The notes under the pieces were generated by a model that saw only the letters and a list, made by a program, of their open reading frames with translations, searched no databases and was not told the origin of the DNA. Of a stretch of 51,091 nucleotides of DNA, positions 1-51,091 are shown piece after piece (the first letter of the stretch is position 1; the number at the start of each line of letters is the position of its first letter). Made by a program: the position numbers and the translations under genes. The DNA comes from Adhaeribacter rhizoryzae (lineage in GTDB: Bacteria > Bacteroidota > Bacteroidia > Cytophagales > Hymenobacteraceae), in NCBI RefSeq assembly GCF_008629685.1, contig NZ_VWSF01000002.1:266854-317944 (forward strand), given 5' to 3'.

Positions 1-255
1 ACTAATAATGCCCATGCAAATAAAGCTTTGGAGCATGGTCGAAATAACGTTCTTGGCATTCACCATCCCGCCGTAGAACAAAGCCAGGCCGGGCGTCATG
101 AGTAATACCAGGGCAGAGGCAGCCAACATCCAGGCTACATCGCCCGCAATAATGCCTTCGGTAGAAATTGTGCCAGGTATACCTGAAAATACCACTCCAA
201 GGATGCTAACCAGGAGCAGCGTTGTGAAAGGGACGATAGATAGTTTTTCTTTCAT
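1..255 (-). CDS. amt: Ammonium transporter (Amt family), N-terminal part, cut by window edge
   Basis: Reading from the ATG at 255 toward position 1 gives 85 codons: a hydrophobic signal-like segment (about residues 5-25), then DVAWMLAASALVLLMTPGLA followed by FYGGMV. That string is the first membrane helix of Amt/MEP ammonium channels, including the typical TPGLAFFYGG motif. Amt proteins are trimeric inner-membrane channels that take up ammonium. A cleavable N-terminal leader before the first Amt helix is known in other members. The C-terminal part lies left of the window, so a GlnK partner gene cannot be checked. The open frame on the plus strand across this stretch is an antisense shadow. 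Confidence 0.9.
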   Translation of the reverse strand, partial: MKEKLSIVPFTTLLLVSILGVVFSGIPGTISTEGIIAGDVAWMLAASALVLLMTPGLALFYGGMVNAKNVISTMLQSFICMGIIS

Positions 256-739
256 GCTTTTGTTTTTTTGGTTGTTTATTAATGTAAATTTTATCAAATA
301 TATATTAATGTGTTTAAAAATGCCTAAAAAAATATGCCATATCAGAAAAATTTATGAATTTTCAAGAGATATGCCTTAATATTTAAAGGGTAAATTAAAA
401 TTAAAATGATTTTAAGGTAAATAGTGTAAAATTTTTAAAGGAAGATATTAAAGTTGTTTAAGTGTTAGGGAAGATATGGTTGAAATTGGAGGTGTGTTTT
501 TGAAAATATTGGCAAATAATTAAAATATGGCTCTTAAAATGTATAAGTATTCTAAAATATTGGGCAAAGTTTATCAGTTTGAGTTTTTATTTATTATATA
601 TATGAGTAGTATCGGGAGGAAATACCTGAAAAGCGTAAGTTGTAATCGTTATGCATAAAACCCATACATGATGCGGATATATGCCGGCTTAACTTTATAT
701 TTAGGAGAATAGCCTAATCTGATTTAGTTTCTTCGCGGC
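256..739. other. AT-rich intergenic region between amt and the acyltransferase gene
   Basis: About 480 bp separating two divergent genes. It is very AT-rich and has no open frame with coding character. Apart from one candidate amt promoter box I see no repeat or terminator hairpin. Confidence 0.7.
295..302 (-). promoter_or_regulatory. Candidate -7 box for amt
   Basis: On the minus strand this reads TATATTTG, matching the Bacteroidota sigma-factor -7 consensus TAnnTTTG, about 40 bp before the amt ATG. No TTG -33 element is evident at the right distance, so this is a weak call. Confidence 0.35.
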
Positions 740-2107
740 ATGTTTTACGCTTTTCTCAAGATCATCTTTAAAATAGCCCTGCGTATTTTCTTTCGCCGGA
801 TAGTAGTTAGTAATAAAAGTCTTATTCCGGTTAATGGGCCTTTGCTCATTGCTGCCAACCACCCCAATACTTTTATGGACCCAATTGCCATTGCGGCAGT
901 TATTAAACCAGAAGTTAATTTTTTAGCTAAAAGCACCTTGTTTAGTACGCCGTTTTATAAATGGCTGCTTCAGCGCATGAACCTGATTCCTGTTTACCGG
1001 CGGGAAGATGGAGTGGCATCATCTGGCAATAACAACCAGACTTTTGAACAATGTTTCCGGTTTTTAAACCAGCGGGGTACGCTCTTAATTTTTCCGGAAG
1101 GCAATAGTTACAACGAACGGTGCTTGCGGCCCTTAAAAACCGGAACTGCCCGCATAGCTTTGGGTACACTGGCGCAGGAACCCAACGGCAGCGAAGTGCT
1201 GCTGTTACCAGTTGGGCTTAACTACTCCGAACCTACGCGGTTCAGAAGCGATTTATTTATTAATATAGGAGAACCCATTCGGGTAGCTGCTTATGCCCAG
1301 GCTTACCAGCAAGATCCAATAAATACAGTGCAGCAGCTAACAGATTATTTGCGCCATCAACTCGAAGATTTATTGGTAACCGTAGATTCGCCGGAAGAAG
1401 ATGAGCTGGTAGCCCGCATTAGCGCTATTTATAATACCAATTTAGCTGCCGAATTTAATTTAAGCCAGGAGCAGGAAGACCAGTTTGTGTTAACCAAAGC
1501 CATTGCCGAGAGTATCCGTTATTTTAACCAGCATGAGCCGGAGCGTGTCAGAAATATTAGCAAAAAAATTCACCAGTATGCTCTTAGTTTAAAAAAGCTG
1601 GGCCTGCAGGATATATTTCTGAATAATACGCTGGAAAATACGGGCCTTCGCCGGAAAAGTGTGCCGGCTATGCTGTTTTTGTTGTTAGGGTTGCCGGTTT
1701 TCTGCTGGGGTTTGCTTACCAACTACATACCTTATTATATACCCGATAAAATGGCCACAGTTATTACCAGGGAAGAAGAGTTTCGGGCACCCATTATGAT
1801 GACGACTGGCATTTTTACCTTCCCTATTTATTATGCTTTATTAATATGGGCTTTTTATAGCTGGCACAATAATATAGGCGCTTGTTTACTTTTTGCGGTG
1901 TCGCTGCCCATAAGCGGGTTGCTTTCTTTGCATTACAGTTACCGCTTGCGGCTAACGCGTAGTTATCTCAAATTTGTAGCGCTATTTTATCGCCGGAGTA
2001 GTTTAGTAAATAATATCCGTCGGCAACGGCAAGAGATTATACAAAAATTAGAAGAAGCCAAAGCCATTTACTTGCAGCACTTAACTAAAATTACCAGCAA
2101 TTCTTAA
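740..2107 (+). CDS. PlsC-type lysophospholipid acyltransferase with C-terminal membrane segments
   Basis: A 455-aa protein with an acyltransferase domain at about residues 15-220. It has the NHPNTFMDP active-site block (His41 and Asp47, five residues apart rather than the usual HX4D spacing) and the FPEGNSY block near 116-124 that contacts the phosphate of the acyl acceptor. Known members transfer acyl groups to lysophosphatidic acid or related lysolipids at the inner membrane. The C-terminal half has a charged helical region and three hydrophobic segments (about 310-330, 351-377, 383-400), then a basic amphipathic tail. This extended architecture is common among Bacteroidota homologues; the acceptor lipid cannot be deduced. 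It appears monocistronic. Confidence 0.8.
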   Translation: MFYAFLKIIFKIALRIFFRRIVVSNKSLIPVNGPLLIAANHPNTFMDPIAIAAVIKPEVNFLAKSTLFSTPFYKWLLQRMNLIPVYRREDGVASSGNNNQTFEQCFRFLNQRGTLLIFPEGNSYNERCLRPLKTGTARIALGTLAQEPNGSEVLLLPVGLNYSEPTRFRSDLFINIGEPIRVAAYAQAYQQDPINTVQQLTDYLRHQLEDLLVTVDSPEEDELVARISAIYNTNLAAEFNLSQEQEDQFVLTKAIAESIRYFNQHEPERVRNISKKIHQYALSLKKLGLQDIFLNNTLENTGLRRKSVPAMLFLLLGLPVFCWGLLTNYIPYYIPDKMATVITREEEFRAPIMMTTGIFTFPIYYALLIWAFYSWHNNIGACLLFAVSLPISGLLSLHYSYRLRLTRSYLKFVALFYRRSSLVNNIRRQRQEIIQKLEEAKAIYLQHLTKITSNS

Positions 2108-2268
2108 AGGTATCGTAAAAGTTTACGCTTTCTGAACTCCTAACATAATGAATTTTACGGTTTTGCTTTTAATTTAAATAAAATAGGTTTAGTATTGAAA
2201 CTTTAAAATAAAACACCCGATCTGTTTTATTAATTATAATTAAATAGTAATTCCTAATAATTAGAAAA

Positions 2269-3348
2269 ATGAGTGAAGTGACCACCAAATTCCGGCCCGG
2301 GGTATTATTCGGGGACGAAGTAACAGAACTATTTAACTACGCGAACGAGAATAATTTTGCCCTGCCGGCTGTAAACGTAATCGGTACTAACTCGGTAAAT
2401 GCCGTTCTGGAAACTGCCAGAGCTGTAAATTCACCAGTAATTATTCAGTTTTCGCACGGCGGTGCTCAGTTTTTTGCCGGTAAAGGTTTAGCTAACGACC
2501 AGCAGAAAGCCGCTATTGCCGGTGCTATCTCGGGCGCCCAGCACGTACATTTAATGGCCGAAGCCTACGGTGTACCGGTAATTTTGCACACCGACCACGC
2601 TGCTAAAAAATTATTGCCCTGGATAGATGGTTTGCTGGATGCCGGCGAAAAATATTTTGCCGAGCACGGAAAACCGTTGTTCAGCTCGCACATGCTGGAT
2701 TTATCGGAAGAGCCGCTGAACGAGAACGTAGAAACTTGCGCCCGGTACCTGGAGCGGATGGATAAACTAGGCATGACCGTAGAAATTGAACTGGGTGTAA
2801 CCGGTGGTGAAGAAGATGGCGTAGATAACTCAGATGTAGACAGCGCGCATTTATATACCCAACCCGAAGAAGTAGCTTATGCCTACGAAGTGTTAAGCAA
2901 AATTAGCAAGCGCTTTACCATTGCGGCGGCTTTTGGCAACGTGCACGGCGTTTATAAACCAGGTAACGTAGAGCTGCGTCCCGAAATTCTGAAAAATTCG
3001 CAGGAATATATTCAGGAGAAATTTGGCACCAATCCTAACTCCGTAAACTTTGTATTCCACGGTGGTTCTGGTTCTGAAAAACACAAAATTACCGAAGCCA
3101 TTGAATACGGCGCCGTTAAAATGAATATTGATACCGACATGCAGTGGGCTTTCTGGGAAGGTATTAAAAATTACTACGAAGCCAAAAAAGACTTTTTGCA
3201 AGACCAGATTGGTAACCCCGAAGGCGAAGATTCTCCTAATAAAAAATATTACGACCCACGGGTTTGGCTGCGCGAAGGCGAAAAAGTATTTATTGCGCGG
3301 TTAAAAGAAGCTTTTACCGATTTAAATGCCAATAACCGCAACGCTTAA
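2269..3348 (+). CDS. fbaA: Class II fructose-1,6-bisphosphate aldolase
   Basis: A 359-aa protein, the usual length for class IIA aldolases. Metal and catalytic residues are visible: HTDH at 107-110 (Asp109 and the zinc ligand His110), His226 in GNVHGVYKPG, and His264 in FHGGSGS, all at the numbering used for the E. coli enzyme. It interconverts fructose 1,6-bisphosphate with dihydroxyacetone phosphate and glyceraldehyde 3-phosphate in glycolysis/gluconeogenesis. It sits alone, with a hairpin terminator immediately downstream shared with the convergent GH31 gene. The ATG follows an A/T-rich leader without a Shine-Dalgarno sequence. Confidence 0.97.
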   Translation: MSEVTTKFRPGVLFGDEVTELFNYANENNFALPAVNVIGTNSVNAVLETARAVNSPVIIQFSHGGAQFFAGKGLANDQQKAAIAGAISGAQHVHLMAEAYGVPVILHTDHAAKKLLPWIDGLLDAGEKYFAEHGKPLFSSHMLDLSEEPLNENVETCARYLERMDKLGMTVEIELGVTGGEEDGVDNSDVDSAHLYTQPEEVAYAYEVLSKISKRFTIAAAFGNVHGVYKPGNVELRPEILKNSQEYIQEKFGTNPNSVNFVFHGGSGSEKHKITEAIEYGAVKMNIDTDMQWAFWEGIKNYYEAKKDFLQDQIGNPEGEDSPNKKYYDPRVWLREGEKVFIARLKEAFTDLNANNRNA

Positions 3349-3367
3349 TAATATAATTTTCAGGGAC

Positions 3368-3399
3368 AAAAAAGGTGGAGCTGCAACTCCACCTTTTTT
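3368..3399. terminator. Bidirectional terminator between fbaA and the GH31 gene
   Basis: A perfect stem (GGTGGAG at 3374-3380 with CTCCACC at 3387-3393) is extended by six A-T pairs, giving an A-run on one side and a T-run on the other. It lies between convergent stop codons and can serve both transcripts. Confidence 0.9.
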
Positions 3400-3416
3400 A
3401 TTTATTGCGGTTTTAT

Positions 3417-5906
3417 TTATTCCGGATTTATGAGCGCATCAGGTTCAGCTGACTCCGGAATAATGCCTTGAATATTTATTTGTTCAAAATCTTTGCTTAC
3501 CAGTATTTCGGGTAATTTATTTTCCCGCTGTTCTGTTTCTGCTGCAGATTCCGGATTTGGTTCTGGGGTTATCAGTACGCCATCTACTTCAACGGTTTTA
3601 AGCACGAAAGGTAAACCATGTAACACAATATTGTATGTAGTGTAGATAGGCGCATAACTTCCTTTTACTTCCTGCGAAATAGATAAACCTGTATTGCTGC
3701 CAGTTACCAGAAATATTTTCTCGGAGCAAATACCTTTTTCGTAATCATAGCCATCGCCGGCATCTTCGTATAAAACACTGGACACACTACCCTGAACAAA
3801 ATAAACGTGTAAGGTAAGTTGGGTAATTTCTATTTCGCCTACGTATTGCATTACCGGGTAAAACGGCAGTACAGCACCGGCCCGCACGTAAAGCGGAATG
3901 CGATCGAGTTTTGCGTTGGCCCAAACTTCTTTTCCGCCCACCACTTCGGCATCGTCCCAGTAATAATACCACGTGCCACTGGGTACGTACAGCCAGCGGC
4001 CATCTACTTCGGGTTGGGTTATCGGGCAAATCAGTAAATTATCGCCTAAGCCAAATTCAGCCATGCGGTGATATGATTCGGTATCGTCCTGGTTTAAGAA
4101 AGGCAGGGGCCGTAACATGGGCGTGCCATACGTAATGTGTTGCCAGAAAGCAGTATAAATATAGGGCAGCAACTGGTAACGCAGTTCTATAAATTTTTTG
4201 GCCAGTTGGGTATATTCCTCGCCAAAAGACCAGGGTTCCTGATCGCCGTGGTCGCCGGAAGAGTGGGTGCGGCAAAAAGGGTGAAAAATGCCTAATTGTA
4301 GCCAGCGGATGTAGAGTTCGCCGGTTGGAGTTTCGATAAATCCGCCAATATCGGAGCCAACAAACGACATTCCCGAAATACTGAGGCGTTGGCACTGAAT
4401 ATTAGCCATCCAAAGATGATCCCAGGAAGCTACGTTATCGCCGGTCCAGGTAGCCGAAAAGCGTTGCGTACCCGAGAAAGCCGAACGAGTAATTACCAGT
4501 GGCCGGTTAGGGTAACAGAATTTTTTAACACCCTGGTAAGTGGCGCGGGCCATTTGCATACCGTAAATATTATGAGCTTTGCGGTGGCTGCAAGGTTGGC
4601 CGTCGTAGTTAAACCGTACATCGTCGGGGAAAGTGCCTTGCTCAAATACCGCTGGTTCGTTCATATCGTTCCACACGCCTCTAACACCGTCAACGGTAAT
4701 CAGTTCTTTAAACAAATTGGCCCACCAGTCGCGCACCTCGGGGTGGGTATAATCCGGGAAATGGCATAAGCCGGGCCATACCGAACCCTTCATAAATGGG
4801 CCGTCGCTGCGTCGACAAAAATAATCCTGCGCACATCCTTCCTGGTATATCCAATAGTTTTTATCTATTTTAATGCCTGGGTCAATAATTATTACTGTTT
4901 TAAAACCATCGGCCGCCAATTCACGAATCATGCGTTGCGGGTCCGGGAAATATTCTTTGTTCCAGGTAAAACACCGGAAACCATCCATGTAGTCAATATC
5001 GAGGTAAAGGGCATCGCAGGGAATTTGGCGTTCCCGGAAACCGCTGGCAATGGCTTTAAAAGTTTGTTCTGGGTAATAGCTCCACTTGCATTGCTGGTAG
5101 CCTAAAGCCCAAAGCGGCGGCATTTCGGGGCGACCGGTTAAAAAAGCGTATTGTTCTGATACTTCTATTAAGCTTGGCCCGTAAATAAAATAATAATTCA
5201 TTTCTTCGCCGTGGGCCCAAAAACTGGTTACATTAGAACGCTCGTGGGCAAAATCAAAATACGTCCGGAAGGTGTTGTCAAAGAATATTCCGTAAGCAAT
5301 TTTCTGGTGCAGGCCAATATAAAAAGGCACATTTTTGTACAGCGGGTCGGAGTTGCGGCTATAACCATAGGTATCGCTACTCCAGTTTTGCAGCCGGCGT
5401 CCCCGTAAATTCATATTACAAGATTTATCGCCTAAGCCGTAATAATGCTCGCCACTCTGCACCCACTTGCTCATTTTTACAATATTATTGCCGGTATGCA
5501 GGTCGTACTCCCAATGGTAACCTTTTTCATCGTCCATAATGGTATTGCCGGCTTTGTCTAATATCCGGATATGCATGCCTTCTTTCTGAATAAGGCACAC
5601 CACCTGGTCGGTGGAAAGTTGGAAAAAATCGGGGTGGGCAATAAACTCCAGCAAAGGCAGTTCGGGCGTAAAATCAGGATCGCGGGCATAAGAAAAATCC
5701 GGTGGAAAATTGCCATCAGCAGCGTACCGGAAACGGATTATCTTAGGGTTTAATACCTGTACAAACAAAATAACATCGGTATTGGTATAGAAATGAAACT
5801 TATTTTCTTCTTGCTGGTAATCTATAATTTTACCTGGGAATAGATTTTCTTTTCTGTTCACCAGGTCATTCAGCATGTAATTAGTTTCTTGTATCGGATC
5901 TCGCAT
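3417..5906 (-). CDS. Glycoside hydrolase family 31 alpha-glucosidase
   Basis: An 829-aa protein with an N-terminal galactose-mutarotase-like beta domain (about 20-245), a (beta/alpha)8 barrel (about 260-610) and C-terminal beta domains. The barrel carries the GH31 nucleophile motif WNDMNEP with Asp414, and GDNVASW with Asp490 as the likely acid/base. The family hydrolyses terminal alpha-linked glucose, sometimes xylose, from oligosaccharides. I see no clear signal peptide, so it is probably cytoplasmic and may act on starch or glycogen fragments. The last 45 or so residues are Glu/Pro-rich and probably disordered. A second Met eleven residues in is an alternative start. The divergent neighbour is a glycogen-synthase-like gene, which fits alpha-glucan metabolism. 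Confidence 0.92.
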   Translation of the reverse strand: MRDPIQETNYMLNDLVNRKENLFPGKIIDYQQEENKFHFYTNTDVILFVQVLNPKIIRFRYAADGNFPPDFSYARDPDFTPELPLLEFIAHPDFFQLSTDQVVCLIQKEGMHIRILDKAGNTIMDDEKGYHWEYDLHTGNNIVKMSKWVQSGEHYYGLGDKSCNMNLRGRRLQNWSSDTYGYSRNSDPLYKNVPFYIGLHQKIAYGIFFDNTFRTYFDFAHERSNVTSFWAHGEEMNYYFIYGPSLIEVSEQYAFLTGRPEMPPLWALGYQQCKWSYYPEQTFKAIASGFRERQIPCDALYLDIDYMDGFRCFTWNKEYFPDPQRMIRELAADGFKTVIIIDPGIKIDKNYWIYQEGCAQDYFCRRSDGPFMKGSVWPGLCHFPDYTHPEVRDWWANLFKELITVDGVRGVWNDMNEPAVFEQGTFPDDVRFNYDGQPCSHRKAHNIYGMQMARATYQGVKKFCYPNRPLVITRSAFSGTQRFSATWTGDNVASWDHLWMANIQCQRLSISGMSFVGSDIGGFIETPTGELYIRWLQLGIFHPFCRTHSSGDHGDQEPWSFGEEYTQLAKKFIELRYQLLPYIYTAFWQHITYGTPMLRPLPFLNQDDTESYHRMAEFGLGDNLLICPITQPEVDGRWLYVPSGTWYYYWDDAEVVGGKEVWANAKLDRIPLYVRAGAVLPFYPVMQYVGEIEITQLTLHVYFVQGSVSSVLYEDAGDGYDYEKGICSEKIFLVTGSNTGLSISQEVKGSYAPIYTTYNIVLHGLPFVLKTVEVDGVLITPEPNPESAAETEQRENKLPEILVSKDFEQINIQGIIPESAEPDALINPE

Positions 5907-6276
5907 AATTAGCTGGTACTGTTGAAAAAAATCTTAATAAAAACCAAAACTGAATAAATATTCAGGTGTTTTGCCTATATCAAAAGAAAATATTTAGCTA
6001 AATACGTAAATATTTAAAATTTTTTTATTGTTGTATCAATTTTATCACTAAATTTGAAAAACAAAATAGTATACGGGTAATTAACTAAAAAGCTTAATTC
6101 TTTTTGAATCAGCTTTTAAAATTAATACTTGTACAGTAGTTTTGATACGGCAATAAAAGCGCAAAATAAAAGAAAATAATAACCCCTCACCCAAGGTAAT
6201 ATTATTTTTGTCTAATATACAAGAATATTAATATTTTAAATTCGTCCGGAAAGCAGAATCTATTTAAATAAATTAT
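5907..6276. other. Divergent intergenic region
   Basis: About 370 bp, strongly AT-rich, between the divergent GH31 and glycosyltransferase-like genes. It should hold both promoters; only a plus-strand -7 box stands out. Confidence 0.6.
6203..6210 (+). promoter_or_regulatory. Candidate -7 box for the glycosyltransferase-like gene
   Basis: TATTTTTG matches TAnnTTTG and lies 66 bp upstream of the ATG at 6277. No convincing -33 TTG is visible. Confidence 0.4.
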
Positions 6277-7263
6277 ATGAAAAAGTTAGATGTACTACTA
6301 TTAGGTTGGGAATTTCCGCCTTTGGTGGCCGGCGACTCGGGTGTTGCTTGTTATGAACTGGCTAAGGAATTAGCCGCACAAGTTAATTTATCGCTTATTT
6401 TGCCAAAAGCGGATCCGCAATACGTTTTAAGCAACGTAGAACTAACCGGATTAAACAATATTAACCTGCAGGAAACCCCGGTTGCTGTTTCTAAACCAGA
6501 TTACCAGGTATTTGGGCATCAGGCGGTGCCGCAGCCCGAAATAAAGCCGTACGGCGCGCCAACCTATACCGGGCAGGAAGAACTTGTTACGCCGGCTTAC
6601 GAACAACCAGGTGAAGCGGAAGCGGTAGGAGAATTAGCCGGTGAACGCACGGATGCTGTGCCAACCGAACCAGTTGAAACGTTGAATATTTTCGGGCAGA
6701 CTGATTTTACGCAGTTAGATTATAATACACAGGTAATTCATTTTGCCCGTTATGCCACCCGTTTGGCATCGCAAAAACATTACGATGTTATTTATGCTTA
6801 CGACTGGATGACTTACCTGGCCGGGATAGAACTGAAACTGGTGAGCGGTAAATTATTGGTAGTACACGTACAATCGCTTTGCGAAGAGCGGGGTGGCCCC
6901 GATAGCAAAGGCTGGGCTTACGAAATAGAGAAACAAGCTCTGGAAAAAGCCGATTTAATTATTGCCCAATCCGAAAGCCTGGTAAACGCTATTGAAACCC
7001 GTTACGATATTCCGGCTTCAAAAATCCGGAGTTTGTACCGCTTAGATGAACCGTTTACGGCCGAAGAAAAAGAAGAAGAAGAGACAGTGGTAACGGCAAC
7101 TAACGAACCTACTATTGCTGAACCAACTGCCCAAACCGCTGCTACGCCGGAATTAGCTGTGGCTGAAACAGAATCAGAACCATTAGATTGGCAGCAAGCC
7201 GCTGAAAACATGGTAACTGTGTTTCAGAAGTTATTACAAAAGCCGCAATTAACCGACAAATAA
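6277..7263 (+). CDS. Glycosyltransferase-like protein with only the N-terminal GT-B domain
   Basis: A 328-aa protein opening with LLLGWEFPPLVAGDSGVACY, the N-terminal signature of Bacteroidota GT4/GT5 (glycogen-synthase-like) enzymes. The sequence continues through LSLILPK, a 90-residue acidic insert, YDVIYAYDWMTYLAGIELK (about 171-190), VVHVQSL and ADLIIAQSE (about 226-234), all N-domain elements. The nucleotide-sugar-binding C-terminal domain, with its usual E-x7-E motif, is absent. In its place is an acidic Ala/Pro/Glu/Thr-rich stretch (about 260-300) and a final helix DWQQAAENMVTVFQKLL, which resembles the last helix of full-length GT-B proteins. The usual GGL loop reads GDSG here. It is probably not a catalytic transferase; a binding or regulatory role is inference. 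Confidence 0.65.
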   Translation: MKKLDVLLLGWEFPPLVAGDSGVACYELAKELAAQVNLSLILPKADPQYVLSNVELTGLNNINLQETPVAVSKPDYQVFGHQAVPQPEIKPYGAPTYTGQEELVTPAYEQPGEAEAVGELAGERTDAVPTEPVETLNIFGQTDFTQLDYNTQVIHFARYATRLASQKHYDVIYAYDWMTYLAGIELKLVSGKLLVVHVQSLCEERGGPDSKGWAYEIEKQALEKADLIIAQSESLVNAIETRYDIPASKIRSLYRLDEPFTAEEKEEEETVVTATNEPTIAEPTAQTAATPELAVAETESEPLDWQQAAENMVTVFQKLLQKPQLTDK

Positions 7264-7300
7264 ATTTTATATTCCTACTGATAATTAACACCAAAGATTT

Positions 7301-7326
7301 AAAAAGAGCCTGCACAGGCTCTTTTT
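7301..7326 (+). terminator. Rho-independent terminator
   Basis: AAAAAGAGCCT pairs with AGGCTCTTTTT around a GCAC loop, followed by more T residues, 38 bp after the stop of the glycosyltransferase-like gene. Confidence 0.9.
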
Positions 7327-7544
7327 CTTTTTCTGGCTTTACCAATTAATTTAAGCTTAACAACTTAGCAGTTTTTAAGAAGTTTTTTGAAGCCATTACC
7401 CATATTTAAAAAGTTTCGGAAAATGGATATTACGCAAGGGCTGAGTTAATATTTTTATTTGCTATTTATTTAGCTAAACTTATTTCGGCAGGTTCGTATT
7501 AAGATTGCCCAACAAGGTTTTAAAAAAGAATAGCGGCAATATTG

Positions 7545-7552
7545 TAAATTTG
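7545..7552 (+). promoter_or_regulatory. -7 box supporting a TTG start for the ABC ATPase
   Basis: TAAATTTG matches TAnnTTTG. Transcription would begin near 7559, giving a leader of about 15 nt before the TTG at 7575. The box leaves little room for any start further upstream. Confidence 0.5.
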
Positions 7553-7574
7553 CCCAAATATTAAATTAAGAACA

Positions 7575-8228
7575 TTGCTACAAGCTACCAACATACACAA
7601 AGCCTACGGATCGTTGCAAGTATTAAAAGGCATCGATCTTACCATTCAGCAAGGAGAAGTTGTTTCTATTGTGGGGGCTTCCGGAGCCGGGAAAAGCACG
7701 TTGTTGCATATTTTAGGTACTTTAGACAATGCTGACCAAGGAGAGGTGCGCTTTAGCGGACAGCTTGTAAATGCTTTTAATGGCAATCAACTGGCCCGTT
7801 TCCGGAACCAGCATATTGGTTTTATATTTCAGTTTCATAATTTATTGCCCGAGTTTACCGCTTTGGAAAACGTATGTTTGCCGGGTTTTTTAGCGAATAA
7901 CCCCGAAGATGAGGTTAAAAAACGGGCAGCCGATTTGCTTAAAATGCTGAACCTGGGCCATCGCCTCGACCACAAACCTTCCGAAATGTCGGGCGGCGAG
8001 CAACAACGTACGGCCGTGGCCCGCGCTTTAATTAACTCCCCCGAAATAATATTTGCCGATGAGCCCAGCGGCAACCTCGATTCGGCTAACGCCCAGGAAT
8101 TACACGAAATATTTTTCCGCCTCCGCCAACAGCTAAACCAAACTTTTGTAATTATTACCCACAACGAGCAGCTCGCTAATATGGCCGACCGCAAGCTGGT
8201 AATGAAGGACGGAATTATTCTTAGTTAA
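7575..8228 (+). CDS. LolD-like ABC transporter ATP-binding protein
   Basis: A 217-aa ATPase with Walker A GASGAGKST (about 33-41), the Q-loop in FIFQFHNLLPEFTALENV, signature SGGEQQR, Walker B IIFADEPSGNLD and the H-loop in IITHNE. Length and motifs match the MacB/LolD group, which powers FtsX-like permeases in lipoprotein release or efflux. No permease gene is adjacent, so the partner must lie elsewhere. The start appears to be TTG: no in-frame ATG exists before the conserved LQATNIHKAYG beginning, and the promoter box lies just upstream. Confidence 0.9.
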   Translation: MLQATNIHKAYGSLQVLKGIDLTIQQGEVVSIVGASGAGKSTLLHILGTLDNADQGEVRFSGQLVNAFNGNQLARFRNQHIGFIFQFHNLLPEFTALENVCLPGFLANNPEDEVKKRAADLLKMLNLGHRLDHKPSEMSGGEQQRTAVARALINSPEIIFADEPSGNLDSANAQELHEIFFRLRQQLNQTFVIITHNEQLANMADRKLVMKDGIILS

Positions 8229-8745
8229 AAGTTAATTTGCCTATATACTTTATATAAGGCTACGATGCCCACTCGTGTCATTCAGGAGGAAACTATTTGG
8301 CTGCCTGCTACATAGTTTCCTCCTAAATGACACGAGTGGGTTACTTAGGCTTTAATCTCACCTTATTGAGTGCTCACCGCAAGTAGTTTCCACTTAGGGC
8401 AATATAATTTTGAGGGAAAGCCCCAAGGCCAGGAGCAAATATTCTAAATATCTAAAACCTGAACATAATATAATGTATCGGTTATTATAACTAACCGCTC
8501 CTCTTTATCATTTTATCTGTTGTCTTATTTTATTCTGTTTCGTATAAATATATAAGAAACAGCTTAAAACTAAATATTTTAGCAATTCGAAATTTATTAA
8601 GTAAACAAAGAGAAATTATTTTTATAAGAATAGAATATAATAGATAAGTTGTTGATTATCAGTGTGAATAATTTATAAAAAAGTACTCTTATTTTGCACT
8701 TATATTTAGTATATTACGTTTAAATACTATATAAGATAAAAAGAG
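8229..8745. other. Intergenic region carrying a palindromic repeat
   Basis: About 520 bp. It holds the 73-bp palindrome (8268-8340), then a short GC-richer stretch to about 8430, then AT-rich DNA up to the next gene. No coding frame is convincing. Confidence 0.6.
8268..8340. repeat. 73-bp dispersed palindrome, copy 1
   Basis: Two 29-bp arms (8268-8296 and 8312-8340) beginning CCCACTCGTG and ending CACGAGTGGG are complementary at 28 of 29 positions around a 15-nt loop TTGGCTGCCTGCTAC. A second copy in the opposite orientation lies at 11785-11857. It looks like a REP-type or miniature non-autonomous element. Confidence 0.9.
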
Positions 8746-9534
8746 ATGAATCAGGAAAATATGGATAACAAATTGGTTAAGAAGAACAAAATCGAGAGCT
8801 ACGATATTGCGAAGTCTGACGAGACCATGCACCTGGCAATAGATCTGGCTAAGTTCATTAAAGAGAACAAACTGTATCAGAATATACAGGGCAAAGAGTA
8901 TGTAAACGTAGAAGGCTGGCAATACGCAGGTTCTCGTTTGGGTATTCTGCCGGTAGTTGAGCACGTGATAAACGTGAGCACCGATACCGAGTTGAAGTAC
9001 CAGGCCAAGGTTAACCTATTAAACCTGCGTACCGAACAAGTAGTAGGCGCTGGCTTTGCTATCTGCTCGAATAAAGAACAAGGCAAGAAATTTTACCAGG
9101 AATTTGCGATAGCATCTATGGCGCAAACCCGGGCAATTGGTAAAGCTTACCGCAATATTCTGGCCTGGATTATTCGGGCGGCGGGTTACGAGCCTACGCC
9201 GGCCGAAGAAATGGACTATAACGGCAATACGCCCGAAGTTAAGGTTGAACAGCAGCCGGTAGCGGCAGCGGCTAAACCAGCTATTAAGGCTGTTCCGGAA
9301 GATGCGCCGCAAACGGTAGTAGCTGAACCAGCGGTATCTAATGGTGTAAAATATGCCTCGGCTAAGCAAAAAGAAGAAATTATCAGGTTGTTAAACAACC
9401 CGGTAATTACCCGTCAGGAGAAAACTAAAATGCTCCTGAATATTAATAAACTAGACGAAGAGCGGGCTATACAAGCTATTGCCAAGCTTAGAAAAGTAAT
9501 TGAAGAGCGCGAAGAGCAATCTGCCGCTGCTTAA
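8746..9534 (+). CDS. Conserved phage-type protein, possible single-strand annealing protein
   Basis: A 262-aa protein with no name I can assign firmly. The core (about 20-160) ends in SMAQTRAIGKAYRNILAW followed by AGYEPTPAEEM, which resembles the conserved block of phage ERF/Sak-like annealing proteins and related Bacteroidota phage genes. A Pro/Ala/Val-rich linker (about 165-200) leads to a helical C-terminal segment, ASAKQKEEIIRLLNN onward, like the short tail domain found after many such cores. The downstream neighbour is recQ, which fits recombination. No other phage genes are nearby. The annealing role is inference from motif style and context. Confidence 0.5.
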   Translation: MNQENMDNKLVKKNKIESYDIAKSDETMHLAIDLAKFIKENKLYQNIQGKEYVNVEGWQYAGSRLGILPVVEHVINVSTDTELKYQAKVNLLNLRTEQVVGAGFAICSNKEQGKKFYQEFAIASMAQTRAIGKAYRNILAWIIRAAGYEPTPAEEMDYNGNTPEVKVEQQPVAAAAKPAIKAVPEDAPQTVVAEPAVSNGVKYASAKQKEEIIRLLNNPVITRQEKTKMLLNINKLDEERAIQAIAKLRKVIEEREEQSAAA

Positions 9535-9564
9535 AAAATATATACAATAAAAATAGTCTCCTGC

Positions 9565-9595
9565 AAAACCCGGTTCTTAACGAACCGGGTTTTTT
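9565..9595 (+). terminator. Rho-independent terminator
   Basis: AAAACCCGGTTC and GAACCGGGTTTT form a perfect 12-bp stem with a TTAAC loop and a T-run, 30 bp after the stop. It separates the upstream gene from recQ. Confidence 0.93.
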
Positions 9596-9746
9596 GTTTT
9601 TATATCCTGTTATTTGGTTAATGTTTTTAGCGCCATTGGTTTAGCTTATCATTTCAGGAAAGTACGCTAGCGGTAATTATTTTTAGCGTTAAGCGGGTTC
9701 TTACTATTCCGGCCATTCACGTAACTTCGCTTTTTGTTTTAAGTGA

Positions 9747-11660
9747 ATGGTGTTGGCAGTAAGAGAAATATTAAATAAATATTGGGGGTACGATAAATTC
9801 CGGCCTTTACAGGAAGATATTGTTAATTCGGTGCTGGCGGGGCATGATACGTTGGCCTTGCTGCCTACCGGGGGCGGAAAATCTATTTGTTTTCAGGTGC
9901 CGGCTTTGGCTAAAGATGGGCTGTGTTTGGTTATTTCGCCGTTGGTAGCCCTCATGAAAGACCAGGTAGCCCAACTGCAGCGGCGCGAAATTCCGGCTAT
10001 AGCTATTCATTCGGGTTTGCACAAGCGCGAAATAGACATTGCCTTGGATAATTGCGTTTACGGCAACGTTAAGTTTCTGTATTTGTCGCCGGAGCGCCTG
10101 CTGACTGATATTTTCCGGGAGCGGGTAACTCGCATGAAGGTGAGCCTGATTGCCGTAGACGAAGCCCATTGTATTTCAGCTTGGGGTTACGAGTTCCGGC
10201 CGCCTTACCTGCAAATTGCCGAGCTACGGGAATTATTGCCGAATGTGCCCGTTATTGCGCTTACAGCTACCGCTACCGCCGAGGTAAAAACTGATATTCA
10301 GGAGAAATTACAGTTCCGGAACGGCCAGGTTTTCCAGAAAAGTTTTGCCCGCGCTAATTTATCTTATTCTTGCCTCGAAACTGAAGATAAACCCGGCCGT
10401 TTGCGCAGCATTTTAGAGGGCGTGCCGGGCACAGCTATTGTTTACGCGGGTACGCGTCGGCTTACGGTAGAAATAGCCAAATATTTGAGTCAATACCGGA
10501 TTTCGGCCGCGGCTTACCACGCTGGCTTAACGCACCAGGAGCGCCACCGGGTACAAACCGAGTGGTTACAAGGTAAAATTACTGTTATGGTAGCCACCAA
10601 TGCCTTTGGAATGGGTATTGATAAACCCGATGTGCGGCTGGTGGTGCATTTAGATATGCCTGAATCGCTTGAAGCTTATTACCAGGAAGCTGGCCGGGCC
10701 GGGCGCGACGAAAAATATGCTTATGCTACGCTTTTGCGGGGACCCAACGATGCAGAAATATTGCGGAACAAAGTGGCAGAAGCTAATCCACCCATCGAAA
10801 TTTTACGAAAGGTTTATCAATGTTTGGCCAATTATTACCAGTTAGCCGTAGGGAGTGGAGCCTTTCAGTCGTTCGATTTTGATCTGGAAGATTTTACCCG
10901 AACTTATAAACTAAGAGCCCTGGAGGCGCATTATGCTTTGCAAAAACTACAAACCGAAGGTTTTCTGCAACTGAACGATGCTTATTTTTCGCCATCTAAA
11001 ATATTAATTACCACTGCGCACGAAGAGTTATATAAATTTCAGGTAGCTAACCCGGAGCATGATCCTTTGCTAAAAATGATTTTGCGCATTTACGGCGGCA
11101 ACGTGTACACCATGTTTGTAAAAATATCGGAAAAAGCCCTGGCCGAAAAGCTGCAAACCAATATCCCTAACATTAAAAAAATCCTGTTGTATTTGCACCA
11201 GCGGGGTATTCTGATTTACGAACCGCTGCGCGATAAACCCCAGGTAGTTTTTACCACCCAGCGCTACGATGCCGCTGATTTACCTATTAATACTAAACGG
11301 TACAATACTCTCCGGAAAAATGCCCAGGATAAAATGGAAGCGGTTATTCGGTACGCTTTTACCCAGAATAAATGCCGCACCCAACTGTTGCTCGAATATT
11401 TCGGAGAGATTTCGGATGAGGCGTGCCGCATCTGCGATTATTGTTTGCAGCAGCGCAAAGCGAAACGCGCGCAAACTATTCGGGAACAGTTGCGCCAGCA
11501 AATACAAATATTCCTAAACGAAACCAATTTGCACCCAAACGAACTCGCCCAACAACTTAATACCAAAGACACGAATTATATTTCGGACGTAATCAGCCAG
11601 TTACTGGAAGTAGGACAGGTGCAGTACGAAGCCGATGGTAAATTAAAATGGGTTAAGTAG
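9747..11660 (+). CDS. recQ: ATP-dependent DNA helicase RecQ
   Basis: A 637-aa SF2 helicase: motif I LPTGGGKSICFQ (about 40-51), DEAH box in VDEAHCISAWGYEFRPPY, TATAT motif III, motif V ATNAFGMGIDKPDVR and motif VI EAGRAGRDE, then a RecQ zinc-binding region with CRICDYC near 555-561 and a winged-helix C-terminus. I see no HRDC domain, so it is a short RecQ. It unwinds 3'-tailed DNA in recombination and fork repair. The aromatic-rich loop reads SAWGYEFRPPY rather than the E. coli QWGHDFRPEY. The start is the ATG eleven residues before KYWGYDKFRPLQ. Confidence 0.95.
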   Translation: MVLAVREILNKYWGYDKFRPLQEDIVNSVLAGHDTLALLPTGGGKSICFQVPALAKDGLCLVISPLVALMKDQVAQLQRREIPAIAIHSGLHKREIDIALDNCVYGNVKFLYLSPERLLTDIFRERVTRMKVSLIAVDEAHCISAWGYEFRPPYLQIAELRELLPNVPVIALTATATAEVKTDIQEKLQFRNGQVFQKSFARANLSYSCLETEDKPGRLRSILEGVPGTAIVYAGTRRLTVEIAKYLSQYRISAAAYHAGLTHQERHRVQTEWLQGKITVMVATNAFGMGIDKPDVRLVVHLDMPESLEAYYQEAGRAGRDEKYAYATLLRGPNDAEILRNKVAEANPPIEILRKVYQCLANYYQLAVGSGAFQSFDFDLEDFTRTYKLRALEAHYALQKLQTEGFLQLNDAYFSPSKILITTAHEELYKFQVANPEHDPLLKMILRIYGGNVYTMFVKISEKALAEKLQTNIPNIKKILLYLHQRGILIYEPLRDKPQVVFTTQRYDAADLPINTKRYNTLRKNAQDKMEAVIRYAFTQNKCRTQLLLEYFGEISDEACRICDYCLQQRKAKRAQTIREQLRQQIQIFLNETNLHPNELAQQLNTKDTNYISDVISQLLEVGQVQYEADGKLKWVK

Positions 11661-11784
11661 CGCAGTTTAATATTTATTCTTTTTTTTTGATAAGGTGAAG
11701 CAATAAGCTACTAGAGTCTACTTCTTTAAGAATTTCTGAGTGACTGCTTTTACGCAAAAGCAAAAGAAATAAAAGTTCAAGTCA

Positions 11785-11857
11785 TCCAATCTTGTCATTC
11801 AGGAAGAAACTATGTAGCAGGCAGCCAAATAGTTTCCTCCTGAATAACACGAGTGGG
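11785..11857. repeat. 73-bp dispersed palindrome, copy 2 (inverted)
   Basis: Reverse complement of the element at 8268-8340: its loop GTAGCAGGCAGCCAA is the exact reverse complement of the first copy's loop, and the right arm ends CACGAGTGGG. The left arm has diverged at its outer end (about 11785-11792) and carries one inner change. Confidence 0.85.
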
Positions 11858-11937
11858 CTCAAGATACCAAAAGTTTATCTTTCCCAAATTATTGCGTAAC
11901 ATCAGTAAGTAAAACAGCCAAAATTTAAATAAAACAG

Positions 11938-12083
11938 AAAGGCCGTAGCTACGAAGCAAACTACGTCAGTTTGGGCGATGAGGCCTTTCAGGTTTCCGGT
12001 GCGCAGCATTCCGACGTAGGAGGAAAGGAAAGATGAGCAGCCCGAATGACCAAACGGGGCCTCGCGGCCAAGAGCAAACTTAG
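11938..12083 (+). other. Structured GC-rich block with SD-led 16-codon ORF
   Basis: AAAGGCC (11938-11944) can pair with GGCCTTT (11982-11988) and encloses GTAGCTAC and AAACT/AGTTT hairpins. Downstream, a perfect AGGAGG (12018-12023) lies 9 nt before an ATG (12033) that opens a 16-codon frame ending TAG at 12083. Strong Shine-Dalgarno sequences are otherwise scarce here. It could be a small RNA, a mini-ORF or decayed repeat DNA. Confidence 0.3.
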
Positions 12084-12171
12084 GCTTCTATATTTAGTTA
12101 GCACCTCCGCATTGAAAGATGAATTCTTTCAAAAGACAAACTCAGCCCTTTTACATTAAAACCTAATAAAC

Positions 12172-12203
12172 AAAAATCCCCAACTGAATAAGTCGGGGAT
12201 TTT
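12172..12203 (-). terminator. Terminator downstream of pgk
   Basis: AAAATCCCCAACT pairs with AGTCGGGGATTTT (one mismatch) around GAATA. On the minus strand the stem ends in a T-run, 28 bp past the pgk stop. Confidence 0.85.
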
Positions 12204-12231
12204 CTAATATTCAGAGTTCTTCTTTATTAAA

Positions 12232-13428
12232 CTAATAAACCGTTTCTAAAGCCGCTACACCCGGCAGGGTTTTACCTTCCATATATTCCAGCAAAGCGCC
12301 ACCACCCGTAGATACGTAAGAAACATCGTTGCCGTAGCCAAACTGGTTAACTGCCGCCGCTGAGTCGCCGCCGCCAATTAACGAGAAAGCGCCGTTGCGG
12401 GTCGCTTCTACCACGGCTTCGGCAACGGTTTGGGTACCCAGCGAGAAATTCGACATTTCAAATACGCCCATGGGGCCATTCCAGAGAATAGTACGCGAAT
12501 TCCGGATGACCTCGGCAAATTGTTCGCGGGCTTCGGGTCCAATATCCAGGCCCATCCAGGTAGCGGGTATGTGGTGGTTGTGTTTAATATCGGTATCGGC
12601 ATCGTTGCTGAAAGCATTGGCAATAATCGAATCTTCGGGCAAATAAAGATTAACTCCTTTTTCCCGGGCCTTGTTTATCAGCTCCAATGCTAAGTCCGTT
12701 TTATCGGCTTCCAGCAAAGAATTACCAATTTCGCCGCCTTCAGCCTTCGAGAAGGTATAAGACATGCCACCGCCAATAATCAGGTTATCAACTTTATCCA
12801 GCAGGCGCTCAATAATTAATATTTTGTCGGATATTTTAGCACCGCCCATTATGGCGGTGTAAGGCCGTTCTACATTGTCCAGCACCCGCTTGGCATTTTC
12901 CAGTTCGGCCTGCATCACGTAGCCGGTCATTTTATCTTGCGGGAAGAACTGGGCAATAACGGCGGTAGAGGCGTGGGCGCGGTGAGCGGTACCAAAGGCA
13001 TCGTTCACGTATACATCGCCCAGTTTGCTTAATTTTTCCGCGAAAGCTACGTCGCCTTTTTCTTCTTCGGGATAAAAACGCAGGTTTTCTAATAATAAAA
13101 TCTGGCCGGGTTGCAGGCTTTGGGCTAATTCGTAAGCTTCGGGCCCAATACAATCCGGAGCAAATTTTACGTCGGTATTAAAAGCCCGGGAAAGGTGCGG
13201 AACCAGGTGCCGCAACGAATATTTTTCGGTGGGGCCATTTTTGGGCCGGCCCAGGTGCGACATTAAAATAACCGCGCCGCCATCGTTTAATATTTTCTGA
13301 ATAGTAGGTACGGCGGCCCGGATGCGGGTATCGTCGGTAATTTCGTATTGATCGTTTAGGGGCACGTTAAAATCTACCCGAATCAGGGCACGTTTGCCGG
13401 CAAAATTATACTGGTCTACTGTCTTCAT
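12232..13428 (-). CDS. pgk: Phosphoglycerate kinase
   Basis: A 398-aa protein, standard length. N-terminal substrate residues are present in RVDFNVPL (about 18-25), SHLGRPKNG (about 59-67) and the [15 protein letters not shown] block; the C-terminal nucleotide-binding domain shows [18 protein letters not shown] and the final GGGDSAAA. It converts 1,3-bisphosphoglycerate and ADP to 3-phosphoglycerate and ATP in glycolysis. Transcribed alone on the minus strand with its own terminator and a candidate promoter box at 13483-13490. Confidence 0.97.
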
Positions 13429-13482
13429 AGTATTTCTTATATTTTTTAGAACAGGTGGAATTAGCTTTTACGTGAAGCTGGG

Positions 13483-13490
13483 CAAATGTA
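13483..13490 (-). promoter_or_regulatory. Candidate pgk -7 box
   Basis: Minus-strand TACATTTG matches TAnnTTTG, 55 bp before the pgk ATG. A TTG on the same strand (13515-13517) is 24 nt upstream of the box, slightly longer than ideal. Confidence 0.45.
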
Positions 13491-13666
13491 TAATATTTTG
13501 CGAAAAGAAGCTTTCAATCCCAAGGCTTAAGTATATAAATCTCCTGGTAAAATAATTTGGAGCAAGCTGCCAACCTTTCTGCCATTTATTGGCAACTGGC
13601 AAAATATATATTAAAATGGTTTACAGGATTTTTTTCGCATAACAAAAGAAAGAATGTAGATATTAG

Positions 13667-13674
13667 TACTTTTG
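13667..13674 (+). promoter_or_regulatory. Candidate -7 box for the PASTA gene
   Basis: TACTTTTG matches TAnnTTTG and implies a leader of roughly 100 nt before the GTG start at 13784. Confidence 0.4.
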
Positions 13675-13783
13675 TTTCTAATATAAACAAAGCCTTACCT
13701 AACGTTTAGCTGATGTAACCAGTAACAGGTTGCGGCAGGTTAGGGGCCACAGACTTTAATTTAAAATTAAAACCAAATAAACA

Positions 13784-14566
13784 GTGTTTTTTAAAGCAGA
13801 TTCTTTAGGCGACGTTATCAAGCACATAGCCGTTATTATTATTATTGTAGCTTTAATGTTGTTTTTCTTCTTCTTTGTTTACCTGCCGTCTACTACCAAC
13901 CACGGCGAAACCATAACGGTACCCAAAGTAGAAGGCATGAAGCTGAACGAAATTGAAGATTTTTTGGCGGAGCATTCGCTGCAATATTATGTAAGCGACT
14001 CCAGCTACAGTTCAACCAAAGAGCCGTTTACCGTTACCAAACAAGATCCGCAGCCGGGCGCTAAGGTGAAAGAAGATCGCAAGATTTATATCACCTATAA
14101 CATGAAAACTGCGCCCATGATTAAAATGCCCAAGCTGGTTGATCTTTCCTTGAAAAATGCCCAAATGATTCTGAAAACTTCTGATTTGCAGGTGGGTAAA
14201 ATAGAATTTGTGCCGGATTTAGCCCAGAACGCAGTGTTAAAACAACTGTTAAAAGGTAAGGAAATAGCAGCGGGTGATCTCATCCCGAAAGGTTCATCTG
14301 TAGACTTAGTAGTAGGCGATGGCTTGGGTAATGCCGAGTTTCAGGTGCCGAATGTGGTAGGCATGCCTGCCGACGAAGCTACTACGTTGCTGGTTGGTGC
14401 CGGTTTGCAAATGGGAGCCGTTCAATATATTGCTGCCCCTAACGGCGAACCTGAAGGTACCGTGGTTCGCCAACGGCCTATATCTACGCCAGGTGCCAAA
14501 ATACGGGTAGGTGAATTGGTAGATATTTGGGTAGTTGGTGCCAATCCGGCGCCGGCCATTGAATAA
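13784..14566 (+). CDS. Membrane-anchored protein with three PASTA domains
   Basis: A 260-aa protein: a short cytoplasmic N-terminus, one membrane helix (about 10-34) and three PASTA repeats (about 42-108, 112-176, 188-253), each opening with the typical VPxVxGM or MPxLVDLSLKNA pattern. PASTA domains bind peptidoglycan fragments or act as spacers in cell-wall proteins. There is no kinase or transpeptidase domain, so this is the stand-alone form found in Bacteroidota, exposed to the periplasm. The start is GTG, since the frame has no ATG before the membrane helix. Confidence 0.85.
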   Translation: MFFKADSLGDVIKHIAVIIIIVALMLFFFFFVYLPSTTNHGETITVPKVEGMKLNEIEDFLAEHSLQYYVSDSSYSSTKEPFTVTKQDPQPGAKVKEDRKIYITYNMKTAPMIKMPKLVDLSLKNAQMILKTSDLQVGKIEFVPDLAQNAVLKQLLKGKEIAAGDLIPKGSSVDLVVGDGLGNAEFQVPNVVGMPADEATTLLVGAGLQMGAVQYIAAPNGEPEGTVVRQRPISTPGAKIRVGELVDIWVVGANPAPAIE

Positions 14567-14661
14567 TTTATTTTATAGCAAGAGCAGTAATTTATGGATG
14601 CTACCGAAAATGAATCTGTTTAGCAATATTTAGTTAAATTTTCCGTAAACATATTACTGAA

Positions 14662-14669
14662 TATTTTTG
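14662..14669 (+). promoter_or_regulatory. -7 box that decides the start of the T9SS cargo gene
   Basis: TATTTTTG matches TAnnTTTG. Transcription would begin near 14676, which rules out the TTG at 14674 and favours the ATG at 14698. Confidence 0.5.
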
Positions 14670-14697
14670 CCTATTGCCAAATTCTATCATACGTAAG

Positions 14698-16545
14698 ATG
14701 CCAAAGTTTCTGATAGGGCTCTTCTGCTCGCTGGGTTTTGTTTTGAATAGTTGGGGGCAGGTTATTACGCCTTTAGAATCTTATCCGGTTACGCAATCGG
14801 CCAAAACTTCGCTTACCCGCCACGCCCGCACGAATGCCGAAGGCGATACGGTAAGCTTGCCTTTTTTCGATGATTTTGCCGCTTATACCGGCGTACCTAG
14901 TGCTGGTTATTGGCAAAAGGGCGGGGGTGTTCACGTTAATAACCAGTTTGGGGTAAATCCGCCCTCGGTGCATGTAGCTACTTTTGAAGGCGTTGATGCG
15001 GCCGGCCGGCCATACAGCCCCACTGCTACCTACGGCTACACCGATACCCTTACGTCCAAACCTATCCGCTTAAATAATTTAAACCCCACCGATTCGGTTT
15101 ACATCAGTTTTTACTGGCAGGCTGGCGGCTTGGGCGGCTTCCCGGAAATCAATTCCGAAAGTCAGCCTTCTTTTCTGGAACTGGAATTTAAAGACCGCAC
15201 CGGTAATTGGCAACAAGTCTGGCGGCAGCCCGGGGCAAACTTGCGCACCAATTTTGCCCGCGTAATATTGCCCATTACGAATGCCAGTTATTTTCACCAG
15301 GGCTTTCAGTTTCGTTTCCGGAGTTCTGGCCTGCAGCGGGGAACCGGCGATACCTGGAACCTGGATTATATTTACCTGGATAGAAACCGGCGGGCGTCGG
15401 CTCCTGATTTGCGCGATGTAGCCATTAGCCAGAACCTTAATTCGTTGCTAAAAAGGTATACCGCCATGCCGGCACCGCATTTTTTCGCGCAGCCCCAAGC
15501 CGAAACTAACGACTCGGCTTTTACCCGAATTAATAATTTTAATAACCTGTTTGCGCCTATTGCCTGGCGGGGCTATGTAAAAGGCATAAATCCGGTAACG
15601 CCCGCCGATACTTTTTTGCGGGGTAATGCGGCTATTGAACCATTGGTGCAGCAATATTTAATTAACGGTAAACCAAACGCAACTGCAATTAGCAATGCCG
15701 GTAATTTCCTCGAAATAAAACATTCACTCTTTTTAAGTACCCGCGAAACAAATGCCCGCCTCCGGCAAAACGATACTGTGTCGCGGATTACGGTGCTGGG
15801 CGATTATTTTGCTTACGACGATGGTACCGCCGAAACCAATTTCTCACTGAATAATTTTGGCTCCCGGCAATTAGCTTACCGCTTCGATTTAAATATGCCC
15901 GATAACGTAACCGCCATTCGGGTTTACTTAACCAAAACCAATGTGCCCGGCACGGTTATAAATTTTCGGATCTGGACCGATGAAAATGGCAGCCCGGCCG
16001 GTGCTTCGGCTACCCAAAAAACGTTTACCATACCGCCCATCGATTCTTTAAACCGGTTTTACGAAATTACTTTTCCTACGCCGGTAGCCGTTAGAAACCA
16101 ATTCTATATTGGCTATAGCTTAACCTCGTCAGTGCCCGATTTTGTGAATATAGGATTTGATTTAAACGAAGAAGCCTTGGGCCAAATATATCATAACAAT
16201 GGTGGCGGCTGGCTTAGTTTTACCGATGAAAAAGGGGCTTTGCTCATGCGCCCCGTGATGGGCAATGTATTATCCAGCCCCGAAGAACCCGAAGAGCCCA
16301 TTCAGCAGCCCGACCCAGAAAAAGCTTTAAATATATTCCCGAACCCCAGCACGGGATTAATTAACATAGCCGGTAATTACCAGCAAGTTTGCCTGACCGA
16401 TGTAGCGGGTAAAGTAATTTTTTGTAAAACCAAAGCTGAGGCTGGCAATCAGTTAAATCTGAATAATTTGTCTAAAGGACTTTATTTACTGCGCTTTACT
16501 CAAAAAAATATTGCCATCACTAAAAAAATAATTTTAACTAACTAG
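14698..16545 (+). CDS. Secreted protein with T9SS type A sorting domain
   Basis: 615 aa from the ATG at 14698, which begins a good signal peptide (MPKFLIGLFCSLGFVLNSWG). A longer frame opens at a TTG at 14674 but overlaps the promoter region. The N-terminal third contains a jelly-roll-like region (SLPFFDDFAAY to about residue 240, ending NLDYIYLDRN) of the MAM/LamG-like type; a second beta-rich region follows. The last 75 residues, NIFPNPSTGLINI through GLYLLRF to KKIILTN, are a type A T9SS sorting domain, so the protein is exported by T9SS and probably attached to the cell surface. Its ligand or activity is unknown. Confidence 0.85.
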   Translation: MPKFLIGLFCSLGFVLNSWGQVITPLESYPVTQSAKTSLTRHARTNAEGDTVSLPFFDDFAAYTGVPSAGYWQKGGGVHVNNQFGVNPPSVHVATFEGVDAAGRPYSPTATYGYTDTLTSKPIRLNNLNPTDSVYISFYWQAGGLGGFPEINSESQPSFLELEFKDRTGNWQQVWRQPGANLRTNFARVILPITNASYFHQGFQFRFRSSGLQRGTGDTWNLDYIYLDRNRRASAPDLRDVAISQNLNSLLKRYTAMPAPHFFAQPQAETNDSAFTRINNFNNLFAPIAWRGYVKGINPVTPADTFLRGNAAIEPLVQQYLINGKPNATAISNAGNFLEIKHSLFLSTRETNARLRQNDTVSRITVLGDYFAYDDGTAETNFSLNNFGSRQLAYRFDLNMPDNVTAIRVYLTKTNVPGTVINFRIWTDENGSPAGASATQKTFTIPPIDSLNRFYEITFPTPVAVRNQFYIGYSLTSSVPDFVNIGFDLNEEALGQIYHNNGGGWLSFTDEKGALLMRPVMGNVLSSPEEPEEPIQQPDPEKALNIFPNPSTGLINIAGNYQQVCLTDVAGKVIFCKTKAEAGNQLNLNNLSKGLYLLRFTQKNIAITKKIILTN

Positions 16546-16556
16546 TTTTAAAACTA

Positions 16557-16853
16557 ATGGCCCAAGATATAACGCCCGCCGAATTAAAAGAACGGATGGC
16601 CCAGGAACCGGATTTAGTGGTAATTGATGTACGCGAACCTTACGAGTACGCCGAACAAAATATTGGCGCCATCAATATTCCGTTGGGTGCCCTGCCAACC
16701 CGTTTAGATGATTTAGAAGATTACAAAGAGCAGGAAGTAATTGTGCATTGCCGTTCTGGTGCGCGTTCAGCTTCGGCCAAAGCTTTCCTGGAACAGCAAG
16801 GTTTTAAGAATGTCCGCAACTTAACCGGTGGTATTTTGGCCTATAATGCTTAA
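16557..16853 (+). CDS. Single-domain rhodanese
   Basis: A 98-aa rhodanese-fold protein with the N-terminal VIDVREPYEY motif and active-site loop VHCRSGARS with Cys65. Single-domain rhodaneses carry a persulfide on this Cys and move sulfur between small thiols and acceptor proteins; the substrate cannot be deduced. The gene starts 11 bp after the T9SS cargo gene and may be co-transcribed with it, though no functional link is obvious. No leader peptide, so cytoplasmic. Confidence 0.9.
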   Translation: MAQDITPAELKERMAQEPDLVVIDVREPYEYAEQNIGAINIPLGALPTRLDDLEDYKEQEVIVHCRSGARSASAKAFLEQQGFKNVRNLTGGILAYNA

Positions 16854-16928
16854 AGAAAGGGCAATTATATTGGCTGCCCAAAAGTCAGGAAAAGTATTCT
16901 ATAATTTAATCTTCCCGCTTTCAAACAC

Positions 16929-16975
16929 ATTGGAATAGCTAATTCTCTTGTTTAAAGAGGATTAGCTATTCCAAT
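16929..16975. repeat. Long inverted repeat between convergent genes
   Basis: ATTGGAATAGCTAAT pairs with ATTAGCTATTCCAAT, extended inward by CTCTT/AAGAG, around a short loop. It lacks a long T-run, so it may be a structural transcript end rather than a classic terminator for the rhodanese and M50 genes. Confidence 0.7.
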
Positions 16976-17047
16976 AAAGTAGGATAAGGTTTAGCTTAGG
17001 CGCTCCCGTTTATATATTGGCTTAAAATTTATGTATGGGCATAAACC

Positions 17048-18187
17048 TTATTTTATTACCAAAGGGGTAGGCGAGAAGCACAAAATAAAAACCAGCAGCG
17101 CTACACAACCTAAAACTTTCCGCCCCGTTGAGAGGGGCCGTTCGTCGGGAGCCGGCGGGTGAAATATTCCTAAAAACCGCGACAAAATCAGCCCGAACAA
17201 AAGCCAGCCCGGATAACCGTTTAAATCGGGAAATAACCAGGCCAAACCAAACTGGATCGCCATTGTTACAGCTATTAGCATAAAGGCATATTTTATATGC
17301 GGTACGGTGCGCTGAAATACCAGGAATAGGTAAATTGCATAAGTTGGGTAAGCCCATTGGGCTGTTTCCATGGGCGTATCAGGCGATAATATTCCTAAGC
17401 CGGCGTAAAGAATAAATACGAAAAACAGCACCGGCGACAACCGGTTAAAATTGCGGTACCCAATTAAACCGTACAAAATATGCCCCCCATCGAGTTGCCC
17501 GATAGGTAATAAATTCAGCGCTGTGAAAAATAAAGATAAATAGCCGGCAAACAGCAGCGGGTAATGAATTAACTCGTACTTATTTGGTAACAGTCGGGCA
17601 TCGGCCACATAGTTTTCAAAAAACAGAAATAATAAATTATCGCCTAACGTAATGGTGCCCAAGGTGTTTTTATACACGTACTGCGGATAGTTTAAGCCAT
17701 ATTGCTCGTAAGCCGGGTGAATCTGAAAAATATATTCGGGCTCAGGTAAATGGGTAAAACCGTAGTACAGCAAAGGCAAAGCTACCACAAACCCAGCCAG
17801 CGGGCCCGCAATACCCACATCAAAAAACTCTTTCTTCGAAAATATTCGGTCTTTAATCCGGATAAAGGCACCCATGGTACCAATGGTAGAGGTAAACCCC
17901 AGCCACATAGGAATGTAGTAAGGCAGCGTTACCCGAATTTTGTAATACCGCGCTGTAAAATAATGCCCAAACTCATGGCAAGTCAGAACAAATAAAAACG
18001 GTAAAGAAAATAATAAACCGCCTTTTGCGTGCTGCCAGTCCATCCATTGCACCAACTCGCTATCGGGCGCATAGCCATAAATAGGCCGCCCGTAAAGCCA
18101 TTCGGCTCCGGCAATGGTGGTAGTGAATAAAGTGAGTAAAAATAAAAATATATGCAGGGCGTACCCCTTTGCTTTTTTATAAAGCAT
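17048..18187 (-). CDS. Site-2 protease family (M50) zinc metalloprotease
   Basis: A 379-aa polytopic membrane protein with the intramembrane zinc motif HEFGH (His71, Glu72, His75) and the third ligand Asp233 in LPIGQLDGGH, both inside hydrophobic segments. The GTMGAFIRIKDR and FFDVGIAGPLAGF blocks are typical of the EGY1/S2P branch without a PDZ domain. Members cleave substrates within the membrane, often releasing transcription factors; the substrate is unknown. It overlaps the end of the upstream HAD gene by 11 nt, indicating one transcript and translational coupling. Confidence 0.9.
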   Translation of the reverse strand: MLYKKAKGYALHIFLFLLTLFTTTIAGAEWLYGRPIYGYAPDSELVQWMDWQHAKGGLLFSLPFLFVLTCHEFGHYFTARYYKIRVTLPYYIPMWLGFTSTIGTMGAFIRIKDRIFSKKEFFDVGIAGPLAGFVVALPLLYYGFTHLPEPEYIFQIHPAYEQYGLNYPQYVYKNTLGTITLGDNLLFLFFENYVADARLLPNKYELIHYPLLFAGYLSLFFTALNLLPIGQLDGGHILYGLIGYRNFNRLSPVLFFVFILYAGLGILSPDTPMETAQWAYPTYAIYLFLVFQRTVPHIKYAFMLIAVTMAIQFGLAWLFPDLNGYPGWLLFGLILSRFLGIFHPPAPDERPLSTGRKVLGCVALLVFILCFSPTPLVIK

Positions 18188-18806
18188 CTTTAAAAGCCTC
18201 GTTTATGGTAAGGGGAGGCGCCAGAAATAACGTGTGTAACCCTACGGTTTTCGCCCCCTCAATGTGTTGTATGCTGTCGTCGACAAAAAGTGTTTCGCCT
18301 GCCTGTAAATTATTCTGGGCCAATATCTGCTCAAATACGATGGCATCGGGCTTACGTTGCCCTATCAGGTGCGAATAATACGTTTTCTCGAACAAGGAGT
18401 CGAGGCTCGGAATGGTAAAGTTATCAGCTACAATTTGGGTGAATTTTACCAAATGAATAGCATTGGTATTGCTGAGCAAAAACAGCCGGTATTTTTTGCC
18501 TAACGCTTGTAACAACTCAATGCGTTCGGCCGGAATATCCAGCAGCAGCGCGTTCCAGGCGGCATCTATTTCTTCATCAGTAGCTTCTATTTCATAATGT
18601 TCCCGGAGGCCGGCCCGAAATTCAGCATCAGAAATACGGCCGGTTTCGTAGGCATCGAACAAAGCCGATTGCTGTTTTTGTGTAAATTCCAGCACCTTGC
18701 CGCTTTTACTCAGTTTCTGAAAAGCATCCAACGATAACTGAAATTTGATATTAATAATAACACCGCCTAAGTCGAAAATAATATTTTTAATGCCGTCTGG
18801 TAGCAT
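18177..18806 (-). CDS. HAD superfamily (subfamily IA, YihX-like) phosphatase
   Basis: 209 aa from the ATG at 18806, which directly precedes the conserved start GIKNIIFDLGGVI. The frame is open for 31 more codons upstream, but those carry no HAD homology. Motifs: FDLGGV with nucleophile Asp12 (the second Asp of DxD is Gly, as in YihX-type enzymes), LLSNTN (motif II), GQRKPD (motif III Lys) and LFVDDS (motif IV). It probably dephosphorylates small sugar or nucleotide phosphates in the cytoplasm. A TAAATTTG box (minus strand, 18813-18820) lies so close to the ATG that the mRNA could be leaderless. First gene of a two-gene unit with the M50 protease. Confidence 0.88.
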   Translation of the reverse strand: MLPDGIKNIIFDLGGVIINIKFQLSLDAFQKLSKSGKVLEFTQKQQSALFDAYETGRISDAEFRAGLREHYEIEATDEEIDAAWNALLLDIPAERIELLQALGKKYRLFLLSNTNAIHLVKFTQIVADNFTIPSLDSLFEKTYYSHLIGQRKPDAIVFEQILAQNNLQAGETLFVDDSIQHIEGAKTVGLHTLFLAPPLTINEAFKDAL

Positions 18807-18912
18807 ACAATTCAAATTTATTCTAAAAAGGTTAAATAATTGTTTGGAAAATGCGGTGCAAATATGTAGAATTGCACCTCCAAAATCAAAGAGAACCAAA
18901 ATTCTTTTTGAC

Positions 18913-18986
18913 GGGCCTATAGCTCATTCGGTTAGAGCAACTGACTCATAATCAGTAGGTGCTTGGTTCGATTCCAAGTGGGCCCA
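18913..18986 (+). tRNA. tRNA with CAU anticodon, probably tRNA-Ile2
   Basis: A 74-nt cloverleaf: acceptor GGGCCTA/TGGGCCC, D stem GCTC/GAGC, anticodon stem ACTGA/TCAGT with loop CTCATAA (anticodon CAT at 18947-18949), T stem CTTGG/CCAAG with loop TTCGATT, discriminator A. CCA is not encoded. CAU is used by Met and by the lysidine-modified Ile2 tRNA. The C4-G69 and C5-G68 pairs are features reported to favour TilS recognition, so Ile2 is preferred over elongator Met; initiator is excluded because position 1 is paired. Confidence 0.93.
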
Positions 18987-18996
18987 CTTTAAAATC

Positions 18997-19033
18997 AGCC
19001 ACTTACAAGGTAAAACTGGTAAGTGGCTTTTTT
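18997..19033 (+). terminator. Terminator of the tRNA transcript
   Basis: AGCCACTTAC pairs perfectly with GTAAGTGGCT around a 12-nt loop and is followed by a T-run, 10 bp after the tRNA. Confidence 0.9.
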
Positions 19034-19170
19034 ATTGCCTGCTCTTTGCTTCCTGCAAATTCCTTTAATTAGGATTATTGGGGTTAAAAAATAGGTAAGG
19101 AAACTAGTTTTTAGCTTGTAAGTTTAACAATATATATACCGGTATAATATTAGGTTATTTAAATATTCTG

Positions 19171-19178
19171 TAAATTTG
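19171..19178 (+). promoter_or_regulatory. Candidate -7 box for the nucleotidyltransferase gene
   Basis: TAAATTTG matches TAnnTTTG and lies 31 bp before the ATG at 19210. No -33 TTG stands out. Confidence 0.45.
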
Positions 19179-19209
19179 CGCTGTTAATATTGTACCCTAT
19201 TCATTTATT

Positions 19210-20160
19210 ATGAGAATAAAAAAAGCAGTAATTACGGCTGCGGCCCGGGGCGAAAGACTTTACCCGGTAGCCGATACGGTTCAGAAAGCCATGTTGCCCG
19301 TAATTGATATTGATGGTTTGCACAAACCGGCTATCCAGATTATTTGTGAAGAAGCATTTGCCAGTGGCATCGAAGAAATTTGTGTGGTTTGTGCGCCCGG
19401 CGATGGATCTCGTTACCAGGAGGCTTTTACTTCGCTCCGGAATAATTTGCTGAAATCTTATAAAGGCGTACAATGGGCCCGCGAAGAAGCCGAAAAAATT
19501 GACCATTTAACCAGCCGCATCCAGTTTGTAGAACAAACCGAAGCATTGGGCTACGGACAAGCGGTTTACTGCGCCCGTAATTTCGTAAACAACGAACCGT
19601 TTTTGCTGTTGCTCGGCGATTATTTATACGTTTCGAACCTACGCGAAAAACGTTGTGCAGCTCAGTTAATAGAAATAGCCTTGCAGGAAAATTGTTCGGT
19701 ATCGGCGGTAAACCCGACAGTCGAGCACCAGATAAGCCGCTACGGTACTTTAACCGGTAAGCACTTGCCCAACCAACCCGGCGTTTACCAGATAGATAAA
19801 ATAATTGAAAAGCCGTCGCTGAGCGTAGCCGAACTGGAGTTGCAAACTCCTGGCTTGCGCATGGGCTATTATTTATGCTTCTTCGGGATGCACGTTTTAG
19901 TGCCGGCCGTTTTTGATATTCTGGAAAAACACCTGAACACCGGCGAAACCAATATTCAGTTAACGCCGGCTTTGCAGGAACTGGCTGCCACCGATAAATA
20001 CCTGGCTCTGGAAGTAAAAGGCAACCGCTACGATTTAAGCAAAAAGTTAGGCATGCTGCAAGCCCAGATTGCGTTGGGTTTGGCCGGTGAGGCCCACGAC
20101 GAAACCTTAACCACGTTGGTAGAATTGCTGGCCGAAGCTAATCTGCGTCAACTTAACTAA
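19210..20160 (+). CDS. GalU-type sugar-phosphate nucleotidyltransferase
   Basis: A 316-aa protein of the NTP_transferase family. The nucleotide-binding loop is ITAAARGERLYPVAD, followed by KAMLPVID with the catalytic-type Lys; LLLLGDYLY is the metal-binding region and IIEKPS follows. Its closest style is UTP-glucose-1-phosphate uridylyltransferase, which makes UDP-sugars. The loop has Ala where AAGxGxR enzymes usually have the first Gly, so substrate or efficiency may differ. It lies 78 bp upstream of the kinase-like/pyrophosphorylase fusion gene in the same direction, without a terminator between; the two are probably an operon and may act on the same sugar. Confidence 0.82.
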   Translation: MRIKKAVITAAARGERLYPVADTVQKAMLPVIDIDGLHKPAIQIICEEAFASGIEEICVVCAPGDGSRYQEAFTSLRNNLLKSYKGVQWAREEAEKIDHLTSRIQFVEQTEALGYGQAVYCARNFVNNEPFLLLLGDYLYVSNLREKRCAAQLIEIALQENCSVSAVNPTVEHQISRYGTLTGKHLPNQPGVYQIDKIIEKPSLSVAELELQTPGLRMGYYLCFFGMHVLVPAVFDILEKHLNTGETNIQLTPALQELAATDKYLALEVKGNRYDLSKKLGMLQAQIALGLAGEAHDETLTTLVELLAEANLRQLN

Positions 20161-20238
20161 AAATATTTAGTGCCGGCAAAACAGAATAGTTATTAGAATA
20201 GCTGTATCTGGGCTGGCATGTTTAAGAATTAAGGCTTC

Positions 20239-23200
20239 ATGAATATTTTTATAAATACCATTACTTCACCAGACCCGGAAGTTAGAAACCGCTCATTTCA
20301 TCAAATGGCTCAGGCGTTTTCTTCCGCAGAATTATTCCGGGCCCTGCAGGAGTTGGATGACTTTCGGAAAAATACCCCTAACCTTTACGAGAAAGTACGG
20401 GCTATTCTGTTCCTATACTCCGGTTACCGCTTCTTCCTGATGGAAGCAAAAGATGTACCGGCTACCGGCAAAATTCCTTACGCTGGTTTCGAAGATTTAT
20501 TGGGTCGGCGTTTTGAGCAGGCGATTACCACATTTTTGCAGGAAGTTAAACTGCACGGTCCCAATGCTACCTTGTTTAGCGGCCTGGCTGATAGCTATCA
20601 TCATTTGTCGTTCCAGATTCTGGCCGACCAGGTGCGCAAAAGTGTGCGGTCCAGCAAAGGCAACCAGTGGATGTTCCGGGTAGGGCACCAGGATGAGCAC
20701 CCTATCAAGATTCACCCGAAACTATTGCAACGGGCCGAAAACAGTTTGTTTTACCCGGTTCTGGAAGAGCAAACATCCGTGCGCATGGACTTAACGCACA
20801 GCGGCTGGTCTGATATTTTCTTTTTAGGCATGGATTACCCGGAAGGCGCACGGGTTATTAATATTTCGATTGATTTGGGTGTATTTGGTCGCGACAAAGA
20901 AATTAAACCGCCGCTGCAAACCTACATCCGGGTTATCGAAGAACCGGTGCTCCGCCTCACCAGCATCGACCTGAACACGACTAAAGATATTCATGACCTG
21001 GCCGATTTATTTAACTTCGGTAACGATTACCTGAGTTTGGTAAAAGCCGGGGTTATTGCTTCGGGTTTAATCCCACCGTCCTTTGAAGGAACTAACCAAT
21101 CGCTGGAGAAAATATTATCCCGGATGGTGGCGCCTGGCATGGGCATTGAAGTAGTAACCAAGGTAAACGATATTCCGAAGGGTTCGCGTTTTGCGGTTTC
21201 TACCAATTTATTAGGTTCAATTATTAGCTTACTCATGCGGGCAACCGGCCAAACCAAAAACCTGGTGGGTGGTCTGGAAGAAAGCGAGCGTCGGTTGGTA
21301 GCTTCCCGCGCTATATTGGGCGAATGGATTGGCGGTTCGGGTGGTGGTTGGCAGGATTCTGGCGGGGTTTGGCCGGGCATCAAAGCCATTACGGGTACGT
21401 TTGCCCAGGCAGGTGATCCTGAAGCCGGTATTAGCCGCGGTACTTTATTGCCCCGTCACCGGGTTTTACAAGGCGAAGCTATTCACCCGGACATCTCCGA
21501 TAAAATTACCAACTCGCTGGTATTGATGCACGGAGGCATGGCCTCTAACGTAGGCCCAATCCTGGAAATGGTAACCGAAAAGTACCTGCTGCGCGGCGAT
21601 AGAGAATGGGAAGCACGTCAGCAAACGAACCAAATATTCGATAATATTCTGGGGGCCTTAAAAGAAGGCGATATTCAGAAGTTAGGTGCTAACACGGCCC
21701 GCAACTGGGAATACCCCATTAAAACCATAATTCCGTGGGCTTCTACTTACTTTACCGAACAAATTATTGCCAAAGCTAAAAAAGAATTTGGCGCTGATTA
21801 TTATGGCTTCCTGATGCTGGGTGGTATGTCGGGCGGCGGTATGGGTATGTTTGTAAACCCCGAAAAGTACGAGCATTACAAAATGCGGGTGCTGGATTTA
21901 TTGCGTACTACCAAAGCGGAGCTGTCGGATGCTTTGCCTTTTGCCATGGAACCAGTGGTGTACAACTGGCGCATTAACCAACGCGGCACCTGGTCGTCGT
22001 TGCACGAAGGCGCCGAAGCGCTAATGCCGGAGCAATATTACGGTATCCATGTGTCGGAACTGGTCCGCAAAGATCCTAATGCCATTTCTTACATTCGCCG
22101 GGCCGAAATTGACCATTTTACGACTTTAGCGGAGCAGCACCACTTGGCGTATCCGCTGCTACGAACCATTGTCAGCAACTTATTTAAAGTATCTGACCCA
22201 TCCTCGCAAAGCAACCGCAGCGACGAAAACGACAAATCGGACCGCATTAAAAAAGAAAACGGCTTTGATTTTATTCAGCACGAAGAAATACGCGAAGAGC
22301 TGCAGAAAGGCCGTATTGGGTTGTCGCGTAACCGTTTGCACGCCGAAACTACCATTGAAGATGTGCGCTCAACCGATGTGGTGCAACTGGAAGAATTAAC
22401 TGCCGAATCAAATATTGGCGAAGAAGCCATCAAAGCCGGCAAAGTTGGGGTATTAAGTTTGGCCGCCGGGGTAGGTAGCCGCTGGACCAAAGGGGCCGGG
22501 GTAATTAAAGCCCTAAATCCGTTTGTAGAAATAGATGGCGTGCATCGCAGCTTCCTGGAAATCCACTTGGCTAAGACCCGCACGGTAGGCGAAAAATATC
22601 AGGCCGTTATTCCGCACCTGGTAGCTACCAGTTACCTCACGCACAAGCCTATTGAAAGGAAGCTAAACCAAACGGATAATTTTGGGTACAATGGACCAGT
22701 TTACTTGTCGCCGGGCCGTTCTATTGGGCAACGCTTTGTTCCGATGGAGCGTGATTTACGCTTTATGTGGGAAGAAATGCCGCAAGAAACCCTCGACGAA
22801 AACAAGCAAAAAGTACGGGAATCGGTACGGCAGTCGATGATTAATTGGGCCAGAGGTAAAGGCGAAGGTACCGATTACGTCGATAATATTGCCTCGCAAC
22901 GGTTCTCACCGTTAGGCCACTGGTACGAAGTATCGAACCTCCTGCGCAACGGTACTTTAGCTAAACTCCTTGATGAGAATCCGCAGGTAGAAACCATTAT
23001 GCTGCATAATATTGATACCTTAGGCGCCGACATAAACCCGGCTGCTTTGGGGCATCACCTGGCCTCGGGCAATGTACTGACTTTTGAAGTGGTACCGCGT
23101 CGCATTGAGGACCGGGGTGGCGGGTTAGCCCGCGTAAACGGCCACGTACGCTTACTTGAAGGGTTGGCGCAGCCTCGCGAAGAAGACGAACTGAACCTAA

Positions 23201-23568
23201 GCTATTATAACACCATGACCACCTGGATTCAGGTAGATCCGCTGTTAGCATTATTCGGGCTTACCCGCCAGGATTTAAAAGGCGATGCGGCATTGCTGGC
23301 GAAGGCTGTTCGGAAAGTAGCACACCGGATGCCGACTTACGTTACCATTAAAGATGTTAAATACCGCTGGGGACACGGCCAGGAAGATATTTACCCGGTA
23401 GCCCAAATCGAAAAACTCTGGAGTGATATGTCGGGCTTAACCGATATTCAGTGCGGGTATATTGCGGTGCCACGTTTGCGCGGCCAGCAAATGAAAGATC
23501 CAGCGCAGTTAGATGCTTGGGTAACCGATGGCAGTAAAGATTACATTGCCTCGCTTTGCACCTTTTAA
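20239..23568 (+). CDS. Fusion of GHMP (fucokinase-like) domain and UDPGP pyrophosphorylase domain
   Basis: A 1109-aa protein with three parts. Residues 1-170 are helical and unrecognised. About 175-650 is GHMP-kinase-like: SVRMDLTHSGWSDIFF (180-195) and GGSGGGWQDSGGVWPGIK (365-382) match the fucokinase half of Fkp, but the expected P-loop (KGSGLGTSS in relatives) reads KGSRFAVST at 314-322, losing its glycines. A polar linker (about 650-680) precedes a C-terminal UDPGP domain: SLAAGVGSRWTKG (740-752), SPLGHWYEV (about 890), NIDTLGADI (about 924), then RGGGLARVNGHVRLLE. Known Fkp/FKGP proteins have the pyrophosphorylase first and the kinase second, so the order here is reversed. A sugar-activation role (sugar-1-P plus NTP to NDP-sugar) is likely for the C-terminal half; kinase activity is doubtful. 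Confidence 0.75.
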   Translation: MNIFINTITSPDPEVRNRSFHQMAQAFSSAELFRALQELDDFRKNTPNLYEKVRAILFLYSGYRFFLMEAKDVPATGKIPYAGFEDLLGRRFEQAITTFLQEVKLHGPNATLFSGLADSYHHLSFQILADQVRKSVRSSKGNQWMFRVGHQDEHPIKIHPKLLQRAENSLFYPVLEEQTSVRMDLTHSGWSDIFFLGMDYPEGARVINISIDLGVFGRDKEIKPPLQTYIRVIEEPVLRLTSIDLNTTKDIHDLADLFNFGNDYLSLVKAGVIASGLIPPSFEGTNQSLEKILSRMVAPGMGIEVVTKVNDIPKGSRFAVSTNLLGSIISLLMRATGQTKNLVGGLEESERRLVASRAILGEWIGGSGGGWQDSGGVWPGIKAITGTFAQAGDPEAGISRGTLLPRHRVLQGEAIHPDISDKITNSLVLMHGGMASNVGPILEMVTEKYLLRGDREWEARQQTNQIFDNILGALKEGDIQKLGANTARNWEYPIKTIIPWASTYFTEQIIAKAKKEFGADYYGFLMLGGMSGGGMGMFVNPEKYEHYKMRVLDLLRTTKAELSDALPFAMEPVVYNWRINQRGTWSSLHEGAEALMPEQYYGIHVSELVRKDPNAISYIRRAEIDHFTTLAEQHHLAYPLLRTIVSNLFKVSDPSSQSNRSDENDKSDRIKKENGFDFIQHEEIREELQKGRIGLSRNRLHAETTIEDVRSTDVVQLEELTAESNIGEEAIKAGKVGVLSLAAGVGSRWTKGAGVIKALNPFVEIDGVHRSFLEIHLAKTRTVGEKYQAVIPHLVATSYLTHKPIERKLNQTDNFGYNGPVYLSPGRSIGQRFVPMERDLRFMWEEMPQETLDENKQKVRESVRQSMINWARGKGEGTDYVDNIASQRFSPLGHWYEVSNLLRNGTLAKLLDENPQVETIMLHNIDTLGADINPAALGHHLASGNVLTFEVVPRRIEDRGGGLARVNGHVRLLEGLAQPREEDELNLSYYNTMTTWIQVDPLLALFGLTRQDLKGDAALLAKAVRKVAHRMPTYVTIKDVKYRWGHGQEDIYPVAQIEKLWSDMSGLTDIQCGYIAVPRLRGQQMKDPAQLDAWVTDGSKDYIASLCTF

Positions 23569-23594
23569 TAATTAATTAAAGATCTCAAACGCGT

Positions 23595-23632
23595 AAAAAA
23601 AGCCGCTCTTATTTTAAAGAGTGGCTTTTTTT
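23595..23632 (+). terminator. Terminator of the fusion gene
   Basis: AGCCGCTCTT pairs with AAGAGTGGCT (one G-T wobble) with flanking A- and T-runs, 27 bp past the stop. Confidence 0.92.
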
Positions 23633-23705
23633 ATGATTGTTCTGGTGCTGGTAAAATTCATCTTGAAAGGCTTAATCGCCTTTTTTTCATCAGCTATAAC
23701 TGCTC

Positions 23706-23782
23706 TTCGGTTTGTGCCCTCACAAACCGAAAGGAAACCAATTGCTACCGCTATACTGAAGGTCTGTGAGGGCACAGACCTT
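23706..23782. repeat. Nested double-hairpin repeat, copy A
   Basis: Hairpin 1 (23706-23731) is TTCGGTTTGTG-CCCT-CACAAACCGAA. Hairpin 2 (23759-23782) is AAGGTCTGTG-AGGG-CACAGACCTT. The two hairpins are near reverse complements of each other, so the whole forms an inverted pair of palindromes. Hairpin 2 differs from its relatives by a T-to-C and an A-to-G change that keep the base pair. Confidence 0.85.
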
Positions 23783-23847
23783 GGTGAGTTAAAGATTATA
23801 TTGCTTTGCTCTGTACTTTTTAATATCCAGGTAATATTTAATATTGT

Positions 23848-23877
23848 AAAGCCGCTCTTAAACAAGAGCGGCTTTTT
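23848..23877. terminator. Second terminator-like hairpin (duplicate)
   Basis: AAAGCCGCTCTT pairs perfectly with AAGAGCGGCTTT around AAAC, then T residues. Nearly the same stem as the terminator at 23595, with no gene between, so it is best read as part of a local duplication. Confidence 0.8.
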
Positions 23878-23948
23878 ATGTTTGTTCTGATAGGGAAAAA
23901 TTTTTTGTAAAGAATAATCTGGTTTGCTTCTTCGTTCCTCCACTCCTT

Positions 23949-24022
23949 GGTTTGTGCCCTCACAAACCGGAAGAAAATTGGATGTTGACGCTATTCCGAA
24001 GGTTTGTGAGGGCACAAACCTT
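23949..24022. repeat. Nested double-hairpin repeat, copy B
   Basis: Hairpin 1 (23949-23968) GGTTTGTG-CCCT-CACAAACC and hairpin 2 (23999-24022) AAGGTTTGTG-AGGG-CACAAACCTT lie exactly 240 bp after the matching parts of copy A. The spacer between hairpins is about the same length in both copies and partly similar. Confidence 0.85.
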
Positions 24023-24168
24023 GGTGCAAGGGGTAGGTTTGGTTAAATGAAACTATGAGGTTTAGAACCGAATATTTTAAAACAAAAAGCGCCAATTCTT
24101 AGGGAACCAGCACTTTGCTTATTGCTTTAAAACCCGTTCTACAAACAGGTTTATCTATTTAAATGAAA

Positions 24169-24495
24169 TTATACCGAGAAGCTGTCGCCGCAACCGCAGG
24201 TACGCGAAGCATTCGGGTTATCGAAGTAAAAGCCTTTACCGTTTAGGCCATCTGAAAAATTAAGTTCGGTACCGGCCAGGTACAGGAAGCTTTTCATATC
24301 TACTACTATCTTTACGCCTTTGTCTTCAAACTCCTGGTCCATTGGTTTTACTTCGTCGTCAAAGTCGAGTTTGTACGATAAGCCAGAGCAGCCACCGCCA
24401 GCCACTGAAGCCCGCAAACGAAAACTATCGGTCAGTTGGGCATCGGCTTTCAGCTTTTCTACTTTTTCTTTGGCTAAATCTGATACTGTTATCAT
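24169..24495 (-). CDS. iscA: IscA/ErpA-type iron-sulfur assembly protein
   Basis: A 108-aa A-type carrier with the three conserved cysteines in GGGCSGLSY and the C-terminal CGCGDSF. These proteins hold Fe or [2Fe-2S]/[4Fe-4S] clusters and pass them to targets. It is third after iscS and iscU on the minus strand, 154 bp beyond iscU with a strong hairpin terminator between, so it may be partly uncoupled from them. IscA, SufA and ErpA cannot be separated on sequence alone; the neighbours favour the Isc name. Confidence 0.9.
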   Translation of the reverse strand: MITVSDLAKEKVEKLKADAQLTDSFRLRASVAGGGCSGLSYKLDFDDEVKPMDQEFEDKGVKIVVDMKSFLYLAGTELNFSDGLNGKGFYFDNPNASRTCGCGDSFSV

Positions 24496-24571
24496 GGCTT
24501 TGCAATTTTAGGAAGTTGTTTCTAACTACATTTATGTCAGAATTGCCGCTTCTTTCTTTAAAATATTAATT

Positions 24572-24617
24572 GCAAAAAGCAGACCAAATTCCGGTAAGGG
24601 GCTAGTCTGCTTTTTGC
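24572..24617 (-). terminator. Terminator/attenuator between iscU and iscA
   Basis: GCAAAAAGCAGAC and GTCTGCTTTTTGC form a perfect 13-bp stem around a 20-nt loop. On the minus strand the descending arm supplies the T-run. It lies 33 bp after the iscU stop, inside the apparent isc operon. Confidence 0.85.
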
Positions 24618-24649
24618 GTTAAATAACCCAGATGGGTTACTAATTATTA

Positions 24650-25063
24650 TTAGTGATGCGCTTTCGCTTCTTCTAGAGCGGGTAAGCCATTTTTCACCCG
24701 GTAGTCGTTAATAGCAGCTTTAATCGCATCTTCGGCTAATACCGAGCAGTGAATTTTTACCGGTGGTAAGGCCAGTTCTTCCACAATTTCCATGTTATCG
24801 ATGGATAAAGCAGCATTAATAGATTTACCTTTTAACCATTCGGTGGCTAAAGAAGATGACGCAATGGCAGAACCACAACCAAAGGTTTTGAATTTAGCGT
24901 CGGTAATAACCTGGTTTTCGTCTACTTCAATTTGCAAACGCATTACGTCGCCACACTCAGGGGCGCCAACTAAGCCAGTACCAACATTGGCTTTAGATTT
25001 ATCCAGCGTACCTACGTTACGTGGGTTGCTGTAATGATCAATTACTTTATCTGAATAAGCCAT
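24650..25063 (-). CDS. iscU: Iron-sulfur cluster scaffold IscU
   Basis: A 137-aa scaffold with the three cluster cysteines in APECGDVM, KTFGCGSAIASSS and VKIHCSVLAEDAIKAA, and the conserved start YSDKVIDHYSNPRNVGTLD. It assembles [2Fe-2S] clusters from IscS-derived sulfur. The usual LPPVK chaperone-binding motif is present as ALPPVKIHC. It follows iscS with a 156-bp AT-rich, repeat-containing gap. Confidence 0.97.
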   Translation of the reverse strand: MAYSDKVIDHYSNPRNVGTLDKSKANVGTGLVGAPECGDVMRLQIEVDENQVITDAKFKTFGCGSAIASSSLATEWLKGKSINAALSIDNMEIVEELALPPVKIHCSVLAEDAIKAAINDYRVKNGLPALEEAKAHH

Positions 25064-25072
25064 TTCTTTATC

Positions 25073-25200
25073 AATTAAAAATTATGAATTAAAAATTATG
25101 AATTACTTAGAAATACGAATTATAAATTAGAATGATTTAGGTTGCTGGACCTGAACATTATAGTGTTAAGTGCCAGAACCATTTCTAATTTATAATTCAT
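25073..25200. repeat. AT-rich direct and inverted repeats between iscS and iscU
   Basis: Two tandem 14-bp copies of AATTAAAAATTATG (25073-25100), and an inverted pair built on GAATTATAAATTAGAATG (25117-25134) and its near complement at 25180-25198. The ATTCATAATT style of simple repeat is widespread in AT-rich genomes. It may fold in the operon mRNA. Confidence 0.7.
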
Positions 25201-25219
25201 AATTTCTAATTTAATATTA

Positions 25220-26434
25220 TTAGTGCTCAGCCCACTCAATAGAGTTCAGGTCGATGCCTTCTTTAAACATTTCCCACAACGGCGACATTTCACGCAGCTT
25301 ATTAACCGCTTCGGTTACGTGGCTGATAGCGTAATCTATCTGCTCATCGGTGGTAAAGCGGCTTAAGCCAAAGCGCAACGAAGAGTGTGCCAGGTCATCG
25401 CTTAAGCCTAAAGCTTTTAACACGTAAGAAGGTTCCAAAGAGGCTGAAGTACAAGCCGAACCAGAAGATACAGCTAAATCTTTCACGCCCATCATCAGGC
25501 CTTCGCCTTCTACGTATTTAAAAGAAATATTGGTAACGTGCGGCAGGCGGTGTTCGCGCGAACCGTTTACGTAAGATTCTTCAATTTTTAATAACTCTTT
25601 TTCCAGGCGGTCGCGCAGACGGGAAGTATGCTCAATATCGCGTTGCATTTCCAGGCGGGCCAGTTCGCAGGCTTTGCCTAAACCAACAATGCCAGGCACG
25701 TTAAGGGTACCAGAACGCATACCGCGCTCGTGGCCGCCACCGTCCATCTGAGCTGTAACTTTAACGCGTGGGTTTTTTCGGCGCACATACAGGGCACCTA
25801 TACCTTTCGGGCCGTACATTTTATGGCCAGTAAAGGCCATCAGGTCAATGCCGTCAGCTTCTACGTCAACCGGTATTTTACCTACGGCCTGGGTACCATC
25901 GGTCATAAACAGAATACCGCGTTTTTTGGCCATAGCCGAAATTTCGCGGATAGGTTGCAGAACGCCCACTTCGTTATTGCCGTACATGATGGCAATTAAA
26001 ATGGTTTTATCGGTTATAGCGGCTTCCAGTTCTTGCAAGTTAATTAAACCTTCGGCATCAACGGGCAGGTAAGTTACCTTGCCACCCAGTTTCTCAATGT
26101 GCTTACAGGTATCCAGAACTGCTTTGTGTTCGGTAGTAGCCGTAATAATATGATTTCCTTTGGAAGCATACATTTCGAACACCCCTTTAATAGCCAGGTT
26201 GTCAGATTCGGTAGCGCCCGAGGTGAAAATAATTTCTTTTGGATTACAGTTAATCAGGGCCGCAATTTGTTCGCGGGCATAATCAACGGCCTCTTCGGCA
26301 GCCCACCCAAAAGGGTGATTACGAGAAGCCGCATTGCCGAAGTGTTCGGTCATGTACGGAATCATCGCTTCCAATACCCGCGGGTCCATGGGCGTGGTGG
26401 CGTTGTTATCGAGGTATATAGGTAACTTTAACAT
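25220..26434 (-). CDS. iscS: Cysteine desulfurase IscS
   Basis: 404 aa, the same length as E. coli IscS. PLP-binding Lys205 lies in [11 protein letters not shown], the active-site Cys328 in [10 protein letters not shown], and TTEHKAVLD carries the His stacked on PLP. It removes sulfur from cysteine and passes it as persulfide to IscU and to tRNA-thiolating enzymes. First gene of the iscS-iscU-iscA group. A TATTTTTG box on the minus strand (26511-26518) is a possible promoter about 80 bp upstream. No iscR, hscAB or fdx genes follow in this window. Confidence 0.97.
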
Positions 26435-26563
26435 AGTATTTCCTTAAATATTTAGCGTATGGTCGTGTAATAAAAACACCTTTACACTGGTAATAGTTTT
26501 ATTTTACGCGCAAAAATACAGAATTATCAGCTAAAAATATATACTTATTTAGAATAAATCAAA

Positions 26564-26965
26564 ATGAAGAACATAGAACACATTGGCATTGCCGTAAAAG
26601 ATTTTAGTGCCGCCAACGGCTTGTTTTATAAATTGCTGGGTCAGGAACCTTATAAAACCGAGGTGGTAGAGTCGGAGCAGGTATCAACTTCTTTTTTTAG
26701 GGTTGGAAATTCCAAAATAGAATTACTCGAAGCTTTGAGTGCCGATAGCCCCATTGCCAAATATTTAGACAAGCACGGCGAAGGTATTCATCACATAGCT
26801 TTTGAAGTAGATGACATTCTGGCCGAAATGGAACGTTTAAAAAATGAAGGGTTTCTATTATTAAGCGATATTCCAAAACCGGGTGCCGATAATAAATTGG
26901 TTTGTTTTGTGCATCCCAAAAGTGCCAATGGCGTTCTGATAGAGTTGTGCCAGGAAATAAAATAG
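26564..26965 (+). CDS. mce: Methylmalonyl-CoA epimerase
   Basis: A 133-aa VOC-fold protein. HIGIAVKDF at the start and GEGIHHIAFEVDD in the middle supply metal-binding His residues, and LIELCQ at the end supplies the Glu. It interconverts (S)- and (R)-methylmalonyl-CoA between propionyl-CoA carboxylase and methylmalonyl-CoA mutase. Length is normal. Divergent from iscS and 78 bp upstream of the CCA-adding enzyme gene; the latter could share its transcript. Confidence 0.9.
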   Translation: MKNIEHIGIAVKDFSAANGLFYKLLGQEPYKTEVVESEQVSTSFFRVGNSKIELLEALSADSPIAKYLDKHGEGIHHIAFEVDDILAEMERLKNEGFLLLSDIPKPGADNKLVCFVHPKSANGVLIELCQEIK

Positions 26966-27043
26966 CGTTTTAATGTTTATCGCCTAATTTTACGGTTTAC
27001 TTGCCAATCTAAAAATTGCTGAAACTTTTGGTTTCCCCTTTTC

Positions 27044-28465
27044 ATGAATACTGTTCAACTTCCCGACCATAAAATATTTAAAATAGTTGCCGAAGCGGCG
27101 GCGGCATTGGAAATGCCGGCCTATGTTATTGGGGGCTTTGTCCGTGACCTGGTATTAAAGCGGCCTTCTAAAGATATTGATGTGGTTTGCGTAGGCAATG
27201 GCATTAAACTGGCAGAAGCCGTATCTAAAGCATTGCCGGGAAACCCCAAGGTTACAGTTTTTAAAAACTTTGGCACCGCTATGCTGCGGGCCGGCGATTG
27301 GGAAGTAGAGTTTGTAGGTGCCCGCAAAGAATCGTACCAGCGGCATTCGCGCAAACCCGAGGTAGAAGCCGGTACATTAGAGGATGATTTAAAACGCCGT
27401 GATTTTACGATTAATGCTTTAGGAATTAGTCTGAATAAAACTGATTTTGGCCAACTCGTTGATATGTTTGGCGGTATGCAGGATATTAAACGCAAGACCA
27501 TCCGTACGCCGTTAGAGGCCGGTATTACTTTTTCCGACGACCCTTTGCGCATGTTGCGCGCCATCCGGTTTGCTACCCAACTACATTTCGATATTGAACC
27601 CGATACCTTTGATGCCATAATAGCCAATAAAAACCGCATCGAGATTATTTCAAAAGAGCGCATTATTGATGAGTTGAACAAAATTATTCTGGCAGATACG
27701 CCTTCTTACGGTTTTAAATTATTGTTTCAGGCGGGCTTGTTACAGCTAATATTTCCGAAAATGACGGCTTTGCAAGGCGTTGATACTATTAACGGCAACA
27801 CCCACAAAGATAATTTTTACCATACCTTACAAGTATTAGATAATATAACCAAAGTATCGAAGGATTTGTGGTTGCGGTGGGCTGCCATTATGCACGATAT
27901 AGCCAAGCCCGATACCAAGCGCTACCATCCTAAAGTAGGCTGGACTTTTCACGGACACGAAGACAAAGGCGCCCGCATGGTGCCCCGGCTGTTTCAGGAG
28001 TTAAAGCTGCCGCTAAACGAGCACATGAAGTTTGTACAAAAACTGGTAAAACTGCACCTACGCCCTATAGCCCTGGTAAAAGAAACGGTTACGGAGTCGG
28101 CGGTGCGTCGTTTATTGTTTGAGGCCGGCGAAGATATTGATGCGCTCATGCAATTGTGCAAAGCCGATATTACTTCCAAAGACCATAACCGGGTAAAACG
28201 CTATTTGCAGAACTTTACCAAAGTAGAAGAAAAATTAAAGCAAGTAGAAGAAAGTGATAAGTTACGCAACTTTCAGCCCGTAATTACCGGCGAAATAATT
28301 ATGGAAACTTTTAATTTAAAGCCTTCGCGCGAAGTTGGTATTTTAAAAGAGGCTATTACTGAGGCAATCCTGGAAGGGGAAATTAGAAATGAATATGACC
28401 AAGCTTTTGCTTTTTTATTAGAAAAAGGAAAGAAGCTGGGGTTTATGCCGGTACAAGCAAATTAA
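27044..28465 (+). CDS. cca: CCA tRNA nucleotidyltransferase with HD domain
   Basis: A 473-aa class II nucleotidyltransferase: GGFVRD (about 26-31), catalytic DIDVV (about 41-45), RRDFTINALG with the template Arg/Asp region and DDPLRMLRAIRFA, then an HD-type domain with HTLQVLDN and MHDIAKP. It adds or repairs the 3'-CCA of tRNAs. This is essential here because the tRNA at 18913 lacks an encoded CCA. Poly(A) polymerase is a sister family, but the motifs and HD domain fit CCA enzymes of Bacteroidota. Confidence 0.93.
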   Translation: MNTVQLPDHKIFKIVAEAAAALEMPAYVIGGFVRDLVLKRPSKDIDVVCVGNGIKLAEAVSKALPGNPKVTVFKNFGTAMLRAGDWEVEFVGARKESYQRHSRKPEVEAGTLEDDLKRRDFTINALGISLNKTDFGQLVDMFGGMQDIKRKTIRTPLEAGITFSDDPLRMLRAIRFATQLHFDIEPDTFDAIIANKNRIEIISKERIIDELNKIILADTPSYGFKLLFQAGLLQLIFPKMTALQGVDTINGNTHKDNFYHTLQVLDNITKVSKDLWLRWAAIMHDIAKPDTKRYHPKVGWTFHGHEDKGARMVPRLFQELKLPLNEHMKFVQKLVKLHLRPIALVKETVTESAVRRLLFEAGEDIDALMQLCKADITSKDHNRVKRYLQNFTKVEEKLKQVEESDKLRNFQPVITGEIIMETFNLKPSREVGILKEAITEAILEGEIRNEYDQAFAFLLEKGKKLGFMPVQAN

Positions 28466-28516
28466 GTACATTCGGAAGGACAGATCTAACTATATTTAAT
28501 CAGCTTTAAAAACTTA

Positions 28517-28564
28517 AACCTGCTAACCCATATGGCTGCATCAGGCCATACGAGCTAACAGGTT
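28517..28564. repeat. Inverted repeat between convergent cca and pspC genes
   Basis: AACCTGCTAAC pairs imperfectly with GCTAACAGGTT, with an inner TATGGC/GCCATA stem. No T-run; a structural transcript end or a REP-like element. Confidence 0.6.
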
Positions 28565-28656
28565 AAGTAATTTTCATAGTTCTATTTCAACTGGTTTATT
28601 ATTAATAACTGGTTTAGTTTAAATGGCAACCAGAAAATTCTTTGTTCTAAAAAAAC

Positions 28657-31179
28657 TTAATCTTCTTCAATGCTGCCCATACCAGATTGGTCGGCGTCTA
28701 CGGTTTTAGGGTTGCCTTTATAAGTTAAGTTGCTGGGACCAGAAACATCGGCTCTTAAATGCTCGGTTACAAATATTCGGGCGCTGCTGGCACCAGCCAA
28801 ATCTACCTCGGCGTTTGTTGCTTTAAAACCACCTGCCCGTACCTGACAGGCACCGGCAGCCTCTATTCTAATGTGCTGACCACTACCAGCTACGGAAGTT
28901 TCACTCGCGCCGCTTAAATCAATATCTAAAATATCGCACTTAACCGATAGGGCACTTTGCACCGCGCCGGACTGGTTCAGGCGAAAAGCATCGGTAGTAA
29001 AGCCACTGGCTTCGGCTTTTACGGCACCCGACAAATTTAACTCGTTAAGTTCCGGCATTACAACCGTAATTAGCACGGGTTCGCGGTCGGCGAGCGAAAA
29101 GCGAAAGCGGCTGTTTCGTGGCTTTATTTCTAAGCGGTCGCCATTCTGGCTTATTTCCAATTCCCGCAGTTCATCGTTGTTTCCGCGGGCAGCTATCGAA
29201 AAGTTATCGCCCCGCCGCACTCTTACATGGTAAATACCACTTACCTGTACCCGGCTAAAGTCTTGGTTATTAAAAGTACGGTTATCGTTGCCGTAGTCGT
29301 TTTCGTTGCGCAGCGGCGAGTCCAGGTAGGCCCGGTTTTCGGTCTCCCACTCGGCTTCGGGTGCATCCGGGTCGGTTGCAGTTGTATCAATCGGAGGGCA
29401 GTCGAGGCAAACAAAACCATCTTTTTTTACCTGCCACAGGTAGTTGCTAATTTCTTCGTTACCATATTCGCGATCGAAGGCAGAGGAAGGAAGCAAGCGG
29501 GCAAAACTTTCGGTTACCCGGAAATTTTTGTTTTCGGGCAATAATAATTTTAAAGCTAAATATTGCTCCCGGTAAATAGCGTTGGGTTTAAATTTATAGT
29601 TATAATCAAAAGTGATGGTAGAGTCTTGCTGGGTGGCCCGGTAGCTAACCATGGTGGCATTGTGGGCCGCTTCGGCTTCGGTTTTACCTTTGGCCCGAAA
29701 TTCCTGTATTAACTTAACGGTGTTGCCAGGGTAACTTTGCACTTCTATATTGGCGTAACCGTTCCGAAAAGAGTCGGTGTCGCGGGCTTTTAATAAAACG
29801 GTTTGGTATGCAGTTACCGGAAAATCTTTATGAACAATATATTCGCCAGATTCGCGGAAATTATTGCGAAACTGAATAATAGAAAGTACCAGCACAAAAA
29901 TGCTCAGAATCCAGATGCCGAAGAACGACCAGCCTATTGCCGGACGTAAATAAAAGCGTTTAAGCAGCAAACCAAGCGCTAAAACAAAAATAAATATTGC
30001 TGGAATAAGGCCAGCAAAAAAGCCGGCTATTAAGCCATAAACAGGGTAGGTGTTTGTAAATAGGGCGAAAGGAACATCGGTACCAATAAATTCAGAACCA
30101 TCTATGAGGCCTGAAACAGTGAAGGCCATTAAGATTAAGGCAAAAATAAAAGAACCGGCAATTAAGATGAGCAGCACACCGGCCAATATCCGGATTAGCG
30201 CTATCAGAAACGAAATTAAAGGGCCTAAAAAGCGGGCTAAAACGCCAAAGACCTGCGCTACAAACCGCACCGGAAATAATACCGCCCGGGCTAAATTGCT
30301 TTCGCGGCCGTATTCATCGCGCATGTACAGGTTGTTTTTCAGCGATTCTTCAATACTGTTAAGCGTAATCGGGTTTCCCTGCATCTGCACACGGTCAGTA
30401 ATCGAGTTTGCCTCGGGCAATATTATCCAGAGGATAATATATGCCACGAGGCCAAAACCGCCCATGAAGAAAGAAATTAAGAATAATAACCGGATAACTG
30501 CTACATCCAAGCCAAAGTAAGAGGCCATACCACTGGCTACGCCGCCCAGCTTTTTATCGTCGGGGTTCCGGAACAATTTTTTAGTGGTACTTTCGGGTAA
30601 GTCATAGCTCCGCGGAAAAGCCACCCAGCACAGAATATAAGCCACTATAATAATACCGGCCGGCGCACCGCCCGGAATGGCAAATAATAAAGTAAGCACT
30701 ACAAATACCAAACGTATCCAAAGCGGGTCTACGTTCAGGTAATTGGCAATGCCGGCTGCTACCCCGCCCAATACTTTACGGTTTTCATCGCGATGAATGC
30801 GCCGGCCGGCGGTAGGTTCTGTGGTTGGGCCGCCATTTGAAGAACCGGCTGTTGAAGAATAAGCCTGTTGCTGCTGGTTCGTGGAACCGGTGGCAAATTC
30901 GGGTTCATCTTCTTCTAACGTTTGGAAGTCTTTTACGCTGCCCATTTGGGCTACCAGGGCCTGCACATCTTCGCGGGTAATTACCTGTTTGGTAGGCGAT
31001 AACTTTGAGAAGAATATTTCGGCAATCCGGGCTTCAATATCGGCTATTATTTCTTCGTGCCCGGCGTACGCCGAGAAATAAGCTTTAATAGCGGCCAAAT
31101 ATTGGCTGAGCTGTTCATAGCCATCTTCTTCTATATGAAAAATCATGCCTTGTAAGTTGATGCTGATATTCTTTTTCAT
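28657..31179 (-). CDS. PspC-domain membrane protein with head-GIN (DUF2807) domain
   Basis: An 840-aa protein. Residues 1-90 form a soluble domain typical of Bacteroidota PspC proteins (ISINLQGMIFHIEEDGYEQL). Two PspC domains follow, at about 128-190 (RKVLGGVAAGIANYLNVDP) and 203-262 (KKLGGVASGMASYFGLD), each ending in hydrophobic helices. More membrane helices lie at about 310-460. The C-terminal 180 residues are beta-helical, with repeated VSG/LSG/VDLAG turns, typical of DUF2807. PspC proteins sense envelope stress. It is the second gene of a PadR-led operon (4-bp gap), a common pairing in this phylum, so PadR probably controls it. Confidence 0.88.
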   Translation of the reverse strand: MKKNISINLQGMIFHIEEDGYEQLSQYLAAIKAYFSAYAGHEEIIADIEARIAEIFFSKLSPTKQVITREDVQALVAQMGSVKDFQTLEEDEPEFATGSTNQQQQAYSSTAGSSNGGPTTEPTAGRRIHRDENRKVLGGVAAGIANYLNVDPLWIRLVFVVLTLLFAIPGGAPAGIIIVAYILCWVAFPRSYDLPESTTKKLFRNPDDKKLGGVASGMASYFGLDVAVIRLLFLISFFMGGFGLVAYIILWIILPEANSITDRVQMQGNPITLNSIEESLKNNLYMRDEYGRESNLARAVLFPVRFVAQVFGVLARFLGPLISFLIALIRILAGVLLILIAGSFIFALILMAFTVSGLIDGSEFIGTDVPFALFTNTYPVYGLIAGFFAGLIPAIFIFVLALGLLLKRFYLRPAIGWSFFGIWILSIFVLVLSIIQFRNNFRESGEYIVHKDFPVTAYQTVLLKARDTDSFRNGYANIEVQSYPGNTVKLIQEFRAKGKTEAEAAHNATMVSYRATQQDSTITFDYNYKFKPNAIYREQYLALKLLLPENKNFRVTESFARLLPSSAFDREYGNEEISNYLWQVKKDGFVCLDCPPIDTTATDPDAPEAEWETENRAYLDSPLRNENDYGNDNRTFNNQDFSRVQVSGIYHVRVRRGDNFSIAARGNNDELRELEISQNGDRLEIKPRNSRFRFSLADREPVLITVVMPELNELNLSGAVKAEASGFTTDAFRLNQSGAVQSALSVKCDILDIDLSGASETSVAGSGQHIRIEAAGACQVRAGGFKATNAEVDLAGASSARIFVTEHLRADVSGPSNLTYKGNPKTVDADQSGMGSIEED

Positions 31180-31183
31180 TGTT

Positions 31184-31522
31184 TTAAGATGCTTTATTTT
31201 TTTTGGTAATATGTTCGATAGAGGCTACCACCTCCAGCCAGGTTTGTCGGAGTTGCGCCAGAAACTCTTTGCCAACCTCGGTAAGCTTGTAATATTTGCG
31301 CGGCGGGCCCGAAGAAGATTCGACCCATGTATAATCCAGAAGTCCTGCGTTTTTAAGCCGGGTTAGCAACGGATATAGGGTACCCTCAACCACAATCATT
31401 TTGGCTGCCGTTAACTCATCAAGCATATCTGAAGCATAGACTTCACCCCGGGAGATAATCTCCAAAATGCAGAATTCGAGAATTCCCTTCCGCATTTGTA
31501 CCTGTGTGTTTTCTACTTTCAT
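31184..31522 (-). CDS. PadR family transcriptional regulator
   Basis: A 112-aa winged-helix protein: RKGILEFCILEIISRGEVYASDML (helices 1-2), the recognition region VVEGTLYPLLTRLKNAGLL and the wing SGPPRKYYKLTEVG are diagnostic of PadR. The short C-terminal helix for dimerisation ends near LRQTWLEVVASIEHI. It is first in the padR-pspC operon and may repress its own promoter. A direct repeat overlaps the -33 region upstream. Confidence 0.93.
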   Translation of the reverse strand: MKVENTQVQMRKGILEFCILEIISRGEVYASDMLDELTAAKMIVVEGTLYPLLTRLKNAGLLDYTWVESSSGPPRKYYKLTEVGKEFLAQLRQTWLEVVASIEHITKKNKAS

Positions 31523-31546
31523 GCTGGTTACGATTTATTAATAAGA

Positions 31547-31577
31547 CAAATATAATAGAAGGTACTATGTAAAGCAA
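31547..31577 (-). promoter_or_regulatory. Promoter of the padR-pspC operon
   Basis: Minus-strand TATATTTG (31547-31554) with TTG (31575-31577) 20 nt upstream fits the Bacteroidota -33/-7 promoter. The implied transcript starts about 18 nt before the padR ATG. Confidence 0.65.
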
Positions 31578-31583
31578 GGTACT
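31559..31583. promoter_or_regulatory. Possible PadR operator
   Basis: AAGGTACT occurs twice, 17 bp apart (31559-31566 and 31576-31583). GTAC inside each unit is self-complementary, so the pair is also a GTAC-N13-GTAC palindrome. It lies in the spacer and over the -33 element. PadR proteins often bind GTAC-containing palindromes; the assignment is inference. Confidence 0.35.
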
Positions 31584-31856
31584 GGATGTAAAATATTTTT
31601 GTTTCATAATTAGCAGTACAACTTAAATTTAGCCCAGATTTGGATATAAGCAGGAGTAGCCAGAAACGTTAAAAGAAGGTTGTGTTGGGCAGGTGTTAAC
31701 TACTAAGTGTTTTGCTGCTTTATACAGATAATACTTATAAAAAAATATTGGATAATTTCTGGAACTACTCTTCTGTATATTAAATTATTTATTCGTAATT
31801 TGCACGCAGAAAGCTAAAGAAAAGGGAGCATTATTATTATATTTTTTACACCGCGT

Positions 31857-32960
31857 ATGTTTTATAGAATAGCCAAGCTGTGCTGCATTTTAGTTGGTAT
31901 AGCTTGTATGCAGGCTAATGCCCAGGTTCGCACCCCCAAATACAGTAATGAATTTTTAAATATTGGGGTAGGCGGCCGTGCTTTGGGCATGGGCAATGTA
32001 CAGTCGGCTATTGCTAACGATGCTACAGCCGGCTTCTGGAATCCGGCCGGGTTGTTGCAATTGCCCAACAAGCACAACGTAGCCCTGATGCACTCCGAAC
32101 TTTTTGCCGGCATTGTTAAAAACGATTTTGCCACGTATGCCGCGCCTTTAGATAGCACCAGCGCGTTTGCCGTTTCAATTATCCGCACCGGGGTAGATGA
32201 TATTGCCGATACCCGCAACTTAGTAAATGAGTACGGGTATATTAATTACGATAATATTAAGTTGTTTTCGGTAGCCGATTATGCTTTGCTGCTTTCTTAT
32301 GCCCGTAAAAGCAATCTTATAAAAGGTTTGCGCGTGGGCGGCTCGGCTAAAATAATTTATCGCAATGTGGGGCAGTTTGCCAATGCTTATGGTTTTGGGC
32401 TGGATGCCGGCGTACAACTTGAGCGCCAGGGGTGGCAGTTTGGTTTAATGGCCAAAGATATTACCACCACTTTTAATGCCTGGGTGCATAACCCCGATGA
32501 ATTTAGGGAAGTAGCCGCCATAACCGGCGACAGCTTGCTGATTAAAAGCAGTGTAGAAATAACGCTGCCTCGTTTGGTAGCCGGCGTAGCGCATTATATT
32601 AAATTTAACGATAAAGTAGGAGCCCTGGTAGCCGCCGATTTAGATTTTACTTTTGATGGCCGGCGCAATGTTTTACTGGATTCTGAGGTACTTTCTCTGG
32701 ACCCGCATTTAGGTTTGGAAGTAAATTATAACCGACTGGTATTTGTGCGGACCGGGATTAATAATGTGCAGCAGGTCCGGAACTTTGATTATACGCAAAG
32801 CTGGAAATTTCAGCCCAATTTTGGAGTAGGTATTGCCTCCAACGGCTTAAAACTAGATTTGGCGTTAACCCGCATTGCCGACACTACCCCTACTAATAAT
32901 TTTTCCAGCAACGTCCGGCTCTCGTCAGTAATTGTTTCTTTGGGTTATTCTTTCGATTAA
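31857..32960 (+). CDS. porV: PorV/PorQ-family outer-membrane protein, T9SS
   Basis: A 367-aa protein with a signal peptide (cleavage after NAQ near residue 23) and a FadL-like beta-barrel. The family signature FLNIGVGGRALGMGNVQSAI followed by FWNPAGL opens the mature protein, and it ends in a barrel strand with terminal aromatic residue (VIVSLGYSFD). PorV shuttles T9SS cargo from the translocon to the PorU sortase at the cell surface. Immediate linkage with a C25 sortase gene (14 bp to its ATG) supports PorV over PorQ. Confidence 0.85.
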   Translation: MFYRIAKLCCILVGIACMQANAQVRTPKYSNEFLNIGVGGRALGMGNVQSAIANDATAGFWNPAGLLQLPNKHNVALMHSELFAGIVKNDFATYAAPLDSTSAFAVSIIRTGVDDIADTRNLVNEYGYINYDNIKLFSVADYALLLSYARKSNLIKGLRVGGSAKIIYRNVGQFANAYGFGLDAGVQLERQGWQFGLMAKDITTTFNAWVHNPDEFREVAAITGDSLLIKSSVEITLPRLVAGVAHYIKFNDKVGALVAADLDFTFDGRRNVLLDSEVLSLDPHLGLEVNYNRLVFVRTGINNVQQVRNFDYTQSWKFQPNFGVGIASNGLKLDLALTRIADTTPTNNFSSNVRLSSVIVSLGYSFD

Positions 32961-32974
32961 TATTTAAAGTGTAT

Positions 32975-35900
32975 ATGAACACTATTACCCATAAAATTAA
33001 AATCAATATTTTATTCTTTTTACTGCTTAGTTTAGCTGTTGCTGGTAAGGTGCAGGCGCAAAATTATGGCAACGAATGGATTAATTATTCCCAAACGTAT
33101 TATAAAATAAAGGTTATCCGGAACGGTATTCATCGGCTCGATTATAACTTTTTAAATAATGCGGGTTTATCATCGGCTAATCCGCAAAAGTTACAATTAT
33201 TCAGAAAGGGCAAAGAGGTACCTTTATTTGTAAACGGCGAAACCGACGGACGTTTAGATGCCGGTGATTATGTGGAGTTTTACGGAGAACGCAACGATGG
33301 CAAAACCGACGTAGAACTTTACCAAAGCCCCGCCTACAAAGTACACGATTACCATAGTATATACACCGATACTGCTGCCTATTTTTTAACTGTTTCGGCA
33401 GCTAACGGCAAAAGAGTAACTAACCAGAGCACCGACGCCAGTAATATTACCCCCGAATCCTGGCACTACCAGACCCGGCTTACCTTAATTACCTCGCATT
33501 ATTCCCGGGGTATTGCCTGGAACGATAGCCAAATGCCTTGGGGCGATAAAGCAGAAGGTTTTTTTTCTGATTTTTTTGGCGTACAGGCCGGTAACCGGGC
33601 TTTGCGCAACCCTTATAATGTGCGGGTAGATTCTTTGTTTAACCTGGAAAGAACCGGGCCGGTACCTACCGTAGAAATTGCTATAGTTGGTTCTTTTTAC
33701 ATCGACCATGATGTTACCGTTTCTATTATTGCCCCATCGGGAGCCGAAAGAATACTAGTGGCCAACCACAAGTTTGGCACTTTTGATCATGTTAAGCTTA
33801 AATACCCCGTGCAGTTTGATGAAATTAGTACTACAGGTAATTTAAATGTGCGGGTTAAAGTTAATACGCAGGTTCCGGCCGGCGGCGTAGCCGATTTAAT
33901 CAGGTTATCCTACGTGAAAGTTCGTTATCCCCGCAAAAATATTCTTACCAGCAAAGATTTATTTGTTTCACCCGCCGATTCAAACAAAACCACGCCTTCC
34001 TTTCTGGTATTTGATAACCCATCGGCCAATAGTGTAGCATATGACATTACCGATAAAGAAAATATTATCCGAACGAGTATCTCTACAGTAGGTAGCCAGC
34101 GGGGTTTTGTTTTAAATGGCTCGCCGGGTAAACAGCGCAAAGTTTTAATTACCACCGATGGGAAATATTTTACCCCTTTAAACGCGGGGCGTAAAACGTT
34201 TAGGCAGATTAATCCGGCAAAAGCTGGGTTTGTTATAGTTAGTAATAAATTTTTGGCCAAACCCGTAGCCAATTATCCTAATCCGGTAAAAGCCTACGCC
34301 GAATACCGCGCCTCGACGGCTGGAGGTAAACACGATACTTTGGTTTTTTATGCTGACCAATTATACGATCAGTTTCATTACGGAGATCGGTCAGCGACAG
34401 CTATCCGGCGGCTAATGCAGTATTTATTAGCTAATGGTAAACCGCAATACTTATTTTTATTAGGAAAAGGCATTGAACCGGATTACGGCGGTAGTGGGTT
34501 CCGGAACAATCCTAAAGGTTATCCGGTGCAGGATTTGGTGCCTACTGGTGGTGCACCAGGTTCCGATATTGTGTTCACTGCCGATTTTCAAAACCGATCC
34601 TTCTTCCCGAAAGTGGCAACCGGTCGTGTTTCGGCAGTTAATGCAACTGATGTAGCCGCTTATTTAGAAAAAGTAAAACAACACGAAGCTACTCCGCAAA
34701 ATGCCGAATGGCGCAAGAATATTTTGCATTTGGGCGGCGGTATTAACCTGCAGGAGCAAAACCTTTTCAGAAATTATTTGCGGTCTTACGAAAACACGGC
34801 CGAAAACCCGCTCTACGGAGCATTGGTTGAAAGCTTTTCCCGCGCCGGTTCTACTTCCTCTACCAGCTATATTAATGTTTCGAGCCAGGTAAATAATGGT
34901 TTATCGCTGATTACCTTTTTCGGACACTCTTCGCCCAGTATTCCGGATGTTGATATAGGATATGCCACTAACCCGGTTAATAATTATAATAATACAGGCA
35001 AATACCCCATGATTTTACTTAACGGGTGTTTTTCCGGTAATACCTTCAGTGCTACCAGTGCCCGTTCTTTTGGCGAAGACTGGATTTTAGCCCCCCAAAA
35101 AGGAGCACTTATTTTTATTGCCCATTCGGCTTTTGGTTATACCACTCCCTTGCATATATATAGCCGTAATTTTTATACTATAGCTTTTACCGAACCAGAT
35201 TTTTACGGCAAGTCGGTGGGGGTTATTAACCAGGAGGTGGTAAAACGAACCGCTGAGTCCGGCAACGAACAACTGGTTTCTACGGCGGTAGAAATGGTGA
35301 TGCAAGCCGACCCGGCAGTTGTTTTGTTTGGCCCAGATAAACCAGATTATGCGCTCAAGAATAATAACATTAGCATTGCGCCCATTAACGAACAGGAAAC
35401 CGTTACTGCTAATTCCGAAAGTTTCCGGATTTTAATACCGGTAAAAAACTTAGGTAAAGCTACCCAGGATTCTTTTAAAATTAAGGTTACCCGCAACGAT
35501 CAGGTAGAAGTTATTTCGGAGCTTTATCCGCCAATTTATAATCAGGATACCATATCTTTTGTGTTTTCATCTACCCAGGGCCGTGTAGCTGGTATTAATA
35601 CCTTTAAAATAATGGTAGATGCCGAAAACACGGTTGATGAGCTGGATGAAAGTAACAATACCGTTCAGTTTGAATATAATTTTCCGGCTACCGGTTCTCG
35701 CCCTTTAATGCCGGTTGAATATGCTATTGTAAATACGCCAGAAGTAAAATTAATAGGTCAGGCCAGTAATCTGCTGCAACCTAGCCGACTTTATACGTTT
35801 GAACTGGATACTACCCGTACATTTAACAGCCCGGTTAAGCAAACGCAGGAAATAACCGCTGGTTCACTACCTTCCTGGACGGTTAAATTATTGTCGGAAG

Positions 35901-38014
35901 TGGCACCCAACGACAGTTTGGTATATTATTGGCGCTTCCGGCCCAAAGAAATAATCGCGAGTGCAGATACCATTTGGGGCGAAAGTTCTTTCCGGTTTAT
36001 ACCGGCAGGCCCGGAAGGTTGGTCGCAAAGTCAGCCCGGGCAGTTTACCAAGGCGCGTACGAACCAGGTAAACATAAACGATCAGAAGCGCCAATGGGAG
36101 TTTGCACCAATTACCAAAAGCTTAAGCTTACGCACCATTCCAGGCAATATTTCTACTGACCGGCTACGGTACGGCATTTTCTTTAATAATTTAAATGCAG
36201 CTACCGATAATTGTTCTATGGGGGTGCCCAATATATTAATTGAGGTATTTAATAATCGAACCTTAGAACCGTACGTAATGCCGACTTCTATTGCTACTTC
36301 CCGGTGTGGTGAGTTATCGCAGGCATTGTACTTCTTCGGCGATTTACGGCAAGCTGCCCGGCGAGATTACCTGCGTCGGTTTTTAGAAGCCGTGCCAACA
36401 GGTTATTACGTTGCCATGGTTACCATAAACCCAGTACCTTTTGCCGATTTCCCTATCGAGTTAAAAAATGCATTTCGAGCAGTGGGTTCTAAATTAATTG
36501 AAAATCTGGCTTCGGGAGCGCCGCTTGCTTTAATTGGGCAAAAAGGAGCAGCGGCCGGCACTGCGCAAGAACTTACCGCCAATAGTACCGACCCTGCTTT
36601 ACAAACAATAGAGCTTAATTATAATATTTCTGGTTTTGGTAATAAAGGCAGCCTTACATCTACCCTGATTGGGCCGGCTACAAACTGGCAAACCTTGTAT
36701 CATGCCGTACGCAAAAACGGCGCTGGTTCCGATAGGTATACCCTTAAAGTAAGTGGTTTAGATGTAGAAGGTAAAAACGAGCGGGTGCTATATTCCAACG
36801 TAAAAGCGCGGAACCTGGATATTTCGGCTATAGATGCCAATATATACCCGTATTTACAATTAAGTTTAACCTTGGTTGATAGCGTAGACGCCAGCGCGCC
36901 CCAGTTAGAAGAGTGGCGTGTGCATTACACGGGGGTACCAGAAGGCATTGTGCGGCCAGATGTAATAGGTTTAGATAATTATAACAGTTTTGCTACGCAA
37001 GCCCTGAAAGGTAAAATAGACGCGCAGGTTGCTTTTCAGAATATTTCTAACCATAATTTTGCCGATTCTTTGCTGGCACGGGTAACCTTGATTGGCGCCA
37101 ATGGCTTTAGCAAAGATGTGAAGCTGAAAGCCGTAGCCAAAGACGAAACTATCATTATCCCGTACACTTTTGCCACCAATAACCTGACCGGCAATTATAC
37201 GCTACGGGTAACGGTAAACCCCCTAACGCAAAACCCGATGCTGCGGCCAGAGCAATATTACTTTAATAATACGCTGGAAGTACCTTTTGCTTTAAATACT
37301 AACCTGCACCCAGTGCTGGATGTGGTATTCGATGGCCAGCATATTCTGGATGGCGATATTGTTTCGCCAAACCCATTAATTAGCATGACGCTGAAAGATG
37401 AGGACCAGTATACTTTCCTGAAAGACCCCAGCCACATGGAAGTGTTTGTGAAAGTGCCCGGAGCTTCTGACTTTACGCCGGTAAATCTTGCCGGAAACGA
37501 TATTAAATATTTTACCGCCGATAAAAACAACGATTTCCGGTTAGAATATTCTCCTAAGAACTTGCCCGATGGCGTATATACGTTGCGGGTGCAGGGCCGT
37601 GATGTTGCCGAGAATAAAGCAGGTTTTGAACCTTACACCATTAACTTTGAGGTAATAAACGAATCGGCTGTTTCTCATTTTTACCCGTACCCGAATCCTT
37701 TCTCCAGCAAAACCCGGTTTGTTTTTACCTTAACCGGCAGCACCATTCCGCAGGATATGAAAATTCAGATTATGACAGTAACGGGTAAGGTGGTGCGCGA
37801 AATTATGAAAGATGAACTGGGCCCGCTTAAAATTGGCAATAACATAAGCGAATTCGCCTGGGACGGAACCGATGAATTTGGCGATAAATTAGCCAATGGC
37901 GTGTACCTGTACCGGGTAATAATGGACACCGGCGACCAGGATTTTAAGCACCGCAATACCGCTGGCGATAAGTCGTTTAAGAAAGATTACGGTAAGATTT
38001 ATATTTTAAGATAA
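32975..38014 (+). CDS. C25-family T9SS sortase, PorU/PorU2-like
   Basis: 1679 aa from the ATG at 32975; a GTG two codons earlier is possible. A signal peptide ends near KVQAQ. The gingipain-type C25 domain lies at about 390-760, with the catalytic dyad His651 in FFGHSS and Cys685 in LLNGCFSG. A CARDB-like domain follows (about 795-905), then beta-rich regions and a FlgD-like/T9SS C-terminal domain (YPYPNPF to NGVYLYRV). PorU removes the C-terminal signal of T9SS cargo and attaches cargo to the surface. Typical PorU has about 1100-1300 residues; this length and layout match the larger PorU2 type of Cytophagales. Paired with porV upstream. Confidence 0.85.
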   Translation: MNTITHKIKINILFFLLLSLAVAGKVQAQNYGNEWINYSQTYYKIKVIRNGIHRLDYNFLNNAGLSSANPQKLQLFRKGKEVPLFVNGETDGRLDAGDYVEFYGERNDGKTDVELYQSPAYKVHDYHSIYTDTAAYFLTVSAANGKRVTNQSTDASNITPESWHYQTRLTLITSHYSRGIAWNDSQMPWGDKAEGFFSDFFGVQAGNRALRNPYNVRVDSLFNLERTGPVPTVEIAIVGSFYIDHDVTVSIIAPSGAERILVANHKFGTFDHVKLKYPVQFDEISTTGNLNVRVKVNTQVPAGGVADLIRLSYVKVRYPRKNILTSKDLFVSPADSNKTTPSFLVFDNPSANSVAYDITDKENIIRTSISTVGSQRGFVLNGSPGKQRKVLITTDGKYFTPLNAGRKTFRQINPAKAGFVIVSNKFLAKPVANYPNPVKAYAEYRASTAGGKHDTLVFYADQLYDQFHYGDRSATAIRRLMQYLLANGKPQYLFLLGKGIEPDYGGSGFRNNPKGYPVQDLVPTGGAPGSDIVFTADFQNRSFFPKVATGRVSAVNATDVAAYLEKVKQHEATPQNAEWRKNILHLGGGINLQEQNLFRNYLRSYENTAENPLYGALVESFSRAGSTSSTSYINVSSQVNNGLSLITFFGHSSPSIPDVDIGYATNPVNNYNNTGKYPMILLNGCFSGNTFSATSARSFGEDWILAPQKGALIFIAHSAFGYTTPLHIYSRNFYTIAFTEPDFYGKSVGVINQEVVKRTAESGNEQLVSTAVEMVMQADPAVVLFGPDKPDYALKNNNISIAPINEQETVTANSESFRILIPVKNLGKATQDSFKIKVTRNDQVEVISELYPPIYNQDTISFVFSSTQGRVAGINTFKIMVDAENTVDELDESNNTVQFEYNFPATGSRPLMPVEYAIVNTPEVKLIGQASNLLQPSRLYTFELDTTRTFNSPVKQTQEITAGSLPSWTVKLLSEVAPNDSLVYYWRFRPKEIIASADTIWGESSFRFIPAGPEGWSQSQPGQFTKARTNQVNINDQKRQWEFAPITKSLSLRTIPGNISTDRLRYGIFFNNLNAATDNCSMGVPNILIEVFNNRTLEPYVMPTSIATSRCGELSQALYFFGDLRQAARRDYLRRFLEAVPTGYYVAMVTINPVPFADFPIELKNAFRAVGSKLIENLASGAPLALIGQKGAAAGTAQELTANSTDPALQTIELNYNISGFGNKGSLTSTLIGPATNWQTLYHAVRKNGAGSDRYTLKVSGLDVEGKNERVLYSNVKARNLDISAIDANIYPYLQLSLTLVDSVDASAPQLEEWRVHYTGVPEGIVRPDVIGLDNYNSFATQALKGKIDAQVAFQNISNHNFADSLLARVTLIGANGFSKDVKLKAVAKDETIIIPYTFATNNLTGNYTLRVTVNPLTQNPMLRPEQYYFNNTLEVPFALNTNLHPVLDVVFDGQHILDGDIVSPNPLISMTLKDEDQYTFLKDPSHMEVFVKVPGASDFTPVNLAGNDIKYFTADKNNDFRLEYSPKNLPDGVYTLRVQGRDVAENKAGFEPYTINFEVINESAVSHFYPYPNPFSSKTRFVFTLTGSTIPQDMKIQIMTVTGKVVREIMKDELGPLKIGNNISEFAWDGTDEFGDKLANGVYLYRVIMDTGDQDFKHRNTAGDKSFKKDYGKIYILR

Positions 38015-38028
38015 GGCATTAATACTAT

Positions 38029-38060
38029 AAAAGCCAGATTATTTAAAATCTGGCTTTTTA
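38029..38060 (+). terminator. Terminator of the porV-sortase operon
   Basis: AAAAGCCAGATT pairs perfectly with AATCTGGCTTTT around ATTTAA, followed by T-rich DNA, 14 bp after the stop. Confidence 0.93.
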
Positions 38061-38148
38061 TTTTAATCAAATTTATTTATATATTAATTTTGTAATGTAT
38101 AAATAATCAGTGATTTACGTTTTTTTTTTAATTTTGTTACTGTAAAGG

Positions 38149-38181
38149 TTTGATTTTATAAACTTTTATTTTTTATATTTG
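38149..38181 (+). promoter_or_regulatory. Near-perfect Bacteroidota promoter
   Basis: TTTG (38149-38152), a 21-nt spacer, then TATATTTG (38174-38181): both elements match the -33/-7 consensus. Transcription should begin near 38188, so the TTG codon at 38179 cannot be the start of the next gene. Confidence 0.75.
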
Positions 38182-38274
38182 GTTAGTTATGCAGTTTCAA
38201 AGGTTTATCCAGTTGCAAATCTTTGTAAGCAGTTAATAAAGTTAAAACAGCAGCAGCCACCATTTTTTAAGCGC

Positions 38275-38523
38275 ATGTTAGACCTGATAAATTTTATAGC
38301 ATTAGCAGTAGCCTTCAATCTTTTGTTTTTCATGTATGCCTCCACCAAAATGAAAAACAAACTGCACCCGGTAAGAACAACCCTTTTTGCTTTTATCTTT
38401 AATATTCCGCTAAGCATTATTCTGGCGGTGGTTTATACCATTATGCTGGTGTATGCCGTAGTAATTGGGGCTAGTGAAGAATGGGTATGGGAATACATGG
38501 AACAGAGAGATGTTCAGGAATAA
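38275..38523 (+). CDS. Small membrane protein of unknown function
   Basis: 82 aa from the ATG at 38275 (MLDLINFIALAVAFNLLFF). The frame runs 32 codons further upstream but that part overlaps the promoter. Two hydrophobic helices (about 5-22 and 36-62) are separated by a basic loop, STKMKNKLHPVRTT; the C-terminus is acidic and aromatic (EEWVWEYMEQRDVQE). I recognise no family. It has its own strong promoter and a leader of about 85 nt. Confidence 0.6.
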   Translation: MLDLINFIALAVAFNLLFFMYASTKMKNKLHPVRTTLFAFIFNIPLSIILAVVYTIMLVYAVVIGASEEWVWEYMEQRDVQE

Positions 38524-38553
38524 TATTATCTGTTTTTTCTGATTTAATATTTT

Positions 38554-39620
38554 TTACGAAAAGAGCGAAAGCTGATTACCGCTTCGCCGGCAAAATAAGT
38601 CGAAGCGAAAAGGCTTCATCTGTAGTTCTTTAAAATATTTAGTACGGCTGACCCGGAATAAATTGCCGATAAATTCAGCTAATCTGCCTTCACCAGTCAT
38701 ACGCCGACCGTAAACGCTATCGTTTAGGTTTCCTCCGTGGCACGCGGCAATCTGCTTTAATACTTTGTCGGCACGTTCCGGAAAGGTTTTTTTATCCAAT
38801 CTTCAAAGATGCCACCTATGGCCCCGTTTAGGCGCACAATATTATAGGCCGCGGAAACAGCTCCGTTTTGTGCCGCAGCCTGCATAATCTTAGGCATTTC
38901 ATGATCGGTTAAACCCGGAATAATAGGCGCTACCATTACATTTACCGGAATATTGGCCAAAGCTAACTGCCGGATTACTTCCAGGCGGCGGACCGCAGTG
39001 GCCGTGCGCGGTTCTAGTTTCTGGCGCAGGTGTTCATCCAAGGTAGTTACCGAAATATTGACGTGTACTAAATCCAGCGCATTCAGTTCTTGTAATATAT
39101 CTAAATCCCGCAATATTAAAGCGTTTTTGGTGATGAGGCTTACCGGATGACGATATTGCAGTAAAACCTGTAATAAGCGACGGGTTAGTTTCTTCTCTTT
39201 TTCAATTGGCTGATAGCAATCGGTGTTGCCAGCCAGCATAATTGGCCGGACTTCCCATTTAGGATGTTCGAGTTGCTGGATCAGAATTTCCGGTGCATTT
39301 TCCTTAATAATAATTTTACGCTCAAAATCCAGCCCGGCACCGTAACCCCAGTATTGGTGTGTATTGCGGGCGTAACAGTATATACAGCCGTGCTCGCAGC
39401 CTTGGTACGGATTCATAGAATAAGATAAACCCAAATCAGGACTTTCGACGGAGTTTACAATTTTACGCGGGTGCTCCGTAAAAAATTCGGTAGGCGTATT
39501 TTGCAGGAAAGGCTCATCCAAGCCTTAGGGATGTTCGGTTACATATTCCTTTTTTAGGTAAGGATTGGCCGGATTGAACTGAGCGCCCCGGCCTTTCATA
39601 TAATTATCCGCTGTTTCCAT
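38554..39620 (-). pseudogene. PA0069-type radical SAM protein gene, disrupted twice
   Basis: Read as one gene from the ATG at 39620 it encodes about 355 residues of a PA0069-family radical SAM protein: KGRGAQFNPANPY, then the cluster motif CEHGCIYCYA, then LAGNTDCYQPIE. Two lesions break it. An in-frame TAA (39525-39527) follows VTEHP where relatives have a Glu codon before GLDEPF. A run of seven A (minus strand; 38791-38797 region) after GIFEDWI shifts the frame; one extra A would join it to KTFPERADKVLKQIAACHGGN, the conserved end. The central frame could start at TTG 39521, and -1 slippage on A AAA AAA would restore the end. It is more likely a decaying gene; recoding or sequence error cannot be excluded. 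Confidence 0.8.
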
Positions 39621-39802
39621 AGGGTAAATATATGAATTTAAGCTAATATATTTAGTTTTAATTACTAAAATAATTAGTTTAATATTGCGAATATATAGGT
39701 TTTAATCGTAAGGCTAGAAAAATGCTTGAATATTTAGCTAAATCAAAGTTTTCTGCAAATATTAATTAATGAATATAGAAACCAGCTTTTTGTTTTCGAA
39801 TT

Positions 39803-40369
39803 TTATAAGCTGAAAGGATCTATCAGGTTTAGCGTAGCGAAGAAAATATGGTAGAGTTGGCGTAAGCGCACAGGATCGGTTATGCCTTCCTCAATAATTA
39901 ACTCCAGCCTCGAATCATTAGTTTCGGTATCGCCATCGTCGGGTAATACAATCTCGTAAGTAAAGTCTTTCAGGCTTAATAAAGCTGCGCGGGTGTCATC
40001 GTCGGTAAAAATGGTGCGTACCCGCGATTCGTCGGTGGTTTTAACAATTATGCGCTCGTCAAAATCGGGGTAGCCAATTTGTATATCCTGCATCCCGAAA
40101 AATTTCCCTAAATCGTCGAAAAAGCTTTCTTCGTGTAACGCAAACCTGAAACCATCGGGGTTCCGGAAGGGGGCACTAAAAATGGTGGTGGCAAAACCTC
40201 CTTCAAAGCCGCCACCTAAGTCTATATCAATATCCAGGGCAATTTCTTTGTTTTGCTGGTGAATAATTGCCTGGTATTGTAATAAATCAGGGTTCTGGGT
40301 TAAATCCTGGGCAAGTTGCTGCCACACTTCATCTTCGTTGTGGCCGTAAATGTGTCTGTTGTCTTGCAT
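39803..40369 (-). CDS. Hypothetical protein, 188 aa
   Basis: I do not recognise this protein. It is acidic and soluble, with no signal peptide or membrane helix. The N-terminal 45 residues are helical (EDEVWQQLAQDL, PDLLQYQAII); then comes a beta-rich core with a Gly-rich turn (DLGGGFEGGFATTIFSA), FFDDLGKFFGMQDIQIGYPDFDERIIVKT and FTDDDTRAALLSL, and a final helix RLRQLYHIFFATLNLI. The repeated strand-turn pattern suggests a compact alpha/beta domain. Single-gene transcript; coding character is good (AT-rich third positions, conserved-looking aromatic residues). Confidence 0.7.
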   Translation of the reverse strand: MQDNRHIYGHNEDEVWQQLAQDLTQNPDLLQYQAIIHQQNKEIALDIDIDLGGGFEGGFATTIFSAPFRNPDGFRFALHEESFFDDLGKFFGMQDIQIGYPDFDERIIVKTTDESRVRTIFTDDDTRAALLSLKDFTYEIVLPDDGDTETNDSRLELIIEEGITDPVRLRQLYHIFFATLNLIDPFSL

Positions 40370-40768
40370 ATATTTTTAGTTTGCTATTTTGCCATACGGC
40401 CTAACAGCTAAAAAGATTAATAGCCGCCTAAACCGGTTAAGTAGGGGAGAGGCTTTCAGGCTGATTATAATAAACGAAACGGCTACAGCAAAAAGATGAA
40501 ATATTCCGGATATTCTAGTGGCATACTGTTGTTTAGTAGCAGTTAAGCACAAGAATATTTCTTTGATCAGAAGCTATGAGTAGCAGCAATATAAGATTAG
40601 CCTTATTATTAATAACAGGTCTGATAAATTAGAGCCAAATTAAAGAAGAACGGCTCGGTGTCTTAAATTTCCTGGTTTTTCAAAAGAGTATACGTGCTAT
40701 TAAAAAAAAATATTACCGACCATCAGTAATCGACTATGGCCAGTAATATTTTTTTTGTCTGTTTTTAC
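40370..40768. other. Intergenic region
   Basis: About 400 bp; only the terminator of the gene on its right is recognisable. Confidence 0.6.
40702..40756 (-). terminator. Long-stem terminator of the disordered-protein gene
   Basis: On the minus strand ATATTAC/GTAATAT and GGCCAT/ATGGTC stack into one long hairpin flanked by A- and T-runs of about eight bases, 13 bp past the stop. Confidence 0.85.
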
Positions 40769-41689
40769 TTACCGGTTCTGATCCCGTTCGTTGCGGTGGC
40801 GGTTGTTGCCGTCGTAACCTCCCCGTTGACGGTCCCGGTTCTCGCGATCAGCACGGTCGTTGTTGCGGTTACGGCTGGGGTCACGGTTAACGCTGCCGCT
40901 CATTGGGTCGTAGTGGCGCGAACGATCTTCGTCGCCGCGCTGGCCATCGTAACCCCTGCTTGATGAACCAGCCATGTTGCCTTCATTTCTTTCGTTATAG
41001 TCGGTGCCGTAATGGCGATCTTGGTCATTGCCGCTGCCCTGGCGGTTACGCGGACGTTGGTTTGAGCCATAATCACGTTCCTGGTCGCGGCGGAAATCTT
41101 CGTCTATCCGGTGGTTGGGGTTGTAGCTGATAGAAGTTTGTTCGGGCATGGAGTTATAAAAGCTCTGCGAGGTATCGTAAATTTCGTACCGGCTGTTATC
41201 TTCCTGGTTGTTATCGTCGCGGCGTAAATCGCGGTTGGGGTCTTGGCGGTGTTCCCGGTGCTCTTCCGAAAAACGGTCGTGGTCACGGTCGCTAAAGCTG
41301 TTTTTATCCCAATAAGCGCCGTATATCTGGCGGTTGTTGCCAGGTACGGTATGACGGCCATGTCCGCTGGTAGAATCGAAGCCGGACCGGTTTTCTTCGC
41401 GGTGACCCCGGCCGCCCCGGGAAGAACCAAATCCTTGGGCGCCGCCGTAACTGCCCATATTGCCATAATTATTGGATTGTCCGTAAGTATTGCGTTGGTT
41501 AGCTTGTCCCCGGTCGTCCTGGTGGTTATCGTGCCGGTCGCCGTACTGGTCGCGGGTAGTACGGTGGTCGTCGAAACGGTAAGCTCCTCTATACATAGAT
41601 TCCTGGTCCTGGCCCATATTCCGGTTGCCGCTACGGTTTTCACGATTGTCGCGGTCGCGGCGGTTATTTTCCTCATCTCTTCTATTCAT
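40769..41689 (-). CDS. Extremely hydrophilic Arg/Asp/Asn/Gly-rich disordered protein
   Basis: A 306-aa protein made almost entirely of R, D, N, G, Q, S, Y, H and E. It has no Cys and almost no Leu, Lys, Val or Trp. One more ordered-looking island, HTVPGNNRQIYGAYWDKNSF, sits near the middle. The profile resembles hydrophilins and other stress-linked disordered proteins, or RNA-binding RG/RD-rich proteins; which one applies cannot be told. Other frames are also open because of the biased composition. The minus frame is preferred because it starts with a clean ATG, ends just before a strong terminator and has coherent composition. Confidence 0.7.
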   Translation of the reverse strand: MNRRDEENNRRDRDNRENRSGNRNMGQDQESMYRGAYRFDDHRTTRDQYGDRHDNHQDDRGQANQRNTYGQSNNYGNMGSYGGAQGFGSSRGGRGHREENRSGFDSTSGHGRHTVPGNNRQIYGAYWDKNSFSDRDHDRFSEEHREHRQDPNRDLRRDDNNQEDNSRYEIYDTSQSFYNSMPEQTSISYNPNHRIDEDFRRDQERDYGSNQRPRNRQGSGNDQDRHYGTDYNERNEGNMAGSSSRGYDGQRGDEDRSRHYDPMSGSVNRDPSRNRNNDRADRENRDRQRGGYDGNNRHRNERDQNR

Positions 41690-42129
41690 AGTATTTTCTT
41701 TAAAAATTGAACTATACTGTTAAAGTACCTGGTAGTGTACTTTCTTGTTTTAACGGGAAATTCGGTTGGCAGTTAAGCAATTCGACTATTTTTATTCGAA
41801 AAGCCATTAAGCCAACTACCCAGCTCATAGCTAAGAACACTTCAAGATTAAAAAAAAACTTAAGTTGATGCAGTTGTTTTGTAGAACGTTACGGACGATT
41901 TGGGTTCAGAATTAGGAAGAGCAAAGGTTGAGATTAGGCAATATTTTATAAGCAACAGTTTTGGCTAGCATTTATGAAATTTATTAGCCGGAAAAGGATT
42001 GCACTTCTGGGAGAAATCAAACTTATATGAACAAGAATGATTTATTCATTAATTTAAAATAGGGCATGAAGAGAGCAGCAACCGGATAATTTTGAATCGG
42101 TTACCTGTTAAGATGTTAAATCGGGCTGA
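41690..42129. other. Intergenic region
   Basis: About 440 bp, AT-rich. I see only a weak hairpin (AACCG...CGGTT near 42080-42101) and no promoter consensus. Confidence 0.5.
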
Positions 42130-42597
42130 TTAGTAGTTACCAGAAAAGCCGGGTTGTTTTATTTCGAGCCAGTGAAAAGCATCGTCTAAATCGGTAAAAG
42201 CCTCGAATACGAAAGCCGGTTTCTTATTTTGGCCCCTAAGTTCTATTACTTCGAGCAGCTTTTTGCTTTGGGTAATAGAAGTTGGGTTATACGGAACAAT
42301 ACGCGCCAATTTTTCTATTCCGGATTTGGTCAGTATAGGGCCACAAACTTCCAGAAACCATTCGTTGTTATTAACGAGGGCGAGTTGGTGGGCATCGCTG
42401 AGCAAATATTTAATTTTTAACTTTTTTACAATTTGCAGTACCTGCAAAATATTAGCCCGATACTCTTTCGGCGAAATGCTGGCTTTCCAGAGAACCTGCA
42501 TAAATGAGAGTCGCCGGTATATCAATACCGAACAGGTTTCCAGTTCCAGTTCCTGGGTAGGGTTTTCCAGCAGTATAGTAGTTTCGGTGTTCAGCAT
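42130..42597 (-). CDS. SpoIIAA/STAS-like domain protein
   Basis: A 155-aa soluble protein. The pattern of alternating strands and helices, with VLWKASISPKEYRANILQVL, KYLLSDAHQLALVNNNEWFL, IEKLARIVPY and FEAFTDLDDAFHWL, resembles the STAS/SEC14-like fold proteins that are common, mostly unnamed, in Bacteroidota. The final FTDLDDAFHWL helix is especially typical. No partner gene is adjacent. Function is unknown; signalling or lipid binding are the usual proposals for the fold. Confidence 0.6.
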   Translation of the reverse strand: MLNTETTILLENPTQELELETCSVLIYRRLSFMQVLWKASISPKEYRANILQVLQIVKKLKIKYLLSDAHQLALVNNNEWFLEVCGPILTKSGIEKLARIVPYNPTSITQSKKLLEVIELRGQNKKPAFVFEAFTDLDDAFHWLEIKQPGFSGNY

Positions 42598-42949
42598 ATT
42601 TAGGTCATAACGTGCATACTTTATATTTATTCTTGCCAGGATGCACTAAGTTATTTTGGTTTAATAAATTTGCCCTTAATTTATGGGCAAGAACTCCGTA
42701 AAATATTCCTTAACCTTCGTCTAAAAACTAATTAATACTTGATGCAAGTATGTAAGAACTGCAAATATTATAATTAACAAAATTAAATAAAATATAAGAT
42801 AAACTAATTTTATTCCCTAAACAGCAGTTGCTGCTTATAGACCATGTGGGAAAGACCGTGTAAGACCGGATAGGATTTAGCTTTAGAACATAAAAAAGCC
42901 CCTTACTTTTAAAGCAAGGGGCTTTTGGTTTTTAATTAGAACGGTATAG
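42598..42949. other. Intergenic region with the adhesin terminator
   Basis: About 350 bp, AT-rich, holding the hairpin at 42894-42926; nothing else recognised. Confidence 0.6.
42894..42926 (-). terminator. Terminator of the T9SS Ig-repeat protein gene
   Basis: AAAAGCCCCTT pairs with AAGGGGCTTTT; the minus-strand T-run comes from the A-run at 42892-42897. It lies about 25 bp after the stop. Confidence 0.9.
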
Positions 42950-45775
42950 TTAGTCTTTTACTATCCGCAGGGTTTTAACACCGCTTTTGGTAGTTAACCG
43001 GATAATGTACACACCAGCCGGTGTAGTAGCATCGCCCCATTGTACCTTAACCGGAGTCTTCGCCTGAGCTTTACCAGATTTCAAAGCTTTTACCAAAGAA
43101 CCACGTACACTGTAAACCATCAGGTTATATTCTTCATCGGTATCCAAGGCGAACTCAATAGTAGCCTGGTTGGTGAACGGATTTGGATAGCTGGTCAGTT
43201 TGGTTTCTTCGGTACCGGTGAATACTTCGGCTTCGGTAGCTACGCGTTCGGATTTACCATTAGTTTTGGCTTCATGGATCACAATTGAACCGCCAGCCAA
43301 AGCTGATGCAGGGACTGCGTTAATGTCAGTGGTAGTAACGTCAGTAGAACTAGTTGGAACATTATTATCGTAAACTACCAAATCGTTTTTATCCTTATCC
43401 CAAATCTTAATACGGAACTTATCTACACCGCCTCCACCATTAATCTGGCCATCAATTCCTGATACCATGAAACCATAGTTCCCATCTCCGTTAATTTTAC
43501 CAGTACCGGTATAATTAGCTTTATAAGTAGCAATAACTAAACGCATATCATCGTAAGCGTTGCTATTAAAGTTTAGATTACCAGCTTGGAATTGGAATTC
43601 AGTTTGCCCATCCGGGATGGTTGTTCCTTTTTTGTATTTAGCAACAAAACCAAAGTTAGCTTTTCCAGTTTTTGAAACATCTGCCTTAAGAGCACCTGCA
43701 GGAGAATTAATCCAACCACCACCAGTTACAAAACCACCATTTGGATCATAAATAGGAAGATAGGCTACATCTTCTCCACATTCCGTGACTGCCTTTATCT
43801 TATAAACATCGGTTTGTAAAACTCCAACATCAAACTTGGCAAAACCTTGAGCATCAGATTTACATACCATTGGAGTACGTTGATCTAAATATAAAGTGAC
43901 TGGAACTCCAACTGCAATTGTACCTGTAACACTATTTGTTACTTTGATAGAGATTGTTGTTGCAGTGCTCTTAACAGCTTGTGGTGTACTGTTTGCAGAA
44001 GCATTAACAGTTACACAAGTCACATCTATACTATTTCTACTAGAAGCATTGTTGTAGTTAGTTCCGTTAGTTGGAGTAAATACAACTGATAATTCTTGAG
44101 CATTACCAGCAGAAAGAACAGTTGAAGAAGTGATTACATCAGTGCCTTTCTTGTAGACAAAAGTACCAGCAACAGCAGCACTACCGAAAGAAGCAGTAGC
44201 ATTCAGTTTACCAGTCAAGTCTGTACCGTAAGTGATAGGTGCTAACGGATTCGGTGTCCATGTAATTACAGGGTTAGCTTTGGCTACCGTGAAGGTTCTA
44301 TCTACGTTTTCAGCCGCATTGTAATTAGTATTACCAGCCTGAGAAGCTCTTACGGTTACATCACCGGCACCAGTGATGGTGATGGTGTTGGTGGTAGTGT
44401 TGATAGAAGCCGGACCACTTACAATGGCGAAGCTTACAGCATCACCAGAAGTAGCGGAAGCCGATACAGTAAACGGTGCATCACCGAACGTCTTACCTGC
44501 TAAAGGAGCAAAGGCAATGGTCTGGTTAGCTTTGGCTACCGTGAAGGTTCTATCTACGTTTTCAGCCGCATTGTAATTAGTATTACCAGCCTGAGAAGCT
44601 CTTACGGTTACATCACCGGCACCAGTGATGGTGATGGTGTTGGTGGTAGTGTTGATAGAAGCCGGACCACTTACAATGGCGAAGCTTACAGCATCACCAG
44701 AAGTAGCGGAAGCCGATACAGTAAACGGTGCATCACCGAACGTCTTACCTGCTAAAGGAGCAAAGGCAATGGTCTGGTTAGCTTTGGTAATAACTAATTC
44801 ACCAGTTCCTTCAATTGGCAAATAAGTATTTGTTTCTCCTGTAAATGATGCTGTTATTGTATAATTACCAACATTTCTATTTTCCAAATTAACTCCGGTA
44901 AGTGTAGCAATCCCATTTGCATTAGTATTTACTGTTCCTACAATTGTATTTCCTATCTTAAATGTAATAGGCTTATTATTTAGTGTTGTTTTAGGCGTGA
45001 TTTGGTAATTTGAATAAAAGGTAGCAGTTAGTGAAACTGTTTCGCCGTAAGAACCCTCTACTTTACTTACTTCTAAAGCACCATAATTTGCCGTAAATAA
45101 AATAGCACTTGCTTCATTATTTGGGCCTGCGGTGAATGAATTGCGTGTCTGTTGAGTAGTTGGAGACAAATTAGTACCTACTCTATAACTATAATTAAGA
45201 ATAGAATAACTAATAGAAGGAGTCACAATAAAGGTTGGAGTGAAGCTATTTACAGTAATAACTGTATTATTTGAAGCTGTACTTCCAGCCGTTAATGGCG
45301 GTGTAAAAGTTGCAGTTCCAGGAGAATTTCCAGAGGTAAAATTAACTGTTACTGATGTCCCAGTTGGGAGACCGGATGCTGCAAATTGAAAACCACCATC
45401 AGTAAATTTAGTTTGAGCAGTTAATAGAGATGTTTGTCCTGTAGCCGTCAAAACAAATGAAACACCTAAATGTCTAATTTCAATTAGATATTGATCATTA
45501 TAAATGTTCCCATTTGCATCAGCTACTGCATAACGATTATGACCATTAGCACAAACAGCAGGGGTTTCATCAAAATGCAATTGCACGGTTTCACCTGGTT
45601 GCCATCCTGTACCAGTTACTTTAACAATATCACCCGGTTGGTAATCTAACTTATCAGTTGTAACCGTTTGCGCAAAAGCGCCGGCCGTGAGGAATAAACT
45701 AAAGAATAGGAAAAGCAGGATGCCGTAGCACCTGGAGTTTTCCCTTAAAAGAATGGGGGGTAAGTGTTTAATCAT
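42950..45775 (-). CDS. Large T9SS-secreted protein with Ig-like repeats
   Basis: A 941-aa protein with a signal peptide (cleaved near AGAFAQ, about residue 36). Order: TDKLDYQPGDIVKVTGTGW domain (about 40-130); beta-sandwich region; Ig-like domain SVEGSYGE region with VSLTATFYSN (about 240-325); two identical 84-residue Ig-like repeats starting ANQTIAFAPLAGKTFGDAPF (about 333-500); a further Ig-like domain (to about 590); then a surface domain with VTGGGWINSPAG and FRIKIWDKDKNDLVVYD (about 690-830); finally a type A T9SS sorting domain from YPNPFTNQATIEF to the end. It is probably an adhesin or surface-layer-type protein exported by the T9SS, with PorV and the C25 sortase as partners. Confidence 0.88.
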   Translation of the reverse strand: MIKHLPPILLRENSRCYGILLFLFFSLFLTAGAFAQTVTTDKLDYQPGDIVKVTGTGWQPGETVQLHFDETPAVCANGHNRYAVADANGNIYNDQYLIEIRHLGVSFVLTATGQTSLLTAQTKFTDGGFQFAASGLPTGTSVTVNFTSGNSPGTATFTPPLTAGSTASNNTVITVNSFTPTFIVTPSISYSILNYSYRVGTNLSPTTQQTRNSFTAGPNNEASAILFTANYGALEVSKVEGSYGETVSLTATFYSNYQITPKTTLNNKPITFKIGNTIVGTVNTNANGIATLTGVNLENRNVGNYTITASFTGETNTYLPIEGTGELVITKANQTIAFAPLAGKTFGDAPFTVSASATSGDAVSFAIVSGPASINTTTNTITITGAGDVTVRASQAGNTNYNAAENVDRTFTVAKANQTIAFAPLAGKTFGDAPFTVSASATSGDAVSFAIVSGPASINTTTNTITITGAGDVTVRASQAGNTNYNAAENVDRTFTVAKANPVITWTPNPLAPITYGTDLTGKLNATASFGSAAVAGTFVYKKGTDVITSSTVLSAGNAQELSVVFTPTNGTNYNNASSRNSIDVTCVTVNASANSTPQAVKSTATTISIKVTNSVTGTIAVGVPVTLYLDQRTPMVCKSDAQGFAKFDVGVLQTDVYKIKAVTECGEDVAYLPIYDPNGGFVTGGGWINSPAGALKADVSKTGKANFGFVAKYKKGTTIPDGQTEFQFQAGNLNFNSNAYDDMRLVIATYKANYTGTGKINGDGNYGFMVSGIDGQINGGGGVDKFRIKIWDKDKNDLVVYDNNVPTSSTDVTTTDINAVPASALAGGSIVIHEAKTNGKSERVATEAEVFTGTEETKLTSYPNPFTNQATIEFALDTDEEYNLMVYSVRGSLVKALKSGKAQAKTPVKVQWGDATTPAGVYIIRLTTKSGVKTLRIVKD
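44272..44787. repeat. Perfect 252-bp tandem duplication inside the Ig-repeat gene
   Basis: Two adjacent 252-bp units (44272-44523 and 44524-44775), plus 12 further matching bases, read the same base for base. Each encodes one 84-residue Ig-like module, so the reading frame is kept. Confidence 0.93.
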
Positions 45776-46433
45776 AAATAGTTTTTTAATGGTGTTTAGT
45801 TGATTATTAGGTTTGCTAATACCTGGGGCCTAGCCAGCGACAAGAGGCGTTTTGTTTTAAATTGTAAGTTGTTCAAGGGATTTATTAATTAGGTAATAGT
45901 TTACTGTTACAAATATGGCTTAATAAAGAGATGATTGTATAAAGTTTCGATTAATCGTTAATTTTGCGCGCCGAACCATTATACTCTTTAGATGAGTAAA
46001 AGCTGACTATCAGATATTCTATGATTATTAAATATTTATCTTACTTAATTCTGTGAGAAACAAATAAACAGCAAGCCTTATTTATGATATATGTTAGATG
46101 TTTAATTAAACAGATTTAAATAAGAATTGAAGGTTCAACATCCTATTATACAAAAAACGTTCTTTAATTTGCAATATTATTTTAAATATTATTATTAATA
46201 TAATAAAAAGTGCCTCTATTTGCATAGAAAGGCTTTTTGAACTGATCTTAGAACTACTTGAGTGTTTATAAATTTTTGGTTATATATTTAATAATGTTTA
46301 CAAAGAATTAGTTGTCATCAAACTTTGAAACCTGTAATAACACGCACTATACATTTATAACCTTAACAGTAATCAATATTACTATTAAAGTAAACAGAAT
46401 GCCGCTTTTTACTTGTTTGCTGATACTTCTCTG
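45776..46433. other. Long AT-rich intergenic region
   Basis: About 660 bp upstream of the minus-strand Ig-repeat gene. No coding frame, strong hairpin or exact TAnnTTTG box was found; a near match, CATATTTG, occurs on the minus strand near 45910. Confidence 0.5.
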
Positions 46434-47180
46434 TTAAACTTTGTAAGGCATACTATTTATACTTTCTAAGGCCTTGTTCAAGGCGGTAAGTTGGTCTTTA
46501 CCTACAAAATATTCGTAAGGATTAGCCCCGCAAAGGTCGCAAGTATGATTAAGCTGTACCAGCGCTTTTAACTTTGGATAAATAGCCGTATTAAAACCAT
46601 CGAGAAAGGAAAGTATTAACGCGTATTCGTCGGGGGGCAAAGTGGGTTGCTTGCTGCGCACTACTTTAATTAATTGGGTTAGCAGCCGCGTAATGTGGTG
46701 CAGGTGCTGACCCACCGGTGAAGTTTTCAGCGTATATCGTAAGTGGCTGGTAAAAATAAGTGGTGGAATTTGCCCGTTGTGGTAATTCTGGTGAGACTCC
46801 AAAATTGTTTTCAGGGCTTTTTCTACTTCTTCGGGGCAAAACTTTTCGTTTTCTTGTTTAAACAGGGTAAACAATTCCAGAATATACCGGGTGGCTACTT
46901 CGGCATGAAGCCGCTCTTTCTCAGAGGTGTGGATGTTTTGCTGTACAAGGTTCGTTTGCTGATATTCTTTAAAAGCAGCCAGAGTAACCATAATTCCCGC
47001 TAGCAGCAGCAATGGCGTAGCTATGCTGCCAAAAGTAACACCAATGGGCCAGGTAAGTTCGCCGCTAAACAACGGCAAAAAAGAAAAATACCGCTGAACC
47101 GGCAAAAGCAGCATAATTAATGGAATGGCAAAGGCCAAAGTAGTTGGCAAGATCAGGAACCGGAGGTGTGTGGTTCTCAT
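46434..47180 (-). CDS. Membrane protein, possibly PutAbiiC-like (putative phage abortive infection)
   Basis: A 248-aa protein with two N-terminal membrane helices (about 8-27 and 44-68), then a mainly helical cytoplasmic part. The second helix TFGSIATPLLLLAGIMVTLAAF, the block PVGQHLHHITRLLTQLIKVV and DEYALILSFLDGFNTAIYPKL resemble corresponding segments of the PutAbiiC family (GDFFGGxLNPIL helix, LGHYFRNLYxIxKxI, YxxILRAQLSxxE). The match is by eye and partial. A CxxC (CDLC) near 221-224 could bind metal. It is a single gene with a -7 box upstream. If not PutAbiiC-like, it is an unassigned membrane protein. Confidence 0.45.
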   Translation of the reverse strand: MRTTHLRFLILPTTLAFAIPLIMLLLPVQRYFSFLPLFSGELTWPIGVTFGSIATPLLLLAGIMVTLAAFKEYQQTNLVQQNIHTSEKERLHAEVATRYILELFTLFKQENEKFCPEEVEKALKTILESHQNYHNGQIPPLIFTSHLRYTLKTSPVGQHLHHITRLLTQLIKVVRSKQPTLPPDEYALILSFLDGFNTAIYPKLKALVQLNHTCDLCGANPYEYFVGKDQLTALNKALESINSMPYKV

Positions 47181-47686
47181 AAGAGATGTTTAAGTATAAA
47201 ATTTTATAACCTTAATTTAAATTTCAGTACAAATATATAAAAATATATATATTTAATATTAGTTAATAAATCTTTTATTTACATACTAGAAGTTCTGTAG
47301 TGGCAGGGGGTTAAATAAATAATTTTTTGACTTACAGACAGGCTTCTTAAGGAACTTCGCTAAATGCTTTAATAAGCCTTTTAAAGATGTGTTGCAGCTA
47401 TTTGAATTTTGCTGAATAGGCAGGAAAGCGGAAAGTATGCAGTTTGCGTAAAATTATGGTTGTTCCGAAGCTTATACCCTTAGCTTGGACATACAACCTG
47501 TTATATAATGTGATGGCTATGCCTAACCAAAAATTTCAACCGGATAATAAAAAAGCCGTTGTTTAAACGGATTGGAAAGGAGTTACATTATGGCCTTAGC
47601 CAATAAACTAAGGTATACGGATTATTACGCCGGAAGTAAAAAGAGAAGGTTTAATTAACCTGGTACTAACAATAACGTTATTTTTA
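47181..47686. other. AT-rich intergenic region
   Basis: About 500 bp with one promoter-like box (47230-47237) and a short CCGTT/AACGG hairpin near 47552-47566. No coding frame recognised. Confidence 0.5.
47230..47237 (-). promoter_or_regulatory. Candidate -7 box for the PutAbiiC-like gene
   Basis: Minus-strand TATATTTG matches TAnnTTTG, 50 bp before the ATG. No -33 TTG at the correct spacing. Confidence 0.4.
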
Positions 47687-47872
47687 TTATCTGCTCTCGT
47701 TCAGTTTACGCAAACGGTTTTCAATAATATGGATGGTTCGGCGCATTTCATTCATTACGGCCTTTTTTTGCGCTTGCCCTAACGACTGGCGCAAATGCGA
47801 CAGGTATTCCTGGCAATCAAACTGATTTAATTTACTAAGGCTTACCTCATCTACTTTATTCTGAACTACCAT
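47687..47872 (-). CDS. Small helical hypothetical protein, 61 aa
   Basis: MVVQNKVDEVSLSKLNQFDC opens a compact, charged, probably all-helical protein (QEYLSHLRQSLGQAQKKAV, RTIHIIENRLRKLNESR). I recognise no family. The amino-acid make-up looks like a real protein rather than random AT-rich DNA, but no promoter box, RBS or neighbour supports it. Confidence 0.45.
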   Translation of the reverse strand: MVVQNKVDEVSLSKLNQFDCQEYLSHLRQSLGQAQKKAVMNEMRRTIHIIENRLRKLNESR

Positions 47873-48802
47873 TTTACTTTTAATTATTTTAGTACAATAA
47901 TATTCGAATATTTTTATCTATATCTTGCATACGCCTTATTAAGTAGTATTAAAAATAATAAATTATTGATAAAATCGCAAAATGCTTTCTTCAGATTAAG
48001 TATTAATTTCTATTTTTCAGTATAAATCTGTACTACTGCGTGGGCCAAAATAGTGTTGCATTAGTATTTCTTACCAAACACTGCGCTAAATGGGTAAGCT
48101 ACCTATCAGAAGAAGATGTAGTAATAAAGTCTAAGATTAGCTTTTTAGCGTATACTAAATATGTTACTTCGGAAAGCAAAAAACCTTGCTGCTAAAAAGT
48201 AGAATAAAGGGTATGCAATAGCTTTATTATACAAAACTGCCAGTGTTTTACATTATATTTTATAGTTATACGCTGCTCACCCGTTGGTTTTACCCATAGT
48301 AATATTAGCGTGTTAAACCTTTTAACAAAATACGCGATTTTTTAGGCCTTTGCTTAAAGCAACAACAATAGGGTAAGACTAAGGTGAATTTAGCTCCAAC
48401 TAATATAAATAATAAATACAGGTGCCGTATAATTAAAGGGTTCGCTTAATTACCTTAATTTATCTTGTCCGGTTAATTTTTAGGCTTAGAGTATAAGATT
48501 TGTTATGCAAATTAATTCAAAATATAATAATAATAAATTTTAATATTTATATTTAAATATGTAAACCTCTTTCTTATTTAATCGTAAATATTGCCTGAAT
48601 TGTTTGAAAATAATTTAGCTATATTTGTTTTTATCTGAAATATTATTTAATTAGTATTTTAATTAACTATTCGACGACATCAATAAAATGAAACAATAAC
48701 TAACTGTTTAGATCTGGTTTGATTATTGTTACAACAGTATTGATATCGCTATAAATTTTATTACAAAGCGGGCTATCTACTAACACCATTAAAGTTATTA
48801 TC
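47873..48802. other. 930-bp AT-rich gene desert
   Basis: The longest non-coding stretch here. I see no tRNA, hairpin terminator or coding frame; only the promoter at 48600-48627 for the glycosyltransferase stands out. Confidence 0.55.
48600..48627 (+). promoter_or_regulatory. Promoter of the first GT2 gene
   Basis: TTG (48600-48602), a 17-nt spacer and TATATTTG (48620-48627) fit the -33/-7 consensus, giving a leader of about 170 nt. Confidence 0.5.
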
Positions 48803-49636
48803 ATGAAGATTTCGATAATTACGGTTTCTTACAACAGCAGTTCTACGATACGGGACACGATAGACTCGGTGTTGTCGCAGGACTACGCCGATTTTGAATA
48901 CATCTTAGTAGACGGGCAATCCACGGACGGGACCTTAGACATTATTCGGTCTTACGACCACCCGAGCATCCGTTGGATAAGCGAGCCGGACAAAGGCATT
49001 TACGATGCCATGAACAAAGGCGTACAACTGGCAACCGGCGATATTATCGGCATCTTAAACTCTGATGATTTTTATACTGACCAGCAGGTGTTGAGCAAAG
49101 TAGCCCGTACTTTCCAGGAGCAGCAGGTAGAAAGCGTGTACAGCGATTTGGCGTACGTAGATGCCAGCGACGTAAACAAGATAGTACGTTACTGGAAATC
49201 CGGGCAGTACAAAGAAGGCAGTTTCCTGGAAGGCTGGATGCCGCCGCACCCGACCTTTTTTGTGCAGCGGAGCGTGTACCAGAAGTACAGCCAGTTTGAT
49301 GTGCGCTTAAAATCAGCGGCCGATTACGAGTTGATGCTGCGCTTTATTCACCGGTTTAAAATATCGGTGGCTTACATACCGGAAACATTGGTGAAGATGC
49401 GGGCCGGAGGGGTGAGTAATGCCAGTTTATTGAACCGGTTTAAAGCCAACCGGGAAGATAGATTAGCCTGGGAGTACAACAAGCTGAACCCGAAGCTTTA
49501 TACCTTAATGCTGAAGCCTTTGCGTAAACTGCAGCAGTTTGCCATTGTTTCGCCTGAACTGCGCATGCTTAAACAAGCCGTGAAATTAATTGCCCGATTA
49601 ATATTGCGGGGTCGGCATGCCAAACGGACATTTTAA
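48803..49636 (+). CDS. GT2 family glycosyltransferase, copy 1
   Basis: A 277-aa GT-A fold enzyme: ISIITVSYNSSSTIRDTIDS (nucleotide-sugar-binding start), VDGQSTDGT, EPDKGIYDAMNKG, and the metal-binding NSDD at about 85-88. The later block GWMPPHPTFFVQRSVY with SAADYELMLRF is typical of WcaA-like transferases acting in exopolysaccharide or O-antigen assembly; donor and acceptor are unknown. Eight of the first ten Asp codons are GAC, whereas neighbouring genes mostly use GAT, a hint of foreign origin. Except for two synonymous changes it equals the gene starting at 50316. Confidence 0.9.
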   Translation: MKISIITVSYNSSSTIRDTIDSVLSQDYADFEYILVDGQSTDGTLDIIRSYDHPSIRWISEPDKGIYDAMNKGVQLATGDIIGILNSDDFYTDQQVLSKVARTFQEQQVESVYSDLAYVDASDVNKIVRYWKSGQYKEGSFLEGWMPPHPTFFVQRSVYQKYSQFDVRLKSAADYELMLRFIHRFKISVAYIPETLVKMRAGGVSNASLLNRFKANREDRLAWEYNKLNPKLYTLMLKPLRKLQQFAIVSPELRMLKQAVKLIARLILRGRHAKRTF

Positions 49637-49670
49637 GCTGTTCACTATTTTTTTAATATAAGTCGTAAAA

Positions 49671-49699
49671 GAAAGGAAGTACAGGGTACTTCTTTTTTT
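49671..49699 (+). terminator. Terminator of GT2 copy 1
   Basis: GAAGTAC pairs with GTACTTC around AGG and is followed by seven T, 40 bp after the stop. Confidence 0.82.
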
Positions 49700-50288
49700 A
49701 TTTTTATTCAGGAGGGTTTGTAGTATGTGCCCAGTATTTAAAAGCAAAATATTTAGCTGGCCACTGCCTGTTTTAAAGGGAGCCACTTGCTTCCGGAATA
49801 GCACAGGGTACATTTTTATTTAATCCTAAACCCGAATATTTTGCTTTCTCTTTAATCCTGAATAACAAAGCCGTACTTTAAATGAGTATGCGGCTGCCGG
49901 GCAAGTTACCAAATAGTTACAAGCCGGTAATAGTAGGTTGGGCTTTAATTAAATTTTTATCAGATCTATATTTTTTACAGCTTATCTATTACCCGCAGTC
50001 TGCATTAATCTTACCCGAAATAGCGTAGTAGTAACTCTTATCAGCCCGAAGAAATAATGCTCCGGACAACCTAAAAAATAGTAATCTTATAATATTATTT
50101 TGTGGCTTTAAGCGGCAGAACAAAAAGAATAGTTAAAATAATATTAGATAATTTGAATATATGGAAATTAATTGCTAAATAGTGCCAAAATAAAACAGTA
50201 TACCAGAAAAGTTAAGCATTTCTGAACTTTCTATAAAGAAAACAATTTGTGGTTTAACTTTTGTTAGGTTTCTTAGGCATATTAGGCT

Positions 50289-50296
50289 TATTTTTG
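50289..50296 (+). promoter_or_regulatory. Candidate -7 box of GT2 copy 2
   Basis: TATTTTTG matches TAnnTTTG, 19 bp before the ATG. A TTTG at 50260-50263 is 25 nt upstream, slightly long. It is unrelated to the promoter of copy 1. Confidence 0.45.
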
Positions 50297-50315
50297 ATTA
50301 ATAATATTTCTGAAA

Positions 50316-51091
50316 ATGAAGATTTCGATAATTACGGTTTCTTACAACAGCAGTTCTACGATACGGGACACGATAGACTCGGTGTTGTCGCAGGACTACG
50401 CCGATTTTGAATACATCTTAGTAGACGGGCAATCCACGGACGGGACCTTAGACATTATTCGGTCTTACGACCACCCGAGCATCCGTTGGATAAGCGAGCC
50501 GGACAAAGGCATTTACGATGCCATGAACAAAGGTGTACAGCTGGCAACCGGCGATATTATCGGCATCTTAAACTCTGATGATTTTTATACTGACCAGCAG
50601 GTGTTGAGCAAAGTAGCCCGTACTTTCCAGGAGCAGCAGGTAGAAAGCGTGTACAGCGATTTGGCGTACGTAGATGCCAGCGACGTAAACAAGATAGTAC
50701 GTTACTGGAAATCCGGGCAGTACAAAGAAGGCAGTTTCCTGGAAGGCTGGATGCCGCCGCACCCGACCTTTTTTGTGCAGCGGAGCGTGTACCAGAAGTA
50801 CAGCCAGTTTGATGTGCGCTTAAAATCAGCGGCCGATTACGAGTTGATGCTGCGCTTTATTCACCGGTTTAAAATATCGGTGGCTTACATACCGGAAACA
50901 TTGGTGAAGATGCGGGCCGGAGGGGTGAGTAATGCCAGTTTATTGAACCGGTTTAAAGCCAACCGGGAAGATAGATTAGCCTGGGAGTACAACAAGCTGA
51001 ACCCGAAGCTTTATACCTTAATGCTGAAGCCTTTGCGTAAACTGCAGCAGTTTGCCATTGTTTCGCCTGAACTGCGCATGCTTAAACAAGT
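50316..51091 (+). CDS. GT2 family glycosyltransferase, copy 2, cut by window edge
   Basis: The first 258 codons of a gene nearly identical to the one at 48803. Over 776 bases I see three differences: C49021/T50534 and A49027/G50540 (both synonymous) and the last base of the window (C49578/T51091), where an Ala codon becomes a Val codon (GTN). The enzyme motifs (VSYNSSSTIRD, NSDD, GWMPPHPTFF) are all intact, so it is probably functional. It has its own candidate promoter. The C-terminus lies beyond the window. Confidence 0.9.
   Translation, partial: MKISIITVSYNSSSTIRDTIDSVLSQDYADFEYILVDGQSTDGTLDIIRSYDHPSIRWISEPDKGIYDAMNKGVQLATGDIIGILNSDDFYTDQQVLSKVARTFQEQQVESVYSDLAYVDASDVNKIVRYWKSGQYKEGSFLEGWMPPHPTFFVQRSVYQKYSQFDVRLKSAADYELMLRFIHRFKISVAYIPETLVKMRAGGVSNASLLNRFKANREDRLAWEYNKLNPKLYTLMLKPLRKLQQFAIVSPELRMLKQ

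Follow-up and report, generated by a model that had tools for sequence, protein, structure and literature searches.

Fkp (PRK13412; PDB 9iit, 9iip and 5yys) combines an N-terminal pyrophosphorylase with a C-terminal GHMP kinase, the phosphate loop of which reads GSGLGTSS. According to PMC11982464, Arg592, Glu751 and Asp762 of this kinase take part in catalysis, with Asp762 as the general base, Ser719 is a metal ligand, Trp599, Asp601 and Gln761 contact the sugar, and the backbone of Gly717 binds the product phosphate. The same paper gives Asp644 as a modelled base contact and Pro666 as part of the modelled base site, and describes the acceptance of sugars with an L-fucose, L-galactose or D-arabinose-like configuration. 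Another fusion of a GHMP kinase with a nucleotidyltransferase, DrGKUP from zebrafish, has been proposed to act in UDP-sugar salvage; its nucleotidyltransferase is N-terminal and of the short bacterial type, and the activity of this domain could not be demonstrated, as reported in PMC3938481. The enzymes closest to the remaining parts of the locus described here are the eukaryotic-type UDP-glucose and UDP-GlcNAc pyrophosphorylases (PF01704; PDB 2icx, 8c0b and 8yp3), and GalU and YngB.

The window, a stretch of 51,091 nucleotides from Adhaeribacter rhizoryzae, encodes a protein of 1109 amino acids that we file as a bifunctional sugar kinase/pyrophosphorylase of a new layout, outside Fkp. A GHMP kinase placed before a UDPGP domain was not found among the papers listed from the open-access literature searched (preprints not included), where both Fkp and the zebrafish enzyme were found, in agreement with a preliminary description of the locus that knew of no system with this layout. 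The features of the locus are the following:

19210..20160, + strand: GalU-like nucleotidyltransferase, 316 aa, start codon ATG, the conserved partner (NTP_transferase, TIGR01099, model, gene pairing)
19237..19302, + strand: nucleotide loop of the partner, AAARGERLYPVADTVQKAMLPV, residues 10-31, with Lys26 in type A
20239..23568, + strand: fused GHMP kinase-like/UDPGP protein, 1109 aa, start codon ATG (ORF, Pfam, NCBIfam, model, hhalign)
20239..20748, + strand: helical N-terminal region, residues 1-170 (model), with invariant G141, N142, W144, F146 and R147
20758..22008, + strand: GHMP kinase half, about residues 174-590 (hhalign to Fkp; Foldseek to 9iip)
20779..20817, + strand: motif 1, VRMDLTHSGWSDI, with R182, W190 and D192 at the places of Fkp R592, W599 and D601 (alignment)
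21175..21204, + strand: altered phosphate loop PKGSRFAVST, residues 313-322, R317 in 88/88
21340..21357, + strand: GGGWQD, residues 368-373, with Q372 and D373 at the places of Fkp Q761 and D762, 88/88
21820..21846, + strand: motif 3, GGMSGGGMG, residues 528-536, aligned to Fkp GAGGGG (hhalign)
22264..23565, + strand: UDPGP half, about residues 676-1109 (Pfam, Foldseek, hhalign)
22468..22509, + strand: UDPGP nucleotide loop, GVGSRWTKGAGVIK, residues 744-757, R748 and K757 invariant (88/88)
23008..23028, + strand: NIDTLGA, residues 924-930, aligned to UGP NSDNLGA, N924 and D926 in 88/88
23467..23496, + strand: VPRLRGQQMK, residues 1077-1086, K1086 aligned with the lysine of UGP VPRARFAPVK

Domain order and the UDPGP half

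The two open reading frames lie on the + strand and are separated by 78 bp. Profiles and model agree on the order of the larger protein, which runs from a helical N-terminus through the GHMP half to the UDPGP half, and the kinase-first order given in the preliminary description is confirmed, with the kinase part of PRK13412 matching at residues 178-540 and Pfam UDPGP at 886-1003. The protein as a whole is recognised by neither Pfam nor NCBIfam; a Pfam search at E up to 1 returned nothing besides UDPGP, and residues 1-170 matched no Pfam or NCBIfam family, even though G141, N142, W144, F146 and R147 do not vary across 64 aligned sequences. An AlphaFold2 model of the whole protein, built from these 64 sequences, reached a pLDDT of 88.8 and a pTM of 0.88, with reduced confidence in the active-site loops (block means of 69 for residues 191-200, 74 for 311-320, 67 for 361-370 and 63 for 741-750), and values below 50 at residues 747-753, in the UDPGP nucleotide loop. 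In a Foldseek search of the PDB with this model, full-length FKP ranked first and its fucokinase part second, followed by UAP and UGP enzymes, and the sequence relatives with a solved structure are likewise FKP and eukaryotic UDP-glucose pyrophosphorylases. All the motifs listed in the preliminary description (SGWSD, GGGWQD, KGSRFAVST, AAGVGSR, NIDTLGA, GGGLARVNGHVRLLE and, in the upstream protein, AAARGER) are present as it gave them, SGWSD at residues 188-192, AAGVGSR at residues 742-748 and GGGLARVNGHVRLLE also in the larger protein.

The second half belongs to the UGP/UAP type according to both profiles and Foldseek. The PF01704 match (E 7.7e-12) scores 45.1 bits, above the cut-off of 22, and is the only one that a profile search found in the genome. 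The half looked intact in the preliminary description, and its motifs are kept across the family: the loop lysine K757, N924 and D926 are identical in 88/88 sequences and the C-terminal lysine K1086 in 87/88 (with one gap), although the hhalign alignment leaves an uncertainty of two residues in matching K757 to the loop lysine of UGP. Against two bacterial UGP-type proteins hhalign gave a probability of 97%, with an alignment colinear as far as the lysine of VPRLRGQQMK, and the half is colinear with the eukaryotic-type enzymes up to the same VPR...K motif. It differs from them in sitting behind a kinase, in reading GHWYE and NTMTTW where they have GHG(D/E) and NTNNxW, and in a shorter C-terminus past the lysine motif.

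The same half has no profile-level homology to Fkp, with an hhalign probability of about 1% (1.1%) and an E value of 0.047, and for this reason the protein is not a permuted Fkp. The order opposite to that of Fkp, as noted in the preliminary description, stands, but the second half comes from a different family. Assignment to PRK13412 fails on both score and coverage, since the match (E 9.5e-21) reaches 73.2 bits against a cut-off of 721 and spans only the C-terminal kinase part, positions 613-935 of the 974 in the profile.

The GHMP half and its altered phosphate loop

The GHMP half resembles the kinase of Fkp in fold, in the colinear order of its motifs, and in its catalytic and most of its sugar-contact residues. 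Residues 174-556 align colinearly with three Fkp proteins (hhalign probability 99%), and the predicted fold is that of the fucokinase part of FKP (9iip, TM 0.80 by target), so that the GHMP fold expected for the N-terminal half was borne out by structure prediction. Profile searches gave a mixed answer, in which the kinase part of PRK13412 matches but Pfam GHMP_kinases_N does not at E up to 1; the protein is absent among the 4 GHMP_kinases_N matches of its own genome, as is a homologue among the 6 of another genome (G014).

Conservation was followed in 88 sequences, comprising the window's own, 7 from genomes of the phylum and 80 more, taken as the best from a scan that confirmed at least 585 relatives, a choice that makes the set lean towards close relatives; two of them (L022 and L056) are incomplete, many members come from metagenome-assembled genomes (MAGs), and some of the names are doubtful, as with a sequence labelled 'Williamsia' that falls inside Bacteroidota in the tree. 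The 87 homologues share 51-84% identity and come from many phyla, which rules out a chance ORF or a recent oddity; the tree of 78 loci covers ten phyla as labelled, plus one doubtful Actinomycetota MAG.

With Fkp numbered by alignment to 5yys, residue equivalences taken from the sequence alignment and roles from PMC11982464, the counterparts of R592, W599, D601 and D644 would be R182, W190, D192 and D244, and those of S719, E751, Q761 and D762 would be S321, E362 (just upstream of GGGWQD), Q372 and D373, each identical in 88/88. The whole set formed by R592, W599, D601, E751, Q761 and D762 is therefore retained throughout the family. The C-terminal glycine motif 3 is present too, with GGMSGGGMG opposite GAGGGG. 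The modelled adenine pocket appears largely retained or conservatively replaced: D644 and L722 correspond to D244 and L324, M645 and I669 have become L245 and L267 (all four in 88/88), and P666 is replaced by Y264 in 82/88 and by His in 6. Changed in all 88 are G715 to R317, G717 to A319 and T602 to I193.

The loop, with KGSRFAVST at residues 314-322, thus has the consensus GSR(L/F)AVST in 88/88 instead of the GHMP glycine-rich form, and the altered ATP loop of the preliminary description turns out to be a fixed trait of the family. GHMP kinases normally carry an ATP-holding glycine at the place of R317, and the kinase of DrGKUP, which belongs to another GHMP group, has an ordinary loop. As a control, 30 of the 82 PF00288 matches from 31 genomes of the same phylum were turned into loci; the glycine was found in 29/29 readable loops, read with a looser pattern that left out one locus (L124) and picked by eye where there were several candidates, in a sample biased towards glycine by the glycine-loop family model used to find it. 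The alanine at 319 is not strange, since another GHMP protein of the genome reads VGLAGSSA, with alanine at the second glycine. The neighbouring K314 is found in 87/88, with Arg in one. The identity of Arg317 and of the catalytic residues of the GHMP half in 88/88 argues against chance, and the comparison suggests that the exchange of glycine for arginine, which could hinder ATP binding, is the single outstanding change, the remainder of the GHMP site being largely complete.

The GalU-like partner and the distribution of the pair

The upstream protein matches NTP_transferase in Pfam (E 2.1e-15) and scores 155.7 bits against TIGR01099 (GalU), under the cut-off of 326.8 that a separate GalU elsewhere in the genome exceeds with 365.6 bits. 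Its model (pLDDT 93.8) has the GalU fold, with the UGPase YngB from Bacillus subtilis as the best PDB match (TM 0.85 by target), and it shares with GalU and YngB the base- and sugar-side motifs QTEALGYG, GDY and EKP. The model is least confident in the nucleotide loop, with a mean of 55 over residues 11-20 and values below 50 at 17-20. It is this loop that separates the partner from GalU and divides the family in two. Type A partners (52 loci) have an altered loop of the form AA(A/G)RGxRLYP...QKAMLP with the lysine, a count that is circular because Lys26 defines the type. In type B partners (26 loci, leaving out the truncated L042, and L048, in which Arg replaces the lysine) eight loop residues including the PKxMLP lysine are deleted. 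Position 275 is Asp in 47/52 type A partners, and Asn in 15, Asp in 10 and Pro in 1 of the 26 type B partners, while Q109, G114, D137, E200, K201, P202 and R273 are kept in both types. One branch with support 100 separates the 26 type B loci from all others in the tree of 78 loci, which counts L048 as type A (52/26) and leaves out L056.

From these residues the type B partner looks catalytically dead, and because binding-side residues and gene pairing are kept while the catalytic loop is lost, a binding or regulatory subunit more likely describes it than an enzyme. The type A partner may still be one, so that the GalU-like protein is the less certain catalyst of the pair. The altered loop deserves more weight than the preliminary description gave it, precisely because one clade looks catalytically dead. 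That description had a GalU-type enzyme with the loop AAARGER next to the fusion; the same-strand neighbour is confirmed in 85/88 loci, whereas AAARGER itself varies among the homologous partners and is deleted in one clade.

The 85 loci with a directly upstream partner, as found by tblastn, include the window's own and 5 with partial genes at contig ends. Two of the misses (L021 and L022) have only 36 and 0 bases upstream, and the third (L077) gave no partner within 8 kb upstream, even with the 26 type B queries. Neighbour clustering grouped 72 loci, in 71 of which the partner occupies the next upstream place; in the last (L051) the clustered gene encodes another enzyme, and tblastn found the true partner. 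The distance matrices of both proteins correlate with r = 0.94 over 78 loci, a value as high being reached in 0/999 permutations, and shared species history adds to this correlation. No other neighbour cluster extends beyond 8 loci. Among 34 hand-picked adjacent same-strand genes, most of them within 150 bp, 70 Pfam families were found, and the 25 listed, each with one member only, held no clue to the sugar. Given the conserved partner, the correlated matrices and the lack of any other recurrent neighbour, the pair looks like an old, self-standing unit. Long ORF extensions in two loci were considered as fusions to the partner and rejected, as the partner sits in another frame in L052 and overlaps the extension as a separate match in L048. 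The genome holds a second locus with a GHMP kinase and a GalU (L095), which is a separate unit because its kinase occurs with or without the window pair, in 8/14 genomes searched, including all 6 of the same genus.

Matches to the 1109-aa protein were found in 11/395 Bacteroidota genomes, its own counted, 8 of them full-length and 3 to one half only. Within the genus the family occurs in 4/8 genomes, again counting its own and one fragment. A cysteine desulfurase-like gene downstream of the pair adjoins it in another genome (G395) too. A mobile cassette was considered in view of the patchy occurrence in the genus, yet no empty site could be defined among six relatives, as the genes on either side of the pair are distant from each other in the other 5 of the 6 searched. 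Searches of mobile elements returned one full-length and one partial match in plasmids, one partial match in phages, and a weak match to the partner only in PHROGs.

Readings of the function

The preliminary description put first a GHMP domain turned into a sensing or allosteric module. Such a domain would not transfer phosphate but would bind a sugar or sugar phosphate and regulate the UDPGP half, as some GHMP proteins such as Gal3 from yeast act as sensors, and both the Gly to Arg change, fixed in 88/88 at a glycine conserved in the controls, and a partner that looks likewise non-catalytic in one clade would fit it. GHMP sensors usually lose some catalytic residues, whereas here D373, as the proposed base, is identical in 88/88 across some ten phyla, and so are R182, S321, E362 and D244 of the base pocket. 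Since the catalytic and most sugar-contact residues are invariant and the adenine pocket is largely kept, a purely sensing domain is disfavoured as the first choice and appears unlikely. A decayed GHMP pseudo-domain is not favoured either, as the catalytic set is invariant (88/88).

The other early suggestion, an unusual phosphate donor, is possible. A PPi-dependent sugar kinase, joined to a pyrophosphorylase that releases PPi, would recycle it within one polypeptide, through sugar + PPi -> sugar-1-P + Pi and sugar-1-P + UTP -> UDP-sugar + PPi, with the net reaction sugar + UTP -> UDP-sugar + Pi. A precedent comes from TM0415, a PPi-dependent kinase of the ribokinase family with an arginine in its phosphate-donor loop, like R317; according to PMC5931981, this Arg232 replaces a small phosphate-loop residue, hinders ATP and binds PPi, and the ATP pocket is occupied by further side chains as well. 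In the protein described here R317 and K314 lie in the donor loop, and the fused UDPGP half would supply the PPi; however, a lysine at the place of K314 is also found in 1/3 Fkp proteins. The fold and family of TM0415 are unrelated to GHMP, and with D244 and L324 kept and L245 and L267 conservative there is no clear sign of occlusion in the nucleotide pocket apart from Y264 in place of P666. We know of no PPi-dependent GHMP kinase, and this donor is considered improbable. The same low probability is given to a self-fuelling activator in which a PPi-using GHMP kinase and the UDPGP domain would work alongside a regulatory subunit that derives from GalU and has turned into a pseudo-enzyme in one clade. 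If true, a PPi-using GHMP sugar kinase would be the first known in the superfamily. An even slimmer chance is given to a two-step exchange, in which the UDPGP half and the partner would act on different sugar-1-phosphates, so that a UDP-sugar is made by one and consumed by the other, and the kinase would supply one of the two. Nucleotidyltransferases from two families do occur together in 85/88 loci, and in type A, which is defined by Lys26, the partner also has Asp275 in 47/52, but the gene pair persists in a clade of 26 loci without the lysine loop and with Asn275 in 15/26.

The reading preferred here, and held as somewhat more probable than otherwise from sequence and model, is that of a bifunctional sugar-1-kinase/UDP-sugar pyrophosphorylase. 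Because the other catalytic residues are kept despite R317, the GHMP half probably still activates a sugar. It would phosphorylate a free sugar at the anomeric hydroxyl, with a nucleotide (probably ATP) as the donor and D373 as the base, and the transfer would be stabilised by R182 and by a metal bound at S321, while R317 would give a positive charge in place of the usual glycine and is probably in contact with the donor phosphates. The retention of W190, D192, Q372 and D373 suggests a sugar whose configuration at C2-C4 resembles that of L-fucose, L-galactose or D-arabinose, the change of T602 to I193 being a warning. The UDPGP half would then convert sugar-1-phosphate and UTP into UDP-sugar and PPi. 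The GalU-like protein would be a co-inherited second subunit or enzyme, and because one clade keeps the base- and sugar-side motifs and has lost the catalytic loop, it may assist or regulate through UDP-sugar binding, perhaps in contact with the fused protein, instead of contributing an essential second activity.

On the genome side, a GalU of its own above the cut-off and the absence of PF01704 elsewhere count for this bifunctional activator. Counting against it are the R317, A319, Y264 and I193 changes, the missing GHMP_kinases_N match and the reduced confidence of the model at the active-site loops.

As a bifunctional activator, the unit implies that a free sugar is activated to a UDP-sugar by a route without description in the open-access literature searched. 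The fixed Gly to Arg change, within a GHMP site that appears largely complete, would make this family a test case for the choice of phosphate donor.

Individual members of the family

The pair is also found on a plasmid of Hymenobacter volaticus (NZ_CP095065.1; L126:6001-9327). There, the large gene is matched at 76.5% identity in four separate pieces and has no listed CDS in the gene table of the source collection, which is itself incomplete; because of this absence and the split match, this copy may be broken. Another family member is encoded in a metagenome-assembled genome titled Williamsia (Actinomycetota; L020). Since this protein is placed inside Bacteroidota in the tree despite that title, its contig is probably misnamed or misbinned. 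L077 is the one locus that has 8 kb of sequence upstream of the large gene and no detectable GalU-like partner in it.

Neighboring genes in the window

24650-26434, minus strand: NifU-type Fe-S scaffold (Pfam) and an adjoining ORF, which by the look of its sequence we take to be a cysteine desulfurase.

A second GHMP kinase in the same genome

L095:410-2379, contig C26 of the A. rhizoryzae genome (G000): GHMP kinase and canonical GalU.

This second GHMP kinase, of 331 aa, contains the loop PRQVGLAGSSA, matches the mevalonate kinase and HddA models weakly, and is carried by all six other genomes of the genus that were searched. The canonical GalU gene is located directly downstream. Based on the loop, which resembles that of glucuronokinase-type enzymes, both genes are possibly a glucuronokinase-type pair for UDP-sugar salvage.
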